A stretch of 64,000 nucleotides of DNA, taken from contig JAADHV010000097.1 of NCBI GenBank assembly GCA_013151635.1, positions 1 through 64,000 of the forward strand. The letters are read 5' to 3'. Origin of the DNA: Deltaproteobacteria bacterium. Its GTDB lineage: Bacteria; Desulfobacterota; Desulfobacteria; Desulfobacterales; Desulfobacteraceae. The number at the start of each line of letters is the position of its first letter. Position 1 is the stretch's first letter. A program made the translations under genes and the position numbers. Positions 1 to 64,000 of this stretch are shown here, one piece after another. Below the pieces are notes generated by a model that ran no database searches, was not told the origin of the DNA, and saw only the letters and a list, made by a program, of their open reading frames with translations.

Positions 1-462
1 TTCAACTTGCGGGGAAAAAGCAGCTTTCAAAGGTTCTTGTTTTTTATATTTTTTTTCAAGATTCAGAATAAAACTTGAATCCGACTTATTGAATCCGGAC
101 CGGACATATCCATAAGGACGGCTGCTGGTTAAAATAACAGCGACCACATTGCCCTGTAAATTTTCAATGGCAATATGGCTGATCACAGACTTTTCTTTTC
201 CCGTTATTTTAAACCCTTTTTTTAATTTTACATTTTTTAATGCAACCAGGATCTCTTTTTTTTCAACCTGAATGACTTTAACAGGAATGATCCGTGTCAT
301 AAAAAATTTAACAGACAAAGGATCATTCAGTATTTGTATTTCATTCATTACTGCCTGGTTTGCCGCTGCAATATGCGGCAAAAAAAAGGATAAAAGGATT
401 GATATGGCCAAGGCTTGCCCTAAGTTAAATAACTTGCCTGATTTATAGTTTGATTCTATCAT
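1..462 (-). CDS. exported protein of unknown function, C-terminus cut by window edge
   Basis: The frame is open from an ATG at 462 to base 1 (154 codons), so the gene continues left of the window; the ORF track misses it because it has no stop. The start follows AAAGG. Residues ~14-34 form a hydrophobic signal sequence ending near AAANQA, so the product is probably exported. The visible mature part is beta-rich, with alternating hydrophobic residues (for example VKVIQVEKKEILVALKNV), and faintly resembles AMIN-type periplasmic domains; this is an impression, not an identification. It lies downstream of the sigma-54 activator gene and has its own -24/-12 promoter candidate, which suggests it may be a target of that activator. 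Confidence 0.7.
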   Translation of the reverse strand, partial: MIESNYKSGKLFNLGQALAISILLSFFLPHIAAANQAVMNEIQILNDPLSVKFFMTRIIPVKVIQVEKKEILVALKNVKLKKGFKITGKEKSVISHIAIENLQGNVVAVILTSSRPYGYVRSGFNKSDSSFILNLEKKYKKQEPLKAAFSPQVE

Positions 463-533
463 AACCTTTACTTTGCTTTGTGGATTTATATCGTTTTATG
501 ATCCAATTCCAAGATGCCATATCTTAAAAAATA

Positions 534-549
534 AGCAAGTAGTATGCCA
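534..549 (-). promoter_or_regulatory. sigma-54 (-24/-12) promoter candidate
   Basis: The minus strand reads TGGCATACTACTTGCT. This matches the sigma-54 consensus TGGCAC-N5-TTGC with correct spacing between the GG and GC doublets. It sits about 70 bases upstream of the ATG at 462 and about 150 bases past the end of the gene for a sigma-54 activator. No enhancer sites were identified. Confidence 0.6.
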
Positions 550-698
550 TATCACAATAATCTGTATTTATAATAACAGATCAACCCTGGGAATTAAAGC
601 ATTGATTCAAGATGGAAGGATTTGGCGTGCAAGTAAGTGCTGGATACAGGCAACCAGCAGGTTATGGAAACGTCAATTAAATGACGCATGATAAAAAG

Positions 699-1763
699 TC
701 AAAAAAAAGGGCCCTGGCTTTCCGGCACTATATTCATCTTTTTTATTTTTTCCACAAGAGTGGTTCTATTCATTTTTAAAAGTTCCGCAGCCCTGGCTTT
801 TACCCATCCGGTTTCATCAAGGGCATGGCGTATCAAGGAGCTTTGATATTGATCCACAGCTTGATTAAATCCGATGCCGTTATTAAAAACCGACGCTACA
901 GAAGCACAAGTGTTTTGAGAAGAGTTATTGGTAATATATTCCGGCAGGTCATGAAGTTCAATTGTCCGGCCTTCAACAAGGACCGATATTCTTTCAATTA
1001 AATTTTCAAGTTCACGGATATTTCCAGGCCAGTCATAACTGAGTAAAGCTTTTTTGATGCTCTCGGAAAAAATTTTCACCTGATAGCCCTTGACCCTTTT
1101 GGAAAGGCTGTTCTGGAAATAATCGGCTAAAGACAGGATATCCTCTTTCCGTTCACGCAACGGAAGAATATGGATGGGAATAACGTTAAGACGGTAATAG
1201 AGGTCTTCCCTGAACAAGCCCTCTTTAATTGCCCGGGGCAAATCTTTATTGGTTGCAGAAATCACCCTTATATCCACTTCAATGGTTGTGGTGCCGCCAA
1301 CCCGCTCAAACCGCCTTTCCTGTATCGCTCTTAATAATTTCACCTGCAGTTCAGGACTCATATCACCGATCTCATCCAGGAAAATCGTTCCCTTATCTGC
1401 AATTTCAAACCGCCCGGTCCTGGACCGATGGGCACCTGTGAAAGCCCCTTTTTCATGTCCGAACAATTCACTTTCCAAAAGTTCGCCGGGAATGGCACCG
1501 CAATTGATGACAACCATGGGGCCGTTTTGCCGTGAACTGTTGTTATGAATGGCTTTTGCAATCAATTCCTTGCCCGTACCGCTTTCTCCTGTAATCAGTA
1601 CGGAAGAATCTGATTTTGATACTTTTCTTGCCATATCAAGGACTTTTATCAATCCCTTGCTGCCACCTGCTATCCCGGCCCGGTTAAATTCCGTCTTTTC
1701 AGGCTCTGGAGCATGGTTGATCCCGGCTTCTTCTTTTACAGCAGATGTCGGGGCAACTATCAT
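699..1763 (-). CDS. sigma-54-dependent transcriptional activator (AAA+ plus Fis-type HTH), no receiver domain
   Basis: This 354-aa protein remodels sigma-54 RNA polymerase at -24/-12 promoters. The AAA+ domain has Walker A GESGTGKE (59-66), the sigma-54 contact loop GAFTGA (106-111) and Walker B FLDEIGD (128-134). A Fis-type helix-turn-helix closes the C-terminus (ARAAELLKMNRTTLVEKIKK). The N-terminus is only ~30 residues and lacks the receiver domain usual in NtrC/FlrC-type proteins. Instead a separate CheY-like receiver gene overlaps its start by 4 bp (ATGA), so the two are probably translationally coupled and may form a split response regulator. Neighbouring chemotaxis and c-di-GMP genes suggest motility or surface-behaviour control (inference). 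Confidence 0.93.
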   Translation of the reverse strand: MIVAPTSAVKEEAGINHAPEPEKTEFNRAGIAGGSKGLIKVLDMARKVSKSDSSVLITGESGTGKELIAKAIHNNSSRQNGPMVVINCGAIPGELLESELFGHEKGAFTGAHRSRTGRFEIADKGTIFLDEIGDMSPELQVKLLRAIQERRFERVGGTTTIEVDIRVISATNKDLPRAIKEGLFREDLYYRLNVIPIHILPLRERKEDILSLADYFQNSLSKRVKGYQVKIFSESIKKALLSYDWPGNIRELENLIERISVLVEGRTIELHDLPEYITNNSSQNTCASVASVFNNGIGFNQAVDQYQSSLIRHALDETGWVKARAAELLKMNRTTLVEKIKKMNIVPESQGPFF

Positions 1764-2140
1764 TTTAAAATCTTTTCAAGCTTGTCAGAGATTGCTTCGG
1801 CAGTAAACGGTTTGACAACATAATTTGAAACACCTGCCTGAACCGCCTCTATAACATTTTGTTTTTGAGCTTCAGCTGTAACCATTAAAAAAGGGGTACC
1901 TTTATATGCATCGCTTGCACGAACTTTTTTTAAAAGCTCAAGGCCGGTCATTTTAGGCATATTCCAGTCTGATATAATCAGGTCTATACTCTGCCCTTCC
2001 AGTACTTCCCAGGCAGATGTACCATCATCAGCTTCCACAAGATTTTTAAAGCCAAGCTGTTTTAAAATATTCTTTAGAATCCTGCGCATGGTAGCAAAAT
2101 CGTCAACAATCAAAATCTTGATGGATGTGTCCATTGCCAC
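1760..2140 (-). CDS. CheY-like single-domain response regulator
   Basis: A 126-aa stand-alone receiver. It has the acidic pair VDD near residues 12-14, phospho-acceptor Asp in SDWNMP (D58), the conserved Thr in VTAEA and Lys in VKPF. The sequence VDDFATMRRI and DWNMPKMTGLELLKKVRA is close to classical CheY. The start is ambiguous: GTG at 2140 lies 5 nt after GGAGG, while the in-frame ATG at 2134 lies 11 nt after it. It overlaps the downstream sigma-54 activator by 4 bp and follows cheX. Its output partner could be the flagellar motor, as for CheY, or the neighbouring activator. Confidence 0.93.
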   Translation of the reverse strand: MAMDTSIKILIVDDFATMRRILKNILKQLGFKNLVEADDGTSAWEVLEGQSIDLIISDWNMPKMTGLELLKKVRASDAYKGTPFLMVTAEAQKQNVIEAVQAGVSNYVVKPFTAEAISDKLEKILK

Positions 2141-2173
2141 ATTTTCCTCCTTTAGTTGATTAAGACTCGCTTT

Positions 2174-2635
2174 CTATCTTTCAAAACACACCTCAATTGT
2201 AAAATCTCCATCGGCAGTATTAAAAGGGATCGCAATTTTCGGGCCTTCAGTATAGTGGATGATACTATGTTTTCTTCCGGTTATAACAGAAGGGATAGCG
2301 GCTTTAAATACCTTGCCGATCTCTTCAAGTTCACGTCTTGCCTGGCCTGAAATCATGTTTGTCAGCTCTCCCACGGCATCGGCTATCTCATTGTTCAATT
2401 CACTCATGGTTTCGCCAAACATATTTGACACAATTTTCAGGATACATTTTTCTTCAAAGGTCACTGAAATTGTGCCGTTAGCAACCCCTGTAAGCCCTAA
2501 AACCCCCGACACATCACCAACTGCCACATTGTCACTTTTTAAATAAGGTTTACCGGCATCCACAGTCATGAACGCCATGGTTTCCAAGACATTAATGGTT
2601 GCATTGATAAAAGGGTTTACAAGCCTAACATCCAT
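2174..2635 (-). CDS. cheX: chemotaxis phosphatase CheX-like protein
   Basis: At 153 aa this matches the CheX/CheC/FliY class, which dephosphorylates CheY-P. The catalytic E-x2-N pattern is visible in VGELTNMI, followed by SGQARRELEE, as in CheX. The protein begins MDVRLVNPFINATINVLETMA, also typical of CheX. It is encoded directly upstream of the CheY-like gene, so that receiver is its likely substrate. No kinase (CheA) is encoded nearby, so the phosphate source must lie elsewhere. Confidence 0.9.
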   Translation of the reverse strand: MDVRLVNPFINATINVLETMAFMTVDAGKPYLKSDNVAVGDVSGVLGLTGVANGTISVTFEEKCILKIVSNMFGETMSELNNEIADAVGELTNMISGQARRELEEIGKVFKAAIPSVITGRKHSIIHYTEGPKIAIPFNTADGDFTIEVCFER

Positions 2636-2668
2636 AATACATACCTTTTAATCGCATCAAATTGAGAC

Positions 2669-3022
2669 TCAGACGGAATCATCCATACTATTATAATGCA
2701 CAATATTTTTAAGATGAGAATATGTATCCACATCCATGGAGTCAAATACTATTCCCATGCCGTTATCAGTAATCCTGACAACGGTTCCCTTCATCAACAA
2801 TTCAATTTTATCTATCGTACCTGTAAGACAAACCTTGATTGAGCATTTTGTTCCGGAAGGAAATTTTTTATCCGTACTTATAAATATCCCTTTAAGGCTT
2901 AAATCCCTGGAACTTCCTTTGCAATTAATTTCTTTTCCATTGACTTCAAGCAGTATCTGGATTGCCGTTGTAAACCCGACCCTGGAATGCTTACGTCTTT
3001 CATCATTGTTGGAGACTGCCAT
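2669..3022 (-). CDS. PilZ domain protein (c-di-GMP receptor)
   Basis: This 117-aa protein is a single PilZ domain. It carries the c-di-GMP-binding arginine motif RRKHSR near the N-terminus and the second element DLSLKG about 30 residues later, in the pattern RxxxR...D/NxSxxG. A beta-rich body follows (TVVRITDNGMGIVF). It sits between cheX and an HD-GYP phosphodiesterase gene, all on the minus strand. A role linking c-di-GMP to motility or chemotaxis output is a reasonable inference from context. Confidence 0.9.
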   Translation of the reverse strand: MAVSNNDERRKHSRVGFTTAIQILLEVNGKEINCKGSSRDLSLKGIFISTDKKFPSGTKCSIKVCLTGTIDKIELLMKGTVVRITDNGMGIVFDSMDVDTYSHLKNIVHYNSMDDSV

Positions 3023-3103
3023 GGTAATTTTACCCCATGCATTTTCTTTTCATGCTTTTAATTTTAAAACAAAATAACACATTTCAAACCAAGGCTCAAC
3101 CCA

Positions 3104-4636
3104 TTAAAAATCATCCGGCAACTTGTGATCCGCAACTTTTAAAAACGCGTTTACAACTTCAGGATCGAACTGTGTGCCGATGTTCTCCTTTATGATATCA
3201 ATCACTTTAGTTCTTTCCATCCTTTTTCTGTATGCCCTGTCCGATGCCATGGCATCAAAGGAATCAGCAACACATAAAATCCTTGCAAGTTTCGGGATTT
3301 TGTCACCCTTTAATCCATCTGGGTAGCCTTTACCGTCAAACCGTTCATGGTGATGCCTTATAATCTCCATTTCACGGCCCCAAAGCCCTACTTTACTTAT
3401 AATATCAGCGCCGATAACAGGATGTTCCTTGATCTTCTCATATTCCTCATCCGACAACCGGCCCGGTTTTAAAAGGATGTCATCACGGATGCCTATTTTC
3501 CCGATATCATGAAGGCTTCCTGCAAACTTTATGTTACTAAGTTCTTCTGCTGTACAACCCATTTCCTCAGCAATCGTATGTGCGTACTTTGCAACTCTTT
3601 CAGAATGTTTTCTTGTATACAGGTCTCTTACCTCAAGTGCTGTTACAAATGATTGCAGCGTTGAAAAAAGGTTATCAACAATAACCTCATACAAACCGAT
3701 ATTCTCAATAGCAGAGGCAGCCTTCTGGGCGATAAAACTCATATAATAAATATCTTTTTCATTGAATAACTTATCTTCCCTGAACGAAAAAGCACTCGCA
3801 ACCCCAAAAATTTCATCACGGATTTTCAACGGCACGACCATCAGTGACCGGACAATATCATCTAAACGGTCATTTTTCCCTGACCCGGAAATCAGGCAGG
3901 GGTTGTTATCCTCACTTAGCACTTCAAGGATAAAGTCATTGGCAGCTTTTGAGAGTTCTTTTCCAAACAATGAGCGGACAGTTTCATTTTCAATACCGCA
4001 GTCTGAGCTGGCAAGTAAAACCAATGACTTATCCTGGTCCGAATAGATATGGAAAAAGGCCTTATCCGCCTTTAATTCGTCCACACCCAGGTCAGCTATT
4101 TTATTAAAAATACCGGAAGATGAATCTGTTGAAGAAAAATTCTCCATTACCCGGTTCAATGTGTTGACTTCTTCAACTTTACCCAGCAATTCATTATTCA
4201 ATTTTTTCAGCCGTTCCTGCCGTTCCACCTCTTCTTTTAAAATTAAATTCTCAATAAACAACTCGCGTTCCCGCAAAATTCTTCTGAGTGTTAATTCCAT
4301 CTGCTCAAGGTTAACCGGTTTTATCAGGTAATCAACAACACCGTTTTTTAATGTCTGTATGGAATTTTCCAGCGAAGGGTATCCTGTCATCACAACGACA
4401 GGAAGGGTGCTCTCTTTTTCCCTGATCTTTTCAGCCAGCTCCAGGCCATCCATCATCGGCATATTAATATCAGTAAACACACATTCGACTTTTACCCTTT
4501 TTAAAACTTCAAGGGCTTCAATCCCGTTGCCAGCAGTATAAACTTCATAACCCTTTCTCTGGAAATATCCTTCGCTCACATCAAGAATACCTTCCTCATC
4601 ATCAACAACTAAAATTTTGATCGGGTCGTTTCTCAT
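3104..4636 (-). CDS. response regulator with GAF and HD-GYP c-di-GMP phosphodiesterase domains
   Basis: A 510-aa protein with an N-terminal receiver (VVDDEEG, phospho-acceptor D56 in FTDINMP, conserved Lys in LIKPVN), a coiled segment, a GAF-like sensor region (about 160-320) and a C-terminal HD-GYP domain. The HD-GYP signature is clear: SLHDIGKIGI, then HHHERFDGKGYPDGLKG. HD-GYP proteins hydrolyse c-di-GMP, so this probably lowers c-di-GMP upon phosphorylation (RpfG-type logic). It is the first gene of the minus-strand signalling cluster and lies divergently from the lrp-lysA operon. Confidence 0.94.
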   Translation of the reverse strand: MRNDPIKILVVDDEEGILDVSEGYFQRKGYEVYTAGNGIEALEVLKRVKVECVFTDINMPMMDGLELAEKIREKESTLPVVVMTGYPSLENSIQTLKNGVVDYLIKPVNLEQMELTLRRILRERELFIENLILKEEVERQERLKKLNNELLGKVEEVNTLNRVMENFSSTDSSSGIFNKIADLGVDELKADKAFFHIYSDQDKSLVLLASSDCGIENETVRSLFGKELSKAANDFILEVLSEDNNPCLISGSGKNDRLDDIVRSLMVVPLKIRDEIFGVASAFSFREDKLFNEKDIYYMSFIAQKAASAIENIGLYEVIVDNLFSTLQSFVTALEVRDLYTRKHSERVAKYAHTIAEEMGCTAEELSNIKFAGSLHDIGKIGIRDDILLKPGRLSDEEYEKIKEHPVIGADIISKVGLWGREMEIIRHHHERFDGKGYPDGLKGDKIPKLARILCVADSFDAMASDRAYRKRMERTKVIDIIKENIGTQFDPEVVNAFLKVADHKLPDDF

Positions 4637-4787
4637 CTTTAAATTAATGCCGGCCTTCTTTACAATATAAAAATTTTATCCCCCAAATGTATCTTAAACC
4701 TTTTATTTTATCAACAAAAATCAAAAGATTGCCCGCACCTTGTTAACAAATGAATATAGTTCGTAAAAAATTAATAATCTCAAAACT

Positions 4788-4819
4788 ATATTCTTGACAC
4801 GTAATATATATAAGAATAT
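4788..4819. promoter_or_regulatory. inverted repeat overlapping the lrp promoter, candidate autoregulatory operator
   Basis: Perfect 8-bp inverted arms ATATTCTT (4788-4795) and AAGAATAT (4812-4819) are separated by 16 bp. The left arm overlaps the start of the -35 box and the right arm overlaps the -10 box of the promoter described next. Lrp/AsnC proteins commonly bind AT-rich inverted repeats at their own promoters, so autoregulation is the likely role (inference). Confidence 0.45.
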
Positions 4820-4822
4820 TAT
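4794..4822 (+). promoter_or_regulatory. sigma-70-type promoter for the lrp-lysA-cutA operon
   Basis: TTGACA at 4794-4799 and TATTAT at 4817-4822 are spaced by exactly 17 bp, a strong match to the housekeeping consensus. The start codon of the Lrp-type gene is 44 bp downstream of the -10 box. Confidence 0.65.
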
Positions 4823-4866
4823 ACTTCTAAAGAAAATTTAAAACCACAAAACATAAAGGTTAGAAA

Positions 4867-5328
4867 ATGGATAATACCGACCTTCAAATACTGCAAATTT
4901 TACAAAAAAAAGCCCGTGTACCCAATGTAGAAGTTGCCAGGAATATCGGGATGGCCCCGTCTGCAGTATTGGAACGAATCAAAAAGCTTGAGGCCAAAGG
5001 TGTGATCGAGGGATATGAAGTCCGTCTTAACCCGGATATGTTCCATTGTTCAATGATTGCTTTTATCCATATCAAGGTGGAAGACCCGGTCAGACTCAAA
5101 GACACGGGCATCATGCTTTCAAAAATCGAGCAGATCCAGGAAGTTCATTACCTTGCAGGAAAGGACTGCCTTATGGTCAAACTGCGCGTGTCAAACAACA
5201 AAGAGCTTGAGACCGTTTTAAGAACAAAGATTGCAAATCTTGACGGCGTCAAGGATACCAAAACCTTTATCGCCCTTTCCACTTATAAGGAAAGCGCCAA
5301 AATCATGTTGCCGGAAACCCTCAAATAA
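4867..5328 (+). CDS. Lrp/AsnC family transcriptional regulator
   Basis: At 153 aa it has the usual Lrp/AsnC length and architecture: an N-terminal winged HTH (MDNTDLQILQILQKKARV, then VARNIGMAPSAVLERIKKLE) and a C-terminal RAM/effector-binding domain. The RAM part includes VHYLAGKDCLMVKLRV. These regulators sense amino acids. It is 11 bp upstream of lysA and probably co-transcribed with it, so lysine or diaminopimelate supply is the likely regulated pathway (inference). The upstream inverted repeat suggests autoregulation. Confidence 0.93.
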   Translation: MDNTDLQILQILQKKARVPNVEVARNIGMAPSAVLERIKKLEAKGVIEGYEVRLNPDMFHCSMIAFIHIKVEDPVRLKDTGIMLSKIEQIQEVHYLAGKDCLMVKLRVSNNKELETVLRTKIANLDGVKDTKTFIALSTYKESAKIMLPETLK

Positions 5329-5339
5329 GGATTTTTATC

Positions 5340-6608
5340 ATGCCCATGTCAGATTCATACCATAAAAGGCTGTCTGAAATTCTACCGCAGGTTGTTGATA
5401 CATTTGGAACGCCTTTCCACATTTATGATGAAAAAGGGATAAAAAAGACATGCCGCAGACTAATTGCCGCATTTAAAGAAATTGACGGCTTCAAAGAATT
5501 TTTTGCCGTCAAAGCCCTGCCAAACCCCTCAATAATGAAAATCATGCAGGAAATCGGGTTTGGATTTGACTGCAGCTCCACGCCGGAAATCCAATTATCA
5601 AGGCAGATCGGCAGTTTTAAAAACGATATCATGTTCACATCAAACAACACCAGCCTTTCCCAGTTTGAAACCGCACAGAAAAAAGGAGGCTGTATCCTGA
5701 ACCTGGACGATATCTCCCTGATTTCAAAATTAAAAGATATTCCTGACCTTATCTGTTTCAGATACAATCCAGGCCCCCGGCGGAAAGGCAATAATATTAT
5801 CGGGAATCCTGTTGAATCAAAATACGGTGTCAGCCATAACCAAATCATTGATGCTTACAGCCAGTCATCAGGCCTTGGGGTTAAACGGTTCGGTATTCAC
5901 ACCATGCTGGCATCCAATGAACTGAACTACGAATATATGGTTGAAACCACAAGGATGCTCCTGGATATTGTTGATATGATATGTGAAAAACTTAATATAA
6001 CCTTTGAATTCATCAATATCGGCGGTGGACTTGGCATCCCTTACAAACCCGATGAAAAACCTTTTAACCTTGATTTCATGGCCACTGAAGTCGGCCAGCT
6101 TTTCCGGAAATTTAAAAAACAAAACGGCTGGCTTCCCAAACTATACATGGAAAGCGGCCGCTATATCACAGGCCCCCACGGCGTTCTTGTCACAAAAGTG
6201 ATTAACCATAAAAACATTTACAGAAAATATGTCGGCGTGGACGCTTCCATGTCAGCCCTCATGCGGCCCGGCATGTATGACGCTTACCACCACATTCATA
6301 TCCACGGCAAGGAAAACGCAGGTAACTTGGAAAAAGTAGATGTAGTGGGTGCGTTATGTGAAAATATAGATAAATTTGCCGTCCAGAGAGAACTGCCCGC
6401 AACTATTGAAGGCGATATTTTAGTCATCCACGACACCGGGGCTCATGGGCATGCCATGGGGTTTAACTACAACGGCCACCTGAGGCCAAAGGAGCTGCTA
6501 TTGAAAGAAGATTCAAGCGTAGAGCTGATCAGGAGAGCCGAAACCATAGAAGATTATTTTTCTACACTCAACTTTGAACCTGAAACTTTATTTCCCAATA
6601 AGCAATAA
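5340..6608 (+). CDS. lysA: diaminopimelate decarboxylase
   Basis: A 422-aa fold-type III PLP decarboxylase that converts meso-diaminopimelate to lysine. The PLP lysine is in FFAVKALPNP (K58). A glycine-rich phosphate loop is seen in NIGGGLGIPY, the ESGRY motif follows, then the active-site Cys region GALCENIDKFA, and finally HDTGAHGHAMGFNYNG near the C-terminus. These last motifs favour LysA over ornithine/arginine decarboxylases, although carboxynorspermidine decarboxylase-like members exist in the same superfamily. The start at 5340 follows AAGGA; an in-frame ATG two codons later is an alternative. It is second in an operon behind an Lrp-type regulator. Confidence 0.88.
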   Translation: MPMSDSYHKRLSEILPQVVDTFGTPFHIYDEKGIKKTCRRLIAAFKEIDGFKEFFAVKALPNPSIMKIMQEIGFGFDCSSTPEIQLSRQIGSFKNDIMFTSNNTSLSQFETAQKKGGCILNLDDISLISKLKDIPDLICFRYNPGPRRKGNNIIGNPVESKYGVSHNQIIDAYSQSSGLGVKRFGIHTMLASNELNYEYMVETTRMLLDIVDMICEKLNITFEFINIGGGLGIPYKPDEKPFNLDFMATEVGQLFRKFKKQNGWLPKLYMESGRYITGPHGVLVTKVINHKNIYRKYVGVDASMSALMRPGMYDAYHHIHIHGKENAGNLEKVDVVGALCENIDKFAVQRELPATIEGDILVIHDTGAHGHAMGFNYNGHLRPKELLLKEDSSVELIRRAETIEDYFSTLNFEPETLFPNKQ

Positions 6609-6612
6609 AATC

Positions 6613-6927
6613 ATGAAATACTGCATAGTACTTACAACATGCCCCAATGATGAAGAAGCAGACAAGCTTGCTTTACAACTAATTCATGAAAAACTTGCAG
6701 CCTGTGTTCAGTTAAGCCCCATAAAAAGTTATTACAGATGGAAAAATGAGCAGCATATTGATACTGAAATCAGGCTGCTCATAAAAACAAAATCCAAGCT
6801 GTATGAATCAGTTGAACAATTCATTAAAAAACACCATAGTTACGACGTCCCCCAAATCGTTCAACTGCCCGTAACGGACGGTTCAGATGAATACCTTGAC
6901 TGGATTGATGAAAATACAATCAAATAA
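6613..6927 (+). CDS. cutA: CutA1-like divalent-cation tolerance protein
   Basis: Starting at the ATG at 6613 (MKYCIVLTTCPNDEEAD) the product is 104 aa, the normal CutA1 size. The ORF-track start at 6574 lies inside lysA and adds an unlikely 13-residue extension. Family hallmarks are LIHEKLAACVQL, SYYRWKN, EIRLLIKT and a C-terminal SYDVPQIVQLPVTDGSDEYLDW. CutA1 proteins form very stable trimers. They are linked to metal tolerance, but their biochemical activity is unsettled. The gene begins 4 nt after the lysA stop codon and is probably in the same transcript. Confidence 0.93.
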   Translation: MKYCIVLTTCPNDEEADKLALQLIHEKLAACVQLSPIKSYYRWKNEQHIDTEIRLLIKTKSKLYESVEQFIKKHHSYDVPQIVQLPVTDGSDEYLDWIDENTIK

Positions 6928-6955
6928 CCAAGACCGGAAAAGCTGATACTCCTGT

Positions 6956-7438
6956 TCAATCTGAAAGTTTCAAGGCAAGCGTGGCAACCCTTTCTCCTAA
7001 TTTATTTGCATTTTCATTTATTTTATCATCAGGAGCACCTGAACAGGCAACGCCGTAATGTCCCGTGGCTGACAGAGGATCGCCTGTTATAACCATGCCA
7101 TATATCAGAAGGGCCTGGATAATTGACATCATGGTGGTCTCTTTTCCACCGGTGGGATCGCCTGATGTGGCAAATGCAGCCCCGATTTTTCCATCCATCT
7201 TTCTACGGGTACCGACAAAATCATCCAATACGGCTTTTAATTGTGCTGCCATGGTTCCAAAATAAACAGGGGAGCCTGCAATGACTCCACCTGCTTCAAT
7301 AAAGTCCTCTTTTGTAACTTCCTGTGTATTTTTTAATACACCCTGGACGCCCTCGACACTGTCAACACCCTCAAGAATGGCCCGGGCAAGCTTCCTTGTG
7401 TTTCCACCCTTTGAATAATAAAGAACAAGAACTTTCAT
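6956..7438 (-). CDS. flavodoxin / WrbA-like NAD(P)H:quinone reductase family protein
   Basis: A 160-aa flavodoxin-fold protein. The start at 7438 (MKVLVLYYSKGGNTRKLA) follows AAAGGGGG; the track's 11-residue extension is unlikely. The FMN phosphate loop is YYSKGGNTRKLA, and later flavin-binding loops are seen in GSPVYFGTMAAQLKAVLDD and ATSGDPTGGKE, close to WrbA/NAD(P)H dehydrogenase (quinone) proteins. It is presumably cytoplasmic and involved in two-electron quinone reduction or electron shuttling. It follows a small unknown gene on the same strand and may share its transcript. Confidence 0.88.
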   Translation of the reverse strand: MKVLVLYYSKGGNTRKLARAILEGVDSVEGVQGVLKNTQEVTKEDFIEAGGVIAGSPVYFGTMAAQLKAVLDDFVGTRRKMDGKIGAAFATSGDPTGGKETTMMSIIQALLIYGMVITGDPLSATGHYGVACSGAPDDKINENANKLGERVATLALKLSD

Positions 7439-7477
7439 ATATCCCCCTTTTAAAATTTTAAAATAAGACATTGAGTC

Positions 7478-7729
7478 TTAACACCTGCATGAATCTTTTG
7501 ACAAGCCAAAAGATGAATCCATTGAAATGGATGTCTCCTTGCAATATTTCTTTTTCAAATATTCACCAAAAGATATTAACAGGTCTGCAATTTTTTCAAT
7601 AGTTTTAAATTGCCTCCCCTGCCGGCCTGATCTGGCAAGTTTTAATAATCTAACCATTTCCGCTTCTTCCTCAAAGGCATGCCGGCGTTCTTTTACCAGC
7701 ATTTCTAACAGGGTTGGATTTGGTATCAT
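7478..7729 (-). CDS. small protein of unknown function (83 aa)
   Basis: An 83-aa, mainly helical, charged protein (LLEMLVKERRHAFEEEAEMV) with a well-placed GGAGG before its ATG. The C-terminus carries cysteines, ending DSCRC. No family was recognised. It lies 24 bp after the MocR gene and 39 bp before the flavodoxin gene, all on the minus strand, so it may form an operon with the flavodoxin-like protein. The Shine-Dalgarno site and position support it being real. Confidence 0.7.
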   Translation of the reverse strand: MIPNPTLLEMLVKERRHAFEEEAEMVRLLKLARSGRQGRQFKTIEKIADLLISFGEYLKKKYCKETSISMDSSFGLSKDSCRC

Positions 7730-7753
7730 CGTATATGCCTCCTTTACATATGC

Positions 7754-9301
7754 CTATTGGAAATTTCCCAAACCGCTCAAGCCTGAATCTCCCGGCGCTC
7801 GCCGCAATAGTTCTTTTATCGCCTCTGCAAGGATTTCAATACCTTCTTCAATTTCATCCTTGTCCGTACAGGCCCAGCTCAACCTGAAAGATTTTACAAA
7901 CCGCTGATCCATATCAAACAAAGGGCCCGGCAAAAAATTAATCCCCTTGTCTATGGCAGATAACAGCAATGCAATGCTGGAATATCCTTCCGGAAGGGTT
8001 ACCCAGAGGGAAAAACCACCTTTCGGAAATGTCCAGTTCACCCCTTTGGGCATCAATTGTTTTAAACATTCCAGCATTGTATTTCTTCGGTCAAGATAAA
8101 TTTTTCTAATGCGGCTCAGGTGTTCATCATACCTTCCTGACTGGAAAGACTTTAATGCAATTCCCTGCATTAAGGGCGGGCATGAATGGTCCACCAGCCT
8201 TTTTAATTTTGTAAAAGCACGAATATTCACGGCAGAACTGATCATCCAGCCTACCCTTAATCCCGTCATTAATGATTTTGACAAAGAAGATATAATGATT
8301 GTCTGTTCGCTGCCAAGAGAATTTAAAAAACTTTTCAAGCTTGAACCTTCAAGCCTTATATCCTGAAATATTTCATCGGCAAGAATCATGGCTTTGTTTT
8401 TCCTGGCCCATTTAACCAGGTATTCATGACGTTCGGGCGCCATATCCGTTGCCATTGGATTATGAAATTCAGGGCACACATACAAAAGAAAAGAATGGCC
8501 TGCAAAATAATCCAGGTATTCCGGAACAGGCCCGGATTCGTCTCGTTGTATTGTGTCAACCCAGTTGCCATGAGCGGAAAATGTTTCCGTGATTCCCCGG
8601 AAACAGGGCGCCTCACAGATAATATTATATTTTTTCACAGCCGAATACATCGCTACAAGGGTTGCGGCCTGCTGAGATCCGTTCGTTATCAATACCTGGT
8701 CAGGCATAATATGAACCCCTTTTTTTGCGTACCTGGATGCAATTTCCTGCCTGAGTTCAATAAGCCCCTGGGAATCGCCACTTGTTATATATTTTTCCTG
8801 ATCGTCTTTTAGCGCATCTTTGACAAGCGTCTCAAAAAAACCCGGCTCATGAAGTCCGGGGTCTGGAACCCCTTTGCCAAAACTTATAAGGCCAGGCTGC
8901 CGGGCAAGCCCCATAAGCTCCAAAAGGCCTTCTGATATACCCCTTCTTAATTGCTGGGCAGCAAATTTTAATTCCGGCCTTGCATGCACGCTTCCGAATC
9001 CGTTAAAATTTCCCTGAATTTGATCCATGGAATTTTTTTTTTCACGGCTCTCCTTGCTTTCGAAATCCTCAATAAAAGTCCCTCTGCCCACATGGCATTT
9101 TGTAAAACCCTGTTTGGAAAGATCCTCCAATGCCCTTCTTATGGTGGCCTGGGTAACGCCTACTTTTTTGGCAAAAGCTGTAACTGAGGGCAGCTTATCC
9201 CCAGGCTTGAGTTCCTTGTCAAAGATGGCCTGCTTTACCCGGTCCCTTATTTGAACATATAATGGACTGTCTGCCTTTTTATCGATTTCAATCTTAATCA
9301 T
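7754..9301 (-). CDS. MocR-type regulator (GntR HTH fused to class I aminotransferase fold)
   Basis: A 515-aa protein. The N-terminus is a GntR winged HTH (PLYVQIRDRVKQAI, then KPGDKLPSVTAFAKKVGVTQATIRRALEDL). Residues ~125-500 are a fold-type I aminotransferase domain with the PLP lysine in SSLSKSLMTGLRVGWM. This architecture defines MocR regulators (GabR, PdxR, TauR), although some members are true aminotransferases such as LysN/2-aminoadipate transaminases. The substrate is unknown. The 11-bp tandem repeat just upstream fits the direct-repeat operators of MocR proteins and suggests autoregulation. The start at 9301 follows AAGGAGG. Confidence 0.9.
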   Translation of the reverse strand: MIKIEIDKKADSPLYVQIRDRVKQAIFDKELKPGDKLPSVTAFAKKVGVTQATIRRALEDLSKQGFTKCHVGRGTFIEDFESKESREKKNSMDQIQGNFNGFGSVHARPELKFAAQQLRRGISEGLLELMGLARQPGLISFGKGVPDPGLHEPGFFETLVKDALKDDQEKYITSGDSQGLIELRQEIASRYAKKGVHIMPDQVLITNGSQQAATLVAMYSAVKKYNIICEAPCFRGITETFSAHGNWVDTIQRDESGPVPEYLDYFAGHSFLLYVCPEFHNPMATDMAPERHEYLVKWARKNKAMILADEIFQDIRLEGSSLKSFLNSLGSEQTIIISSLSKSLMTGLRVGWMISSAVNIRAFTKLKRLVDHSCPPLMQGIALKSFQSGRYDEHLSRIRKIYLDRRNTMLECLKQLMPKGVNWTFPKGGFSLWVTLPEGYSSIALLLSAIDKGINFLPGPLFDMDQRFVKSFRLSWACTDKDEIEEGIEILAEAIKELLRRAPGDSGLSGLGNFQ

Positions 9302-9319
9302 GGTGCCTCCTTAGAATCA

Positions 9320-9341
9320 ATATAGTATTAATATAGTATTA
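9320..9341. promoter_or_regulatory. tandem 11-bp repeat, candidate MocR operator
   Basis: ATATAGTATTA occurs twice back to back (9320-9330 and 9331-9341), and a partial third copy follows. On the minus strand this reads as repeated AATACTAT half sites one helical turn apart. It lies directly upstream of the ribosome binding site of the MocR gene. MocR proteins are known to bind direct repeats, so this is a plausible autoregulatory operator (inference). Confidence 0.5.
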
Positions 9342-9511
9342 ATATATTTTAGTCAATAAAAAAATGGATCTTGCCCTGTTTATTTTTCCTTAGTATAATT
9401 AATAAAATATCAAATATTGTACATGGCACTGCCTGGCGCAACCATGGGCAAAGACAAAATTAAATTATAAATACCTGACAGAAATTTTATTTTCAACCAC
9501 CGGTAATTCTT

Positions 9512-10288
9512 ATGAATATACTGATTTTTAAAATTAATTTAATTCTAATTATTTCTTTCGTCCTCACTTGCCCCTTGAATGCTTTTTGCGATAATGCGCT
9601 TACCGCAGACGATCTTGTCTATCTGACTGAAAATTTTCCTCCACACAATTATATAAAAGATGGCCGCCTTGTTGGTGCTTCCGTGGAAATACTTGAAATG
9701 ATCTGGAAAAAACTTGGGTCTTTAAAAACAAAAAACGACATTAAGTTAATTCCATGGGCAAGGGCAATAAAAAGAATGAAAAACGAGCCCAATATCGTAT
9801 TGTTCGGCATGGGATTTTCTGTTGACCGGATCAAAAAATTCCATTGGGTTGGGCCCTACTATACCCACTCACTATCCTTAATCGCAAAAAAAGAAGAAAA
9901 AATTAAAATAAATGCTCTGGAAGACGCAAAAATGTTCCTGATCGGCGTTGTCCGGGAAGATGTGGGCCATCAGATGTTAATTAACCTTCATTTCCAGGCG
10001 TCAAACCTTGACCTGTCCAGCGACATTGACGTCTTATTTAATAAACTCAAATACGATAGATTCAATTTGATATGCTATGTTGAACCGGCATTTTTTAAAT
10101 ATATGGACAAGCACAACCTTAACAAAGATCTTTTTGAACCCGTTTTCCAGGTGTCCGATATGAGATCAGGGTTTGGATTCAGTAAAGAAATCCCTGGTTA
10201 TTTGATCCTGAAATTCCAAAAAGCACTTGATGAATTAAAAAATAACAAATCCATCAATAAAATTCTAAAAAAATATAAAATGGAATAG
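9512..10288 (+). CDS. ABC transporter substrate-binding protein, family 3 (amino-acid type), orphan
   Basis: A 258-aa protein with an N-terminal signal sequence (about residues 1-26, ending near NAFCDN). The mature part has the periplasmic-binding-protein family 3 pattern: YLTENFPPHNYIKDGRLVGASVEI, then IPWARAIKRMKNEPN and WVGPYYTHSLSL. Proteins of this subgroup often act as stand-alone sensors or scavengers. No cognate permease or ATPase is adjacent, because the following transporter has its own family 5 binding protein. It reads divergently from the MocR gene. The ligand cannot be predicted. Confidence 0.82.
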   Translation: MNILIFKINLILIISFVLTCPLNAFCDNALTADDLVYLTENFPPHNYIKDGRLVGASVEILEMIWKKLGSLKTKNDIKLIPWARAIKRMKNEPNIVLFGMGFSVDRIKKFHWVGPYYTHSLSLIAKKEEKIKINALEDAKMFLIGVVREDVGHQMLINLHFQASNLDLSSDIDVLFNKLKYDRFNLICYVEPAFFKYMDKHNLNKDLFEPVFQVSDMRSGFGFSKEIPGYLILKFQKALDELKNNKSINKILKKYKME

Positions 10289-10536
10289 CATCCGCAGCAA
10301 AAAGAACTTAACTTTACTGCCAAAACATATCTTAGCCTACAGAATCGACAAAGTTTACTAAAAATAATTGAGCTTGTACGCAAAATATATGTTTTATAAT
10401 GCAATAAATTAAAAAAGGATTGATATCTTCAAGAAAAAATACTATTGAAGCACAGGTAAAATTCCAGAGACAAAGCAAAGTTTATGGATATTGTTTTGGG
10501 GAAAACTTTTATCAACATTTTAGAAAGGATTTAAAC

Positions 10537-12273
10537 ATGAAAAAAATTTTAATCTTTCTTACATCGGCCCTTTTATGTCTGGCGCTTTTTCTGCCTGCAA
10601 ATGCAGCAGACAACAGCACTTTTGTAAAAGCAGATTACGGAACCGTGAGAACGCTCGATCCTGCTACAGTATATGATACTACAAGCGGAATGAGGGTTTA
10701 CAACATCTACGAAAGGCTCATTGCCTTTGACGGCGCATCCACTGAAAAATTCATTCCTGAACTGGCAACCAAGGTTCCAACCGTTGCCAATGGCGGTATT
10801 TCCAAGGATGGAAAAACCTACCGCTTCACAATAAAAAAAGGCATTAAATTTCATAACGGCGCAATCATGACGCCAAAAGATGTTGAATATTCTTTTGAAC
10901 GCGGAATGATAGTTGACCAGGCCGGCGGCCCCCAGTGGATGATGCTTGAGGCTATTACAGGCAAAGGCGGCACAAGAGACAGCGATGACAAAATAATTGA
11001 CGGCGTTTTCAAAAAAATAATGGATGCTGTTGAAGTGGACGGTAATGACGTTGTATTTCACCTTCCGGCCCCATATCCACCCCTGCTTGGAATCATCCAG
11101 TACGCAAGTTCCTCAATTGTTAATAAAAAATGGGCTGTTGAACACAATTGCTGGGATGGCAGGCTTGAAACCGCAGCAAAATACAATAACCCTGATTTTA
11201 ACACTGAACCATTACAGAAAATCACCAATGGGACAGGCCCTTATACCTTAAAAGAATGGATTCCTTCAAATCAATTCGTCTTTGAAAGATTTGACGGGTA
11301 CTGGGGTAAAAAACCATATTTTAAAACCGCTATTGTAAAATATGTCCCGGAATGGACAACCAGAAAGCTTATGCTTCAAAACGGCGATGCAGACCAGGTC
11401 GTCCTTGATCCGACATATGTCAAAGAAGTCGAAGCAATGAAAGGCGTGAAAATTTACAAAGTTCCGCAATTGTCATACTCTGCTGCCATATTCTGCCAGA
11501 AAATCAACCCTGCAGGCAACCCTGACATCGGCAGCGGGAAACTTGACGGCAATGGTATACCACCAAACTTTTTTTCCGATATCCATGTAAGAAAAGCCTT
11601 TTCACACAGCATAGACTGGAAAGCCATGAAAGAAGATGTGGGCATGGATCTTATTGAACTCCCAGGGTCTCCAAACTGCAAAGGCCTGCCATATTACAAA
11701 GATGTTCCCCTTTATGAATTCAGTGCAAAAAAAGCCAAAGCGGAAATCAAACAAGCCTTTGGCGGAAAAGTATGGGAAAAAGGGTTTAAGATGACCATTA
11801 CCCATAACACCGGGAACGCCATGAGAGAAGCTGCTGCAAACATGATGGCTGAAAACATGATGGCATTGAATCCCAAATTCCACATTGAAGTCAGGAATGT
11901 TGCCTGGAAAGATTATACTGTAAAATACCGCCAGTATGCCTACCCTGTTTTCATCATCGGATGGGGCGCGGACTACCCGGATCCCCATAATTTTCTCTAT
12001 ACTTTCATGGATTCAAATGGCGTGTATGGAAAATATACCGGATTCAAAAATGCAGAAGTTGACGCGCTTTGTGATGCAGGCATTAAGAATGTAGAACCCG
12101 CCAAGAGAAGAGAAGTCTATTCAAGGCTTCAGGATTTATGGCATGACCTGGCAATAGGCAATACTGTTTATCAAAGAACACTTGTTAAACCATACCGCTC
12201 CGACATTAAAGGATTTGTTGGTAATCCCATGTTCAGCGACGCACATGAATACCTGAAAAATCTTTATAAATAA
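10537..12273 (+). CDS. peptide/nickel-type ABC transporter substrate-binding protein (family 5)
   Basis: The ATG at 10537 follows AGAAAGGA and begins a clean signal peptide (MKKILIFLTSALLCLALFLPANA), so the 39-residue extension in the track is rejected. The mature protein (578 aa total) is a family 5 extracellular binding protein: RTLDPATVYDTTSG, then YRFTIKKGIKFHNG, TGPYTLKEW and WGADYPDPHNFLYTF. It delivers oligopeptides or similar ligands to the permease pair encoded next. Upstream (10289-10536) a TATAAT at 10395-10400 may be a -10 box without a clear -35. A strong hairpin follows the gene. Confidence 0.92.
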   Translation: MKKILIFLTSALLCLALFLPANAADNSTFVKADYGTVRTLDPATVYDTTSGMRVYNIYERLIAFDGASTEKFIPELATKVPTVANGGISKDGKTYRFTIKKGIKFHNGAIMTPKDVEYSFERGMIVDQAGGPQWMMLEAITGKGGTRDSDDKIIDGVFKKIMDAVEVDGNDVVFHLPAPYPPLLGIIQYASSSIVNKKWAVEHNCWDGRLETAAKYNNPDFNTEPLQKITNGTGPYTLKEWIPSNQFVFERFDGYWGKKPYFKTAIVKYVPEWTTRKLMLQNGDADQVVLDPTYVKEVEAMKGVKIYKVPQLSYSAAIFCQKINPAGNPDIGSGKLDGNGIPPNFFSDIHVRKAFSHSIDWKAMKEDVGMDLIELPGSPNCKGLPYYKDVPLYEFSAKKAKAEIKQAFGGKVWEKGFKMTITHNTGNAMREAAANMMAENMMALNPKFHIEVRNVAWKDYTVKYRQYAYPVFIIGWGADYPDPHNFLYTFMDSNGVYGKYTGFKNAEVDALCDAGIKNVEPAKRREVYSRLQDLWHDLAIGNTVYQRTLVKPYRSDIKGFVGNPMFSDAHEYLKNLYK

Positions 12274-12296
12274 TATTCCTCAAAATATAAACTAAT

Positions 12297-12328
12297 GCCC
12301 TGCAGGGGGCTTACCCCCCCTGCAGGGC
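12297..12328 (+). terminator. intercistronic hairpin between binding protein and permease genes
   Basis: GCCCTGCAGGGGG and CCCCCTGCAGGGC form a perfect 13-bp GC-rich stem with a 6-nt loop. No uridine run follows, so it is more likely an mRNA-stabilising or partial-attenuation element than a full terminator. Such hairpins commonly raise binding-protein mRNA above permease mRNA in ABC operons. Confidence 0.7.
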
Positions 12329-12356
12329 CAACAAGCAATTTTAAGATGGTGCAGTT

Positions 12357-13385
12357 TTGGCAACATTTATAACAAGGCGTTTAATTTTACTGGTCTTTGT
12401 GATGATCGGGGTTTCCATACTCATATTCGGTCTGATGATGACCTTCAGCCCGGAAAGAAGGGCTGCAGCTTTTGTCACCACCCCTCAAATGGCAAAAGAT
12501 ATCCCGATGTTAATCAAAAAATACGGATTTGACAAACCATTTTATGTTCAATATTTCACCTGGATAAAAGAAGTATCCCATCTCAATCTCGGGTATTCCC
12601 TTGTTGCATCGAGATCGGTTTTTGATGCATTCTTATATTACTTTCCCATCACCCTTGAGTTGAATCTTTTTGCCTCCCCTTGTATTATCCTCTTTGGCAT
12701 ATGGATGGGCACAATAGCCGGAATAAAACCTAATTCATTCTTTGATCATTTTTCCAGGATTTTTTCCATTATCGGATGGTCCCTGCCCACGTTTCTTTTT
12801 GCCCTTGTCCTGATGATGATTTTCTACGGATATTTCCCATGGTTCCCCCCGGGCGTGCTGAGCGACAAACTTACAATGTTTGTAATGAATTCAAATGATT
12901 TTATCCGGTATACACACCTTTATACAATTGACGGCATTTTAAACGGAAGACTTGATATTACACTTAATGCACTAAAATATCTTGCCCTGCCCGTATTAAC
13001 CGAAACTATCGTTATCTGTGCGCTCCTTATGAGGGTAATGAGATCCGGAATGCTAGAAGAAATGTCAAAGGATTATATCATCACTGCCATGGCAAAAGGT
13101 GCGGATAAAAAAACGATCTATTTAAAACATGCAAGGCGGAATGCCTTGATCCCGGTTATCACAATTGCAGGGCAGCTGATTGCATCCCTGATGGAGGGCA
13201 GCATTGCTGTTGAAATCATATTCAACCGCCAGGGTATAGGCTGGTGGCTTGCCTCATCGGCGACACAGCTTGACATGCCTGTGCTGATGAGCATGTGCCT
13301 TGTCATGGCAGTGGTCTTTGTCTTATCAAACCTCTTTGTCGATCTTATCTATGCATATATAGACCCGCGGATACGACTAAGTTAA
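12357..13385 (+). CDS. peptide ABC transporter permease (DppB/OppB type)
   Basis: A 342-aa integral membrane protein with the DppB N-terminal helix (FITRRLILLVFVMIGVSILIFGLM) and about six transmembrane segments. The EAA/cytoplasmic coupling loop is DYIITAMAKGADKKTIYLKHARRNALIPV. It starts with TTG at 12357 because no ATG is in frame before the first helix. It pairs with the downstream DppC-type permease. The large extracytoplasmic segment between early helices (YGYFPWFPPGVLSDKL...) is typical of the family. Confidence 0.92.
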   Translation: MATFITRRLILLVFVMIGVSILIFGLMMTFSPERRAAAFVTTPQMAKDIPMLIKKYGFDKPFYVQYFTWIKEVSHLNLGYSLVASRSVFDAFLYYFPITLELNLFASPCIILFGIWMGTIAGIKPNSFFDHFSRIFSIIGWSLPTFLFALVLMMIFYGYFPWFPPGVLSDKLTMFVMNSNDFIRYTHLYTIDGILNGRLDITLNALKYLALPVLTETIVICALLMRVMRSGMLEEMSKDYIITAMAKGADKKTIYLKHARRNALIPVITIAGQLIASLMEGSIAVEIIFNRQGIGWWLASSATQLDMPVLMSMCLVMAVVFVLSNLFVDLIYAYIDPRIRLS

Positions 13386-13409
13386 AACATTAACAATAGA
13401 AACAAAATT

Positions 13410-14315
13410 ATGTTAGAAAATCATCCAAAATTAAAAGAAATAAGATTTACACTATACCGGATTTTTAAAAATCCAACAGCTTTTATGGGGTTTGCCCTTC
13501 TTCTTGTTTTCACTTTCATTGCTGTATTCGCTCCTAAGATCGCTCCCCCAAAGAACCTCAGCAATCCTTATATGATACCCCACCATGGTTATAGTGTTAC
13601 ACCGAAAGCACCTTCTGAAAAACATATTTTCGGAACAACCACCGGACAGTATGACATTTTTTACGGTATTGTCTGGGGGACTAGAACGGCTTTTCGAATC
13701 GGGATATTTGTAATCAGTATCGCTCTTTTAATCGGCGTGTCAATAGGTACAATAGCCGGATATTACGGGGGGATTATTGATGAAATAATCATGCGGCTGG
13801 TGGACGTTGTTTTTGCCATTCCTTTTCTGGTTCTTGCCATGGCCATTGTTGTAGCTTTCGGCAGGGGGCTTGACAATATAATGTACGCTATAGCGGCCGT
13901 TGCCTGGCGAAATTATGTAAGGGTAATCAGGTCCGGGATTCTCACCCTTAGAGACCAGGATTTTATCCAGGCGGCAAAAATAATGGGTGTGTCTGATATT
14001 AAAATTATGATCCGGCACATCATTCCCAATGCTGTCTTTCCTGTCATGGTCATTGCTTTTATGGAATGCGGTTCAGTTGTTTTAACAGCAGCCTTCATGA
14101 GTTTCCTCGGCCTTGGGGCACCAAAAGGCTATGCAGACTGGGGCCAGATGGTTGCCATGGCCAGGAACTATATTGTCGGCCCGCCCGGTGATCCTTTAAA
14201 ATTCTGGTACACCATTATAATTCCGGGAACAGCAATTATTCTTTTTGTTCTGGCATGGAACCTTATAGGGGATGCACTTCGTGATGCATTTGATCCAAAG
14301 CTCAGGAGACAATAA
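13410..14315 (+). CDS. peptide ABC transporter permease (DppC/OppC type)
   Basis: A 301-aa permease with an N-terminal OppC-N-type helix (NPTAFMGFALLLVFTFIAVFAP), a periplasmic segment containing HIFGTTTGQYDIF and a C-terminal core with the coupling loop DFIQAAKIMGVSDIKIMIRHIIPNAVFPV. The last helices contain VLTAAFMSFLGLGAP, which is typical. It is 24 bp after the DppB gene. Together the two form the membrane channel for the binding protein and the two ATPases in this operon. Confidence 0.92.
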   Translation: MLENHPKLKEIRFTLYRIFKNPTAFMGFALLLVFTFIAVFAPKIAPPKNLSNPYMIPHHGYSVTPKAPSEKHIFGTTTGQYDIFYGIVWGTRTAFRIGIFVISIALLIGVSIGTIAGYYGGIIDEIIMRLVDVVFAIPFLVLAMAIVVAFGRGLDNIMYAIAAVAWRNYVRVIRSGILTLRDQDFIQAAKIMGVSDIKIMIRHIIPNAVFPVMVIAFMECGSVVLTAAFMSFLGLGAPKGYADWGQMVAMARNYIVGPPGDPLKFWYTIIIPGTAIILFVLAWNLIGDALRDAFDPKLRRQ

Positions 14316-14372
14316 GTTTTTTTGTCCCTGCCATGGCGTGAAAGCTATAAATAAATACGGGAATTTATTTTA

Positions 14373-15533
14373 ATGTCAAAGTTAATCGAAATAAAAGATC
14401 TGGTAACAAACTTTTATACCTATGAAGGCGTTGTCAAAGCGCTCAACAAAATAAGCCTCGATATTGACAAAGGCATTACATTCGGGCTGGTCGGTGAATC
14501 CGGCTGCGGCAAAAGCGTCACGGTCCGCTCAATTATGCGAATTGTCCAGTCCCCCGGAAAGATTGAAAGCGGACAGATTTTTTTCCACGAAGAAAATAAT
14601 GGCAGTACTTCTGACAGTGAACCTGTTGACCTGCTTTTGCAGACTGAAAAATATATGAGACATTTGAGGGGCAATAAAATTTCAATGATTTTTCAGGAAC
14701 CGAATGCAGCCTTAAACCCCATATTAAGTATTGGCGCCCAGGTGTCGGAGAGTTTTCTTTTTCATAAAAAAAAGGAAATGGCAGGAAAAATCCTTGAACA
14801 TCTTAGTGCGGAGGATGATACGACACTTCCTTTGATAAAACCGTTCTTGCGCTTTGCCTATACTAAATTAGCTGAAAACCCGCAGTCAGGTCTTTTGAAA
14901 CTTTTCAGCAGAGTACCGGTTTTAAAATTATGGGAAACAAAATTAAAGCAGGAGGCAAGAAGACGATCTGTTGAGATCATCGAGAAGCTCGCCATCCCGA
15001 ATGCCAGGAAAATTTTTGACAGCTTCCCCCATAATCTTTCCGGGGGAATGAAGCAGCGTATTGTGATTGCCATTGCACTTGCCTGTTCGCCCGTTCTATT
15101 GATAGCCGATGAAGCCACTTCAAATCTTGATGTAACTATTCAAGCCCAGATACTGGAGCTTTTAAATACACTGAAAAATGATATTATTTCCTCCATACTC
15201 CTGATCACTCATGATCTTGGAGTTGTAGCCGAGACCTGCGACAGGGTCGGGGTCATGTATGCCGGTAGCCTTTGTGAAGTTGCAGACGTAAAAGAATTAT
15301 TCCACAATCCCAGGCATCCTTATACAAAAGCTCTTTTAAACTCAGTGCCCAAGCGGGCTCAGGCAAAAAAGCTTGAAACCATAGAAGGAAGTGTTCCAAA
15401 CCTTGTGACCCCCCCGACAGGGTGCAGATTTCACCCGCGGTGCAGCCTTGCCATGGAAAAGTGCAAACAAAAAACTCCGCAAATAATGGATAAAGGCAAT
15501 GGCCACATGGTGGCATGCTATGCTGCAGCCTAA
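14373..15533 (+). CDS. peptide ABC transporter ATP-binding protein (DppD type) with an internal insertion
   Basis: A 386-aa ATPase, longer than the usual ~325 aa. Walker A is GESGCGKS (41-48), the Q-loop is MIFQEP (Q108), the signature is LSGGMKQR (222-229), Walker B is LLIADEATSNLD and the switch His is in LLITHDLGVV. The C-terminal oligopeptide-transporter extension with cysteines is GCRFHPRCSLAMEKC. Residues ~140-195, between the Q-loop and the signature, are an extra helical and charged segment (including LPLIKPFLRFAYTKLAENP) not present in standard DppD. It energises transport together with the following DppF-type ATPase. Confidence 0.9.
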   Translation: MSKLIEIKDLVTNFYTYEGVVKALNKISLDIDKGITFGLVGESGCGKSVTVRSIMRIVQSPGKIESGQIFFHEENNGSTSDSEPVDLLLQTEKYMRHLRGNKISMIFQEPNAALNPILSIGAQVSESFLFHKKKEMAGKILEHLSAEDDTTLPLIKPFLRFAYTKLAENPQSGLLKLFSRVPVLKLWETKLKQEARRRSVEIIEKLAIPNARKIFDSFPHNLSGGMKQRIVIAIALACSPVLLIADEATSNLDVTIQAQILELLNTLKNDIISSILLITHDLGVVAETCDRVGVMYAGSLCEVADVKELFHNPRHPYTKALLNSVPKRAQAKKLETIEGSVPNLVTPPTGCRFHPRCSLAMEKCKQKTPQIMDKGNGHMVACYAAA

Positions 15534-15580
15534 CTCCTTAAAATAACCAACAGAATAATTTTAAACCAGCAGATACTATT

Positions 15581-16615
15581 ATGGAAAAAATTTTCGAATT
15601 AAAAAACTTAAAAAAACATTACCCCATTCTGGGTGGTATTCTCCGCAAACAGGTAAATTCAGTAAAGGCTCTGGATGGCATAGACCTTGATATCTTCAGG
15701 GGCGAATGCCTGGGGCTGGTCGGAGAATCAGGTTGTGGTAAAACAACAACCGGCAAGGCGATCATTCGGCTTCACGATTCAACTAGCGGAGATATCAACT
15801 TTTATCGAAAAGGTTCTAAAACCCCTGTCAACATAGTCAATATGGGCAGGACCGAAATGAAAAGAAAAAATATCCGCAGCAAACTTCAGATGGTTTTTCA
15901 AGATCCCACAACTTCAATGAACCAGAGGATGATTGTAAAAAACATAATTGCCGAACCAATTCGTGAGACAGCGAAGCTAACCAGTAAGGATTTGCAGGAT
16001 AAAATAAAATCCCTGCTAAAATTAGTAGGATTAAATGACTACCATCTTTTAAGATACCCCCATGAGTTTTCAGGAGGCCAGCGGCAGCGTATTGCTGTGG
16101 CAAGGGCTATTGCAAGCAAGCCTGAATTCCTGGTTCTTGATGAACCGACATCCGCTCTTGATGTATCAGTACAGGCACAGATTTTAAACCTGCTCAAAAA
16201 ACTGCAGCAGGAATTGAACATGACCTATCTTTTTGTCACCCATCACCTGTATGTTGTAAAATATATCAGCACCCGCCTGGCAGTCATGTATCTTGGAAAA
16301 ATTGCCGAAATATCTCAAACAGATGACCTTTTTGATTCACCCATGCATCCTTATACCTTTGCATTGCTGTCTGCAATCCCTGATGTGGACGTGGATAAAA
16401 CCCCGAAACGGATCATTCTTAATGGAGATGTTCCAAGCCCCATTGATCCTCCCGAGGGGTGCCGGTTCCATCCAAGATGCCCTTTCGCAGCGGAGCAGTG
16501 TTCAGAAGATGAACCTGCTCTCGAGGATGTTGGTAAAGGACACAAAGTTGCCTGCCACCGAAAATTTGATATCTCAAAGCTTGTTCATGATAAGTATGGT
16601 AAAATTTATATCTGA
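15581..16615 (+). CDS. peptide ABC transporter ATP-binding protein (DppF type)
   Basis: A 344-aa ATPase with Walker A GESGCGKT, Q-loop MVFQDP, signature FSGGQRQR, Walker B FLVLDEPTSALD and the C-terminal cysteine-bearing extension GCRFHPRCPFAAEQC. The switch region reads VTHHLYVV where most homologues have SHDLxVV: the catalytic His is kept, but the following Asp is replaced by His. It is the last gene of the five-gene transporter and is followed by an AT-rich hairpin with a T run. Confidence 0.92.
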   Translation: MEKIFELKNLKKHYPILGGILRKQVNSVKALDGIDLDIFRGECLGLVGESGCGKTTTGKAIIRLHDSTSGDINFYRKGSKTPVNIVNMGRTEMKRKNIRSKLQMVFQDPTTSMNQRMIVKNIIAEPIRETAKLTSKDLQDKIKSLLKLVGLNDYHLLRYPHEFSGGQRQRIAVARAIASKPEFLVLDEPTSALDVSVQAQILNLLKKLQQELNMTYLFVTHHLYVVKYISTRLAVMYLGKIAEISQTDDLFDSPMHPYTFALLSAIPDVDVDKTPKRIILNGDVPSPIDPPEGCRFHPRCPFAAEQCSEDEPALEDVGKGHKVACHRKFDISKLVHDKYGKIYI

Positions 16616-16622
16616 TTCCATT

Positions 16623-16647
16623 AAATAAGGATAATTATCTTATTTTT
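16623..16647 (+). terminator. AT-rich stem-loop with T run after the peptide transporter operon
   Basis: AAATAA(G)GATAA pairs with TTATC TTATTT, with a single bulged G, and runs into TTTTT. It is a weak but correctly placed intrinsic terminator candidate, 8 bp beyond the DppF stop codon. Confidence 0.4.
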
Positions 16648-16721
16648 CCTGTACTTTAGTTAAAATTTATTTAATAATTAGCCCACTTAATTACCTTTTT
16701 AGCCCTGGCAGGAGAAATTGA

Positions 16722-18584
16722 ATGGATCTAAAGGCTGTGTGCCCTGACAAACTTTTGACCCCTCAAGCGAGTGTCAAAAAAATTAAAAACGGATCACGCG
16801 TGTTCATAGGTACAGGATGTGGAGAGCCACAGCAGTTAATAAGGGCCATGGTTGAAGATCTATCCATTCAGGATATTGTCATTTACCAGATGCTTTCATC
16901 GACCCTTTCAAATTATGTCAATGATGAAAATTTCCTTTCAAGGTTCTCCATAAAACTGTTTTTTATTTCAATTTTAATGCGGCAGTCAGCCTTTGAAGGG
17001 AAAATAGACTATATTCCTGTTTACCTGTCACAGATCCCCGGAATTTTTGAAAGCCATGAAATCGGCCTTGATGTTGCCCTGATACAGGTCAGCCCGCCGG
17101 ATGTTCATGGATATTGCAGTCTTGGCATTTCAGTTGACATTACCCTTTCGGGTATGAAAAATGCTGATATTGTCATTGCCCAGATCAACCCTGAGATGCC
17201 CAGAACATGGGGGGACAGCAATGTTCACATTGATGAAATTGACTTTCTTGTGGAGCATGAAGAACCCATACTTGAATCCCTGCCTGAAATGAAAAACCAG
17301 AAAGTCATTGAAAGAATCGGCCATTATGTCAATATGTTGGTTGATGACGGTGCAACACTGCAAATTGGATTTGGCCACCTGCCCGATGCGGTCGTTCCAT
17401 ATCTTTCTGATAAAAAAGATATTGGTATCCACACACAGGTTATCACAGACGGACTTTTGCCCCTTTTTAAAAAAAAAGTCATCACCAATAGCAAAAAATC
17501 ATATCTCCCGGACCGGGTGGTTGCGTCCCTCTGTATGGGGTCTAAAGAATTATATAATTTTGTTGATAACAACCCCATATTTTATTTTAAATCTTCTGAA
17601 TTTGTAAATGATCCCAATGTGATAGCAAAAAATGATAATTTTATTTCCATAAGCTCCGCACTTGAAGTGGATCTGACAGGCCAGGTCTGTACTGATTCAA
17701 AAGGATATCTTTTTTACAGTGGCATTGGAGACCAGGTAGATTTTATAAGGGGGTCTGCAATGTCAAAAGGCGGCTTTTCCATTATTATCATTCCATCCAC
17801 TGCCCAGAACGGCAGAATTTCCAGGATCGTACCCCACCTGAGTGAAGGAGCGGGTGTGGCAACCACCAGGGGAGATATTGACATCATTGTGACTGAATAC
17901 GGCATAGCTGAAATGCGGAGAAAAAGCATTTACCAGCGGGTGATGGAACTTGCCAGGATTGCTCACCCGAAATTCAGACAGGACTTGATAGAAGAAGCAA
18001 AAAAAAGACGTTATATATTCCCGGACCAGCTCCCGCCAACGACCCAGGATCTCCTGTTCCTGGATCGATACCACTATTCCCTAACACTTTCCAATGGGAG
18101 AAATGTTGATTTCAGACCGCTTTTACCATCTGATGAGTTTGAATCAAGACATTTTTACTATTCTTTGCAGGAAGACTCAATTTACTACAGGTTTTTTAAC
18201 AAACGAAAAGTTTTTTCAAGGGATATGCTTCAAAAGCAATGGGCAGAAGTTGATTATAGAAGAAACATGACCATCATAGGGCTGATGCAGCTTGGCAAAC
18301 GGAAACAGATTGTGGCGATTGGTTCATATGCCGAGGCAGACGCGGATTCTGCCGAAGTTGCATTTCTTGTTAAGGAAAAACTCCACGGCATGGGAATAGG
18401 ATCATATCTTCTGGAAATTCTTGAAACCATTGCAAAGGAAAACAATTATAAACAATTTCTGGCAACAGTCCTGGCTGAAAACAGGAAAATGCTCAATGTC
18501 TTTCAAAAAAAATATCCATCTGCAAAATTCTTAAGGAGCGGCAGCGGCGAGGTAGATGTTGAAATGTCTTTTCAAACGCCTTAA
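16722..18584 (+). CDS. acetyl-CoA hydrolase/CoA-transferase fused to a C-terminal GNAT acetyltransferase domain
   Basis: A 620-aa fusion. Residues ~1-440 are a family I CoA-transferase of the acetyl-CoA hydrolase/4-hydroxybutyrate CoA-transferase type: VFIGTGCGEPQQL, LQIGFGHLPDAVV, YSGIGDQVDFIRGSAMSKGG and TTRGDIDIIVTEYGIAEMR. Residues ~455-620 are a GNAT domain (AEVAFLVKEKLHGMGIGSYLLEIL contains the acetyl-CoA pyrophosphate loop). The first domain moves CoA between acyl groups; the second may acetylate a protein or small molecule, possibly as regulation. It ends 3 bp from the convergent acyl-CoA synthetase gene, so the two may share a metabolic context. Confidence 0.88.
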   Translation: MDLKAVCPDKLLTPQASVKKIKNGSRVFIGTGCGEPQQLIRAMVEDLSIQDIVIYQMLSSTLSNYVNDENFLSRFSIKLFFISILMRQSAFEGKIDYIPVYLSQIPGIFESHEIGLDVALIQVSPPDVHGYCSLGISVDITLSGMKNADIVIAQINPEMPRTWGDSNVHIDEIDFLVEHEEPILESLPEMKNQKVIERIGHYVNMLVDDGATLQIGFGHLPDAVVPYLSDKKDIGIHTQVITDGLLPLFKKKVITNSKKSYLPDRVVASLCMGSKELYNFVDNNPIFYFKSSEFVNDPNVIAKNDNFISISSALEVDLTGQVCTDSKGYLFYSGIGDQVDFIRGSAMSKGGFSIIIIPSTAQNGRISRIVPHLSEGAGVATTRGDIDIIVTEYGIAEMRRKSIYQRVMELARIAHPKFRQDLIEEAKKRRYIFPDQLPPTTQDLLFLDRYHYSLTLSNGRNVDFRPLLPSDEFESRHFYYSLQEDSIYYRFFNKRKVFSRDMLQKQWAEVDYRRNMTIIGLMQLGKRKQIVAIGSYAEADADSAEVAFLVKEKLHGMGIGSYLLEILETIAKENNYKQFLATVLAENRKMLNVFQKKYPSAKFLRSGSGEVDVEMSFQTP

Positions 18585-18587
18585 AGG

Positions 18588-20357
18588 TCAATGGCCATGC
18601 TTCTTTTTTGAACTAAACTCCGGGAAATCCCAGTAAAAATATTCGGCAACCTCTTCATCCGTGGCATTATCTTGTTTGGCAATCTCAATCTGTCTTAATT
18701 CAATCCGCCTGATCTTGCCACTGATAGTTTTTGGAACTTCAGGCACAAACTCTATAATTCTTGGAATCTTAAATCTTGGCAGGATGGTGATTGTATGCTT
18801 GAAAAGTTTCAATGCAAGATCCCTTGAAGCCTTATAGCTTGGGTTTAAAATTACATATGCTTTAACAATCTGGTACCGGTTTGGATCGGGCGAACCTACA
18901 ACTGCCGCCTCTGCCACGGCAGGATGCTCCACAAGGGCGCTTTCAACTTCAAAAGGTCCGATCCTGTAATCTGAGGATTTAATCACATCGTCTGCTCTTC
19001 CCACAAACCACCAATACCCGTCTTTATCAAACGAGGCCCGGTCACCTGTATAATAATAATGATCCACAAAAACAGAACTCATTTTTTCAGGATTGCCAAT
19101 ATATTTTGAAAAGAGGCCAATGGCCCGCCATCGGTCGAGTTTTACCACAATATGACCCACCTGGCCGGGCTCTTTAATCTCATTGCCTTCATTATCTGCC
19201 AACGCCACATCATACATAAAAGAAGGGTATCCAAAAGATCCCGGCCGCATTTTGTCTTTCATCCAGGGCGGATTTCCAATCATGGCCGTGGATTCGGTCT
19301 GGCCATACAAATCCCTTATCTTTGTATTGGTATGCTTTTCCCATTTTTCAATCACATCGGGATTCAAGGGTTCCCCGGCACTGATGGACTGCTTTAAACA
19401 AGACAGGTTAAAAGAATCCAGATTCATGTTTACAAACATCCTCCAGGCGGTCGGCGGCGCGCAGAATGTTGTCACGTTATGCCTTGAAACAGCATCAAGA
19501 TATTGTTCTCCATCCAGGAATGAAAATTTAAACCCGGTGGTTGTGGCACCGACATTAAAGGGAGCAAAAAAACTGGACCAGGCCCATTTTGCCCACCCCG
19601 GAGCGCTAAGGTTATGATGGACATCACAAGGGCAGATACCAGTCATTACAGTGGTTGACAAATGTCCAACCGGATATGATATGGCTGTATGCCCGACTCT
19701 CTTGGGAAGCCCTGTTGTCCCGGAAGTAAAAAAGCAGAAAAGAATATCATCGGATTTTGTTTTTGCACCACAAGCTTCACAGGATTCATTTTCAATCACG
19801 CCAAATGATACCCATCCTTTTTTTTGCCCCAGAACAAGTTTGAGTTCAGGTTCAATACTTGTTTCTTCAAGGGCTTTATCAATAAGGCATGCACTTTGCT
19901 CATCCGCCATGATAACATTAGGAGAATAAGTTTCAAACCTGAACTCCAATTCTCTTTGAGTCATTGTCGTTGCTGTCGGCACATTGACCACTCCCGCCTT
20001 GATGCAGGCAAGGCTTGCAAACCAGTTTTCAGGCAGGATGGGGCTCATCATATAAAAATTATTACCTTTTTTAACTCCTGATTTATGAAAAAAGTTTATC
20101 AACTGGTTTGCCCTTTGCGACAGGGTTTTATAAGAATAGGATTTGGTTTTAAGAGTATGGATATCTGTCCAGATCAAGGCTTTTTTATCCGGGTTCTCTC
20201 TTACATGAAGATCTTCAAAAATCTGTGTTGCCCAGTTGAAATATTCCGGCAGCTCCATTGTATTCACCTTGGCAAACAGCTTTTTTGCACAATCTTCTTT
20301 TTCCAAGGCATCTTCCATCATATTTATCCGGATAACTTCTTTGAAAAGCTCTTTCAT
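18588..20357 (-). CDS. AMP-forming acyl-CoA synthetase
   Basis: A 589-aa member of the ANL superfamily. The ATG at 20357 (MKELFKEVIRINMMED) is chosen over the track's 32-residue hydrophobic extension because it follows an AAGGAG/AAAGGT region. Motifs in order are FTSGTTGLPKRV (P-loop), YGQTESTAM, YTGDRASFDKDGYWWFVGRADD and the C-terminal catalytic lysine in PKTISGKIRR. It resembles medium-chain/benzoate-type acyl-CoA synthetases that activate carboxylates with ATP. The substrate is not determinable here, but aromatic or medium-chain fatty acid use would suit a complete-oxidising sulfate reducer (inference). Confidence 0.9.
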   Translation of the reverse strand: MKELFKEVIRINMMEDALEKEDCAKKLFAKVNTMELPEYFNWATQIFEDLHVRENPDKKALIWTDIHTLKTKSYSYKTLSQRANQLINFFHKSGVKKGNNFYMMSPILPENWFASLACIKAGVVNVPTATTMTQRELEFRFETYSPNVIMADEQSACLIDKALEETSIEPELKLVLGQKKGWVSFGVIENESCEACGAKTKSDDILFCFFTSGTTGLPKRVGHTAISYPVGHLSTTVMTGICPCDVHHNLSAPGWAKWAWSSFFAPFNVGATTTGFKFSFLDGEQYLDAVSRHNVTTFCAPPTAWRMFVNMNLDSFNLSCLKQSISAGEPLNPDVIEKWEKHTNTKIRDLYGQTESTAMIGNPPWMKDKMRPGSFGYPSFMYDVALADNEGNEIKEPGQVGHIVVKLDRWRAIGLFSKYIGNPEKMSSVFVDHYYYTGDRASFDKDGYWWFVGRADDVIKSSDYRIGPFEVESALVEHPAVAEAAVVGSPDPNRYQIVKAYVILNPSYKASRDLALKLFKHTITILPRFKIPRIIEFVPEVPKTISGKIRRIELRQIEIAKQDNATDEEVAEYFYWDFPEFSSKKKHGH

Positions 20358-20513
20358 ACCTTTAAAACACTCCTTGCATTCTATTTTAATATTATATATA
20401 AGCTCTTGATCAAAATACTTGATTGTATAATTTATAGCAATTATATTTGTCAAAGTTTTTTTCTTAAATTTTATGGATTTTACAGATTAAACAAAAAATT
20501 CAGCGCCCCAAAT

Positions 20514-21476
20514 ATGGAAAAAGAAAATATCACTATAATACTTGCCCCTCTCCAGGGCTATACGGATGTGACTTTTAGAAATGTATTTCCAGATCATTTT
20601 TCAGGCGTGGATGAGGCTGTAGCCCCGTTTATTTCAACCATGGGACAGATGCGGTTAAAGCCTTCCAGGATAAAAGACGTGGACCCTGAAAATAATAAAA
20701 AACTTTTTGTGGTGCCCCAAATACTTGGAAATGTTGCAAAGGATTTTATATTCCTTGCCGACCACCTCTACGAAATGGGACATAAAAAAGTAAACTGGAA
20801 TCTTGGCTGCCCTCATTCAAAAATAGCCAAAAAGAGCAGGGGATCGGGTCTTTTAATGTATCCCGAGAAAATCGATGCTTTTCTTGATAAAGTATTATCC
20901 GGGATTTCAAACACCCTTTCTGTAAAAATCCGTTTAGGCAGGAAATCAAAAGATGAAATTTTCAAGGTCCTGCCCGTTCTTGCAAAATACCCCCTGGATG
21001 AAATCATTCTGCACCCCAGAACCGGGGTACAGATGTATGATGGGACATCAGATCATGAGGCTTTTGGGAAAGCTCTTTTAAATTGCCGCCACATGTTTAC
21101 GTATAACGGTGATATAACCGATCTTGCTTCCTTTCTTACTGTTGAAAAAAAATTCCCGCGTATCAAGCGGTTTATGATCGGCAGGGGACTTCTTTCCAAT
21201 CCCTTTCTTGCAGAAAAGATAAAAGGTATCCCTGGCAGTAAAAATCAAATTGAACGCTTAAAAGATTTCCATGATGACCTTTTTGAAAACTATCAAAAAA
21301 TATTCTCCGGGCCAGCACACCTGACAGGACGGATGAAAGGATTCTGGACTTATCTTGGGCCTTCATTCAAAAAAAGCAAAAAAGGGCTTAAAAGTATCTT
21401 AAAAGCTCGCTCCATGGATAGATACCAGGACGCGGTGAATTTTTTTTTCAAGGACACGCCTGGGTTTCTCGAATAA
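20514..21476 (+). CDS. tRNA-dihydrouridine synthase family protein
   Basis: The start is placed at ATG 20514 (MEKENITIILAPLQGYTD); the 143-codon extension in the track is antisense to the acyl-CoA synthetase and has no Dus homology. The 320-aa product is a TIM-barrel flavoenzyme: APLQGYTDVTFR, the catalytic Cys in NLGCPHSKIAKKSRGSGLL, ILHPRTGVQMYDG and FMIGRGLLSNPFLAEKIKG. It reduces uridines in the tRNA D-loop using FMN and NADPH. A second Dus gene lies at 24669-25634; the two belong to different subgroups. Confidence 0.88.
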   Translation: MEKENITIILAPLQGYTDVTFRNVFPDHFSGVDEAVAPFISTMGQMRLKPSRIKDVDPENNKKLFVVPQILGNVAKDFIFLADHLYEMGHKKVNWNLGCPHSKIAKKSRGSGLLMYPEKIDAFLDKVLSGISNTLSVKIRLGRKSKDEIFKVLPVLAKYPLDEIILHPRTGVQMYDGTSDHEAFGKALLNCRHMFTYNGDITDLASFLTVEKKFPRIKRFMIGRGLLSNPFLAEKIKGIPGSKNQIERLKDFHDDLFENYQKIFSGPAHLTGRMKGFWTYLGPSFKKSKKGLKSILKARSMDRYQDAVNFFFKDTPGFLE

Positions 21477-21493
21477 ATAGGGGTTTTTACCTA

Positions 21494-21523
21494 TTGAATT
21501 ACCATTAATTTTTTTATTATAAA
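21494..21523 (+). promoter_or_regulatory. promoter candidate for the HU/IHF gene
   Basis: TTGAAT (21494-21499) and TATAAA (21518-21523) are separated by 18 bp, in a very AT-rich stretch. The GTG start of the HU-family gene is 43 bp downstream. Confidence 0.45.
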
Positions 21524-21565
21524 TATAAAATCATTAAAAATATTTTAATAATATGGAGTTAAGAC

Positions 21566-21850
21566 GTGAACAAGCTTAAATTAATTGAAATGGTAAAACA
21601 AAGATGTTCTCTGACCCGGAATGAAGCAATAAACATCGTAAACTTATTTTTTCTTGAAATGGCAAATACCCTGAAAAAAGGGGAAAGGGTCGAGATTAGA
21701 GGATTATGGTCATTTCATTTAAGAAAGTATAAATCCTATAAAGGAAGGAATCCGAAAACCGGGAAAATTGTTCAAATTGCATCAAAAAAACTTCCCTTCT
21801 TTAAATGTGGCAAAGACTTAAAAGAGCGGGTCGATTACCCGTCCAATTAA
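21566..21850 (+). CDS. HU/IHF family DNA-binding protein
   Basis: A 94-aa nucleoid protein starting with GTG after GGAG. The fold is recognisable from MNKLKLIEMVKQR, RVEIRGLWSFHLRKY, the DNA-clasping arm GRNPKTGKIVQI (with the conserved RNPKTG) and the C-terminal PFFKCGKDLKERV. The EIRGxxSF and FKCGKDLKxRV pattern is nearer to integration host factor beta than to HU. It bends DNA and could assist sigma-54 promoters such as the one proposed at 534-549. Weak mutually exclusive hairpins lie at 21863-21900. Confidence 0.92.
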   Translation: MNKLKLIEMVKQRCSLTRNEAINIVNLFFLEMANTLKKGERVEIRGLWSFHLRKYKSYKGRNPKTGKIVQIASKKLPFFKCGKDLKERVDYPSN

Positions 21851-21929
21851 TTTGGCCGCCCTGTTTTTACCCCTGATTTTATATAGCGGGTAAAATCAAT
21901 AAATGCATATTAACAATCCTGGTTGTTCT

Positions 21930-23342
21930 TTATTTTTTTTCTTTGCCCCTGGCATAGGTCACAAATATTCCCAGGCATGAAAGTACAAGTCCCATTACCA
22001 TTGTTCTTTTAAAACTTATCATGAAAAATGGTTCTGTTGCGGCCAGATAATTTTCAAGGCTCAAACCATTTGTAAGGTTTGAAAAAGAAGTTGAAAAAAT
22101 CAACCCGGCCAATGCCACGCCGACCACCATCCCGAGGTTCCTGGCAGTGGCGACAGCCCCGGAAGCTATACCGCGCCTTGTCAACGGCACACAACTCATT
22201 ATGACTGTATTGTTGGGAGACACATATAATGCCGTGCCTATTCCTGCAAGGGCGACCCTCCACAAAATTGACAGGACACCCATGGAAGGTTGAATATATA
22301 TAAGCGAAACCAGAGACAACGTTAAAACACTCATGCCGGTCATGCATAATAACCTTGAACCGAGCTTATCATACAAAACCCCTGACACGGGGCTTACAAA
22401 CAAAAGAAATAAAAAAGGAACAATCATGATGGAACCTGTTTTGGATGCGGAAAAGCCACATGGATATGTCAGGTAAAAAGGCATCATAAAAACAATTACA
22501 AAAAGAGCTGCAAATAAAATAGCGGAAGCAATCACGGGGAATACAAATAATTTGATTTCCAGAAGCTTAAGGTCAAACAACGGATAACGCGATTTTGACT
22601 CGTTTACTGCAAAAAAGATACAGCCAAGAATAAACAGACCTGCAAATGAGAGCGACAAGGCTGAAAAAAAACCCCACTTTGATAACTGGGTCATAAAAAC
22701 AATCAGGCTGGATAAAATAATGATCAATAAGATTCCTCCTGTTTTATCCATGGGTTCCCCGCTCCCCTGGGCCGCGTGGACATCTTTTAAAACCAGCATA
22801 CCACATAAGGCAGCCGCAATCCCGATAGGGATATTGATAAAAAAGATAAACCTCCAGGAAAAATATTCAAGGATAAACCCGCCCACTACAGGTCCTGTTG
22901 TAAGACCGGCAGCAACCACAGCCCCTATCATGCCAAGGGCTTTTCCCCGCTCCCGGACAGGGAATGCATCAACGATCAGGGCGGGTGAACATGCCATAAG
23001 CATTGATGCCCCACACCCTTGCAGAGCCCTGGAAACGATTAAAAACAAAGGTATTTCTGCCATGCCGCACAATAGAGAACCTGCCGTAAATATAGTAAAC
23101 CCAAAAACATAGACAGGTCTTCTGCCTTTAATGTCAGAAAGCCTGCCAAAGGTTAAAAGCAGGCAGGAAACCGTTACAAGATACATTAGCACCACCCACT
23201 GGATGGTTTGCATATTCGTTTTTAAGCCCTGCATCATATATGGCAGTGCGATATTGACAATACTGGAATCCAGGGTTGACATAAAAATCGAAGTGGCAAC
23301 AAGGAAAAAGATTTTCCACTTTTTTTCATAAACAGGGTGCAT
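21930..23342 (-). CDS. MFS multidrug exporter, DHA2 (EmrB/QacA) family
   Basis: A 470-aa membrane protein with about 14 predicted helices, as in drug:H+ antiporter family 2. The first helix carries MSTLDSSIVNIALPYM (motif D1), motif A is FGRLSDIKGRRPVYVFG, and motif C is GMIGAVVAAGLTTGPVVGGFI. The substrate is unknown and no membrane-fusion partner (EmrA) is encoded beside it. It is a single gene convergent with the HU gene and divergent from the 23430 gene. Confidence 0.9.
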   Translation of the reverse strand: MHPVYEKKWKIFFLVATSIFMSTLDSSIVNIALPYMMQGLKTNMQTIQWVVLMYLVTVSCLLLTFGRLSDIKGRRPVYVFGFTIFTAGSLLCGMAEIPLFLIVSRALQGCGASMLMACSPALIVDAFPVRERGKALGMIGAVVAAGLTTGPVVGGFILEYFSWRFIFFINIPIGIAAALCGMLVLKDVHAAQGSGEPMDKTGGILLIIILSSLIVFMTQLSKWGFFSALSLSFAGLFILGCIFFAVNESKSRYPLFDLKLLEIKLFVFPVIASAILFAALFVIVFMMPFYLTYPCGFSASKTGSIMIVPFLFLLFVSPVSGVLYDKLGSRLLCMTGMSVLTLSLVSLIYIQPSMGVLSILWRVALAGIGTALYVSPNNTVIMSCVPLTRRGIASGAVATARNLGMVVGVALAGLIFSTSFSNLTNGLSLENYLAATEPFFMISFKRTMVMGLVLSCLGIFVTYARGKEKK

Positions 23343-23429
23343 TAAGTTTATTCCATTCTTTTAGTTATAAAAAGATTATGTTATATGAAGCCAATTGACA
23401 AGAAAAATCAAACCTGACAGGGAGGAGCC

Positions 23430-23771
23430 ATGGCCGCAGTTAATGATGTTGTCTTAATATATCTTGAAGATGCACCCGTATCTTTTGCAAGGGTTGAAAG
23501 CATCCTTCCTGATGCCAGGGACAATTGGTACCATATCAAATTGTTAATGCTTCAAATCCCTTTACAGGTTGTCACCTGGATACTTAAAGGTGATTATATC
23601 AACGGCAGCGAGTTTCACATGAATGGCAAAAAAATGAAAATCAAAAAGGTTGAAACCCCGGTGGAATACCTGCCTTCAGCCAAACCAGCAGGCCGTTCGG
23701 ATAAAAAAGGCCAAGCCAAGATTATTTCCTTTTCAGACTTAAAAAAAAATCATGCCCCGGAATCAGGATAA
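23430..23771 (+). CDS. conserved-looking protein of unknown function (113 aa)
   Basis: A 113-aa soluble protein with a good GGGAGGAG ribosome binding site. The N-terminal ~80 residues look like a small beta-rich domain (VLIYLEDAPVSFARVESILP, VTWILKGDYINGSEFHMNGK). The tail is lysine-rich and probably flexible. No family was recognised. Its 3' end overlaps the start of the DUF1848 gene by 20 bp, which itself overlaps a dihydrouridine synthase gene by 4 bp, so the three genes are likely co-translated. Confidence 0.78.
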   Translation: MAAVNDVVLIYLEDAPVSFARVESILPDARDNWYHIKLLMLQIPLQVVTWILKGDYINGSEFHMNGKKMKIKKVETPVEYLPSAKPAGRSDKKGQAKIISFSDLKKNHAPESG

Positions 23772-24672
23772 AATTTTATCAGCCTCAAGAAGAACGGATA
23801 TCCCGGCCTTTTACACGGACTGGTTCATGTACCGTATAAAACAAGGGTTTTTCAATATAAAAAATCCCTGCACTAAAACAGTTAAAAAAATTCAAGTGTC
23901 AAAAGATATAATTCATTCGATTGTATTCTGGTCAAAAAACTATGATGCTTTTATAAAGGCAGGGGCAGGGGAAAAACTTGAAAAGCTTGGATTCAACATA
24001 TATTTCAATTTCACAATAAATTCTGAATCACCTTTGCTTGAGCCTGATCTGCCGCCTTTAAAAAAAAGACTTGAACAATTAAAAAAATTGACCTGTTTTT
24101 TCGGACCTGAAAAAATATCCTGGAGATTTGATCCTGTCTGTTTTTATAAAACCCATGATAAAGGCCCGGTGGAAAACAACCTGTCAGACTTTGTCATGAT
24201 ATCGGAACACGCCTCAAAACTTGGAATCCGAAAATGCGTTACAAGCTTTTTTGATAATTACGCTAAAATTGAAAAAAGACTTGAATTTTACCGCCGGAAA
24301 GGCAAAAAAACCGTTTATTTTATTGACCCGCCAATTGATAAAAAAATTAAGGTCATCCATAGAATGGAAAAGCATCTTGAATTATCCGGCATCAAACTTC
24401 ATCTTTGCTGTGAAAAACAATTATTTTCAAATCTTGATTTTGATACAAAGGTTCAACAAAACTCATGTATTGACGGCAAATTATTAAAAAAACTCTTTGG
24501 CGGGAACCCTGAAATTAAAAAAGATTACGGCCAGCGCTCAAAACAGGGATGCAGATGCACAAAATCAATTGATATAGGATTGTATGATGCCCACCCTTGT
24601 TTTCATAACTGCCTTTTTTGTTATGCAAACCCTGATATTGATAACACAATTAAAAAAAACAGGCTTAAATGA
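23752..24672 (+). CDS. DUF1848 family protein with C-terminal cysteine cluster
   Basis: A 306-aa protein recognised by its start, ILSASRRTDIPAFYTDWF, and by SIVFWSKNYDAF, which are hallmarks of DUF1848. The C-terminus has a dense cysteine cluster (CRCTKSIDIG, then HPCFHNCLFCYANP) with a CxxxCxxC spacing like that of radical SAM enzymes, and so probably binds an iron-sulfur cluster. The function is unknown. It overlaps the preceding 113-aa gene by 20 bp and the Dus gene by ATGA, so a role in RNA modification is worth considering (inference). Confidence 0.85.
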   Translation: MPRNQDKILSASRRTDIPAFYTDWFMYRIKQGFFNIKNPCTKTVKKIQVSKDIIHSIVFWSKNYDAFIKAGAGEKLEKLGFNIYFNFTINSESPLLEPDLPPLKKRLEQLKKLTCFFGPEKISWRFDPVCFYKTHDKGPVENNLSDFVMISEHASKLGIRKCVTSFFDNYAKIEKRLEFYRRKGKKTVYFIDPPIDKKIKVIHRMEKHLELSGIKLHLCCEKQLFSNLDFDTKVQQNSCIDGKLLKKLFGGNPEIKKDYGQRSKQGCRCTKSIDIGLYDAHPCFHNCLFCYANPDIDNTIKKNRLK

Positions 24673-25634
24673 AAATTAAAAACCTGAAAATTCCCGGGAA
24701 AACATTTTTAGCTCCCCTTGCCGGAATAACCAACCTTCCGTTCCGGCTCCTTGTAAAAGAATGCGGATGCTCTGTTGTCTGTTCTGAAATGGTCAGTGCC
24801 AAAGGAATTTTCTATAACTCAAAAAATACGATCACTCTTTTGGCCTCAAAAAAAGAGGAACAGCCCCTTTCTGTTCAATTATTCGGGTCTGAACCTGGCT
24901 CCATGGCAATGGCTGCAAAATTTGTGCAGGATATGAAAACCGCCGACATTATTGACATTAATTTTGGTTGCAGCGTGAAAAAAGTCATGAAACAGGGAGC
25001 AGGCGTTGCATTGATGAACGAACCAGAGTTAACCAAGAAAATCTTGCAGGCCGTCAGAAAGGCAACCAACCTGCCGCTTACAATAAAATTGCGGGCAGGG
25101 CTTGACCATTCAGGACAGCAGGCGTTCACAATTGCCAGTATCGCCCAGGATGAAGGAGTGGACGCCATAATAATGCACCCCAGGAGCGCAGGCCAGGGCT
25201 TTAAAGGCAAGGCAAACTGGAAATTGATTGCAAAACTTAAACAGCAACTGTCCATACCTGTCATTGGCAACGGAGATATCAACCATGTTGAAGACGCAAA
25301 AAAAATGGTCGAACTTACCGGATGCGATGCTGTCATGGTTGGACGTGCCGCTATGGTCAACCCTTTTATCCTTTCCCAGATAGATGATTTTTTTAAGACA
25401 GGATCTTATCACACACCCTCCCCTTGGGAAATTTTTAGAAAAATGGAACGGTTGACCTTTATGTATGTGGACTATTTTGGAGAAAAGCCTGCCTGTAAAA
25501 TGCTTCGGGGCAGGCTTTCATGGTTTGTAAAAGGGATGGCCGGGTGTTCTTCTTTAAGGAAAAACCTGTCCCGGATAAATTCCAGGGACCACGCCCTGGC
25601 ACTTATCAAGGAATTTGAGGCCGGCATAATTTAA
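24669..25634 (+). CDS. dusB: tRNA-dihydrouridine synthase, DusB type
   Basis: A 321-aa FMN-dependent dihydrouridine synthase. Motifs: FLAPLAGITNLPFRLLVKECG, SVQLFGSEP, the catalytic Cys region INFGCSVKKVMKQGAGVALM, IMHPRSAGQGFKG, VIGNGDI and GCDAVMVGRAAMVNPFI. One oddity is that the motif reads GCSVKKV where most DusB proteins have GCPxxKV; the Cys is intact. It starts inside the last codons of the DUF1848 gene (ATGA overlap) and converges on queF, 4 bp away. Confidence 0.92.
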   Translation: MKIKNLKIPGKTFLAPLAGITNLPFRLLVKECGCSVVCSEMVSAKGIFYNSKNTITLLASKKEEQPLSVQLFGSEPGSMAMAAKFVQDMKTADIIDINFGCSVKKVMKQGAGVALMNEPELTKKILQAVRKATNLPLTIKLRAGLDHSGQQAFTIASIAQDEGVDAIIMHPRSAGQGFKGKANWKLIAKLKQQLSIPVIGNGDINHVEDAKKMVELTGCDAVMVGRAAMVNPFILSQIDDFFKTGSYHTPSPWEIFRKMERLTFMYVDYFGEKPACKMLRGRLSWFVKGMAGCSSLRKNLSRINSRDHALALIKEFEAGII

Positions 25635-25638
25635 TTGT

Positions 25639-26043
25639 TTATTTTTTCTCATAAACAGCCGTTGCAATGGAACTTATGCCGCCCCGGGGAGTAAATTCGC
25701 CGGTAACCTCCATCCTCAAGGGTTTTAGCACCAGGATCAGGTCATCAAGGATCTTGTTTACCACATGTTCATAAAACATCCCGACATTTCTGAATTGCAG
25801 CAGATAATATTTTAATGATTTTAATTCCACAATAATCTCATCCGGCCTGTACTTTATTGTGATACAACCGTTATCCGGCAGGCCTGTCATTGGGCATACC
25901 GAAGTATATTCAGGGTGTTTTATAATTATATCAATACTCCTTTTTGATTTATAAGCGTATTCTATGGGCTGCAAAAGATCAGTTTTAACAACACCGGGAT
26001 CTTCTATTTTATAATTGGTCTTATATGTTTTATTTTCAATCAT
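25639..26043 (-). CDS. queF: NADPH-dependent 7-cyano-7-deazaguanine reductase
   Basis: QueF reduces preQ0 to preQ1 in queuosine synthesis. The start is placed at ATG 26043 (MIENKTYKTNYKIEDPG), preceded by AAGGAT; the 68 residues further upstream in the track show no homology and lack a suitable ribosome site. The resulting 134-aa protein fits the short unimodular QueF type. The nucleophilic Cys is in TSVCPMTGLPD, the NADPH-binding signature ELKSLKYYLLQFRN is present, and EHVVNKILDDL follows. Confidence 0.93.
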   Translation of the reverse strand: MIENKTYKTNYKIEDPGVVKTDLLQPIEYAYKSKRSIDIIIKHPEYTSVCPMTGLPDNGCITIKYRPDEIIVELKSLKYYLLQFRNVGMFYEHVVNKILDDLILVLKPLRMEVTGEFTPRGGISSIATAVYEKK

Positions 26044-26175
26044 GTTTTTTTTATCCTTACTATTCATAAAAATTATTAAACATAAAATTTTATCATAAAG
26101 GGAATCATGTTTCAAACGAATAAAACAGCGAAAATGCGCGTCCTTGTCGTCATTTAAAAAAATCGTAAAAAAAAC

Positions 26176-26204
26176 TTGACAAAGGCTTGGAAAAAAAGGA
26201 TAAA
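26176..26204 (+). promoter_or_regulatory. promoter candidate in the 26044-26351 intergenic region
   Basis: TTGACA (26176-26181) and GATAAA (26199-26204) are spaced by 17 bp and point toward the gene at 26352. The remaining 308-bp gap between queF and that gene is AT-rich. It shows no ORF and no recognised riboswitch. Confidence 0.5.
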
Positions 26205-26351
26205 TACCAAACCGTAACAGATTGCTAACAATTAAAGAAAGTTTCAAAACCTTCTTTAAAAATCAATGAGTTGAAAAATTCACACAGGTTTGTCAAGTTT
26301 GGGTACCCCATTCTGGCAATATTTAATAGTCCTAAGGAGGATATGAACTAA

Positions 26352-27119
26352 ATGAACGATTTTCTACAAAGCCTTCGTAATGGCCAGGCTGAAAAACAAC
26401 GCACACCCAAAACGCGCAAAAACTTTGATAATTCTTATCATTATACCAGCCCCACCAGGTTTCATTCTTATGGCGGATACCAGAACAACAGAAGCCAGCA
26501 CATGAAAAGACCTGCTGTGCCACACCAGCCGGGAAACCAGCTCCCCATGGATGAAAGCGCAACAACATCCCTGCTGGCAGAAGCCATTGAAACCTTAAGC
26601 AGCCATATTGAAACCATGGCAAAAAATCAGGATTACCTGATAAATGCCCAGGAAAGAGCAGCAGATATGATGGAACGCCAGGCCATTGCCATTGAAAGAA
26701 TTGTAGATCATCTTAATATCGCTCCTGCAAACGAAGCCCAGCCTGAGAAGGAAAAAACTGCAAAAAAAGCTTTTGAAAACCATTATGTAAGCTCTCAAGA
26801 ACCGGAATTTGAAATCACTGAACCTGTTGAAGCGCCCGTTGAAGCATCTGTTGAGGCACCTGTTGAAAATATCGAACCTGTAAAACCGGTCATTAGAAAA
26901 AGAAAAAAGACCGTGGTAAAAAAGGCAACTGCAACCGCCTCAACCGCCAACAAGCTTCTAAGCCGTGAGGCTGTCATGGATATTATCCACACAATGCGGG
27001 CAGACGGCGCCACATTTGACCAGGTTGCAAGCCGCCTGATAGAACTTGGCCAGCCCACATTCTCCGGCCGCGGGGAATGGCATGCCCAGACCATTCACAG
27101 GCTTTGTAATAAAAAATAG
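26352..27119 (+). CDS. protein with disordered N-terminus and C-terminal recombinase-like DNA-binding domain
   Basis: A 255-aa protein preceded by AAGGAGG. Residues 1-70 are low-complexity and polar. About 75-125 is a helical/coiled segment (AEAIETLSSHIETMAKN, ERAADMMERQAIAIERI). About 155-185 is a repeated Pro/Val/Glu stretch (EPVEAPVEASVEAPVE). The final ~55 residues (VMDIIHTMRADGATFDQVAS..., then GEWHAQTIHRLCNKK) closely resemble the helix-turn-helix 'recombinase' domain of large serine recombinases. The catalytic resolvase domain is missing, so recombination is unlikely. A DNA-binding structural or regulatory role is more plausible. Confidence 0.8.
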   Translation: MNDFLQSLRNGQAEKQRTPKTRKNFDNSYHYTSPTRFHSYGGYQNNRSQHMKRPAVPHQPGNQLPMDESATTSLLAEAIETLSSHIETMAKNQDYLINAQERAADMMERQAIAIERIVDHLNIAPANEAQPEKEKTAKKAFENHYVSSQEPEFEITEPVEAPVEASVEAPVENIEPVKPVIRKRKKTVVKKATATASTANKLLSREAVMDIIHTMRADGATFDQVASRLIELGQPTFSGRGEWHAQTIHRLCNKK

Positions 27120-27135
27120 GATTCCCGGAAATTTT

Positions 27136-27183
27136 AAAATAGAAACAGCAGACAAAATTTTTTTTGCCTGCTGTTTCTATTTT
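27136..27183. terminator. bidirectional intrinsic terminator
   Basis: AAAATAGAAACAGCAG and CTGCTGTTTCTATTTT form a perfect 16-bp stem flanked by A and T runs. It serves the plus-strand gene ending at 27119 and the minus-strand his-engB-era-HNH operon, whose last stop codon lies within the right arm. Confidence 0.85.
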
Positions 27184-27470
27184 TTTATCAAAGCCATATA
27201 CTCTTCCCACTCTGAAGGAAGAAGCTGCTTTTTTTTCGTATTACAGCTCTTGCAGCATGGCACAAGATTAAACTTCTGTGACTTTCCACCCCTGGCAAGG
27301 GGAATGACATGATCCATGGTGAGTTCTTTTGGTGAAAAATCGTTTTTACAATAATGGCAAACCCCTAAAGAGCGTTTACGCTTCCACCACTGGCTCTTCC
27401 GCAACTTTCTTGCCTTGTCCCGCTCTTTTTTCAAGAACGCTTCATCTGCAAAATCAAAAAAAGCTCCCAT
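27177..27470 (-). CDS. HNH endonuclease domain protein
   Basis: A 97-aa protein with a basic N-terminus and a complete zinc-stabilised HNH core: CHYC, TMDHVIPLARGG, then NLVPCCKSCNTKK. It begins 4 bp after the end of era and shares its transcript. Small stand-alone HNH proteins of this type occur in many bacteria with unclear cellular roles. Membership in the era operon suggests a housekeeping nucleic-acid function rather than a homing element (inference). Confidence 0.9.
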   Translation of the reverse strand: MGAFFDFADEAFLKKERDKARKLRKSQWWKRKRSLGVCHYCKNDFSPKELTMDHVIPLARGGKSQKFNLVPCCKSCNTKKKQLLPSEWEEYMALIKK

Positions 27471-27474
27471 GTAT

Positions 27475-28371
27475 TCAGTAACCGAACTCGTTTAAAATCC
27501 TCTGGTTATCGACCCAGTTTTTAGTAACTTTTACAAAAAGTTTCAGCAGCACTTTCTGCCCGGTCATCTCTTCAATGTCTTTTCTTGCCCTGCCACCTAT
27601 TTTTGACAGCATAGACCCTCTTTTGCCAATAATAATGCCTTTTTGTGAATCCCTTATGACATGAATGCTTGCATGGATTACAATGAGCTTTTTTTCCACT
27701 TCAAAAGAATCTATTGTTACAGCGCTTGAATAGGGGATCTCCATCCCTGTTAACCTGAATACTTTTTCCCTGATAATCTCCTTGACCATAAATTTTTCCG
27801 ACACATCCGTAAAAGTATCCTCGGGGAACAGCCGGGAACCAAAGGGCAGTGATTGTTCAACTTCTTTAATAAGGTTTTTTACCTGGACACCTTTTTTTGC
27901 AGAAACAGGAACAATTGCTTTAAACTCATGCAGCTTCCGGAATTGTTCAACAAGTTTATATATCTTTGCTTTTTCAACCAGGTCAATTTTATTCAAGCCA
28001 AGAATAATGGTTTTAGGCGTTTTTTTAAATTGCGATATTATAAGTTTCTCTGCCGAATAATTTCTGGCACTGACATCCACCATAAAAAGGATCACATCCA
28101 CATCCTCCAAAGCAAGTATGGCCTGGTCAACAATTCTCCTGTTTAACAGGGTTGTACTCTTATGGATTCCCGGCGTATCAACGAATATGATCTGGGATGA
28201 CGGCCTGTTCACTATACCAAGGATTCTATCCCTGGTTGTCTGGGGTTTTTGGGATGTAATGGAAATCTTCTGGCCCAGCACCTGGTTTAGAAGTGTGGAC
28301 TTGCCTGCATTAGGGGCGCCTATGATCCCGACAAACCCTGACCGGATATTCTTTTCTTCTTTATCAGTCAT
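27475..28371 (-). CDS. era: GTPase Era
   Basis: A 298-aa GTPase for 16S rRNA maturation and 30S assembly. G1 is GAPNAGKSTLLN, the switch region is SQKPQTTRD, G3 is DTPGIH and G4 is NKID. The C-terminal KH domain carries IIGKRGSMLSKIGGRARKDIE. ATG 28371 is preferred over the GTG at 28374. It overlaps the engB stop codon, implying translational coupling with another ribosome-assembly GTPase. Confidence 0.95.
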   Translation of the reverse strand: MTDKEEKNIRSGFVGIIGAPNAGKSTLLNQVLGQKISITSQKPQTTRDRILGIVNRPSSQIIFVDTPGIHKSTTLLNRRIVDQAILALEDVDVILFMVDVSARNYSAEKLIISQFKKTPKTIILGLNKIDLVEKAKIYKLVEQFRKLHEFKAIVPVSAKKGVQVKNLIKEVEQSLPFGSRLFPEDTFTDVSEKFMVKEIIREKVFRLTGMEIPYSSAVTIDSFEVEKKLIVIHASIHVIRDSQKGIIIGKRGSMLSKIGGRARKDIEEMTGQKVLLKLFVKVTKNWVDNQRILNEFGY

Positions 28372-28957
28372 CACAGGTGCCTGTTAAATTCTCAATTTCT
28401 TCTAAAATCACATCTCTTCCTTTCCTGGTTTTGGATGAAAACAAAATCACACCGTTTTTTTCACGTTCCAGCTGGGAACAAATGGATAAAAGCCTTTTCA
28501 CCTGCTTTGCTTTTGACAATTTATCAGATTTTGTTAAAACCACAAGATACGGCATTTTATGGGCTTCAAGCCAGTCAACCATTTCAAATTCTTCCTTTTC
28601 AGGGTTTCTTCTAATATCAATCAACAGGATCAAACCCAGAAGATTTTGGCGTAAGGAAAGATAATATTCGACCATTGGCTGCCATTGGGCCCTTATTTTT
28701 TTTGATACCCTGGCATAACCAAACCCCGGAAGGTCTACAAATGACAATATTTCATTGATCAGAAAAAAATTAATAAGCTGGGTACACCCGGGTTTTGAAC
28801 TTGTCTTAACCATATCCTTTCTCTGGATCAAAGTATTGATCAAAGACGACTTTCCTACATTGGAACGGCCTGCAAAAGCGATTTCCGGAAAATCATACTC
28901 AGGGTACTGGGATGATTTGACAGCACTTTTAACAAAATTAACGGTTTTAATAATCAT
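28364..28957 (-). CDS. engB: ribosome-biogenesis GTPase EngB (YsxC/YihA)
   Basis: A 197-aa circular-core GTPase needed for 50S assembly in model bacteria. It begins with the typical FVKSAVKSSQYPEYDFPEIAF, then G1 GRSNVGKSSLINTL, switch I KPGCTQLINFF, G3 DLPGFGYA and G4 TKSDKL. The start codon overlaps the preceding aminotransferase stop (ATGA), and the 3' end overlaps era. Confidence 0.95.
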   Translation of the reverse strand: MIIKTVNFVKSAVKSSQYPEYDFPEIAFAGRSNVGKSSLINTLIQRKDMVKTSSKPGCTQLINFFLINEILSFVDLPGFGYARVSKKIRAQWQPMVEYYLSLRQNLLGLILLIDIRRNPEKEEFEMVDWLEAHKMPYLVVLTKSDKLSKAKQVKRLLSICSQLEREKNGVILFSSKTRKGRDVILEEIENLTGTCDD

Positions 28958-30111
28958 TTAAATTCTTTTAAATAGCCTTCCATACGGTCAAGGCCGGTTT
29001 TAAGGTTCTCCATGGAATTTGCATAGGAAAATCGCAAATACCCTTCCCCGTTTGAGCCGAAATCAATCCCGGGTGTAACCCCCACATGGGCTTTTTCCAA
29101 TATATCAAGGGCAAGGGCATAGGAATCATTTGAAATATGTTTTGCATTGGCAAACACATAAAAAGCGCCTGTGGGCTCAACCTTAATCCCAAAACCCATT
29201 TTCTTCAGCCTATCAATAACATAGATTCTTCGCTTATTGTATGTTTCTTTCATAACACGGGTCTCATTGCCGGCATCCTTCAGGGCCGCAACTCCTGCAA
29301 GCTGGGTAACGGAATTGGCGCATATGAAAAAATTCTGCTGCAAAACCTGTAATGCCCGGACATATTCCGGGGGTGCTATCAGGTATCCAAGACGAAGGCC
29401 TGTCATGGCAAAAAGCTTTGAAAACCCATTCAATACAAAGGCCTTATCTGTAAATTCATAGATGGAATGTTCTTTTCCTTCATATACAAGCCCATGGTAT
29501 ATTTCATCTGAAATAATATAAAGATTGCAGGTTTCAGCTATGTCAACAATCTGCCGCATTCTTTTTTCCGGAATAACAGTTCCCGTTGGGTTGGAGGGAG
29601 AATTAATAAAAATCGCCCTGGTTTTAGGCGTAATCTTCGCTTTTATCGCTTCCGGGGTGAAGATAAACCCTTCTTCCTCAAAAACAGGAACAGTCACAGG
29701 AACGCCTTGCACATAATTGATGAAATTTTCATAACAGGCATAATGCGGATCAGAAACAATAATTTCATCACCTGGATTTACAAGGGCGGAAAACAAAAGC
29801 AGCATTGCAGGAGAAGTGCCTGATGTCACAAGGATCCGGCCCGGATCAATAATGGTATTATAAGTTGCTTTATGGTAGTCGCTTATGGCCTGTCTTAAAC
29901 GGATATCCCCGAGGCTGTGGGTATAGTGTGTTTCATTTGCCAAAAGAGCTTCGATGCTGACCTTATTGACACACTCCGGCACATTAAAGTCAGGCTCCCC
30001 GATCTCCATATGGATAACGTCAATACCGGCGGCTTCCATTTTATGAATCTTTTCAAGAATTTCCATAACAATGAAAGGCGTTATATTTTCACATCTATCG
30101 GCAGGTTTCAT
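28954..30111 (-). CDS. pyridoxal-phosphate aminotransferase, class I/II (AspC-like)
   Basis: A 385-aa fold-type I aminotransferase. Features: MEIGEPDF at the N-terminus, VTSGTSPAMLLLFSALVNPGDE, INSPSNPTGTV, the Asp/Tyr pair IISDEIYHGLVY and the PLP lysine in LNGFSKLFAMTGLRLGY. The amino donor is uncertain (aspartate, alanine or branched-chain/aromatic). It is 0 bp from hisG, so a histidine-pathway role is possible. However, it lacks features that would separate HisC from general aspartate aminotransferases. Confidence 0.88.
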   Translation of the reverse strand: MKPADRCENITPFIVMEILEKIHKMEAAGIDVIHMEIGEPDFNVPECVNKVSIEALLANETHYTHSLGDIRLRQAISDYHKATYNTIIDPGRILVTSGTSPAMLLLFSALVNPGDEIIVSDPHYACYENFINYVQGVPVTVPVFEEEGFIFTPEAIKAKITPKTRAIFINSPSNPTGTVIPEKRMRQIVDIAETCNLYIISDEIYHGLVYEGKEHSIYEFTDKAFVLNGFSKLFAMTGLRLGYLIAPPEYVRALQVLQQNFFICANSVTQLAGVAALKDAGNETRVMKETYNKRRIYVIDRLKKMGFGIKVEPTGAFYVFANAKHISNDSYALALDILEKAHVGVTPGIDFGSNGEGYLRFSYANSMENLKTGLDRMEGYLKEFK

Positions 30112-30987
30112 TTATAATACCTTATTCAACGGATATTCAATAATACCTTCTGCGCCCGTTTTTAAAAGCTTAGGGATCAAATCCCTTACAAGCATTGTAT
30201 CAATAATGCTTTCCACGGAATACCAGTCGGATTGATACAAAGATGCAATAGTAGGTGCATTAAGGCTCGGGAGGAGAGAAACAACCTTTGCTATTTTATT
30301 TTCAGGCACATTCATTTTTATTCCCACAAGCTTGTCTGCAACCAGTGCTGCCTGCAGCAGCATGGCGATCTGTTCAATTTTCTCTCTTTTTTTCGGATCA
30401 TTCCAGGCAGCTTTATTTGCTATAAGCTGAGTGTTGGTTTTCATGACTTCATGGATCACCTTTAAGTTATGCGCCTTTATCGTACTCTCGGTCTCTGTAA
30501 TTTCAACGATGGCATCGGCAAGCCCTGAAACAATTTTCGCTTCCGTGGCACCCCAGGAAAATTTCACGTTTACATCAATATTACGTTCCTTAAAAAACCG
30601 TTCCGTATATTTCACAAGTTCGGTTGATATTGTTTTCCCGGCAAGATCCTCAAGCTTTTTTATGGGTGAATCGTTTGCCACGGCAATCACCCATCGGGCT
30701 GGGCGGGCACTGACCTTGGAGTATATAAGATCTGTCACCACATGAACATCGGATTCATGCTCGGCAATCCAGTCAAGACCTGTCAAACCTGCATCAATAA
30801 CGCCGCTTTCAACATTGATGGACATCTCCTGAGCGCGGCACAGGGCACATTCGATGGTGTCATCATTAATATCAGGAAAATAGCTTCTCCCTTCGACATT
30901 AATCTTCCACCCGGACCGTTTAAAAAGATTTACCGTTGCATTCTGGAGACTTCCCTTTGGAATACCTAATTTCAATATTTTTTCCAT
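30112..30987 (-). CDS. hisG: ATP phosphoribosyltransferase, long form
   Basis: HisG catalyses the first step of histidine synthesis (ATP + PRPP to phosphoribosyl-ATP). At 291 aa it is the long, allosteric homohexameric form with a C-terminal regulatory ACT-like domain, so HisZ is not needed. Motifs: LGIPKGSLQNATVNLFKRSGW at the start, GLTGLDWIAEHESDV, and the PRPP loop ADAIVEITETESTIKAHNL. Its ATG overlaps the hisI stop codon (TAATG). Confidence 0.95.
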   Translation of the reverse strand: MEKILKLGIPKGSLQNATVNLFKRSGWKINVEGRSYFPDINDDTIECALCRAQEMSINVESGVIDAGLTGLDWIAEHESDVHVVTDLIYSKVSARPARWVIAVANDSPIKKLEDLAGKTISTELVKYTERFFKERNIDVNVKFSWGATEAKIVSGLADAIVEITETESTIKAHNLKVIHEVMKTNTQLIANKAAWNDPKKREKIEQIAMLLQAALVADKLVGIKMNVPENKIAKVVSLLPSLNAPTIASLYQSDWYSVESIIDTMLVRDLIPKLLKTGAEGIIEYPLNKVL

Positions 30988-31361
30988 TATTTATATACCT
31001 CTTCCGGATCAAAAATTTTTGATTCTACTATTTTCAAATCATTTTTTTCCACTTTTGAAAAAAAACAACTCCCGTACCCCTTATGGCAGGCACCACCACC
31101 TATCTGTTCCACCTTTAAAAGGATTGTATCATTATCACAATCCACCCTGATTTCCCTCACATTCTGCACATGACCGGAGGTTTCCCCTTTTTTCCATAAT
31201 GCATTCCTTGATCTGCTGTAATAAGTTGCCTTCCCACTTTTCATGGTTTCATCAAAGGCCTGTTCATTCATATAAGCAAGCATCAGGACTTCGCCTGTTT
31301 TATAATCCTGTGCAATGGCAGGGATCAATCCATTGGTTTTTTTAAAATCAAGTTTTACCAT
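30987..31361 (-). CDS. hisI: phosphoribosyl-AMP cyclohydrolase
   Basis: The 124-aa HisI domain without a HisE part opens the purine ring of PR-AMP. Diagnostic residues include [35 protein letters not shown], the metal-binding DCDNDT and [12 protein letters not shown] 31361 is chosen; the track's upstream TTG lies too close to AAAGGAG. It is the first gene of the minus-strand operon and borders the accessory island. Confidence 0.95.
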
Positions 31362-31466
31362 GGTATGCAGCAACTCCTTTAGATTATAATAATCAAAACT
31401 TAATTAAATACCTGGTATTGTTCAAAAAGTCAAATTTTTTAAAATCTCAAGAATCAATCCTCTAAA

Positions 31467-31691
31467 TCAATCAAGACCTGCACCGGTATCCTTAATAATT
31501 CCGGCGCCTGAATACTCCAGTTTCGGATAATGATCTTCATCAGGCTTCCAAGATGATTTTTGATAATAGATTCTTTTGGTATCTTTCAGATTTTCAATTG
31601 CTGAAAAGCCCTGACTGGGGTAATTAATGGTGAGTGTCGGTTTTGACTTTTGGGGCCTACCGGCCTTCGATATTTTCTCTGAGTTCTTCAT
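31467..31691 (-). CDS. doubtful small ORF (74 aa), possible remnant
   Basis: A 74-codon frame beginning MKNSEKISKAGRPQKSK. It has no ribosome binding site and no recognised domain. The basic GRPQK start recalls DNA-binding tails, but nothing more can be said. It lies at the island edge and may be a decayed fragment. Confidence 0.25.
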   Translation of the reverse strand: MKNSEKISKAGRPQKSKPTLTINYPSQGFSAIENLKDTKRIYYQKSSWKPDEDHYPKLEYSGAGIIKDTGAGLD

Positions 31692-31807
31692 TAAAAAGTT
31701 GATTTTCGGTTAGACACTCAAATCAAAAATATATGACTTTAATATACGTTTTTCAAAATCTTTTACAAATAATAAAAATTGTTTTTAGTATATTATCGAC
31801 AATATTC

Positions 31808-31866
31808 GATATCTTTGAGAATCCATTCCCCTAGTCCCCTGGATACTTCCAACAGGAATAATATAT
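31808..31866 (+). repeat. island repeat, copy A
   Basis: It shares GATATCTTTGAGAAT (15 bp) and ATACTTCCAACAGG (14 bp) exactly with copy B at 34908, in the same orientation and about the same spacing, ending CAGGAATAAT. Copies A and B are 3.1 kb apart and bracket the zinc-ribbon gene, the DUF362 gene and the recombinase pseudogene. Confidence 0.75.
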
Positions 31867-31988
31867 CTTTACAATAATAATTGGTCTTGATACTGAATTA
31901 CATATCCAATTTTAATCGTTTTAGGTCTGATACCACAGCAATTTATATGATATCCAGATCTGCACAATAAATGGGAGAAGAAATCAGC

Positions 31989-32240
31989 ATGAATGAAATC
32001 AATACTCAAATTGAATGGCAGGATGGTAGCGGCGAGACCGTTGAAATCGGCTACTTCAATCCAAACGCCCAGCAGTGTTGCGGACATTGCGGAGTAGCTG
32101 GAACCGATTATGGGCAGTATGCATACAAAACCGAATGTACCATCTGTGGCTATGTGTATGGAACAAATGGGTCTGACATGCATGAAAGGAGGTGCCCAGA
32201 GTGTCAAAAGGGGGTGGGAATTTGGAAAGAATCTGTATAA
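31989..32240 (+). CDS. small zinc-ribbon protein of unknown function
   Basis: Starting at ATG 31989 (MNEINTQIEWQDGSGE), the product is 83 aa. Paired cysteines CCGHCG, CTICG and RRCPECQKG suggest one or two zinc ribbons; the GTNGSDMHERRCPECQ segment looks conserved in character. It could bind nucleic acid or serve as a small accessory protein. It is the first gene between repeats A and B and lies upstream of the DUF362 gene. No function is assigned. Confidence 0.6.
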   Translation: MNEINTQIEWQDGSGETVEIGYFNPNAQQCCGHCGVAGTDYGQYAYKTECTICGYVYGTNGSDMHERRCPECQKGVGIWKESV

Positions 32241-32415
32241 AAATTACTGGAAGATTGGGTCGTTTGATTTTGTATTTTCCATATATTTGAATTTTATTTC
32301 TGTAATATAATTTGTCTTGCACCACAAATTTATTGCATGTTTGTTTTTATCTTAAAATCGACCTTAATCTCCGAATAAACAGGAATTAGCTATTCGCATT
32401 GAAAAGGAGAATTGC

Positions 32416-33852
32416 ATGGTAAAAAAGTATAAAGTTCTAATTATGAGGTGTGAGTCTTATGATGCTGAAAAAATTGCAGAGATTATCAAAAAGGGTATGG
32501 AAGAATTAAATGCGATTCCTACAGGAAACATTCTTTTAAAACCCAATGTGGTCATGGCTCACAAGGAGTTTTTTCCCCATGCTTTTACCCGGCCGGAGTT
32601 CATTGACGGCGTTATCGCTGCCACTAAAGGAATGGCGAAAGATGTCAAAGAAATCTCAGTGGGTGAGCGATCCGGGATCACCATTCCTACACGTTATAAT
32701 TTTAAACAGGCCGGCTATCCAAAAGTTATTAAAAAACATGGTGTTAAAACGTACTTTTTCGACGAAGTCAAACATGTCCCCTTTAAACTTAAAAAAGATG
32801 TCAATCTTCGTAACAATATGTTTTTCCCTAAACCCATTGTGGACTGTGATTTCCTGATTAACCTGCCAAAATTCAAAGCTCATCCTTGGACTCGTCTCAC
32901 TTTGAGTTTGAAGAATTTTATCGGGATTCAGGATGACAAACACCGGCTGGTAGATCACAATTCCTTTCTCGAACACAAAATAGCCGATCTGCAGGAGGTC
33001 ATTCAGCCCAAATTTATTGCAATAGACGGCATCACAGCAGGCCAGAAAATGATGTTGACACCCACCCCGTTTGATATGGGAGCTATTGTGATGGGGACGA
33101 ATTCGTGTGCGGTGGATACAGTGTGCGCACATATGGTCAATGTTGACCCCAAAGACGTTATTCACCTGAAATTGACATCAGAAAGAGGTTTCGGACCGAT
33201 GAAACTTGAGGAGATAGACGTTTTGGGAGATTTTCCACTGGAAGAGATGCAGAAAAAAACCGAAAATTTTCAATTTTGCATGGAGCACATCGACAGCTAT
33301 TTTGAGAAATCTCCTAATTTAAGCTGTACCGTCGGCACCTTCCCTGAAAAGCACTCTCCAGATTATTGCTGGGGAGGATGCCCTGGATCTCTGCAGGAAT
33401 CGATGCATATTTTCAGGGGCTTTTACCCGGAGATTGAAAAAGAAATGGGTAAAGTCAGGTATGTGGTGGGTAAGGTTGAAGGGCCACTCAACTTGGAGCC
33501 AGCTGAAAAAGTAATTTTTGCCGGTGACTGTACCAGTTGGGAAGGAGAAATTGATGGAGAACAGGTAACAATCGAAAGTGCTTACAAAACGACATCTGAA
33601 GTGGATGAGAAAAAAGCCAAATCAAACGATCTTCAGAAGAAGATTATTTCAGCAACTGCACACGGATTTTTTAATAGGAAACGATATATCCATCTAAAAG
33701 GATGTCCCACTTCAGTGGCTCAACACGTCAACTATATATCGTCCATGGCAAAAATTCCCAACATCAATTTTGACCCAAGATTGATGTTCGGTGTAAACAC
33801 CGCCTACTATCAAATGCGGTTCAAGCGGTTTTTCAATCATCTGTTTGGTTAA
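32416..33852 (+). CDS. DUF362 domain protein
   Basis: A 478-aa protein with a strong AAGGAG site. The first ~300 residues match DUF362: ILLKPNVV, DVKEISVGERSGI, FLINLPKFKAHPWTRLTLSLKNFIGI and KFIAIDGITAGQ. The C-terminal ~170 residues add cysteines (YCWGGCPGSLQE, FAGDCTSWEGE, LKGCPTS), though no classical ferredoxin CxxCxxC motif is evident. DUF362 proteins are usually associated with iron-sulfur proteins of anaerobes and are of unknown function. It lies between repeats A and B, next to a broken recombinase, so it may be mobile cargo. Confidence 0.85.
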   Translation: MVKKYKVLIMRCESYDAEKIAEIIKKGMEELNAIPTGNILLKPNVVMAHKEFFPHAFTRPEFIDGVIAATKGMAKDVKEISVGERSGITIPTRYNFKQAGYPKVIKKHGVKTYFFDEVKHVPFKLKKDVNLRNNMFFPKPIVDCDFLINLPKFKAHPWTRLTLSLKNFIGIQDDKHRLVDHNSFLEHKIADLQEVIQPKFIAIDGITAGQKMMLTPTPFDMGAIVMGTNSCAVDTVCAHMVNVDPKDVIHLKLTSERGFGPMKLEEIDVLGDFPLEEMQKKTENFQFCMEHIDSYFEKSPNLSCTVGTFPEKHSPDYCWGGCPGSLQESMHIFRGFYPEIEKEMGKVRYVVGKVEGPLNLEPAEKVIFAGDCTSWEGEIDGEQVTIESAYKTTSEVDEKKAKSNDLQKKIISATAHGFFNRKRYIHLKGCPTSVAQHVNYISSMAKIPNINFDPRLMFGVNTAYYQMRFKRFFNHLFG

Positions 33853-33974
33853 TTCTACTGGTTGATTCTTCACTATAAATCATTAGCCCATCACAAGGCG
33901 AGTTTGAAAAGAAATATTCATTCAGACTCGTCATTTGATTTACGGAATAGATATCAGGCCCCAAAAAAGGAGGG

Positions 33975-34843
33975 ATGAGATACTGTATCGCCGTCATTTT
34001 TAATCAAACCAGAAACTCAAAGATAACTTGCATTAATCAGTTTTTCAATTATCAAAAATTGAACGTTAAAAAAAAATACGATCCTGAATTATGAATTTAT
34101 CCTAAGCAGGTTTCAAAAACATTTCGGCGATGTTGAGCTATCATCTATTACCTCAGATGATATTCTGGAATTTATGACCAAAATATCTGGGAACACCAAA
34201 CAGAACACCAAAAGATTAAGATTTACACTCCTGGCAGCATTTTTTAAGAACTCTATTGATCCAAATTTCCAAAATCCATGTGATAACGCGGCACTTCGAA
34301 GACTTTTCAGGGCAAAAAAAAATATCCAGTTTAAAATCCTTGAAAAAGATATTGTCGATGAAATCATTTTCAGAACTCAAAATCAAAGAAATCGAATCAT
34401 GTTGGAACTCATGGCCCGTTGTTGTATGCGGATTGGGGAGGTTCTGAATCTGACACCGATGGATATTGAAGATCGTAAGGTTATTATTCAATCCCCGAAA
34501 AGTGGCAGTGCCTCCGAAGCTGTATTCTTGCCTCAAAAGGTAATAGATCGGATGAAAAATTATATTCGGGATAAAAAAAATTAAATCTGAGACCAGAATT
34601 TTCCCTATAACCTATGCCGGGGCAAGATTGGTTGTTAAAAAGGCAGGAGATTTAGTGAATATCAAAGTCAGGCCACATGATCTTCGAAGACATGCTGCAA
34701 CATATGCATCTCGTTCCGGCACACCGCTTGAAATTGTCAGCAAGGTGCTGTTACGCCATTCAAATTTGTCTACTACCCAAAGGTATCTTGGAAAAACAAG
34801 TGACTCAGAAGCAATCAGGTGGATTGATCATTTACATGGATAA
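33975..34843 (+). pseudogene. tyrosine recombinase/integrase interrupted by two +1 frameshifts at poly-A runs
   Basis: Three consecutive frames together encode one ~290-aa tyrosine recombinase. Frame 1 begins at ATG 33975 and ends after an A9 run (34068-34076). Frame 2 contains the SAM-like core-binding domain (ILNYEFILSRFQKHFGDVEL) and first catalytic Arg (MRIGEVLNLTPMDIE), plus the beta-strand Lys (SPKSG), and stops after an A8 run (34573-34580). Frame 3 carries HDLRRHAAT, LLRHSNLS and the nucleophile Tyr in TTQRYLG. All catalytic residues are intact. Each shift has the same sign, as if one A were added to each run. It is either a recent pseudogene, a sequencing error or a gene expressed by slippage. 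Confidence 0.8.
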
Positions 34844-34907
34844 TTCATAAATGCCCGGGTTGGTCCCACTGGATTCAATCCGGTTTATATCAGTTAACAA
34901 TTGATTT

Positions 34908-34967
34908 GATATCTTTGAGAATTCAGATCCCTGAATACTTCCAACAGGGATAATTATACTTGAGTGC
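34908..34967 (+). repeat. island repeat, copy B
   Basis: It shares two exact blocks with copy A and CAGGGATAAT-x-ATACTTGAG-x-GC with copy C. An internal inverted repeat ATCCCTG...CAGGGAT (11-nt loop) may form a hairpin. It begins 65 bp after the recombinase stop codon, the position expected of an attachment site. Confidence 0.75.
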
Positions 34968-35089
34968 TCGAAATTAAGGAGAGGTAATGAATCCTTGACT
35001 CATTGTTTCTATCGCCTTATAGTGGCATAAAAAAAATGTCGATCACACAAATTGGCTATGTTCATGATTAAAAAGGATATCATCGGAAG

Positions 35090-35545
35090 ATGTTTGGTTT
35101 AATAAAAAAAATTATTGGCAGCGGCAATGGAAAAGTGCAGACTACAGACCAAGATATTCTTACCGCCCATTTGGCGTTGACCGTACTGCTGCTTGATGCA
35201 GCCTATGCAGATGGTGAGTGCAGTGAAGAAGAAAAAGAGCATCTTGCCACAACACTTGTGACAAACTTTGGGATATCCGGACAAGAAATTGATACCCTGC
35301 TCGCTGACAGGGATAAAGAACGCAAAGAGCATGTTGGCCTTTTTCGCTATACTCGCGTTATAAACGAAAATTTTTCCGAAAAGCAAAAGATCGACATAAT
35401 GGAATCTGCCTGGCGTATCATTTTGCTGGACGATCACCTTGAAGCGCATGAGGACCACTTTGTCCACAAACTTGCAAACCTTCTTAACCTCAGCCATAGC
35501 GACTTGATCGACGCCAAACTCCGGGCACGAAAACAGCTCTCATAA
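35090..35545 (+). CDS. TerB-like protein
   Basis: A 151-aa, all-helical acidic protein matching the TerB/DjlA N-terminal-like fold: HLALTVLLLDAAYADGECSEEEKEHL contains the acidic metal-binding loop (ADGECSEEE), and a second half-repeat has ILLDDHLEAHEDHFVHKLANLL. TerB-like proteins are linked to tellurite resistance or stress and phage-defence loci, but single copies occur widely. It sits alone between repeats B and C. Confidence 0.82.
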   Translation: MFGLIKKIIGSGNGKVQTTDQDILTAHLALTVLLLDAAYADGECSEEEKEHLATTLVTNFGISGQEIDTLLADRDKERKEHVGLFRYTRVINENFSEKQKIDIMESAWRIILLDDHLEAHEDHFVHKLANLLNLSHSDLIDAKLRARKQLS

Positions 35546-35611
35546 TTATAACACAAGTAAATCAGGAAACCTTTTCTCTGTCTCAGATTTTCAATATAAT
35601 GAAATATAGTT

Positions 35612-35673
35612 TTTGAATCCTTGATAATTTCAGGGACTTAAAACTACGTACAGGGATAATAATACTTGAGAGC
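35612..35673 (+). repeat. island repeat, copy C (within the 35546-35849 gap)
   Basis: The right half CAGGGATAATAATACTTGAGAGC matches copy B at 21 of 23 positions. The left half (CCTTGATAATTT...) is diverged but alignable. It lies between the TerB-like gene and the AraC regulator. The rest of this 304-bp gap shows no ORF. Confidence 0.6.
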
Positions 35674-35849
35674 AACTAATCAATTTTTCAAGTTGATATA
35701 TCAGTAATACATAGGGGAATATTTCAAACTAAACTTGTTAGAAAATTATGCTGAACGTTGGAAATCACCGATATTATCCAGGGCTTTTTTTGTTGAGTTT
35801 TTATTAATTTCTATCCATCAAGAGCCAGAGGTAGCCCCCTTTTTAACAA

Positions 35850-36887
35850 TCAGGTTAATTTTTGAATATAGGCTTTCGGGGTTTGCCCGGTCCATCGTTT
35901 GAAAGCATGGTTAAAGGCACTTTGATCTGAATACCCCAGTATAAATGCTACTTCACAAATTGTAACGTCCTGTTTGGCAAGATTGTCAACGGCCATTTGT
36001 TTACGTGTCGTTTCAAGAAGAGTACGATAGTTAGTTTTTTCAACTTTAAGCTTTTCTTGAAGAGCACGTTTGCTTACCGCAAGTCTTTGAGAAATAGAAT
36101 CAATATCGGGTATATCCCCTTTAAAGATCACATCACTGATCAAACGCAATACCCTGTTCGACCATTCTTTCTCTTTGGGCATGGTATTCACAAGCCGTGT
36201 AGCATGTCTTTCAAGAACCTTATATAGTTCCTGATTGGCCAGCTCAATCTTTATGTCTAAATCCTTGGTTTCTATGACCAATTCATTTTTATTCTCTTTA
36301 AATATTATGGGTGCGTTGAACACTTGTTGATATTCATTTTTACCATCTGGATCGCTTGGCCCGACGTGTGTAAAGCAAACCTTTACAAGGGTCAATCTTC
36401 CCTTGCTGAGAAAGCTTAAAATAGAATAATACGTACACAAAAGCGCTTCTGACAAGTGTGGTTGGGGTTGAAAATCTGGTGAAGCAATTTCCCATGATAA
36501 ATGAGTAAACTCCCCTGTTATTTGAAACTGAGGCTGGATAATATCTGCAATAATACGATGATATCGAACAAAGACTTGAAGGGCCTTTTCAATGTTATCG
36601 CAGTTCAGCATCATAGTAAAAAGGACGCTTCCTCCAGGATAGTGTCTGGCCATCTGACGTCCGAAATTTAATCCTGGATAAGGATCTTTGCTTAAAGAAA
36701 CGATCTTCAGCCACATTGACTCAAAAGATTTACTTGAAATCCTGGCTTCACTATTTTTTAGGATGGACATATTAAAGCCACAAAATATAGCCACTTTTTT
36801 GAAGTCAACGCCTAACCTATTTGCATAGGCGTTTAAAATTTTTACCAATCCGACCGAAACAGTAGAATTTTTCCGATATTTTGCCAT
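35850..36887 (-). CDS. AraC family transcriptional regulator with N-terminal arabinose-binding-like domain
   Basis: A 345-aa regulator; ATG 36887 follows GGAG. The large N-terminal domain (LNFGRQMARHYPGGSVLFTMMLNCDNIEKAL) is the type found in OruR/VirS-like AraC proteins. The C-terminal HTH pair is DIDSISQRLAVSKRALQEKLK and VAFILGYSDQSAFNHAFKRWTGQTPKAY. It is divergently oriented from a membrane-protein/thioesterase pair, which is probably its target. Confidence 0.9.
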   Translation of the reverse strand: MAKYRKNSTVSVGLVKILNAYANRLGVDFKKVAIFCGFNMSILKNSEARISSKSFESMWLKIVSLSKDPYPGLNFGRQMARHYPGGSVLFTMMLNCDNIEKALQVFVRYHRIIADIIQPQFQITGEFTHLSWEIASPDFQPQPHLSEALLCTYYSILSFLSKGRLTLVKVCFTHVGPSDPDGKNEYQQVFNAPIIFKENKNELVIETKDLDIKIELANQELYKVLERHATRLVNTMPKEKEWSNRVLRLISDVIFKGDIPDIDSISQRLAVSKRALQEKLKVEKTNYRTLLETTRKQMAVDNLAKQDVTICEVAFILGYSDQSAFNHAFKRWTGQTPKAYIQKLT

Positions 36888-37079
36888 CAACTATCTCCAA
36901 AAAAACTATTGGATTAAAAATAACCTAAGTTTGCGCAAAAGATCAATTTATTTGTGTGAACGATCAAGACTTCAGTAAAAAAAAATGTGTATCCTATTTG
37001 CAAGTTCTGAGGAAGCATTAAATAAAATTTTTATGAGGATGGTCGATTCGTTTATTAAAAACAAAAAAGGAGATGTACA

Positions 37080-37505
37080 ATGAGCTCACAAAGAAAAATA
37101 CAGATAATGAAAACAATATGCTGGATTGGTGTTGCAGCAGATGCACTTTGGGCAATCGCTTTGGTCTTTCCCAAATTTTATGGCACCCTGACCGGCCAAC
37201 CTGATCTCCAAGTTGATCTTATCCTGCGATTGGCACTGGGTATTGCAGGAGCACTAATGGCGGGTTGGACCCTGCTTTTGGCTTGGGCAGCGAAAAGTCC
37301 TGTTGAGCGTCGAGCAGTGATGGCTTTAACTGCAGTGCCGGTTGTCGCTGGATTGCTTACAGTTACTTTGATTGGAATTATTAATGGGAATAGTTCAACA
37401 TCATGGATACTTGTTAAGTGTGGTTTTTTATTTATTGCAATGCTTTGGGGATATCATGCAGCCTCAGCGATTGCCAAGGAGGATACATATGAAATCAACA
37501 ACTAA
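37080..37505 (+). CDS. small integral membrane protein of unknown function
   Basis: A 141-aa protein with about four hydrophobic helices (WIGVAADALWAIALVFPKFYG, LALGIAGALMAGWTLLLAWA, ALTAVPVVAGLLTVTLIGII and KCGFLFIAMLWGYHAASAIA). It has a good AAAGGAGA site. It overlaps the thioesterase gene by 17 bp, so co-translation is likely. No family was identified. Confidence 0.8.
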   Translation: MSSQRKIQIMKTICWIGVAADALWAIALVFPKFYGTLTGQPDLQVDLILRLALGIAGALMAGWTLLLAWAAKSPVERRAVMALTAVPVVAGLLTVTLIGIINGNSSTSWILVKCGFLFIAMLWGYHAASAIAKEDTYEINN

Positions 37506-37905
37506 AATTACAGTTCGAAGTTATCATGTTGACCATTTTGGTCATGTTAACCATGCCCGGTATGTGGAGTTGCTTGAGGAGGCTCGTTGGCGCTACCTTG
37601 AAGAAAATCAATTGCTTGAACCTATCCATCAAGTCGGGGCCTTTCATGTTGTCGCAAAGATCACGCTTCAGTATCGACACCCGGCATGTGTAGGAGAAAT
37701 ATTGCGTTTTGAAACGCAGATTGGCAGTCGGTCCACCTATGGCTTTCAAGTGGATCAAAAAGCCTATCTGAAAGATTCTGAAAAATTAGTTGTTAACGCC
37801 ATGATCTTAAATGTTTTTATTGACCCAGAAGGCCAACCACGGTTGATTGATCAAAATATTTTAGGGATTTGGCCAGATCTTGCCAAAGCTGATAAGATGG
37901 AATAA
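37489..37905 (+). CDS. acyl-CoA thioesterase, 4HBT hotdog family
   Basis: A 138-aa hotdog protein; ATG 37489 follows AAGGAGG. The active-site signature is VDHFGHVNHARYVELLEEARW, with the catalytic acidic residue in the DxxGHVN motif. The rest, including VVAKITLQYRHPACVGEILRFETQIG, is typical of YbgC/FadM-like thioesterases, which hydrolyse acyl-CoA. The substrate is unknown. The AraC regulator, membrane protein and thioesterase form a compact accessory cassette. Confidence 0.9.
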   Translation: MKSTTKITVRSYHVDHFGHVNHARYVELLEEARWRYLEENQLLEPIHQVGAFHVVAKITLQYRHPACVGEILRFETQIGSRSTYGFQVDQKAYLKDSEKLVVNAMILNVFIDPEGQPRLIDQNILGIWPDLAKADKME

Positions 37906-37989
37906 ATATAGTTTGATCCCATTGTTGATTGAAGTCATCACGCTTGATATTTCGAAAAATGACATTCCCTTGAGTGTCGCAAACAAAAA

Positions 37990-38346
37990 CTATTTGATCA
38001 TTTTCTGGATAGTTTTTCTTAATTGTGGAAGATGGTTTTCACAAATATCAAAAATGATTTCATGATCAACTTTTTCATAATGATGAGAAACAATATCACG
38101 CAACCTCATGATATTATCCCAATTGATTTCACTATACCCTTTCAAAAATGTACTATTTTTTTTGTCAATTTTTTTTAGCAACTCGCCAACGACCTGTAAT
38201 CGCATGGCAATTGCATCAAGGACGATTACCCCGCTATCATCCAAAACGAAGTCATCCGGCAGGTTAATATTTGAAAAACGCTTGTTGATCAAATCAAGTG
38301 ACTCTGAAATCAGTTGCAAATTTTCTACAATAATTTCATCAGGCAT
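37990..38346 (-). CDS. HepT-like HEPN ribonuclease toxin
   Basis: A 118-aa all-helical HEPN (DUF86) protein; its ATG at 38346 overlaps the antitoxin stop by 8 bp. The catalytic motif is in RLRDIVSHHYEKVD and fits RX4HXY, in which the Tyr is the residue polyAMPylated by MntA-type antitoxins in characterised pairs. HepT toxins cleave RNA. Gene order (antitoxin first) and overlap match known MNT-HEPN modules. Confidence 0.9.
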   Translation of the reverse strand: MPDEIIVENLQLISESLDLINKRFSNINLPDDFVLDDSGVIVLDAIAMRLQVVGELLKKIDKKNSTFLKGYSEINWDNIMRLRDIVSHHYEKVDHEIIFDICENHLPQLRKTIQKMIK

Positions 38347-38641
38347 AAATAATTTCCTGTTCAATTCGTTCAAAAAATCGACTTTTACTCAGATTGCGCT
38401 TCCGGACAATTTCTATTTTTTTTTCAAATTTTTTTTCCATATATATCTGCAAACTCACTATCCAATCAAAGCGAGGCTCTGAAAATTCGACAAGAAAATC
38501 AATATCACTATCCAGATTTTGTTGATCTTTGGCGTATGAACCAAACAGACCGATATTAAGAACGCCGAACTTTTCTTTTAAAAAGGCTTTTTCTGCCGTA
38601 ATTAAACTAATAATTTCATTTTTGGAAAGCGCTTTATCCAT
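38339..38641 (-). CDS. MNT nucleotidyltransferase antitoxin (MntA-like)
   Basis: A 100-aa minimal nucleotidyltransferase. The active site is GLFGSYAKDQQNLDSDIDFL, with the GSxA and SDxD pattern. In characterised systems MntA neutralises HepT by AMPylating its RX4HXY tyrosine. It is translationally coupled to the downstream HEPN toxin. Confidence 0.92.
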   Translation of the reverse strand: MDKALSKNEIISLITAEKAFLKEKFGVLNIGLFGSYAKDQQNLDSDIDFLVEFSEPRFDWIVSLQIYMEKKFEKKIEIVRKRNLSKSRFFERIEQEIIYA

Positions 38642-38766
38642 TTTTTAATCCAAGTCCCTAAATATTCAAGATATTGGTAGTACTATATTTGATCGTAGTT
38701 GGTGTGTCAAATTCCAACGACCTTTTTTTGACCACTCAAGATCGGTGTTTTATCTGGGGAAGTGAT

Positions 38767-39039
38767 TCATTTGGATATGATTTTTTCATATTTTGCTTTT
38801 GTCAAAGGGCATTCCAACAGTTGATCAAAGTCTGAAACCGATAAGCCTAACTGTCTAGCCATTGAGGCATATGTCTTTCTCGGAATATTTTTACGACCTT
38901 TTGGAACTGTTATTCGTTTTGCTTTTACACCGTTTAGCTTGAACCAGCCGTTAAATTCTTTTCCGCTTTTAAATTCAATGTGAAGTTTCTTTTCCCCTAC
39001 TTTTTTAACGTCTCTTACATTAAATTGCGCATTTTTCAT
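38767..39039 (-). CDS. HicA-like small protein, third gene of a three-gene operon
   Basis: A 90-aa basic protein. The second half (ITVPKGRKNIPRKTYASMARQLGLSVSDF) resembles the HicA toxin C-terminus, which usually reads IP..KEIPRGTLRSILRQAGLS. The typical HicA catalytic GSHH motif is absent; a single His sits in KLHIEFKSGKEF. A further tail (LECPLTKAKYEKIISK) extends past HicA. It starts 2 bp after the HicB-like gene without its own strong ribosome site, so coupling is likely. It could be an mRNA interferase relative or a DNA-binding protein. Confidence 0.6.
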   Translation of the reverse strand: MKNAQFNVRDVKKVGEKKLHIEFKSGKEFNGWFKLNGVKAKRITVPKGRKNIPRKTYASMARQLGLSVSDFDQLLECPLTKAKYEKIISK

Positions 39040-39041
39040 AA

Positions 39042-39506
39042 TCAGGAGTCAATAATCAATTCTATTAAGAAATTTTTTATACTTAGCCACTCTTCAGTAA
39101 AATTGTCATCTTCTATCAGATCAAAATATAGAGATTCAATTTCAAATTTAAGAGCATCTATAGCCTCAATTCTGTCATCACCGCAACCGAATAAAGAAAA
39201 GTCAACAGTTCTAGCAATAAACCCTTCGCTATCTTCCTCGATTATCACATCTAAAGGATTTCTCAATCGTTTTGTTTCCAACATATTTAATTTGATTATG
39301 ATTGCTTCATTTTTTTTAGATTCAGCATAATTTTTTTGTTCGATATAAGTAGCAATATGAGGAATCAACTTTTCCAATTCTATACTTGTTGCTACTCCTT
39401 CTTCAGCAATCACTGGAGTTGATGTAGTGTCTGACTCATTATGTTTATATTTCCAGTCAGAAAGAGAAGAGATATCAGTGGCACTATTTGTTGCTGTTCC
39501 GGTCAT
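39042..39506 (-). CDS. HicB-like domain protein, middle gene of a three-gene operon
   Basis: A 154-aa acidic protein. Residues ~83-130 (PLDVIIEEDSEGFIARTVD, then FGCGDDRIEAIDALKFEI) resemble the HicB antitoxin fold. The ~80 residues before it are an unrelated, partly helical extension (IPHIATYIEQKNYAESKKNE), and no C-terminal HTH or ribbon-helix-helix is seen. The gene lies 1 bp from its upstream neighbour and 2 bp from the HicA-like gene. It is probably an antitoxin-like partner with an added interaction domain (inference). Confidence 0.6.
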   Translation of the reverse strand: MTGTATNSATDISSLSDWKYKHNESDTTSTPVIAEEGVATSIELEKLIPHIATYIEQKNYAESKKNEAIIIKLNMLETKRLRNPLDVIIEEDSEGFIARTVDFSLFGCGDDRIEAIDALKFEIESLYFDLIEDDNFTEEWLSIKNFLIELIIDS

Positions 39507-39507
39507 T

Positions 39508-40161
39508 TCAATCCTTTGAATTTATTTTATTCGTTAATTCTTGGCAGATACGTTTTGCCTCATCCCATTTGTCGAATAAACCAATAACACTATTATGATC
39601 ATCTTCTTCATTAAGGCTAATATTAAAATTATATGCGAGCTGAAGCATTTCCTTTTTTTTATTCTGCATCACTATGGAAATAGGTTTTGCATCAAGTCTA
39701 AATCTTGTCCCTAGGAGATCCTTGCTAAAATACCCACCAAATCGCACATTTTCTTCCTCAAGATCATTAAATAATTTTGATTGTTCATTACAAAATAATG
39801 ATCGGGTTAATTTATAGATATCTTTATCCGATGGAGTTACATGATATGTAAAATTTAGCCCAGCTGCTGTAAATGGAGTGTGGGGTAAAAGTTTAACAAG
39901 CCGACCGATTTTTGATGATAGTAATTCTTTGGTGTTTTTATATTTAGTGTTTATTGAAAATTGCAATCGATCCGGAACAATATGTAATCGAAAGTCATCG
40001 GATTGAGCTTCTACAATTACGGGTAAACACGTTGCTCCTTGCAATTCTTTTTCCGTAAAAATTTTATTTTTATATAGCCAAACTGTATTTAATATATTTA
40101 CGTTGAAGGTGGAGGCAATAATAACTATGTTACAGTCAACAAAGTCTATATCGTGATTCAT
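39508..40161 (-). CDS. unknown 217-aa protein heading a HicB/HicA-like operon
   Basis: A soluble 217-aa protein with no signal peptide or membrane helix. Its distinctive segments are FRLHIVPDRLQFSIN, LPHTPFTAAGLNFTYHV and LLGTRFRLDAKPISIVM, followed by a C-terminal helix (WDEAKRICQELTNKI). The regular beta-strand pattern suggests a compact alpha/beta domain. I do not recognise the family. It is the promoter-proximal gene, 1 bp ahead of the HicB-like gene, so it is probably essential to whatever this operon does, as a sensor, effector or structural component. Confidence 0.75.
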   Translation of the reverse strand: MNHDIDFVDCNIVIIASTFNVNILNTVWLYKNKIFTEKELQGATCLPVIVEAQSDDFRLHIVPDRLQFSINTKYKNTKELLSSKIGRLVKLLPHTPFTAAGLNFTYHVTPSDKDIYKLTRSLFCNEQSKLFNDLEEENVRFGGYFSKDLLGTRFRLDAKPISIVMQNKKKEMLQLAYNFNISLNEEDDHNSVIGLFDKWDEAKRICQELTNKINSKD

Positions 40162-40638
40162 TTTACAGTTTTTCCCAAGAATATTTTTTTGCTATGGATT
40201 ATTTAAAAAAATAATAACCATTTTTATTTATAAATCAAATATCATAAAAGATTATATAGAGCAAATTAATAATTATGATGCAAGCCGACTACTCAAGACT
40301 ACTTGCATTAGTCATAGCTTCCCCAATATTTAACAATTCAAACAGAATCTTTAAAAAACTTAAAAGCCTGTGGCCAGCCAGGAGTTGCCATATTCTGCAC
40401 CCCCAACCATAAAACACCGGAATACTTTTGATATTCCAGTTAATTTCAATTATTTTTTCAAAACAGGATGGACTACAAATGGATGGAAGGGGTGCAATCA
40501 TTTAAAGATTACGATGAGACAGGTACGGCATGGATCGGCCCTGTACAATTTTGCAAGTTCATAGTGTTGCTATAACGCATGTAATCTGATAATAACCACT
40601 TAAAAAAATAATAAATTTTTAATATTTTCCAGGTTGCC
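40162..40638. other. 477-bp non-coding region with nested inverted repeats
   Basis: No convincing gene. GCACCCC (40397-40403) pairs with GGGGTGC (40489-40495), extended by CCAT/ATGG after a small internal loop, and encloses a second hairpin GGAATA...TATTCC (40419-40437). Short peptide-like frames on both strands (for example 40468-40575) may be remnants of a decayed gene. The region marks the right edge of the island and contains the upstream regions of the 217-aa gene and PBP1A. Confidence 0.5.
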
Positions 40639-43044
40639 ATGGTAAAAAGAAAAAGCAAATCCGAAGTGCTGAAACAAAGAAGCAAAAAAAAGAAAAAAAA
40701 TATTGTCCTGTCTCTTTTTAAATGGTTTTTTATCCTGTTCATAATTTCAACGCTCCTGGGGTTTGCAGGACTTGCAGGGATTTATTATTACCTGAGCCGG
40801 GACCTGCCAAAAATAAATTCAATGAAAGATTACCGCCCTGCCACTGTGACCAGTGTGTTTTCAGATGACGGAAGGAAAATAGGAGAATTTTATGAAGAAA
40901 GAAGGATTGTCATCCCTTTATCCCAGATGCCTGAAAACCTTATCAATGCATTTATAGCGGCCGAGGATTCAAGGTTCAGGGAACACCCCGGCATTGATAT
41001 CCTTTCTATCCTGAGGGCTTCCATAAAAAACCTGAAGGCCGGGACCATCGTCCAGGGGGGCTCAACCATTACACAGCAGGTCACCAAGTCTTTTTTGCTG
41101 ACACCGGAAAGGACCTATAAAAGAAAGCTTAAAGAAGCTATACTTGCTTACAGGATTGAAAAAAAATTCACAAAAGATGAAATCCTTTTTCTTTACTTGA
41201 ACCAGATTTATCTTGGTCATGGTGCATATGGTGTGGAAGCGGCATCTGAAAACTATTTCGGCAAGCATGCAAAAGACTTGAACCTGGCTGAATGTTCAAT
41301 CCTGGCAGGACTTCCCCAGGCACCCAGCAGGTATTCCCCTTTCAAGTTCCCGGACCGTGCAAAGCAGCGCCAGATTTATGTATTAAACCGGATGAAGGAA
41401 GATGGCATGATCACGAACCTTGAGGCCACAGAAGCCATTGACCTGAAACTGGATATAAAGCCCAGGAAGAACTGGTTTATTGAAAGAGTGCCCTGTTATA
41501 CCGAGCATGTCAGACGATATGTTGAAAAACATTACGGCAAGGATGCCTTGTACAAACAGGGGCTCCAAATACATACAGCCGTGAATATTGAACTTCAGAA
41601 AATAGCCAGGAATGCTGTGAATAAAGGCCTTATTGAGCTTGACAGGCGAACCGGGTACCGGGGTCCGTTAAAAAATATCTCTGCCCTTCAAATAGAAAAC
41701 TTCTGCGCTGAAATCTCAAAAAAAATCGGCAATAAACTGCTGGAAAAAGGGCGCACCTACCAGGGCGTTGTATTAAGCATTGATGATGAAAAAGGTGTAA
41801 CAAATGTCAGGGTAGGCGATTTTCGCGGTATAATCAAGCTTGAAACCATGAAATGGGCAAGAAAACCAGACCCTGGTGTCGCTTATTATGAAACAAAGGT
41901 CACAAAGCCTTCCCAGGTTTTTAAACCGGGTGATGTTATCCTTGTCAAAGTGGCAAATGAAATTGTTGAAGACAATGACCTTGAATTTACACTTGACCAG
42001 CCCCCTGCAGCCCAATCTGCATTGTTGAGCATTGAAGCGGAAACAGGCCATGTAAAAGCAATGATCGGCGGACGCGATTACAAAAACAGTCAGTTTAACA
42101 GGGCCTATCAATCCAGGCGCCAGCCAGGAAGCGCATTCAAGCCCATAATATATGCCGCCGCCCTTGATAAAGGGTATACTGCTGCAAGCGTAATCATAGA
42201 TTCACCGGTTGTCTACGAAGACACTGAACGTGATTTTATCTGGAAACCCCGTAATTACAAAGAAAAATTTTATGGGCCTACCCTGTTCCGTGAAGCTCTT
42301 GTAAAATCAAGGAATATCGTCACCATTAAAATTCTCCAGGATATCGGGATAGACTATGTGATTAATTACGCCCGAAGACTTGGAATTACATCGGATATCA
42401 ACCAGGATTTGTCCATTGCACTTGGATCAAGCGGACTTTCCCTGCTTGAAATTGTCAATGCCTATTCTGTATTTTCAAACCTGGGTTACCTTATCGAGCC
42501 TGTATTTATAACAAAAATTTATGACCGTGACGGAAACCTGCTGGAAACCTCGAAACTTATCAGGAAAAAAGTCATTGATATGAGTACGGCCTATATCATG
42601 ACCAATATCATGGAAAATGTTGTAAAATCGGGAACAGGCTGGCGGATCAGAGCCCTGAAGCGCCCTGTGGCAGGGAAAACCGGAACTACAAACAACCTGT
42701 TTGATGCATGGTTCTTAGGCTATACACCAAGATATACCACAGGTGTCTGGGTAGGACTTGACAAGGAAGCCCCCCTTGGAAAAGGGGAGACAGGCTCAAG
42801 GGCCGCAAGCCCCATCTGGCTTGACTTTATGAAAAATGCCCTGAAAGGAAAACCTGCAAGGACATTTAATGTTCCGGAAGGCATTGTGTTTGCCAAAATT
42901 GATGCCAAAACAGGACTGCTTCCCATAGAAGAGTCGGAAAAGACAATCTTTGAATGTTTCAAAGAAGGCACCGTACCAACGGAACATACCCAGAAGCCGG
43001 GCACTGCGTCTGATTCCGAAGAACTTTTTAAAAAGGGGATTTAA
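40639..43044 (+). CDS. mrcA: penicillin-binding protein 1A (bifunctional glycosyltransferase/transpeptidase)
   Basis: An 801-aa class A PBP. A basic N-terminus and one membrane anchor (WFFILFIISTLLGFAGLAGI) precede the glycosyltransferase domain (AAEDSRFREHPGIDILSI, then GGSTITQQVTKSFLL). An OB-like insert lies between the domains. The transpeptidase has the active Ser in RQPGSAFKPIIYAA, the SxN motif in VKSRNIVT and KTGTTNN. It polymerises and cross-links peptidoglycan at the outer face of the inner membrane. Confidence 0.95.
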   Translation: MVKRKSKSEVLKQRSKKKKKNIVLSLFKWFFILFIISTLLGFAGLAGIYYYLSRDLPKINSMKDYRPATVTSVFSDDGRKIGEFYEERRIVIPLSQMPENLINAFIAAEDSRFREHPGIDILSILRASIKNLKAGTIVQGGSTITQQVTKSFLLTPERTYKRKLKEAILAYRIEKKFTKDEILFLYLNQIYLGHGAYGVEAASENYFGKHAKDLNLAECSILAGLPQAPSRYSPFKFPDRAKQRQIYVLNRMKEDGMITNLEATEAIDLKLDIKPRKNWFIERVPCYTEHVRRYVEKHYGKDALYKQGLQIHTAVNIELQKIARNAVNKGLIELDRRTGYRGPLKNISALQIENFCAEISKKIGNKLLEKGRTYQGVVLSIDDEKGVTNVRVGDFRGIIKLETMKWARKPDPGVAYYETKVTKPSQVFKPGDVILVKVANEIVEDNDLEFTLDQPPAAQSALLSIEAETGHVKAMIGGRDYKNSQFNRAYQSRRQPGSAFKPIIYAAALDKGYTAASVIIDSPVVYEDTERDFIWKPRNYKEKFYGPTLFREALVKSRNIVTIKILQDIGIDYVINYARRLGITSDINQDLSIALGSSGLSLLEIVNAYSVFSNLGYLIEPVFITKIYDRDGNLLETSKLIRKKVIDMSTAYIMTNIMENVVKSGTGWRIRALKRPVAGKTGTTNNLFDAWFLGYTPRYTTGVWVGLDKEAPLGKGETGSRAASPIWLDFMKNALKGKPARTFNVPEGIVFAKIDAKTGLLPIEESEKTIFECFKEGTVPTEHTQKPGTASDSEELFKKGI

Positions 43045-43054
43045 TAAGGCCTGG

Positions 43055-44107
43055 CTATTTTAAAACAGCCTTAAAATACCGGTAAGCATTTTCATAACAG
43101 ATTTTATCAATTATTCTGGATGAGATGCCGTGGTTTTGCATTTCCCTGACTAAAAAAGGAAGAGACTTCACACCGGATATATTTTGGGGGAGACTTGTAA
43201 CCCCGTCAAAATCACTTCCTAATCCCAGGCAGTCTTCACCGCCTTTATTCACTATATGTTTCAGGTGTTCAACCAAAAGGGCAAGTGGGGCACCAGAAAA
43301 GTTTGACAAAGCTTCATGACTTATTTTACTGGCATCTTGAAAAGTAAGGCTCTTATCCTTAAGACCTTTAAGAATTCTGTCCCGGTTGACTTTTTCACGT
43401 TTAAAATATTCAGGACTGATAAACCCGGACCCATATGTCAGGCCAATGATCCCACCTCTTTGTGCAATCATCCGGATCATATCATCGGTCAGGTTCCGGT
43501 CATTAGGGCAGACTGCCCTGGCGTTTGAATGGCTTGCCGCAAAAGGGATTTTTGTTATTGACGCAATATCGTAAAACCCTTTGTCAGATGCATGGGACAC
43601 ATCGACAATAACCCCAAGTTCATTACAATACCGGATGAGCTGTTCTCCAAGTTTTGTCAGCCCGCCTTTATTTCCAAACACTGTTCCGCAAAATTCATTA
43701 TCATCCCAGGCAATGGTTAAAAGCCTTACACCGCGGTTATAAAAATGTTCAAGCATTTCAGGCTTTCCCATTAACGGCACTGCTCCTTCAATTGCTATGA
43801 TTGCCGCTGTTTTCCCTTTTGTTTCCATGGCAGAGGAAAGCCCCTCCAAAGACCCGGCCCTGACAAACCTGTCTTTATGAGTTTCAGTCAAAGTTTCAAT
43901 GGCGTCAATATACATGTTGCAGGCATCAAATTCCCTGCCTGGATGAGCAGCCCCCAGTATAAAACAGGCAAAAACCTGGGCCTTGATGTTTGATGAAATG
44001 ATGCCCGGCAAATTAAGGTGAAGTTCATCAGATGTTGCAAAATCCTGCCTTTCTTCCACAATTTTCTGAATCGTATCACAATGCAGGTCAAAAAATTTCA
44101 TAGCCAT
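43055..44107 (-). CDS. membrane dipeptidase (renal dipeptidase family M19)
   Basis: A 350-aa zinc amidohydrolase-fold peptidase. The metal ligands are visible in DLHCDTI, VDVSHASDKGFYDI and PFAASHSNARAV, and LGSDFDGV lies near the C-terminus. It lacks a signal peptide, so it is probably cytoplasmic. It overlaps the radical SAM gene by 10 bp and is the last gene of the dksA operon. Confidence 0.92.
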   Translation of the reverse strand: MAMKFFDLHCDTIQKIVEERQDFATSDELHLNLPGIISSNIKAQVFACFILGAAHPGREFDACNMYIDAIETLTETHKDRFVRAGSLEGLSSAMETKGKTAAIIAIEGAVPLMGKPEMLEHFYNRGVRLLTIAWDDNEFCGTVFGNKGGLTKLGEQLIRYCNELGVIVDVSHASDKGFYDIASITKIPFAASHSNARAVCPNDRNLTDDMIRMIAQRGGIIGLTYGSGFISPEYFKREKVNRDRILKGLKDKSLTFQDASKISHEALSNFSGAPLALLVEHLKHIVNKGGEDCLGLGSDFDGVTSLPQNISGVKSLPFLVREMQNHGISSRIIDKICYENAYRYFKAVLK

Positions 44108-45159
44108 TTCCCTTTAGTTTTCCTGTCCAACTCACATATATCGACCTCATTCAGTGGAATTGTATCATCCCGGCAGATTGAAAATTCAAGTCCTTTATAC
44201 TTTTGGTTTAATTTTTTTAAATTAATATTTTTATCACCCCTCAGACGTGATTCCGAGTTTGGATGAACGTTTAAGACAATTCCTTCGGATTTCAAAATTC
44301 CATGATATTGATCTATTCTGGTGCATACATCATCATATAGGATTTCAGAAAAGACAAGGTGGCCAAAGGCCGGGTGCCAGGGGCCTGCAAGCACCATTGA
44401 TTTATCTTCCATCATGGGGGAAGCCTGAAGCCCCATGCGGATAACATCAACATCGCCGGCCTTAAAAATCTGATACATGCCTTTGACAAGCCGTATAGTC
44501 TCTTCAAGGCCAAGCGGTTTATACTTTTTGGTTTTATACCATTTTTCCATAAGGCTTCCCTTTAACACCATCAAGGGATAAATCCTGGCAAAGTCAGGCC
44601 CAAGCTTTGCTATTTTCTTTGTGCTTTCAAATAATGAACTATCATTATCTCCCGGCAGACCTGCCATGACCTGGACTCCGATCTTGAAGGGGTATTTTTT
44701 CAAAAGTTGCATGGCATTTATTGCATCCATGGCGGTGTGGCCTCTTTTTGATTTTAAGAGGACCTCATCATTCATTGACTGGACCCCAAGCTCAACAGCA
44801 GATATATTATATGGTGCGACAAGATCAAGCGTTTTTTGGCTAATGGTGTCAGGTCTGGTGGAAAAGCGTATGCTGTCAATTTTTCCAGCTTTAATCAAGG
44901 GCTGGATAAATTCAAGCAACCTTGTAATGTCTTCTGGCCCCAGGCCCAGGAAATTCCCCCCGAAAAAGGCAAGCACCACCTTTTTCCTTTTACCCTTATA
45001 CTGATAATACTGAGCTGCAATCTTACGAATATCTTCTTTATCCGGCAGTCTTGATTTCTGGCTGGTAATTATTGATTGATTGCAGAATGCGCATTGATGG
45101 GGACACCCTGAATGGGGAATGAATACGGGAATCACAAGTGGTCTTTTTGCATGATCCAT
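44098..45159 (-). CDS. radical SAM protein (Elp3/oxygen-independent coproporphyrinogen oxidase-like subgroup)
   Basis: A 353-aa protein with the cluster motif CPHQCAFC (CX3CX2C) near the N-terminus, then FGGNFLGLGPED, IRFSTRPDTI and ELGVQSMNDEVL, which are shared by Elp3-like radical SAM proteins. It lacks the Elp3 acetyltransferase domain. The C-terminal third contains RMGLQASPMMED. The substrate is unknown. It starts 13 bp after the PHP-RNase III fusion gene. Confidence 0.9.
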   Translation of the reverse strand: MDHAKRPLVIPVFIPHSGCPHQCAFCNQSIITSQKSRLPDKEDIRKIAAQYYQYKGKRKKVVLAFFGGNFLGLGPEDITRLLEFIQPLIKAGKIDSIRFSTRPDTISQKTLDLVAPYNISAVELGVQSMNDEVLLKSKRGHTAMDAINAMQLLKKYPFKIGVQVMAGLPGDNDSSLFESTKKIAKLGPDFARIYPLMVLKGSLMEKWYKTKKYKPLGLEETIRLVKGMYQIFKAGDVDVIRMGLQASPMMEDKSMVLAGPWHPAFGHLVFSEILYDDVCTRIDQYHGILKSEGIVLNVHPNSESRLRGDKNINLKKLNQKYKGLEFSICRDDTIPLNEVDICELDRKTKGKWL

Positions 45160-45172
45160 GGGAAAGACCCTG

Positions 45173-46750
45173 TCAGTGTTTCATTTTCTTAAGAATTTTT
45201 AAAGCCTTTTTTGCAGAATCCTGCTCTGCTGCTTTTTTATTTTTCCCAAACCCGGTGGATTCGATACCAAAAAGGTTTAAACTGATCTCAAAAGTTTTAT
45301 CATGATCAGGGCCGCTTTCTTTTTGGACCACATATTGAGGCGTTACAGCACCATGTTCCTGGGCAAATTCCTGTAATGTACTCTTGTAATCTACAGTTTC
45401 TTCATTTGAAATAATCCTGTCAAAGCTGTCGCTGAAAAGATCATGGATCAATTCCATGATCTTTTCAAATCCACCATCAAGGTAGGCTGCGGCAATAATT
45501 GCCTCAAAAGCATCCGACAATATGGAATTTTTATCAAACCCCCTGGAAAGGGCTTCTCCTTTTCCAAGCCTGATAAACCTGCCAAGGTCTATAAACCTTG
45601 CCATTTCAGCCAGGGCGGGTTCACTGACCAGATTGGATCTCAGCTTTGAAAGCTCCCCTTCTTTTTTTAATGGACTTTTTTCCATCAGAAGATGCCCGAC
45701 ACAAAGCCCTAAAACAGCATCCCCTAAAAACTCGAGCCGCTCATTATCAGAAGAGCATGAACCCTGGTTTTCATTTACATAAGACCTGTGGCAGAGCGCA
45801 TTAACAAGCAGTGACCTGTCTTTAAACACATATCCCATATTATTTTCAAGGATGCTTAAATCCGTATACTTTTCCTTGATCTCAGCTAAACGCCTGTTTA
45901 GTGCTTTGAATACAGGATAGCCGATATCAAGGTTATTTCTGCCGGAACCTATATTAACACCTTTATTAAACGCCCCGTGAAAATCAGATCCGCCCGTAAC
46001 AATCAAATTCTTCTTATCTGCAAGATGCTTATAAAAAGATGTCATTGAAGCATCATGGCCTGTATAATAGACTTCCAGACCCTCCAGGCCATAAGTTTTC
46101 AAGGTATCAATAAAAATTTCCAACTGACCGCTTTTATTGAAAGTCAGCAGGCCTGGATGTGCAAGGACAGGAAGTCCGCCTGCTTCAAGAATCGTCTGGA
46201 TCGCCTTGAGACAGGTGACTTTATATTTACTTACATAAGCTGGTCTGTCTTTGCCAAGATATTTGTCAAACGCTTCCTTAAAGGTTTTAACATATCCTTT
46301 TTCCCTCATGAGTTCTGCAATATGGGGGCGGCCTGTCTGTTTTGCACCAAAACGCTTCTCGACCTGCTCGATGCTGATATCGAATCCAAGGGTGTTTAAT
46401 TTTTCAATAATTTTCGGATTTCTTTGGGTTCTGGCATTTTTTGCATTGTCAAGAATGGCGTTAAGATTTCGATCATAAACGCTGAAACCATAGCCCAAAA
46501 GGTGAATACTTCCTGCCTCCATGAATTCTAAAGGAGGTTCACAGCTTATTTCAACTCCGGTTATAAATTCCGGCCAATTTGTATTAGGGTGTCTTAAAAC
46601 TTCCCTGATACCTTCTATTGTATCATGGTCTGTTATGGAAATGGCCCTGAGCCCTGTTTCCTTTGCCAGGGCCATTATTTCTAAAGGGGAAAATGATCCG
46701 TCTGAGGCTGTTGAATGTATATGAAGATCAACCAATGAACTTTCTTGCAC
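45173..46750 (-). CDS. PHP-family phosphoesterase/exonuclease fused to ribonuclease III
   Basis: A 525-aa fusion from a GTG start 3 bp after dksA. Residues ~6-280 are a PHP domain of the YciV/RNase AM type: DLHIHSTASDG (8-18), ITDHDT, GVEIS, TGRPHIAELM, VLAHPG and GSDFHG, with all metal-ligand motifs present. Residues ~297-525 are a complete RNase III: signature NERLEFLGDAVLG (336-348), second catalytic region DAFEAIIAA (E416) and a dsRNA-binding domain (about 453-522). No stop or internal start with a ribosome site separates them. No other RNase III gene occurs in this window. The fusion would join dsRNA cleavage with 5' trimming or nucleotide recycling. Confidence 0.93.
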   Translation of the reverse strand: MQESSLVDLHIHSTASDGSFSPLEIMALAKETGLRAISITDHDTIEGIREVLRHPNTNWPEFITGVEISCEPPLEFMEAGSIHLLGYGFSVYDRNLNAILDNAKNARTQRNPKIIEKLNTLGFDISIEQVEKRFGAKQTGRPHIAELMREKGYVKTFKEAFDKYLGKDRPAYVSKYKVTCLKAIQTILEAGGLPVLAHPGLLTFNKSGQLEIFIDTLKTYGLEGLEVYYTGHDASMTSFYKHLADKKNLIVTGGSDFHGAFNKGVNIGSGRNNLDIGYPVFKALNRRLAEIKEKYTDLSILENNMGYVFKDRSLLVNALCHRSYVNENQGSCSSDNERLEFLGDAVLGLCVGHLLMEKSPLKKEGELSKLRSNLVSEPALAEMARFIDLGRFIRLGKGEALSRGFDKNSILSDAFEAIIAAAYLDGGFEKIMELIHDLFSDSFDRIISNEETVDYKSTLQEFAQEHGAVTPQYVVQKESGPDHDKTFEISLNLFGIESTGFGKNKKAAEQDSAKKALKILKKMKH

Positions 46751-46753
46751 CGG

Positions 46754-47116
46754 CTAAATGCCAAGAGCCTTCTCCATATCCTCTTCACGGGTCTTGCAGT
46801 CAATGCACTGGGTTGTGACAGGGCGTGCCATAAGCCGTTTAAGGGATATCTCCTCCTCGCAAACCTCGCATATCCCAAATGTCTTGTTTTCAATACGTGC
46901 AAGCGTTTTTTTAATTTTCTTGATCAATTTATGTTCACGGTCCCGGATACGAAGCTCAAAGCTCCTGTCCGATTCATGGGAGGCCCTGTCCGTTGGATCG
47001 GCAAAATTCTCTTTTGGCTTGGTCATACCTGTTACAGTACTGTCAGCATGGGAAAGAAGCTCCTGAAGCCTGTCATTTAAAAGATTTTTAAAAAATTCCA
47101 AATCTTCTTTTTTCAT
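46754..47116 (-). CDS. dksA: RNA polymerase-binding transcription factor DksA
   Basis: A 120-aa DksA/TraR protein. The coiled coil carries the motif DPTDRASHESD, and the C-terminal zinc finger is ICEVCEEEI plus QCIDCK (four cysteines). With ppGpp, DksA tunes rRNA and biosynthetic promoters through the RNA polymerase secondary channel. It is first in an operon with the PHP-RNase III fusion, so transcriptional and processing control of stable RNA may be co-expressed. Confidence 0.94.
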   Translation of the reverse strand: MKKEDLEFFKNLLNDRLQELLSHADSTVTGMTKPKENFADPTDRASHESDRSFELRIRDREHKLIKKIKKTLARIENKTFGICEVCEEEISLKRLMARPVTTQCIDCKTREEDMEKALGI

Positions 47117-47232
47117 TGTATTTGCCCTTTATCTTAAATTACAAGAACATCCAAAAAAGATATTATACTAAAATTTAACAAAATGTAAAGAATTAAATAG
47201 CAGGCTTAAAGGCATGTCAGCCACTGCTCCGG

Positions 47233-48510
47233 CTATTTTTCCCCTGGCAGGTCTATATTAAATAACTGGTGGGTGACGTCAAGGTAAAGGGAATCATCCC
47301 TGTGGTCACCTGTATTACGCAGAAAAAGGATGGGGTCATGGATGGTCCTGCTTGCAATGGCCCGGGTCATGCGCCGGATTGCTTCAATATCTTCACTTGA
47401 AAGGTGTTTTAAATGTGAAATGGTCTTTTCATACTCAATTTCGACTATGGAAGACATTTTCTCGTTCAGGGCCTTAATCGTCGGTACAATGGCAAGGCTG
47501 TCCAGCCATTTGCGGAATTTTACCACGGCTTCTTCAATATATCTTTCAGCCTTGACCGTTTCTTTTCCCCGCTGCTCGATATTTGACTCGACAATATTTT
47601 TCAAATCATCAATGTCATAAACATAAGCATTGGAAATCGTGTTGATTTCCGGATCAATATCCCTTGGAACGGCGATATCAATAAAAAAAAGTGTGTTATG
47701 ATGTCTTTTCTTCATGGCCTTCTTGACAATAGCCCGGTCAAGGACATAATCTTTTGCACCGGTTGAACTTATTATAATATCAACATCTTTTAATGCATCT
47801 TCCCTTTCTTCAAATTTGACAGCCTGCCCATTGAATTTCCTGGCAAGCTCAATAGCGTTTTTAAAGGTACGATTTGCCACTATAATATGCTCGACTTTGT
47901 TGGATATGAGGTGTTCCACGGCAAGTTCCGCCATTTCACCGGCCCCCAGCAGCATAACGCTTTTCCGGGATAAATCGGAAAAAATTTTATTGGCAAGCTC
48001 TACGGCTGCATAGCTTATGGAAACCGCATTATCCCCTATTCCGGTCTCTTTTCTGACCTTTTTTGCAATATTGAATGTTTTATGCATCAGCCTGTTCAAA
48101 AGCACTCCTGACGAGTTATTTTCCACAGCCACTCTATAGGCCTTTTTGATCTGGCCTAAAATCTGCGGCTCGCCTACCACCATTGAATCCAGGCTTGATG
48201 CTACCCTGAACATATGCTGGATCGCCTCATCTTCCCTGTAAATATATAAAGAACTTTTAAACTCGGAAATTTCAATTTTCTTATGGCGTGAAATATATCC
48301 AATTATTTTATCAAGCTGTTCACCCATCCCGGGAACATATAAAACTTCTGTCCGGTTGCAGGTGGAAAACACAATACTCTCTTTAATGTCTTTGTCTTTC
48401 TTAAAAAAATCAAGGGCCGCCAGGGTCTCTTCACTGGAAAAAGACAATTTTTCCCTTAGTTCCACGGGCGCTGTTTTATGGTTTACACCGATTAATATTA
48501 TTTTTGACAT
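47233..48510 (-). CDS. hemA: glutamyl-tRNA reductase
   Basis: A 425-aa HemA that makes glutamate-1-semialdehyde from Glu-tRNA for tetrapyrroles. It starts ILIGVNHKTAPVELREKL and has the catalytic Cys in FSTCNRTEV. Next come SLDSMVVGEPQILGQIKKAY, the NADPH loop LLGAGEMAELA and VANRT. It is the last gene of the sirC-ccsA-hemA operon. Confidence 0.96.
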   Translation of the reverse strand: MSKIILIGVNHKTAPVELREKLSFSSEETLAALDFFKKDKDIKESIVFSTCNRTEVLYVPGMGEQLDKIIGYISRHKKIEISEFKSSLYIYREDEAIQHMFRVASSLDSMVVGEPQILGQIKKAYRVAVENNSSGVLLNRLMHKTFNIAKKVRKETGIGDNAVSISYAAVELANKIFSDLSRKSVMLLGAGEMAELAVEHLISNKVEHIIVANRTFKNAIELARKFNGQAVKFEEREDALKDVDIIISSTGAKDYVLDRAIVKKAMKKRHHNTLFFIDIAVPRDIDPEINTISNAYVYDIDDLKNIVESNIEQRGKETVKAERYIEEAVVKFRKWLDSLAIVPTIKALNEKMSSIVEIEYEKTISHLKHLSSEDIEAIRRMTRAIASRTIHDPILFLRNTGDHRDDSLYLDVTHQLFNIDLPGEK

Positions 48511-48521
48511 TGTTTTTTCTT

Positions 48522-49355
48522 TTATTTTGTAAAGACCTGGTGGTGTCCGCCTATCAGCATATTAACCCCAAGAAATGTAAATATTATGATAAAAAAACCG
48601 ATAATGGTCATTATGGCTGACTTCCTGCCCTGCCACCCCGAATAAAGGCGAAGATGCAGTAAAGCCGCATAGACCAGCCATGTTCCTACTGAAAATACCT
48701 CTTTGGGGTCCCAATCCCAGAATCTTCCCCAGACGGCCTTTGCATAGATAAACCCTGTCACAAGCCCTATAGTCAGCAATGAAAATCCCGTAGTTAAGCA
48801 AGTGTATCCGACATTATCAAGAAGATCCAGCGATGGCAGCCGTTTGAAAAAAAAACCCGGACTTTTGCTCTTAATGCCCTTTTCCTGTAACAGGTATAAT
48901 ATGCCTGCTCCGCAAGCAAGGGCCAGGGCAGCCTCCCCTGTAAACACCAGGATAATATGGGAATATAACCAGAACCCCTTTAACACCGCATTTTTCTCAA
49001 CTGCTGTATCCGGGATTATCAACACCGCAAACATAATGACAAATAACAATGCCGAAGCAAATACTCCAAGAATTTTAAGGTCAAACTTATACTGGAAGAA
49101 TAAAAACATGCAGCCAAGGGCAAAGGCCGCCAGCGACAAGCTCTGGGATAAATTCTGTATGGGCACAAGCTTTGTTGCCATTGTGTAAATCAATATATAG
49201 ATAAAATGGGATACAACAGCCGTTGTAACAAGGTAAAGCGCTGTTTTCTGGTACAAAGGTTTTTGATTGAACAAAAAAAACACATACCCTGCCATGCTCA
49301 TGAAATAAAGCAGGGTCGTTATCTTTAACACCATATCCGCAGTTTGAAGACTCAT
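48522..49355 (-). CDS. ccsA: CcsA/HemX-like cytochrome c assembly protein
   Basis: A 277-aa protein with about eight transmembrane helices. The heme-handling WWD-type motif is WGRFWDWDPKEVFSVGTWLVYA. In many deltaproteobacteria this gene precedes hemA and is called hemX or ccsA. Its role is heme delivery for c-type cytochromes (system II) or control of HemA. No ResB partner is encoded nearby. Confidence 0.88.
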   Translation of the reverse strand: MSLQTADMVLKITTLLYFMSMAGYVFFLFNQKPLYQKTALYLVTTAVVSHFIYILIYTMATKLVPIQNLSQSLSLAAFALGCMFLFFQYKFDLKILGVFASALLFVIMFAVLIIPDTAVEKNAVLKGFWLYSHIILVFTGEAALALACGAGILYLLQEKGIKSKSPGFFFKRLPSLDLLDNVGYTCLTTGFSLLTIGLVTGFIYAKAVWGRFWDWDPKEVFSVGTWLVYAALLHLRLYSGWQGRKSAIMTIIGFFIIIFTFLGVNMLIGGHHQVFTK

Positions 49356-49358
49356 TTA

Positions 49359-50018
49359 TCACTCCTTGGAGGAAACAAGATCCTGATAGTCATATCCCTT
49401 TCCAAGAACATCACGTAAAACCCTGTTTATTTTTATTTCATCATTTGCTTCTATCAGTTCAAGGGTCCCTTTTTCAATCAAGGCATTAAATATAAGCTTA
49501 TGTTCAAAAGGTGCATGTCCTGATGATAATAACTTTTCCCTGATATTCCCCATTAACTGCAAAAATCCGGCATATTCCGGTCCGAACCTGCGATCAAGTT
49601 CCTGCCTGATTTTTTTTGCCATTGCAGGGCTTGATCCCGAGGTTGAAACAGCCAGGACAAGATCCCCTCTTTCCACAATGGAAGGAAGGATAAAGTCGCT
49701 TATACCAGGTGCATCAGCTATGTTACAAAGGACATTAAATTCTAAAGCATCTTTTTTGATCTGTTGGTTCAAGTCATGATTATTGGTGGCTGCAAAGACA
49801 AGAAACATCCCTTTAATATCTTTTTTTTCATATTTTTTTTTCTCAAGACAGATACTTGTTTTTAAACCGTCAAACCCTGCTGAAAAACGGCCGCTGACCG
49901 CTTTTACTTTTGCACCGCATTTTTCAAGGGTTGCAGCCTTTCTTGCTCCAACCGCACCGCCCCCGACAACAAGGCAACTCTTTTGCCTGACATCAAGAAA
50001 TATGGGGTAATATTTCAT
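49359..50018 (-). CDS. precorrin-2 dehydrogenase/sirohydrochlorin ferrochelatase (siroheme synthase N-terminal type)
   Basis: A 219-aa Met8/SirC-type protein; ATG 50018 (MKYYPIFLDVRQKSCLVVGG) follows AAGGAAGG, so the 23-residue extension is dropped. The NAD-binding loop is VVGGGAVGARKAATLEKCGA. SDFILPSIVERGDLVLAVSTSG and SPAMAKKIRQELDRRFGPEYA complete the family pattern. It oxidises precorrin-2 and may insert iron, feeding siroheme for sulfite reductase or alternative heme synthesis in sulfate reducers. Confidence 0.93.
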   Translation of the reverse strand: MKYYPIFLDVRQKSCLVVGGGAVGARKAATLEKCGAKVKAVSGRFSAGFDGLKTSICLEKKKYEKKDIKGMFLVFAATNNHDLNQQIKKDALEFNVLCNIADAPGISDFILPSIVERGDLVLAVSTSGSSPAMAKKIRQELDRRFGPEYAGFLQLMGNIREKLLSSGHAPFEHKLIFNALIEKGTLELIEANDEIKINRVLRDVLGKGYDYQDLVSSKE

Positions 50019-50119
50019 TGCCTTCCTTTTTATCAACCCTTGTTTGCATAAAAAAACTAATATATATTGCCCTATGATATTTTTCAATATCTAACCATAG
50101 TTATTTAAGGACAATTGAC

Positions 50120-50959
50120 ATGATTATTGACTCACATACGCATATTTTCCCGGAACAGGTCAAACAGGACCGGTCCCGGTACTTTGATAACGAACCGGAA
50201 TTCAAGCTGCTTTATAATTCACGAAAAGCCAGGATCAGCAACATTGACGACTTAATAAAATCAATGGACAAGTATAAGGTTGATATCTCGGTTATCTGCG
50301 GTTTTCCCTGGCGCAGCCCTGAGTTTACAAAACAGAACAATGACATCATCATCGAATCTGTTAAAAAATACCCCGGAAGGATCAAAGGCCTTGCCTGTTT
50401 CGATGCTGCCCGGGAAGGTGCCGCAGATGAGGCAGGAAGATGTATTGATGCGGGGCTCTGCGGTGCAGGGGAACTTGCCTTTTACCTTTCCGGGATTGAT
50501 AAGGAATCCCTGTCATTCCTTGACCCTGTCATGGCAGTTCTAAGGGAAAAAGGCAACCTGCCATTAATGATCCATACAAATGAACCTGTCGGCCACAAAT
50601 ATCCCGGCAAAACACCTGTTACCATAGAACAGATCTATACGCTCGCCAAAACCTTTCCTGACAACAAAATTATCCTGGCCCACTGGGGCGGGGGGATTCT
50701 TTTTTATAATATCATGAAAAAAGAGACAAAAGCTGTTTTAAAAAATATCTGGTATGACACGGCTGCTTCTCCCTTTTTATATGATTCACAAATTTATGAT
50801 ATTGCAGTTAATGCAGGAGTGGCAGACAAGGTTCTTTTTGGAACAGACTTTCCATTATTGTCCCCCGGCAGGTATTACAGGGATATTGACAATTCAGGGA
50901 TAACCCCCGCTCAAAAGGAGCAGGTACTGGGCCAGAACGCAGCCCTGCTTTACGGGTAA
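50120..50959 (+). CDS. amidohydrolase-2 family metal-dependent hydrolase
   Basis: A 279-aa TIM-barrel hydrolase. The metal ligands are in IDSHTHIFPE, then MIHTNEP, LAHWGGG and the C-terminal LFGTDFPLLSPGRY. Such proteins include decarboxylases (ACMSD-like) and hydrolases. The substrate is unknown. It is a lone plus-strand gene between minus-strand operons. Confidence 0.88.
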   Translation: MIIDSHTHIFPEQVKQDRSRYFDNEPEFKLLYNSRKARISNIDDLIKSMDKYKVDISVICGFPWRSPEFTKQNNDIIIESVKKYPGRIKGLACFDAAREGAADEAGRCIDAGLCGAGELAFYLSGIDKESLSFLDPVMAVLREKGNLPLMIHTNEPVGHKYPGKTPVTIEQIYTLAKTFPDNKIILAHWGGGILFYNIMKKETKAVLKNIWYDTAASPFLYDSQIYDIAVNAGVADKVLFGTDFPLLSPGRYYRDIDNSGITPAQKEQVLGQNAALLYG

Positions 50960-50967
50960 CCGATAAG

Positions 50968-52752
50968 TCAGGCAGGAATACTGATTTTAAAGGAACTTCC
51001 TTTATCTTTTGTGCTCATGACATCGACTTTCCCATTGTGATAGTGGACAATGTGCTTGACAATGGCAAGGCCAAGGCCCGTGCCGCCTTCATGCCGGCTT
51101 CTTGCCTTGTCCACCCTGTAAAACCGGTTAAAAATCTTTGGCAGATGCTCCTTATCAATCCCGCAGCCTTTATCCTTCACTATAATATCTATGAAATTAT
51201 CATTGCGTGATGCTGTTATGGCCACAGGGCTGTCTTTACTGCTGTATTTTATTGCATTGTCCACAAGGTTTATTATGGCCTGTTCCATCAGGACAGGGTC
51301 AACCCTGGCCATAAGATCCCCGGGGCAGTCAATACTGACAATAATGTTTTTTGCCTTAATGCCGACGTGACAGGTATTTGCAGCAGCCTTGATCAATGGT
51401 GCCATATGCTGGTTTTCAAGCCTTATATCAGTTCCCTGCATCCGTTCAAGCCTTGATAAGGATAAAAGATCATTAATCAGCTCGATCATCCGGTTTACAT
51501 TTTTCTCAATTATCTTTAAAAAATTTTGAGTATCTTTTGGGTCACCTGTTGTCATGATTTCCTGGAGGGTTTCAATAAATCCTTTAATGGTCGTAAGCGG
51601 GGTTTTTAACTCATGGGATACATTGGCTGCAAAATCTTTGTGCATTCTTTCAAGCCTTTTCATCCTTGTGGTGTCATGGAAAATGATCAGGGTTCCCATG
51701 CGCCTTTCGCCTGTATCATAAAGCGCGGTTGAATGAATATGCAGCATCAGATCATCATCTTTTGCGATCACGATATCGTCCGCAACCGGTTCGTGTGTTG
51801 CCAAAGCCTTTTGGATAAATTTTTGAAACTCAATATTTCTTGCAACTTCCAAAATATATCTGGCTTTAAGTTCAGATATGGAAAAATCAAATATTTTTGC
51901 GGCTGCATCATTAACCGTTATGATTCTTTCATCCTTATCAATGGCGATAACACCTTCCTGCATGCTGGCATGGACGGCTTCCAGCTCCATGCTCCGGTTT
52001 CTAAACTCCCTGACTTTATTATCCAGGTTTTCAGCCATCCGGTTCATGGTAACAGCAAGCTGGGATAATTCCTCTGAAGCCGGAACAGCAAGCCTTTCCT
52101 TTAAGTTCCCTTTTGCAAATTCGGCAGCCCCTTTTTTCATCTGCTCAATCGGGCGGGTAATTCTCCTTGCCACATAAAGGCTTGCAAAGGCCGCAGCCAG
52201 GATGGCAAGTGCCATGGCGATAAAAATATTATTCCGGACTGATTTGATTTTGCTGTCAATTGTGGATATGGACACCGAGGTTCTTATAACCGCTGTCATT
52301 GAGCCGTCAAATACCACGGGAAGAGCGATATACATCATATTTTTATCAAGGGTTGAACTGTATCTTATGGAAACTCCTTTTTTCCTTTTCATGGCTTCCA
52401 TTATTTCAGGCCGTTTCATGTGGTTTTCCATTATTTTTATATCCCCGAAAGAATCGCCCACAACAACGCCGGAAGGAAGAACAATGGTGACCCTTGTTCC
52501 GGTGTTTTTTCCAACATCTTTGCATAATTTATCAATATCACGGATTTTATCCTGGCCGCTTTTAAGGATATCAGCAAATTTCTTTTGCAGAAGTTTTGCC
52601 CTTATCGTTAATTCTTTTTCTGAATTTTTAAGAAAAAAATTCTTAAAATAACTGGTTGAATAAGATGTCACAGCAGAAAGGGAGAGAACAGTAATCACCA
52701 GAAATGACGGAAAAATCTGCCATATGAGTTTTGTTTTCCTGTTTTTATTCAT
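50968..52752 (-). CDS. phoR: phosphate-sensing histidine kinase PhoR
   Basis: A 594-aa kinase with two transmembrane segments around a periplasmic sensor (about 35-170), HAMP (RRITRPIEQMKKGAAEF), a PAS domain with IDKDERIITVNDAAAKIFDF, HisKA (FAANVSHELKTPLTTIKGF) and HATPase (N-box DNAIKY, KDKGCGIDKEHLPKIF, GGTGLGLAIVK). Its start overlaps the phoB stop by 1 bp. Position in the pst operon identifies it as PhoR. Confidence 0.94.
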   Translation of the reverse strand: MNKNRKTKLIWQIFPSFLVITVLSLSAVTSYSTSYFKNFFLKNSEKELTIRAKLLQKKFADILKSGQDKIRDIDKLCKDVGKNTGTRVTIVLPSGVVVGDSFGDIKIMENHMKRPEIMEAMKRKKGVSIRYSSTLDKNMMYIALPVVFDGSMTAVIRTSVSISTIDSKIKSVRNNIFIAMALAILAAAFASLYVARRITRPIEQMKKGAAEFAKGNLKERLAVPASEELSQLAVTMNRMAENLDNKVREFRNRSMELEAVHASMQEGVIAIDKDERIITVNDAAAKIFDFSISELKARYILEVARNIEFQKFIQKALATHEPVADDIVIAKDDDLMLHIHSTALYDTGERRMGTLIIFHDTTRMKRLERMHKDFAANVSHELKTPLTTIKGFIETLQEIMTTGDPKDTQNFLKIIEKNVNRMIELINDLLSLSRLERMQGTDIRLENQHMAPLIKAAANTCHVGIKAKNIIVSIDCPGDLMARVDPVLMEQAIINLVDNAIKYSSKDSPVAITASRNDNFIDIIVKDKGCGIDKEHLPKIFNRFYRVDKARSRHEGGTGLGLAIVKHIVHYHNGKVDVMSTKDKGSSFKISIPA

Positions 52753-53441
52753 TATTCCTTAAACCTGTAGCCAACGCCCCTGACAGTTTCAATGGCAAAA
52801 GCATAATTTTTCATTTTTTTTCTTAATCCGACAATAATAACATCAATGCTTCTTTCCGTAACAGCATAATTTTCCCCCCGGATAGCATCAACAATCTGTC
52901 CCCTTGTAAACACCCAGCCTTTTTTATCTGCAAGAAAAGAAAGCAACTCAAACTCCGAAAGAGTCAGGTCCAGGGTTTTGCCCTTGATGGTCACCACGTG
53001 TTTTGCATGGTCAATGATCAAATCACCTTCCTGCCTGATACGGTCCACACTGTTAGTTGAATCTTTTCTTCGCCGCCTTAAAATCGCCCGGACTCTTGCA
53101 ATAAGGACTTTTGGGCTGAAGGGTTTTGATATATAATCATTGGCCCCCAGTTCAAGCCCGGTGACAATATCGGATTCCTCTCCTTTTGCCGTCAGCATGA
53201 CAATAGGCAGATGCCTTGTTCTATTATTATTTCTCAGGTTTTTTGTAACTTCAAGTCCGTCAATACCCGGAAGCATAAGATCAAGTACCATAAGATCGGG
53301 ATGAAACTCTTTTGCCATTTTAATGGCCTTTTCACCTGTCTGGGCCGTCAATATTGAATATCCCTCATTTTTCAGATTGTATTTTATAAGCTCGATGATA
53401 TCTTCTTCATCATCCACAATCAGGATGGTCTCTTTTGCCAT
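52752..53441 (-). CDS. phoB: phosphate regulon response regulator PhoB
   Basis: A 229-aa OmpR-type regulator. The receiver has D54 in MVLDLMLPGIDG, with LTAKGEESD and ISKPFSPK. The C-terminal winged HTH includes LTLSEFELLSFLA and TERSIDVIIVGLRKKM, ending VRGVGYRFKE. Its target is likely the 11-bp repeats upstream of pstS. Confidence 0.95.
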   Translation of the reverse strand: MAKETILIVDDEEDIIELIKYNLKNEGYSILTAQTGEKAIKMAKEFHPDLMVLDLMLPGIDGLEVTKNLRNNNRTRHLPIVMLTAKGEESDIVTGLELGANDYISKPFSPKVLIARVRAILRRRRKDSTNSVDRIRQEGDLIIDHAKHVVTIKGKTLDLTLSEFELLSFLADKKGWVFTRGQIVDAIRGENYAVTERSIDVIIVGLRKKMKNYAFAIETVRGVGYRFKE

Positions 53442-53526
53442 TTTTTATTCCTGTTTTTTAAAAATTATTCAAACCCTTATCTGAATCTTATAAACTGGCA
53501 TTCATTTGTCAAATATTATTCGCTAA

Positions 53527-54177
53527 TCAGCTATGCCTTATAATTTCACCTTCTATAAGATAAATCACTTCTTCTGAAATATTGGTGGTATGATCCCCGA
53601 TTCTTTCCAGGTGCCTTGAAATAAGATACATATTAATGATATCACCCACCATTTCAGGCTGGTTCCTTATATCTCTTTTCATTGAATCATAAGCCTCGTT
53701 TCTCATCAGGTTCACATCCTTATCCATATCCCTGACTTCGTACGCCATATCAACATTCAGATGCACCAGGGCATCCAGACTCATCCTCAGCATCTTTGCC
53801 GCCTGGTCTGCCATGGCAGTATAATCATATTTAAACTTGGCCTTGTTCTGTGAAGAGGTTTTAAACCGCTGTGCAATATTTGCGGCATAGTCTGCAATTC
53901 TTTCAAGATCATTGTTTATTTTTACCACGGCCACAAGAAAACGTAAATCCATGGCAACCGGCTGGTAAAGAGCCAGTATTTTCAGACACTCTTCTTCCAC
54001 TTCAATTTCGCGCTCATCAATTTGAAAGTCAGTATCAATAATTTTTTGGGCAAGCTCCAGATCCTCAACTTTTATGGCGTAAATCGCCTTTTGAAACCGG
54101 TCTTCCACCATTGCCCCAAGAGACAGGATTTCTTTTTTAATTTTTTCTATTTGTTTTTGCAAATGGGTTGCCATCAT
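53527..54177 (-). CDS. phoU: phosphate signalling protein PhoU
   Basis: A 216-aa protein built of two three-helix PhoU repeats with family motifs IDEREIEVEEECLKILALYQPVAMDLRF, NNDLERIADYAANIA and LERIGDHTTNISEEVIYL. It links PstB and PhoR and dampens Pho signalling when phosphate is plentiful. It lies 7 bp after pstB. Confidence 0.96.
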   Translation of the reverse strand: MMATHLQKQIEKIKKEILSLGAMVEDRFQKAIYAIKVEDLELAQKIIDTDFQIDEREIEVEEECLKILALYQPVAMDLRFLVAVVKINNDLERIADYAANIAQRFKTSSQNKAKFKYDYTAMADQAAKMLRMSLDALVHLNVDMAYEVRDMDKDVNLMRNEAYDSMKRDIRNQPEMVGDIINMYLISRHLERIGDHTTNISEEVIYLIEGEIIRHS

Positions 54178-54184
54178 GTTCTCC

Positions 54185-54946
54185 TTAACCGAATCTTCCG
54201 GTTATATAATCTTCTGTCTGCTTTAATTCAGGTTTTGTAAACAAGGTATCTGTATCATTAAGTTCAATTAATTTTCCCAGATAAAAGAATGCGGTCCTGT
54301 CTGAAACCCTTGCTGCCTGCTGCATATTATGGGTAACAATAATAATGGTAAGCCGGGATGAAAGTTCGGCAATCAATTCTTCGATCTTTTGCGTTGCAAT
54401 GGGATCAAGGGCCGAGGCAGGCTCATCCATTAACAATACCTCCGGGGCGACAGCAAGGGCACGGGCAATGCAAAGGCGCTGCTGCTGCCCCCCGGAAAGG
54501 CCGAGAGCCGATTCATTGAGCCTGTCCTTTACTTCATCCCATATGGCTGCCTGTTTCAGACTTTTTTCAACAATCCGGGTGATTTCTGCCTTGTCTTTAA
54601 CCCCGTTTACCTTTAACCCGTATGCGATATTCTCAAATATGGATTTGGGAAACGGGTTGGGCTTTTGAAATACCATGCCAACCCGCCTTCTTAATGTGAC
54701 AACATCCAGGGAAGGGTCGTAAATATCTTTTTTATCCAGCATGGCCCTGCCTTTTACCTTAATATTCGGAATTAAATCATTCATCCTGTTCAAACACCTT
54801 AAATAGGTGCTTTTACCGCAGCCGGACGGCCCGATCAACGCTGTCACCCGGTTCTCGTCAAAATCAATTGAAATATCATGAAGTGCCTGGGAATTCCCAT
54901 AAAAGAAATCCAGGTTTTCAGTATACATTTTAATATGCCTTTCCAT
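54185..54946 (-). CDS. pstB: phosphate ABC transporter ATP-binding protein
   Basis: A 253-aa ATPase with Walker [21 protein letters not shown] (typical of PstB), Q-loop [12 protein letters not shown], signature [16 protein letters not shown], Walker [14 protein letters not shown] and switch His in [13 protein letters not shown]. It energises phosphate uptake. Confidence 0.97.
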
Positions 54947-54950
54947 GCAG

Positions 54951-55808
54951 CTAAATCCTTAATTTTTTTCTCATTTTTGCCCGCAGAATAATGGCAGTCA
55001 GGTTCATTCCAAACACAAGGCCGATAAGGACCAGGGCAGTTCCGTATTGAAGGGGCCGGGTGATTTCAATCTGTGTTCCGGCCGTGGCCAGCACATAAAT
55101 ATGATAGGGAAGTGCCATGACCTCATCAAAGAGTGAGCTTGGAAGATTGGGGGTAAAGAAAACAGCCCCCGTGTACATGATCGGGGCTGTCTCACCTGCT
55201 GCACGGCTTATCCCCAGTATAGAACCTGTAAGGATTCCCGGGAATGCCGCCGGCAGGACAACCTTCCTTATGGTCTGCCATTTTGTTGCCCCCATGGCAA
55301 GGGAAGCTTCCCTGAATGTATCAGGGACCGCTTTTAAAGCTTCTTCTGTTGCCCCGATAATAACAGGCAGGGTCATGATTCCCAATGTTAATCCGCCGGA
55401 AGCAACCGATACTCCCATTTTTAAAACAATGCAGAAAAAGGCAAGTCCGAAGAGTCCGAATACAATGGACGGAACACCTGCAAGATTATTGATGCCAAGC
55501 CGGATCAGCCGGACAAGCTTTCCCCTTGTTGCATACTCGTTAAGATATATGGCAGATGCGACCCCGACGGGCAATGCCACAAACAGGGTCACGGAACATA
55601 AGGCAAGGGTTCCCACAATACAGGGGAAAATGCCGCCGGCAGTCATGGAGTCCCTTGGCACCTGAGTTAAAAATTCCCATGAAATCGCCCGCCAGCCCCG
55701 GGATACGATATAGTAGACCATAATAGCCAGGGCCGCTCCATTAATCCAGGCAGCTGCTTTGATCATTGAAAAGCTCAATTTCTGGAACATCAATCGTTTT
55801 TTTATCAT
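54951..55808 (-). CDS. pstA: phosphate ABC transporter permease PstA
   Basis: A 285-aa permease with about six helices. PstA hallmarks: [30 protein letters not shown], the coupling loop [34 protein letters not shown] and [17 protein letters not shown]. Its start overlaps the pstC stop codon by 1 bp. Confidence 0.96.
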
Positions 55809-56695
55809 TACAAGGATGCCTCTCCTGTCTGCCTGAATTTGTAGGAAATATAATCCGCAACCAGGTTGAAAATAAATGTAAACCCAAAAAGAACAAGCCC
55901 GATGGCAAACAATGCATGATAGTGCTCACTGCCAAAGGCGGCTTCTGCCATTTCTGCCGCAATGGTCGCCGGTAACGGGCGCACAGGGTCAAAGATCGAT
56001 CCCGGGATCATGGCGGCTCCTCCTGCTGCCATCAATACCACCATGGTTTCCCCGATGGCCCTTGACAGTCCAAGTATGACCGCAGTGCAGATCCCTGAAA
56101 GAGCTGCCGGGATAATGACCTTTATAATGGTTTCAAAATGCGTTGCGCCAAGGGCAAAAGAAGCTTCTTTCAAGGCAGATGGGACACAGAAAACAGCATC
56201 CTCGGAGATACTGCAAATGGTGGGGATCGCCATAAAGGCAAGCATCAGGGAGGCATTAAACATATTCAGGCCCACCGGGATATTAAAAACTTTCTGGATA
56301 AAAGGAGCTACCACCACAATTGCAAAAAACCCGATCACAACCGACGGCATGGAAGCCATGAGCTCGACAACAGGTTTTACAATTTGTGCAACTTTTGGCG
56401 GAGCGATCTCCGCCAGGTACACTGCAGTCATAATCCCCAATGGGATTGCTATCATACCGGACAAAAGAGTTACACAGACTGATCCTGTAATAAGTGCGAG
56501 AATACCGAAATCAGCCGGGTCATCAGTGGGATACCAGTATTTGCCGAAAATAAATTCTTTGATGGTTATATGGTCAAAAACAGGTATGCTTTCAATAAAA
56601 AGAAAAACCATAATCAAAAACAGGGCAGTTATGGAAAAGAGTGCAATAAGGAAAAACCCTGAATGCACTCCTTTATCAATGTGTTGACGTTTCAA
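55808..56695 (-). CDS. pstC: phosphate ABC transporter permease PstC
   Basis: A 295-aa permease with the PstC patterns GIMTAVYLAEIAPPK, MASMPSVVIGFFAIVVVAPF, the coupling loop EDAVFCVPSALKEASFALGATHFETIIKVIIPAA and SRAIGETMVVLMAAGG. It pairs with PstA to form the phosphate channel. Confidence 0.96.
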   Translation of the reverse strand: MKRQHIDKGVHSGFFLIALFSITALFLIMVFLFIESIPVFDHITIKEFIFGKYWYPTDDPADFGILALITGSVCVTLLSGMIAIPLGIMTAVYLAEIAPPKVAQIVKPVVELMASMPSVVIGFFAIVVVAPFIQKVFNIPVGLNMFNASLMLAFMAIPTICSISEDAVFCVPSALKEASFALGATHFETIIKVIIPAALSGICTAVILGLSRAIGETMVVLMAAGGAAMIPGSIFDPVRPLPATIAAEMAEAAFGSEHYHALFAIGLVLFGFTFIFNLVADYISYKFRQTGEASL

Positions 56696-56714
56696 TCAAG
56701 TACTCCTTGAAAAG

Positions 56715-57530
56715 TTAGAAAAGGGGAATGGAGCCGGCCTGTTCAACAAGTTTCTGGCCTTTTTTTGAAAGGATAAAAGAGATATATCCCATGGTATCCC
56801 CGGCAGGCCAGCCGTTTGTAAACATGAAAAGTCCCCTGGAAATCGGGTAGGACCCGTTTAAGGTGTTCTCCCGGCTTCCATAAACGCCTTCCACTTTTAC
56901 AGCCTTAAGCTCTTTTGTAAGGTATCCCAGACCGACATATCCGATTGCCCCCGGGGTTTTTTCAACAACCTGGACAACCCCGCCGTTGGAAGGGACCGTA
57001 AGGGCTCCCGGTATCACACGTTCCTTGTTCATGACAAGATGCTTCCACACCCCGAATGTCCCGGAAGAACTGTCCCTTGAAATCACAACAATTTTACCCG
57101 GGGTTCCGCCAAGTTCTTTCCAGTCCTTGATTTTCCCAAGATAGATGTCTTTTAACTGAGCCATGGATAGATTGGACACCTTGTTTTTAACATTAACCAC
57201 AGGGACTATGGCGTCCAGGGCAATCCTGAAGGGCACAGGGTAAACACCTTTTGCATTGGCAGCATTCACTTCTTTTGTCTTGATGAACCTTGAAGCATTA
57301 CCGATATTTGTCGTACCGTCAATAATGGCCTTGATCCCGTTTCCGGAACCACCGCCGGAAAGAGAAATCTTTACATCAGGATTCTGTGCCATATAAGCCT
57401 CGGCTGTCTTCTGGGCAATGGGAAGCACTGTTGTAGATCCCTTTATCACAAGTTTTCCTGCAAATACTTCAGGTGATGCAATCAGCAAAGAAATGATTAA
57501 TACAAATATTAATTTAGCAAACCTGTTCAT
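56715..57530 (-). CDS. pstS: phosphate-binding protein PstS
   Basis: A 271-aa periplasmic protein with a signal peptide ending near EVFAGK. Phosphate-site motifs are IKGSTTVLPI at the mature N-terminus, SGGGSGNGIKAIIDG and SRDSSSGTFGVWK. No lipobox cysteine is seen. It is first in the seven-gene pst-pho operon, with a Pho box candidate about 80 bp upstream. Confidence 0.96.
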   Translation of the reverse strand: MNRFAKLIFVLIISLLIASPEVFAGKLVIKGSTTVLPIAQKTAEAYMAQNPDVKISLSGGGSGNGIKAIIDGTTNIGNASRFIKTKEVNAANAKGVYPVPFRIALDAIVPVVNVKNKVSNLSMAQLKDIYLGKIKDWKELGGTPGKIVVISRDSSSGTFGVWKHLVMNKERVIPGALTVPSNGGVVQVVEKTPGAIGYVGLGYLTKELKAVKVEGVYGSRENTLNGSYPISRGLFMFTNGWPAGDTMGYISFILSKKGQKLVEQAGSIPLF

Positions 57531-57611
57531 GTTTTCTCCTCAAAAAATTAAAATTAAATAAATTGCTTTTTTTAAAAGCATGATCCTCTTTTTGAGAAGA
57601 AGTTTTACATT

Positions 57612-57655
57612 GGTTTTGTTAGGCTTGTATTAGGGTTTAATTAACAAAGGATTAA
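57612..57655 (-). promoter_or_regulatory. Pho box candidate: contiguous 11-bp repeats upstream of pstS
   Basis: On the minus strand three contiguous 11-mers read TTAATTAAACC, CTAATACAAGC and CTAACAAAACC (57644 down to 57612), preceded by a weaker TTAATCCTTTG. The 11-bp period and 6-7-bp conserved half sites fit known PhoB/PhoP boxes. Confidence 0.6.
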
Positions 57656-57665
57656 ACATGGAAAC

Positions 57666-58130
57666 CTAAGATGATTTTCCCTGATTTTTAAAAAAAATAT
57701 TTTTTTCAAGGTATAGAATATTACCTTTGTCATTATAGGAATAATGGGTGAAATAAGTATCCATGATGATTATGCCGCGGCCATGGTCCATATCTTCAGG
57801 GAGTTCCCCGGATTTTTGTTTTCTCCAGTCAAAGCCTTCTCCCTCATCTTCAATCATAAGCTTTATGGATTCATGGTTGACAATGGTCAATAAAAATCGA
57901 ACCTTTTTTTCAGGGTCATTTGCATTCCCATGCCGGACAGCATTGGTAAGGCCCTCTCGAATAACAAGATTAATGGGGAATAACAGTTTTTCAATGCCCT
58001 TTACTTCTGACTTGAGATAAGTTGTTGACCGCTTACAGACATCATCAATATTCCCCATGGTGGAAGAAAAAAGAAAACTCAATGAATTTTGCGTCTCCTT
58101 AACCTTAAAAATATCTTTTTCAAAAGGCAT
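57666..58130 (-). CDS. RsbW-like ATP-binding protein (anti-sigma/partner-switching kinase)
   Basis: A 154-aa single HATPase domain with N-box GLTNAVRHGNAND, G1 IEDEGEGFDW and the lid DHGRGIIIMDTYF. This is the RsbW/SpoIIAB type of serine kinase that sequesters a sigma factor or STAS protein. It lies 4 bp after the REC-PP2C gene. No STAS-domain antagonist is encoded in this window. Confidence 0.9.
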   Translation of the reverse strand: MPFEKDIFKVKETQNSLSFLFSSTMGNIDDVCKRSTTYLKSEVKGIEKLLFPINLVIREGLTNAVRHGNANDPEKKVRFLLTIVNHESIKLMIEDEGEGFDWRKQKSGELPEDMDHGRGIIIMDTYFTHYSYNDKGNILYLEKNIFFKNQGKSS

Positions 58131-58134
58131 AAGC

Positions 58135-59256
58135 TCAGACCTTTACGCATAAAACAACAATATCATCCTCGGGAAAGGAATCATCGCCGAAAAGATTATT
58201 CACTAATTGTGCAGGCGCCTTGTCATACGGCACCTCTGCAATTTTTTTATATACGGGAAGAAGGCTGTCTGCCCCGCTTACCCATGTGATTTTATTTTGT
58301 GCTGATTCAACAAGCCCGTCAGAATAAACAAAAAATTTATCGCCCATAGACACATTAATACTTTGTGTTCCAAAATGAGCATCCTTAAACATGCCAAGGA
58401 CATCGCCCTGGGTTTTAATCAGGTATGGCTCCCCATCCTGTGGCTGACAAACCACTGGCGGGTGGCCCGCATTGATAATGGTCATTTTTTTTGTGATTCG
58501 ATTTATATGCATATAGCATGCTGTAAGATATTTTCCATCCGGCAGTATTTCCACCAGAACATCATTAATCATTTTCATACTTTCGGCAGGGGAATAAACA
58601 GGAGTGCAGTTCTGGGCCAGCAGGGCCTTTACAGAAGAAGTCATATAACTTATTTTAATATCATGCCCTGAAAAATCAGCCACAAAATAACCGGTTATTT
58701 TTTCAGAAATATTTAAAATATCGTAAAAATCACCCCCTGCCTCTTCAAGGGCCTTATAGTAGACACCAAATAATGCCCCCGGGTTATCCCCAGGAGACGG
58801 CAGCATGGAAACCTGCGCTTCCGTTACCTGTCTCAGCTTGCTTGCCTGGTCCTGGATCAATGAATTAGTGGCAATGGACAGCTTTAAATGAATCCTCACC
58901 CTTGCCAGAACCTCAAGGGGGTGAAATGGCTTTGTAATGTAATCCACAGCCCCCAGCTCAAATCCTTTTAATTTTGAATCCACTTCACTGACGCCGGTAA
59001 GAAATATCACCGGAATTGCATTTGTCTGTGAGTTGTCCTTAAGTTTTTTTATAACATCAAACCCGTTTTCCCCCGGCATTTCAATATCCAGGAGAATAAG
59101 ATCAGGATTTTCTTTTGCGGCGATTGCCCTGGCATCAGGACCGTTATCTGCTGAAAATATTTGATACCCTTCTTTGGAAAGGGATTTTTCTATCAGCCTT
59201 AAATTCAAAAGATTATCATCCACAACAAGAACTGTATAGGGTTGTTTATTTCCCAT
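58135..59256 (-). CDS. response regulator with PP2C (RsbU/SpoIIE-type) phosphatase domain
   Basis: A 373-aa protein; ATG 59256 (MGNKQPYTVLVVDDN) follows AAAAGG and is preferred to the upstream TTG. An N-terminal receiver (LLDIEMPGENGFDV, KPFHP) is followed by a linker and a PP2C phosphatase: EEAGGDFYDIL, VADFSGHDIKISYM, NAGHPPVVC, DKFFVYSDGLVE and DDIVVLCVKV. It should dephosphorylate a STAS anti-anti-sigma protein when phosphorylated. Confidence 0.93.
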   Translation of the reverse strand: MGNKQPYTVLVVDDNLLNLRLIEKSLSKEGYQIFSADNGPDARAIAAKENPDLILLDIEMPGENGFDVIKKLKDNSQTNAIPVIFLTGVSEVDSKLKGFELGAVDYITKPFHPLEVLARVRIHLKLSIATNSLIQDQASKLRQVTEAQVSMLPSPGDNPGALFGVYYKALEEAGGDFYDILNISEKITGYFVADFSGHDIKISYMTSSVKALLAQNCTPVYSPAESMKMINDVLVEILPDGKYLTACYMHINRITKKMTIINAGHPPVVCQPQDGEPYLIKTQGDVLGMFKDAHFGTQSINVSMGDKFFVYSDGLVESAQNKITWVSGADSLLPVYKKIAEVPYDKAPAQLVNNLFGDDSFPEDDIVVLCVKV

Positions 59257-59284
59257 GACAAAAAGACCTTTTCCCAATCAGGGA

Positions 59285-59593
59285 TTAGAGGTTGTTAATA
59301 GCATCTAACTGTTTTTCAAGGTCGCTGATAAAATTTTCAAAATTATCAAGGCTTCCTTTTCTGGCCTGCATTTCCATATCTTTTGCAAGATTAAATATAT
59401 CATCAAACCCAAGATTCCCTGCCGCGCCTTTTATGGAATGGGATGCGGCGGCGGCATCTGCCGGATTGTTATTGGCCACACCCTTTTTTATTTTATCAAT
59501 GTCAGATAAGGTTGTGGTTACAAAAAGTTCGATAAGCTCTGTAAAATCTTCTTCATCGATCCCAAGCCTTGACGCAAGATCTCTAAAATCCAT
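59285..59593 (-). CDS. Hpt (histidine phosphotransfer) domain protein
   Basis: A 102-aa four-helix Hpt domain with the phospho-His in AASHSIKGAAGNLGFDDIFNLAKDME. It probably passes phosphate to or from the neighbouring receivers (REC-PP2C downstream or the stand-alone REC encoded divergently). Confidence 0.92.
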   Translation of the reverse strand: MDFRDLASRLGIDEEDFTELIELFVTTTLSDIDKIKKGVANNNPADAAAASHSIKGAAGNLGFDDIFNLAKDMEMQARKGSLDNFENFISDLEKQLDAINNL

Positions 59594-59768
59594 AAGAACT
59601 CCTTGTTGGTTTCGTAAATAAAATTTAAGAATTTAAGAAATAGTTATATTTTAAAATTATAGATAAATTTTAGCTTGTTGTAAACCTTCAAATTAAAAAT
59701 AAAATTATTGCATTTTTAAAAAATACCTATTAGAAATATTTCTACTGATTCTTATGATGGGGTTCTTT

Positions 59769-60137
59769 ATGAAAGAAAAAAAAATTTTAATTGTTGACGA
59801 CGAAGAAGCGATACGGCAACTATTTAAGACCGCTTTATCACACAAGGGTTACACCGTGTTCAGCGCAGGTTCAGGTGAAAAAGCGCTTGCAATTCTTGAA
59901 AAAGAAACCATTCCAGTCATGTTTTTAGATCTTAATCTTCCGGGCATGAGTGGAATTGAACTTTGTAAAAAAATTTTAAAAAAAGCGCCTGGAACCCTTA
60001 CCTATGCCATCACCGGCTATAATTCAAACTATAAGTCTTTAGAATGCAGGAAAGCAGGATTTGAAGGCTATTTTTCAAAACCGGTTCCTTTGCAGACTCT
60101 CTTTGAAACTGCACTGAATGCCTTTAAAAAATTCTAA
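59769..60137 (+). CDS. stand-alone receiver domain protein
   Basis: A 122-aa receiver; ATG 59769 (MKEKKILIVDDEEAIRQLF) is preferred because a GGGG stretch precedes it. The phospho-acceptor Asp is in MFLDLNLPGMSG, with Thr in YAITGYN and Lys in YFSKPVP. It is divergent from the Hpt gene and a likely phosphorelay partner. Confidence 0.92.
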   Translation: MKEKKILIVDDEEAIRQLFKTALSHKGYTVFSAGSGEKALAILEKETIPVMFLDLNLPGMSGIELCKKILKKAPGTLTYAITGYNSNYKSLECRKAGFEGYFSKPVPLQTLFETALNAFKKF

Positions 60138-60191
60138 ACCATTCTTTTCCTCATTTTTAAAAAAATAATTTAACAAGGAGACTCAATTAAT

Positions 60192-60440
60192 ATGAAAAAA
60201 GACACCCACAATTTTATCCAGGGTTATAAAGGCCTGGGGGCTTTTGGCCTTGACAGGGAAACAAATGAAGAAACAATTATGTTTTATCTCCAGAAATTTT
60301 CCGAGGACTCTTTTTTAAAAGTATTTCTACCAAGGCTGTCCGACCTGGAGCTTGAAGAAATTTACTTATTTATTAACGACAAACTAAAACAGCATATTTT
60401 AGAAGATGAATACCATAGCCTTTTTCTAAAAGATCAATAA
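60192..60440 (+). CDS. small protein of unknown function (82 aa)
   Basis: An 82-aa soluble, mostly helical protein with an AAGGAG site (MKKDTHNFIQGYKGLGAFGL; DLELEEIYLFINDKLKQHI). No family was recognised. It follows the REC gene by 54 bp on the same strand. Confidence 0.75.
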   Translation: MKKDTHNFIQGYKGLGAFGLDRETNEETIMFYLQKFSEDSFLKVFLPRLSDLELEEIYLFINDKLKQHILEDEYHSLFLKDQ

Positions 60441-60507
60441 TAATTTGTAATTATTGGTTTGTATCGGTAATTCTTTATCTATTTTTATAAATTTTTAAAA
60501 TTTATTG

Positions 60508-60536
60508 TTGACAGTCTTCCAATATTAACATATTCG
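60508..60536 (+). promoter_or_regulatory. weak promoter candidate for tupABC
   Basis: A perfect TTGACA (60508-60513) is followed after 17 bp by TATTCG (60531-60536), a poor -10. No Moco/Tuco riboswitch-like structure was recognised between it and tupA. Confidence 0.35.
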
Positions 60537-60585
60537 AACCTCATTTTGATAGACACATTTTAAATACTTGATTGGAGGCTTGAAA

Positions 60586-61416
60586 ATGAACCATAAAAAA
60601 ATTTTTACCGGTATTTTAACCTTTATTTTTACAATATTCCTGGCCACCAGCGTACAGGCAGGGAATAAAAGCCTGATGATGGCAACCACCACCAGCACGG
60701 ATAACACAGGACTTCTTGATTATCTTATCCCGCACTTTGAAAAAGAAACCGGCATCAGTCTTAAATGGACTGCCACAGGAACCGGCAAAGCATTAAAGCT
60801 TGGCCAGAATTGCGACGTTGATGTCCTTCTGGTTCATGCCCCTCCTGCAGAAAAAAAATTTATTGCAAAAGGGTATGGAAAAGACAGAAGGCAAGTCATG
60901 TATAATGATTTTGTAATCATAGGCCCTGGAAATGACCCGGCTGGCATTAAAGGCAAAAGCATATCAGATGCATTAAGTGCAATTAAAAACAAGCAGGCCA
61001 TATTCATGAGCCGGGGCGATGATTCCGGAACCAATAAAAAAGAAAAGATATTATGGAAAAACGCCGGCATCCAGCAGCCTGACAAAGAAAAATGGTATGT
61101 CCAGACAGGACAGGGGATGCTTGCAACCATCAATATTGCCCAGGAAAGAAACGGGTATACCATGACAGACAGGGGCACATATATTAAATACCAGTCCCAG
61201 AAAGGCGGCATTGCCCCGTTAAAAATCCTGGTTGAGGGAGACAAAATTCTTTTAAATCAATACAGCGTATTAACACTTGATCCCAAAAACTGCCCCAATG
61301 CCAAGTATGACCTGGCACTCAAATTCTCGAACTGGATGGCTTCACAAAGCACCCAGAATCTGATAAGAGATTTCAGGCTTCTTGGGAAAAAGTTGTTTAC
61401 ACCAAACGCAAAATAG
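60586..61416 (+). CDS. tupA: tungstate-binding protein TupA
   Basis: A 276-aa periplasmic protein; ATG 60586 follows GGAGG and starts a signal peptide ending near SVQAGN. The oxyanion-site signature is ATTTSTDNTGLLDYL, then ATGTGKALKLGQNCDVDVLLVHAP and FMSRGDDSGTNKKE, as in TupA/WtpA-like proteins. It supplies tungstate for W-dependent formate dehydrogenases and aldehyde oxidoreductases typical of anaerobes. Confidence 0.93.
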   Translation: MNHKKIFTGILTFIFTIFLATSVQAGNKSLMMATTTSTDNTGLLDYLIPHFEKETGISLKWTATGTGKALKLGQNCDVDVLLVHAPPAEKKFIAKGYGKDRRQVMYNDFVIIGPGNDPAGIKGKSISDALSAIKNKQAIFMSRGDDSGTNKKEKILWKNAGIQQPDKEKWYVQTGQGMLATINIAQERNGYTMTDRGTYIKYQSQKGGIAPLKILVEGDKILLNQYSVLTLDPKNCPNAKYDLALKFSNWMASQSTQNLIRDFRLLGKKLFTPNAK

Positions 61417-61428
61417 CAAAAGGATCGT

Positions 61429-62115
61429 ATGGATTTTATTGTTGCAGGCTTTATCAAAGCCATTGAGCTTCTGGTAAGCGGCGACAGTTCGACCTGGACA
61501 GCAGTCCTTGCAACCCTGCAAGTATCCACCTGCTCCATGCTTTTAAGCATCGGGGCAGGTCTGCCTTGCGGCTTTGTTATTGGATATTTTGACTTCAAAT
61601 ATAAAAAACATGTAAGAACCCTTTTAGATACCCTTCTTGCCCTCCCGACAGTTTTCATCGGTCTTGCTGTTTATGCCTTTATTTCCCACCAGGGACCTTT
61701 GGGGGAGATGGGACTTCTTTTCACCCTGACAGGGATTGCAATAGGCCAGACCATCCTTGCTTTTCCCATTGTAACCGCAATTACCGCCTCCACCATTGAA
61801 AACATTGACCAGGACCTTAAACTTACCCTTGTCACCCTTGGTGCCGGCAAGCGTCATATTATTGCCACCTGTCTCTGGGAAGTCCGGTACGGCATCCTGG
61901 CAGCAGCGGTTACAGCCTATGGCAGGGTCTTAACAGAAGTCGGGATATCAATGATGGTTGGCGGCAATATCAAGTACCAAACAAGAACAGTCACAACAGC
62001 CATTGCCCTTGAAACAAGCAAGGGACTTTTTGCAGATGGTATTGCGCTGGGGATTGTTTTGATCATGATTGCTTTTATTGTAAATCTTTCCCTGTCATTT
62101 TTAAGGAGACAATGA
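61429..62115 (+). CDS. tupB: tungstate ABC transporter permease TupB
   Basis: A 228-aa permease with about five or six helices. TupB features are LALPTVFIGLAVYAF, the coupling loop TLVTLGAGKRHIIATCLWEVRYGIL and GRVLTEVGISMMVGGNIKYQTRTVTTAIALET. It overlaps tupC by 4 bp. Confidence 0.93.
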   Translation: MDFIVAGFIKAIELLVSGDSSTWTAVLATLQVSTCSMLLSIGAGLPCGFVIGYFDFKYKKHVRTLLDTLLALPTVFIGLAVYAFISHQGPLGEMGLLFTLTGIAIGQTILAFPIVTAITASTIENIDQDLKLTLVTLGAGKRHIIATCLWEVRYGILAAAVTAYGRVLTEVGISMMVGGNIKYQTRTVTTAIALETSKGLFADGIALGIVLIMIAFIVNLSLSFLRRQ

Positions 62116-63140
62116 CGAAAATAAATTTAACATATCACTTAAAAAATATCCGCCACTATTATGGAAACACAAAAGTGCTTGACATTGAAGACCTTAAAAT
62201 TGAGAAAGGATCAATTACAGGCCTTATCGGTCCGAACGGCAGCGGCAAAACCACGCTTTTAAAGCTCCTTGCTTTTGCAGGCAGACCCACAGCAGGAAAC
62301 ATCCTTTACAATGGAAGACAAGAATTTCCTTTTTCACCTACCATCCGGTCAAAGGTCACACTCTTGACCCAGAAGCCCTATCTCTTAAAACGGACTGTTT
62401 TTGAGAATATTGTCTATGGCCTGAAAATAAGAAAAGATAAAGAATATCTTGAAACCAGGGTAAAAAAAGCCCTTTCAACCGTAGGGCTTGATTACCAGGA
62501 TTTTGCTCCAAGAAAATGGCACGAGCTTTCCGGGGGAGAAGCCCAGAGGGTTGCAATGGCGGCAAGGCTTATCTTGAAACCTGAAGTTTTGCTTCTGGAC
62601 GAACCCATAGCAAGTGTTGACGCAAAAAGTGCCAAACTTATCAGGGAGGCTTCTTTAAAAGCAAGGGACACCTGGGGAACCACCCTTGTAATTGCAAGTC
62701 ATGACCTGCAATGGCTTTACTCCATAAGCGACAGGCAGCTTTCCTTATTCAAGGGAAATATTTTCTCCACAGGTATTGAAAATATTATCACCGGACCTTT
62801 TGAAAAAATCAATGGAGAAAGCCTTGTAAAAACCCTTGGTGACGGCCAGGCCATAACCTTGAAAGGCCCTGCGCCAAAGGTATGCACAGCCGTTATTAAA
62901 AAAGACAGCATTTCAATTGATCTAAAAAAGCAGGCCGGCGATAGTGGTTTAAATCAATTATCAGGCCTTCTCGCCTCCATGCTTTTGGAAAAAAAAAGCG
63001 GGCATATCATGGCAACCGTCTCCATCCACGATCTTTCCTTTGTTCTAAGACTCACCCCGGATAAAATCAGCCGCCTTAATCTTTACCCCGGCAAAAAAGT
63101 AATCCTGAGATTCCATTCAAACGAAGTTGAATGGATTTAG
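62112..63140 (+). CDS. tupC: tungstate ABC transporter ATP-binding protein TupC
   Basis: A 342-aa ATPase with Walker A GPNGSGKTTLL, Q-loop LTQKPYLLKRTVFENI, signature LSGGEAQRVAMAARL, Walker B VLLLDEPIASVD and switch His in IASHDLQW. The ~110 residues after the ATPase core probably form a regulatory Mop/TOBE-like oxyanion domain (ISRLNLYPGKKVILRFHSNEVEWI). Confidence 0.93.
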   Translation: MTKINLTYHLKNIRHYYGNTKVLDIEDLKIEKGSITGLIGPNGSGKTTLLKLLAFAGRPTAGNILYNGRQEFPFSPTIRSKVTLLTQKPYLLKRTVFENIVYGLKIRKDKEYLETRVKKALSTVGLDYQDFAPRKWHELSGGEAQRVAMAARLILKPEVLLLDEPIASVDAKSAKLIREASLKARDTWGTTLVIASHDLQWLYSISDRQLSLFKGNIFSTGIENIITGPFEKINGESLVKTLGDGQAITLKGPAPKVCTAVIKKDSISIDLKKQAGDSGLNQLSGLLASMLLEKKSGHIMATVSIHDLSFVLRLTPDKISRLNLYPGKKVILRFHSNEVEWI

Positions 63141-63143
63141 AAT

Positions 63144-64000
63144 CTATTTTCCGCCCTGCTTCAGGACAAGGAAAAATAATCTTCCGAATTTATTCATATG
63201 GCCTGCGGTAAACCTGGCATAGCTGCCATTTCCACAGAAAAGGTCTGCTCTTGCAGGGCCTTTAATGGCGCCGCCGGTATCCTGGTTTAAAACAAAAAAG
63301 GAGGCTTTTTCCCATTCCTTTAACGGGTCAATATTAATTTTATCCGGTAATTCTGCCTGCATAAAGCAAAGGGCCCCTTTGGGGAATATTTTTTTGTCAG
63401 TGGCTATGGAACGAAAACCTGTAACTTCAACACCAAGGCTGCCATAAGGCCCGCCTTCTTCTTGTCTGAAAAAGACAAAGCTTTTATTTTGGAGAAGCAC
63501 TTCATCCATTCTTTTGGGATGGAATTCAAGCCAGGTTCTTATCGCCTGCATGGACATGTTTTCTTTTAAAATTTCATTTTTCTCTATTAGATAGCGTCCG
63601 ATGGACCGGTATTTATTTCCATTGGTTCCTGCATAATGGACCCTTAGTGTTTTCCCTTGCCCCAGATCAATTCTCCCTGAGCCCTGGATTTCCAGAAAAA
63701 ACCTGTCCACCCGGTTTTTAAGCCACACAAGAGGCTCTGATCTTAAAGCAAAATTTTCTATGGAATTTATCTGCTCCCTTGAATAGTACGGCACAACTTT
63801 TTTTGTTGAATCATTGACCCGTGCAATAAGATTTTTATTACCTTTATACTTATCTGAAAACTTAGATAAATCAATTTCCAGCAAATCATCGGGTTTGGAA
63901 TAAAGCGGGTAGAGGTATTTTGCGCTTTTTATTATTTTCCCCTCGTAGGTGGGTTCGAAATAGCCTGTGAAAAGAACGTTTCCATCCTCATTCCCTGCGA
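63144..64000 (-). CDS. mltA: membrane-bound lytic murein transglycosylase A, N-terminus cut by window edge
   Basis: The frame is open past the TTG start given in the track (63884) to base 64000, where TGYFEPTYEG, the MltA N-terminal domain motif, is encoded, so the gene enters from the right. The C-terminal 3D-like domain has FLEIQGSGRI, VHYAGTNGNKYRSIG and the catalytic Asp region LNQDTGGAIKGPARADLF. It cleaves peptidoglycan glycan strands and releases anhydro-muropeptides. It converges on tupC, 3 bp away. Confidence 0.95.
   Translation of the reverse strand, partial: AGNEDGNVLFTGYFEPTYEGKIIKSAKYLYPLYSKPDDLLEIDLSKFSDKYKGNKNLIARVNDSTKKVVPYYSREQINSIENFALRSEPLVWLKNRVDRFFLEIQGSGRIDLGQGKTLRVHYAGTNGNKYRSIGRYLIEKNEILKENMSMQAIRTWLEFHPKRMDEVLLQNKSFVFFRQEEGGPYGSLGVEVTGFRSIATDKKIFPKGALCFMQAELPDKINIDPLKEWEKASFFVLNQDTGGAIKGPARADLFCGNGSYARFTAGHMNKFGRLFFLVLKQGGK

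Follow-up and report, generated by a model that had tools for sequence, protein, structure and literature searches.

Sites of about 75 bp that probably bound gene cassettes in an integron-like system of Desulfobacterota

The repeats that lie around a tyrosine recombinase gene in a Desulfobacterota contig are very likely site-specific recombination sites bounding exchangeable units of DNA. This reading comes from comparing copies of the repeat within the window (the whole stretch of 64,000 nucleotides that was analysed) and across related genomes. The sites, about 75 bp long, probably mark the boundaries of cassettes in an integron-like system of Desulfobacterota, and the family of recombinases linked to them is likely to be what works them.

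A model search of the window finds five sites, all on the + strand (Table 1). An earlier, sequence-only reading had described three related repeats, here A, B and C. These are genuine, and the blocks quoted from them are present, in a single orientation, where that reading put them. However, its count was incomplete. Two additional copies in the same orientation, S1 and S2, lie 5' of A and were overlooked, as were the degenerate state of A and the broken state of the recombinase. Open reading frames and Pfam matches bear out its account of the genes, with a zinc-ribbon ORF, DUF362 and the tyrosine recombinase enclosed by A and B, and TerB by B and C. Its spacing of about 65 bp between recombinase and B was also accurate (the stop ends at 34843 and the B block starts at 34908). 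The repeats are not at chance level. The 20-mer CAGGGATAATNATACTTGAG, allowing up to three mismatches, occurs twice against 0.04 expected, and B as a lone query finds copies in other genomes with E values down to 1e-12. An Rfam scan of the window gave no match, and no tRNA was found in it.

Table 1. Features of the window discussed in the text
Feature	Position	Strand	Remarks
Extra DNA, ~9.3 kb, between hisI and PBP1A gene	31362..40638	.	absent from eight relatives; sites fill left part
Site S1	31470..31544	+	GGATAAT 31525-31531; model matches 31485-31537 (35.3 bits) and 31471-31535
Site S2	31563..31637	+	GGGTAAT 31618-31624; model match 31564-31636, 35.3 bits, E 1e-9
Site A	31803..31872	+	degenerate, 8-nt insertion, GGAATAAT; 26.4 bits, E 6.5e-7; blocks common to B
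Zinc-ribbon-like ORF, 89 aa	31971..32240	+	unit A-B cargo; cysteine pairs; no Pfam match
DUF362 protein	32416..33852	+	unit A-B cargo; PF04015, 6e-40
Tyrosine recombinase pseudogene	34063..34843	+	PF00589, 2e-7; 83-87% identical to open copy in G000:C12
A9 run	34068..34076	+	where the recombinase family's N-terminus falls out of frame
Site B	34893..34967	+	near-consensus; 76.6 bits, E 1.4e-22; GGATAAT 34948-34954
TerB-domain gene with own promoter	35090..35545	+	unit B-C cargo; PF05099, 2e-27
Site C	35599..35673	+	GGATAAT 35654-35660; 55.8 bits, E 4e-16

How widespread are these sites? A sequence-only model built from 22 copies places them in 24 of 26 genomes of the genus, at 1 to 43 per genome, with 12 in the window's own genome. 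A BLAST search with B finds copies in 14 of the 26. At the family level they are present in 41 of 86 genomes, spread over 7 of 14 genera (E <= 1e-4). Two genera, g3 and g4, have hardly any and provide a built-in control, which argues that the model is not merely detecting A+T-rich DNA. The earlier suggestion of successive insertions at related sites came close to the truth. The sites make up a dispersed system, genus- and family-wide, in which arrays of one orientation have exchangeable units between the sites. In draft genomes, contig ends are often found a few hundred bases or less from a site (G017:C31, G018:C13, G002:C162, G018:C131 and others), which would fit strains varying at these points.

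The form of the site is well defined. An alignment of 89 copies is almost gapless across 75 positions, and conservation, which extends over about 70 of them, ends at either edge; column identity among copies is about 72%. The consensus of 81 copies, GTTAAGTATATTTTTGGTATCTTTGAGAATTC-CGGCC-TTTGAATACTCCGGACAGGGATAATTATACTTGAGTG, has a single centre of dyad symmetry (z 4.3, against at most 1.6 at any other centre). Its right half consists of TGAATACTCC and GGATAATTAT around six variable bases, like a recombinase core, and its left half holds a similar inverted pair. Across the 81 copies there is no base-pair covariation on the main dyad and a weak signal one register off, so the site may be recognised by its sequence as duplex DNA and not as a folded strand. 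A CCCTG/CAGGG hairpin spotted by eye gained no support from covariation over the same copies. Hairpin ends of the IS200/IS605 type, considered from the TTGAT/TTGAG borders, were also dropped, because it is whole units that move, as opposed to single copies of the repeat. Left half-sites of another class (CAAGGTT...TTGATAT...) are joined to the same GGATAAT right end (L007, L061 541-615, L064, L074, L083, L090, L092, L097 and L139), and half-sites of the two classes seem to be interchangeable.

The candidate enzyme is the recombinase next to B. The window copy is dead, with no usual start codon, three residues missing relative to L077 and, besides the A9 run that it keeps, a second frame break at an A8 run (34573-34580). 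Its catalytic R, HxxR, H and Y motifs are still legible, and the window's own genome holds an open-frame relative of 262 codons (G000:C12). A search of public genomes found 214 relatives, and the best 80 of the 214 are nearly all from Desulfobacterota; a search for the recombinase on plasmids or phages gave no match. The nearest curated family is XerA (NCBIfam NF040815), at 103 bits and below the cut-off of 220, and the nearest solved relative is PDB 4a8e (E 3e-11).

The link between this family and the sites is one of position. In seven genomes (the window, L062, L082, L094, L190, L193 and L194) a site lies 60-83 nt 3' of a recombinase gene or its remnant. In the first four of these, a single shared block comprises recombinase sequence, a terminator-like hairpin and the site, and in the last three the site is 71-83 nt past the recombinase stop. 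The adjoining site resembles all the others. Immediately past GGATAAT the sequences of L062, L082 and L094 diverge, which is what would be expected of an entry site with varied units behind it. The site behind the recombinase is probably an attI-like entry point. Distant recombinases have a related sister site 51-86 nt past the stop, and their neighbourhoods contain six further copies, all pointing the same way (6:0), one of which lies behind a distant recombinase that has no match at the usual distance. A sister clade of recombinases (L143, L144, L145, L146 and L147) has another conserved downstream block, ending ...GAATACAAGT with divergence after it, and this is possibly a site type of its own.

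What if the sites are real cassette sites worked by some other enzyme, such as XerCD as in dif modules, or integron integrases, with the solo recombinase a passenger that travels with its site? In its favour, the sequence within about 1.5 kb of most recombinase copies in the genus is free of sites, the one in the window is a pseudogene, and genuine IntI genes (above the TIGR02249 cut-off) coexist with the sites in 14 of the 26 genus genomes. However, no site of the new family lies within 1.5 kb at any of 12 IntI loci examined, and the consensus both lacks the GTT/AAC boxes of attC and is far from a 28-bp dif. Nor would a passenger readily account for the recombinase end and site being a conserved block in seven genomes, or for the matching sister site found equally far behind distant recombinases. 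The idea is therefore unlikely, and the linked recombinase family is preferred as the enzyme.

One feature of this family is the frame of its N-terminus. In 59 of 76 scorable members the N-terminus (M-K-V-S-x-A...Y-H-x-x-N-S) is out of frame with the remaining protein. A run of 7-11 A is found at the join in 56 of these 59; one has 6, and two are mis-anchored. Among the in-frame members, 15 of 17 have at most five A. The out-of-frame set takes in isolates and a complete genome, so assembly error is not the whole explanation. Programmed frameshifting or slippage, which is found in several insertion sequences, is the probable role of the A-run, judging from these alignments. If this is true, it would hold recombinase expression low.

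Copies of the site are mosaic. When 96 sites are anchored on GGATAAT, the left flank is common in 12 pairs, the right flank in 15 and both in 1. The best left-sharing pairs keep 95-97% identity from the flank as far as GGATAAT and drop to the background level directly after it, and in the reciprocal, right-sharing pairs identity starts at GGATAAT. Read from these comparisons, the pattern is the signature left by site-specific exchange at a single point, comparable to that of integron attC sites, and the crossover in B would lie at or within its GGATAAT (34948-34954). It is not quite so simple, because the 8 nt preceding GGATAAT also differ in part of the left-sharing pairs, changing independently of both flanks, and a simple one-point exchange model does not account for this.

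Whole units have also moved. Two species, G009 (L061) and G008 (L097), have a 2.49-kb histidine-kinase unit in common at 97% identity; both of its ends are at GGATAAT, and the half-sites beyond differ on either side. Another unit of L061 is also present in G007, at 96% identity and with a precise 3' end. Neighbouring sites up to 5 kb apart are co-oriented in 32 of 34 pairs. The earlier proposal of attachment-type recombination sites tied to a tyrosine recombinase is supported.

These observations bear on a less favourable interpretation, that the copies are inert dispersed intergenic repeats or MITE/REP-like transposon remnants made mosaic by homologous recombination or gene conversion. They are indeed intergenic, as divergent as their column identity implies and scattered genome-wide. 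Yet the breakpoints gather at a single position of the site though the flanks differ wholly, neighbours point the same way by 32 to 2, and units move as wholes whose two ends both fall at this position, a pattern that random exchange or transposition would not yield. This makes inert repeats very improbable. The sequence-only reading had itself linked many genome-wide copies with a generic repeat. The many copies exist, but they are not inert, being mosaic at one fixed point and bracketing mobile units.

What do the recombination sites enclose? Units measure 0.4 to 4.7 kb across genomes and, by inspection of sequences, carry toxin-antitoxin pairs, a macro domain, nitrilase, transporters, sensors and similar cargo. 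Genes oppose the direction of the site more often than they follow it. A scan of the cargo for known defence genes gave one weak match, to TerB, and nothing else. TerB orthologues elsewhere have a conserved promoter and no sites, with one exception that has a site and is itself partial, and TerB looks like an ordinary gene that came to sit between two sites. Because these orthologues stand at other places in relatives, without sites, movement of the window's own units has not been seen directly. A HepT/nucleotidyltransferase toxin-antitoxin pair lies past C (37990-38641), within the right-hand portion of the extra DNA, and remnants of a similar pair are close to another site in the same genome (G000:C32, L007). 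At a further locus (L002, G000:C47), about 1.5 kb before an intact tRNA-Arg-like gene (1912-1985), lies a copy of its 5' half (361-401), and the two enclose a DUF433/DUF5615-like toxin-antitoxin pair plus a site. This arrangement looks like a tRNA-targeted insertion.

The locus itself is variable. In the window, hisI (31361) and the PBP1A gene (40639) are 9.3 kb apart and nearly all of the interval is extra DNA. Empty sites, which the sequence-only reading had proposed looking for, do exist: in eight relatives of the genus the two genes are adjacent, spaced by 164-424 nt with no site between them. The flanks of the insert still align with such a spacer, for example the 188-nt one of G017. Conserved synteny of the whole region, the alternative outcome that was raised, is thus not what the relatives display. 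On the 5' side of hisI, in up to 1.5 kb of available sequence from 21 relatives, there is no site and none of the window's cargo. Although direct repeats around an integrase-containing unit and the absence of the region from relatives fit the initial idea of a small integrative element (the zinc-ribbon gene, DUF362 and the integrase between attL and attR at A and B, with C an older attachment site), it hardly survives the finding of five sites rather than two, of sites of the same kind in arrays at other loci that lack any integrase, of extra DNA reaching about 5 kb past C and of no A-B block found as one unit elsewhere.

How might such a cassette system work? Each site would be made of two antiparallel core-like halves, with exchange confined to the right one, at GGATAAT or immediately ahead of it, and presumably to one strand pair. 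Given that position, the upstream unit would take along about 62 nt of the site, leaving about 13 nt to the downstream one. Recombination between any two sites would add, remove or reshuffle units. Arrays of a single orientation would result, in which most units have one or two genes (toxin-antitoxin pairs, regulators, transporters, enzymes and, here, TerB). The likely enzyme is the XerA-like tyrosine recombinase family of about 260 aa, which has a site 60-83 nt past the end of its gene. Since the window's copy is dead, the array there would either stay unchanged or depend on a recombinase acting in trans; many array-bearing contigs have no recombinase in the sequence viewed. A bolder version, to which belief and doubt might be given in equal measure, is that a frameshift-restrained XerA-like recombinase and 75-nt two-core sites form a cassette system independent of integrons, in which attC-like logic was reached separately in Desulfobacterota.

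Integrons are usually regarded as the sole system whose integrase gathers single-gene cassettes and changes their order. If a second one exists, with a recombinase and sites of its own and alongside true integrons, this logic would have arisen more than once. Such a system would also explain part of the turnover of accessory genes, toxin-antitoxin genes included, in sulfate reducers, and would offer a new pair of site and enzyme for asking why integrons use folded single strands. No description of this cassette system was found in a library of open-access papers, to which the search was confined.

Three known systems come closest to the new one. XerA-like recombinases (NF040815; 4a8e) are the closest curated family and the closest solved relative. 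However, the family here falls under the cut-off, is multi-copy with some copies broken, has an N-terminus like that of a programmed frameshift and is linked to cassette sites. The dif sites of Acinetobacter pdif modules, served by XerC/XerD, are about 28 bp long and alternate in orientation around modules. The likeness is in short tyrosine-recombinase sites around single genes and toxin-antitoxin pairs, and in a Xer-group recombinase. In contrast, the site here is 75 nt, forms direct repeats and adjoins a dedicated recombinase. By these sequence features the system is not a dif-module system.

The resemblance to integrons and CALIN clusters is in co-oriented arrays of short sites around small gene units, where one unit takes the bulk of each site and the following unit its short right end. 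As in integrons, there are two antiparallel cores with exchange in one only (the dyad, with breakpoints confined to the right core), a site that adjoins the recombinase gene in seven genomes, putatively in the role of attI, and toxin-antitoxin modules among the cargo. In attC, likewise, two antiparallel core sites are present, exchange takes place at L'-R' only, and the R boxes have a conserved AAC / GTT (PMC2727003). Unlike attC, the consensus here (81 copies, GTTAAGTATATTTTTGGTATC...ACAGGGATAATTATACTTGAGTG) has no GTT at the crossover and no GTT/AAC R boxes. Base-pair covariation was also not found on its main dyad, with the weak signal lying one register away. The recombinase differs too. 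It is not IntI, since an open family member scores 37 bits against TIGR02249 (cut-off 265), and in alignment it is without the long IntI segment before the HxxR motif. It also runs in the same direction as its own site and 5' of it, genes are often opposite to the site, and arrays are small and scattered rather than one large array. Judged from sequence, then, the system is integron-like in its working, yet it stands outside the integron family by two tested defining features, IntI and the R boxes.

Follow-up and report, generated by a model that had tools for sequence, protein, structure and literature searches.

The antitoxin of a TAC module is destabilised by a disordered C-terminal chaperone-addiction domain and shielded by a SecB-like chaperone, and a HicAB version of this arrangement exists (PMC5105189). 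There a grafted tail made HicAB depend on a SecB chaperone, and the tail is active also when attached to the N-terminus of other proteins (PMC5105189). In the CmdTAC system, the capsid protein of phage T4 diverts the chaperone, whereupon the antitoxin is broken down and the toxin becomes active (PMC11618068). The known chaperones of TAC systems detect capsid or tail proteins of phages (PMC11618068; PMC11980606). The toxicity of those HicA proteins that have been studied requires a histidine, His23, 24, 28 or 36 (PMC11594946). A survey of HicA contexts makes no mention of chaperones or SecB (PMC10865869).

The locus described here lies in a 64,000-nucleotide stretch of DNA from a Desulfobacula-group bacterium (the window). 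An earlier note, made from the sequence alone, had described three adjoining minus-strand genes spaced by 1 and 2 bp, and their coordinates and frames are borne out: all three frames are open from ATG starts, with intergenic gaps of 1 and 2 bp. The features are as follows.

39508..40161, minus strand: gene 1, the leader, 217 aa, of an unnamed family; proposed dedicated chaperone or sensor of the antitoxin; no Pfam, NCBIfam or PADLOC match, AlphaFold2 pTM 0.82, relatives head three-gene toxin operons
39042..39506, minus strand: gene 2, HicB-like putative antitoxin, 154 aa; hhalign 95.6% against HicB (PF15919 members), AlphaFold2 core pLDDT >90, no DNA-binding tail
39312..39506, minus strand: N-terminal extension of gene 2, residues 1-65 (1-40 predicted disordered); candidate chaperone-addiction segment, from pLDDT, dN/dS and co-occurrence with the leader
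38767..39039, minus strand: gene 3, HicA-like putative toxin, 90 aa; PF07927 E = 0.007, family hhalign 97% against HicA, dN/dS 0.05
38956..38964, minus strand: codons 26-28 of gene 3, Gly-Lys-Glu, with Glu28 in the column of the HicA catalytic histidine, from an alignment of leader-linked and leaderless toxins
38747..40354, no strand assigned: mobile unit, the segment common to the window and genome G005 (96%), where it occupies another chromosomal place; the sole shared segment in the compared regions (in genome G014, 38752-40275, 86%)

The accessory position proposed earlier also holds up. Fifteen congeners conserve the pbp1A flank, to about position 40550, and in the stretch compared they show no similarity to 33001-40548 of the window, to the left of it. 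A second toxin-antitoxin module, an MNT nucleotidyltransferase/HEPN (MntA-HepT-like) pair at 37990-38641 on the minus strand, belongs to this accessory stretch and lies immediately downstream of the cassette. Scans for promoters, terminators and repeats gave nothing convincing. The genome to which the window belongs, 95% complete, has neither a SecB (PF02556) nor a HicA (PF07927) match.

Gene 3 alone matches PF07927 with E = 0.0071 in hmmscan, below the gathering cut-off, and the phage 'toxin' family phrog_353 with E = 4e-4; weak matches to PF07927 are seen for 12 of the 18 members of its family. In profile-profile comparison the whole toxin family matches HicA with an hhalign probability of 97% over 69 columns, the full length of HicA, so that the resemblance first suspected from the sequence alone is substantiated; the profile of the window clade alone reaches 91.5% over the C-terminal half. 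The usual catalytic motif is absent, as had been remarked, with Glu28 occupying the histidine column. By these sequence comparisons, gene 3 is a HicA homologue that lacks the catalytic residue. Its chemistry must therefore differ from that of ordinary HicA, and it may be a weak or non-nuclease toxin. The glutamate, within GKE, is found in nine of ten leader-linked toxins, across genera, and histidine in all six leaderless two-gene relatives. Since two leader-linked HicA relatives (L256 and L215, the latter with a TIGR04255 leader) keep the histidine, its loss is a trait of this branch and not of leader-linked systems generally.

Two other groups of HicA-like genes were seen. Five two-gene HicB-like/HicA-like pairs (L126, L127, L128, L131 and L134) form a HicA subfamily that has a conserved H..YGW-type motif and is barely recognised by Pfam. 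At two further loci (L132, 1451-2799; L133, 1814-3146) a histidine-bearing HicA-like gene follows a gene of 353-354 aa, weakly DUF7946 in L133, with no HicB-like gene. The viral contigs searched hold no close relative of gene 3.

Gene 2 has no direct hmmscan match. The core of its family matches HicB with an hhalign probability of 95.6% over 51 columns, as the proposed resemblance to HicB would have it; a Foldseek search of the PDB gave nothing significant, so the assignment rests on profiles. In the AlphaFold2 model, residues 1-29 and 31-40 have pLDDT <50, a helix spans 41-61 and the confident core covers 69-150. The N-terminal extension, put at about 80 residues in the earlier note, is corrected to about 65 residues before the HicB core. 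The remark that a DNA-binding tail is lacking stands: the chain stops after the core helices, and no DNA-binding family was found. A C-terminal DNA-binding domain is not universal in HicB.

No family in Pfam, NCBIfam or PADLOC recognises gene 1 or 20 of its relatives, so that the 217-aa protein remains as unrecognised as it first appeared. Its AlphaFold2 model is confident (pLDDT 85, pTM 0.82), Foldseek finds no convincing match among solved structures in the PDB, and the best structural match in a viral library is an unnamed protein (TM 0.58). Several candidate identities were discarded. An AdoMetDC/prozyme match in Foldseek (E 6e-4, TM 0.38, rmsd about 10 A) was treated as meaningless. SecB is not supported at any level, with no PF02556 match in the 21 leaders, an hhalign probability of about 0.1% and no SecB among the top 50 Foldseek PDB matches. 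None of the 21 leaders matches the NCBIfam model TIGR04255, nor does any protein of the window genome, and only a suggestive profile score links the two families. The two halves of the leader show no mutual signal that would indicate internal duplication.

Within the order, 17 of 194 genomes carry relatives of the leader, and within the phylum 15 of 395 do; a neighbourhood survey shows them heading three-gene operons across the phylum. Among 29 machine-parsed leaders, a second gene abuts in 28 and a third in 27, one of the two misses being a contig end. The third genes are of diverse kinds: MBL fold (PF00753, 1.6e-5), HEPN (PF05168, 1e-7), HicA-like and several unnamed families. In another operon the second gene encodes a Panacea antitoxin (PF13274, 4e-18) and the third is of no known family. 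A recurrent cassette (L035-L041, L065-L069, L250) consists of a 217-aa-family leader, a gene of about 200 aa and an MBL-fold hydrolase, which is a candidate toxin. It is found phylum-wide and on a plasmid of the Bacteroidota species Adhaeribacter swui, where a leader relative with 38% identity to the L036 leader precedes a hypothetical gene and an MBL-fold gene. Searches of plasmids for close relatives of genes 1 and 3, and of phages for close relatives of two family leaders, yielded none. In L043 a transposase-like gene (503 aa, opposite strand) is inserted between leader and second gene, and in L014 (7318-9044) a leader, a gene of no known family and a HEPN gene come directly after BREX pglZ and brxL and are followed by a recombinase gene. 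For a defence role of the window cassette the evidence is circumstantial, consisting of that one relative beside BREX genes and of the adjoining MNT/HEPN pair.

The leader slot is not reserved for the 217-aa family. The window antitoxin and toxin share 61% and 64% identity, respectively, with a pair led by a 220-aa family, and 45% and 64% with a pair led by a short family, one member of which weakly resembles DUF3467 (all BLASTP). Window-type pairs are also found without any leader. Two further classes of pair, and a toxin of a third class, occur with both the 217-aa family and TIGR04255 (BLASTP E down to 8e-44). BLASTP detected no significant similarity between the leaders tested of different families. 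Profile scores among the 217-aa, TIGR04255 and 220-aa families are 24.0 and 21.5, where the highest values are 16.5 with column-shuffled profiles and 16.6 with unrelated families. For the 217-aa family against TIGR04255 the raw hhalign score is 24 (5%), against at most 15.3 in 60 column shuffles and 16.6 with unrelated families. On these profile scores the three families may be distantly related, although HH-suite probabilities of 4-5% do not establish common ancestry.

TIGR04255 is itself the first gene of compact operons (L195-L220, L079, L080) with PIN, DUF7689, aspartyl-protease-like, HicA-like and unnamed partners, contexts which suggest a toxin-guard role. We found no paper mentioning 'TIGR04255' in the PMC literature, and the breadth of leader exchange is likewise absent from the literature searched there.

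The presence of a leader goes together with the antitoxin extension. In a comparison of about 15 antitoxins, partly related, 23 residues precede the core in five leaderless pairs and 26 or 41 in a sixth (L127, start uncertain), against 54-107 where the leader is of the 217-aa family, the 220-aa family or the short kind. One of the five, L122, has no leader remnant upstream, its antitoxin starts just before the helix and its toxin carries an internal deletion. Across the 217-aa-family operons, whose sequences are partly related, the second gene is more disorder-prone at its N- than at its C-terminus in 25 of 27, and given that relatedness a p-value for this bias is not to be read literally. Second genes in TIGR04255 operons show no particular disorder at the N-terminus, and the link between tail and leader may therefore not extend to every leader.

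The cassette thus shares the anatomy of TAC, except that its leader is of another kind and its tail is N-terminal, and for this reason we propose that the stability of its antitoxin depends on the leader. On balance, it is probably a chaperone-addicted type II toxin-antitoxin module with TAC-like logic, built around a leader that has no detectable relationship to SecB. Gene 3 would be the HicA-derived toxin, with a dsRBD-like fold, and the HicB core of gene 2 would cover it, as in HicAB. The added disordered tail would make gene 2 unstable alone, and gene 1, to judge from leader-tail co-occurrence and leader exchange, would bind the tail and keep the antitoxin folded and alive. By analogy with CmdC and the T4 capsid, drawing the leader away, perhaps by a phage protein, would lead to degradation of the antitoxin, release of the toxin and arrest of growth.

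An alternative is that the leader acts directly as a co-antitoxin or sensor, with no chaperone action, completing or gating a HicA-HicB-like complex until a trigger releases it, the antitoxin being stable alone. The leader is predicted to be well folded and matches no known chaperone, and the fact that at least three or four apparently unrelated families occupy the one slot accords with diverse sensors no less than with chaperones. The co-occurrence of extension and leader within one HicB-like family, however, points to the tail as a docking and dependence site, and we consider the alternative rather unlikely. That leaders can be exchanged, and that the extension is seen only where there is a leader, is consistent with a leader acting on the antitoxin as chaperone or adaptor.

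The history of the cassette bears on whether it functions at all. It is present in three of 38 relatives searched, the window genome included, and its relatives within the genus belong to Desulfobacula sp. and Candidatus Desulfobacula maris. It is intact in a second Desulfobacula genome at 98-99% identity (leader and toxin measured) and in a third at 82-92%. In the compared regions of G005 and G014 the cassette alone is common with the window and the neighbours differ. As the cassette is 96% identical to that of G005 while the pbp1A next to it is only 84% identical, a recent exchange as a three-gene unit is indicated; by this comparison the cassette moves between Desulfobacula species as a unit of about 1.6 kb. 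Between the window and G014, the leader has a dN/dS of 0.22, the antitoxin one of 0.23 and the toxin one of 0.05; within the antitoxin the first 65 codons give 0.75 and the core gives 0.09. These values, with the two further intact copies, mark the three frames as real genes. As far as dN/dS can tell, all three are under purifying selection and maintained, while the antitoxin tail is fast-changing.

That the toxin is catalytically dead, and that the cassette serves as a decoy or antitoxin reservoir or is a remnant in decay, is consequently improbable. The glutamate in place of the catalytic histidine and the existence of decayed copies (L117, L122) speak for it, but the toxin is the most constrained of the three genes, the glutamate is kept across genera in all but one of the leader-linked toxins, and the unit was recently transferred intact. 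About as improbable is a leader that regulates, at the level of transcription or translation, an otherwise ordinary HicAB pair, as in paaR-paaA-parE: it is encoded first and could replace the lost HicB DNA-binding tail, but it contains no DNA-binding family, and leaderless two-gene relatives likewise have no recognisable tail, so that no leader is needed to replace it.

The suggestion that the locus is a derived HicAB with an extra component is thus supported by the profile-profile matches, conserved co-occurrence, joint mobility and purifying selection together. What had been named as evidence against it, namely no co-occurrence elsewhere, structures unrelated to HicA and HicB or a known housekeeping family for the leader, was not encountered.

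More tentatively, and somewhat short of an even case, the apparently unrelated 217-aa, TIGR04255, 220-aa and short, possibly DUF3467-like, families may be interchangeable non-SecB guards or sensors placed on many kinds of toxin-antitoxin pair. They would make up a large unrecognised class of modules under chaperone or sensor control, probably anti-phage, and the toxin of the HicA branch would have exchanged its catalytic histidine for glutamate and work by a different chemistry. If so, the principle of chaperone addiction extends beyond SecB, and the unannotated 217-aa family and, by exchange, TIGR04255 gain a testable role in guarding several kinds of toxin. Given what the known TAC chaperones detect, namely capsid or tail proteins of phages, the leaders would then be candidate new phage sensors. 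The histidine-to-glutamate toxin makes it possible to test cleanly if a HicA fold can be poisonous to cells when the known catalytic residue is missing. Chaperone-guarded toxin systems are themselves already known, some of them sensing viruses; the surprising part is the breadth of leader exchange.

Compared with described systems, the cassette most likely works like TAC, while strictly it is neither TAC, having no SecB, nor canonical HicAB, having no catalytic histidine. With TAC (Methylomonas HicAB-SecB, Mycobacterium tuberculosis HigBA-SecB and CmdTAC) it shares the three-gene unit, an added disordered antitoxin extension linked to the third gene, and a third protein found with diverse toxins. 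It differs in a leader unrelated to SecB by family, profile and fold search, in the position of the extension, N-terminal here and C-terminal in known TAC, in having its leader gene first and in a toxin without the HicA histidine. With HicAB (PF07927/PF15919) it shares homologous toxin and antitoxin cores. As the earlier note held, it does not fit standard two-gene hicAB, because it adds a third gene, glutamate for the catalytic histidine and the N-terminal antitoxin extension; it also has no DNA-binding tail. TIGR04255, sporadically distributed and with no assigned function, resembles the window leader in being a first gene and in having several toxin-antitoxin partner classes in common with it, and differs in showing no BLAST similarity to the leaders tested and an hhalign probability of 5%.
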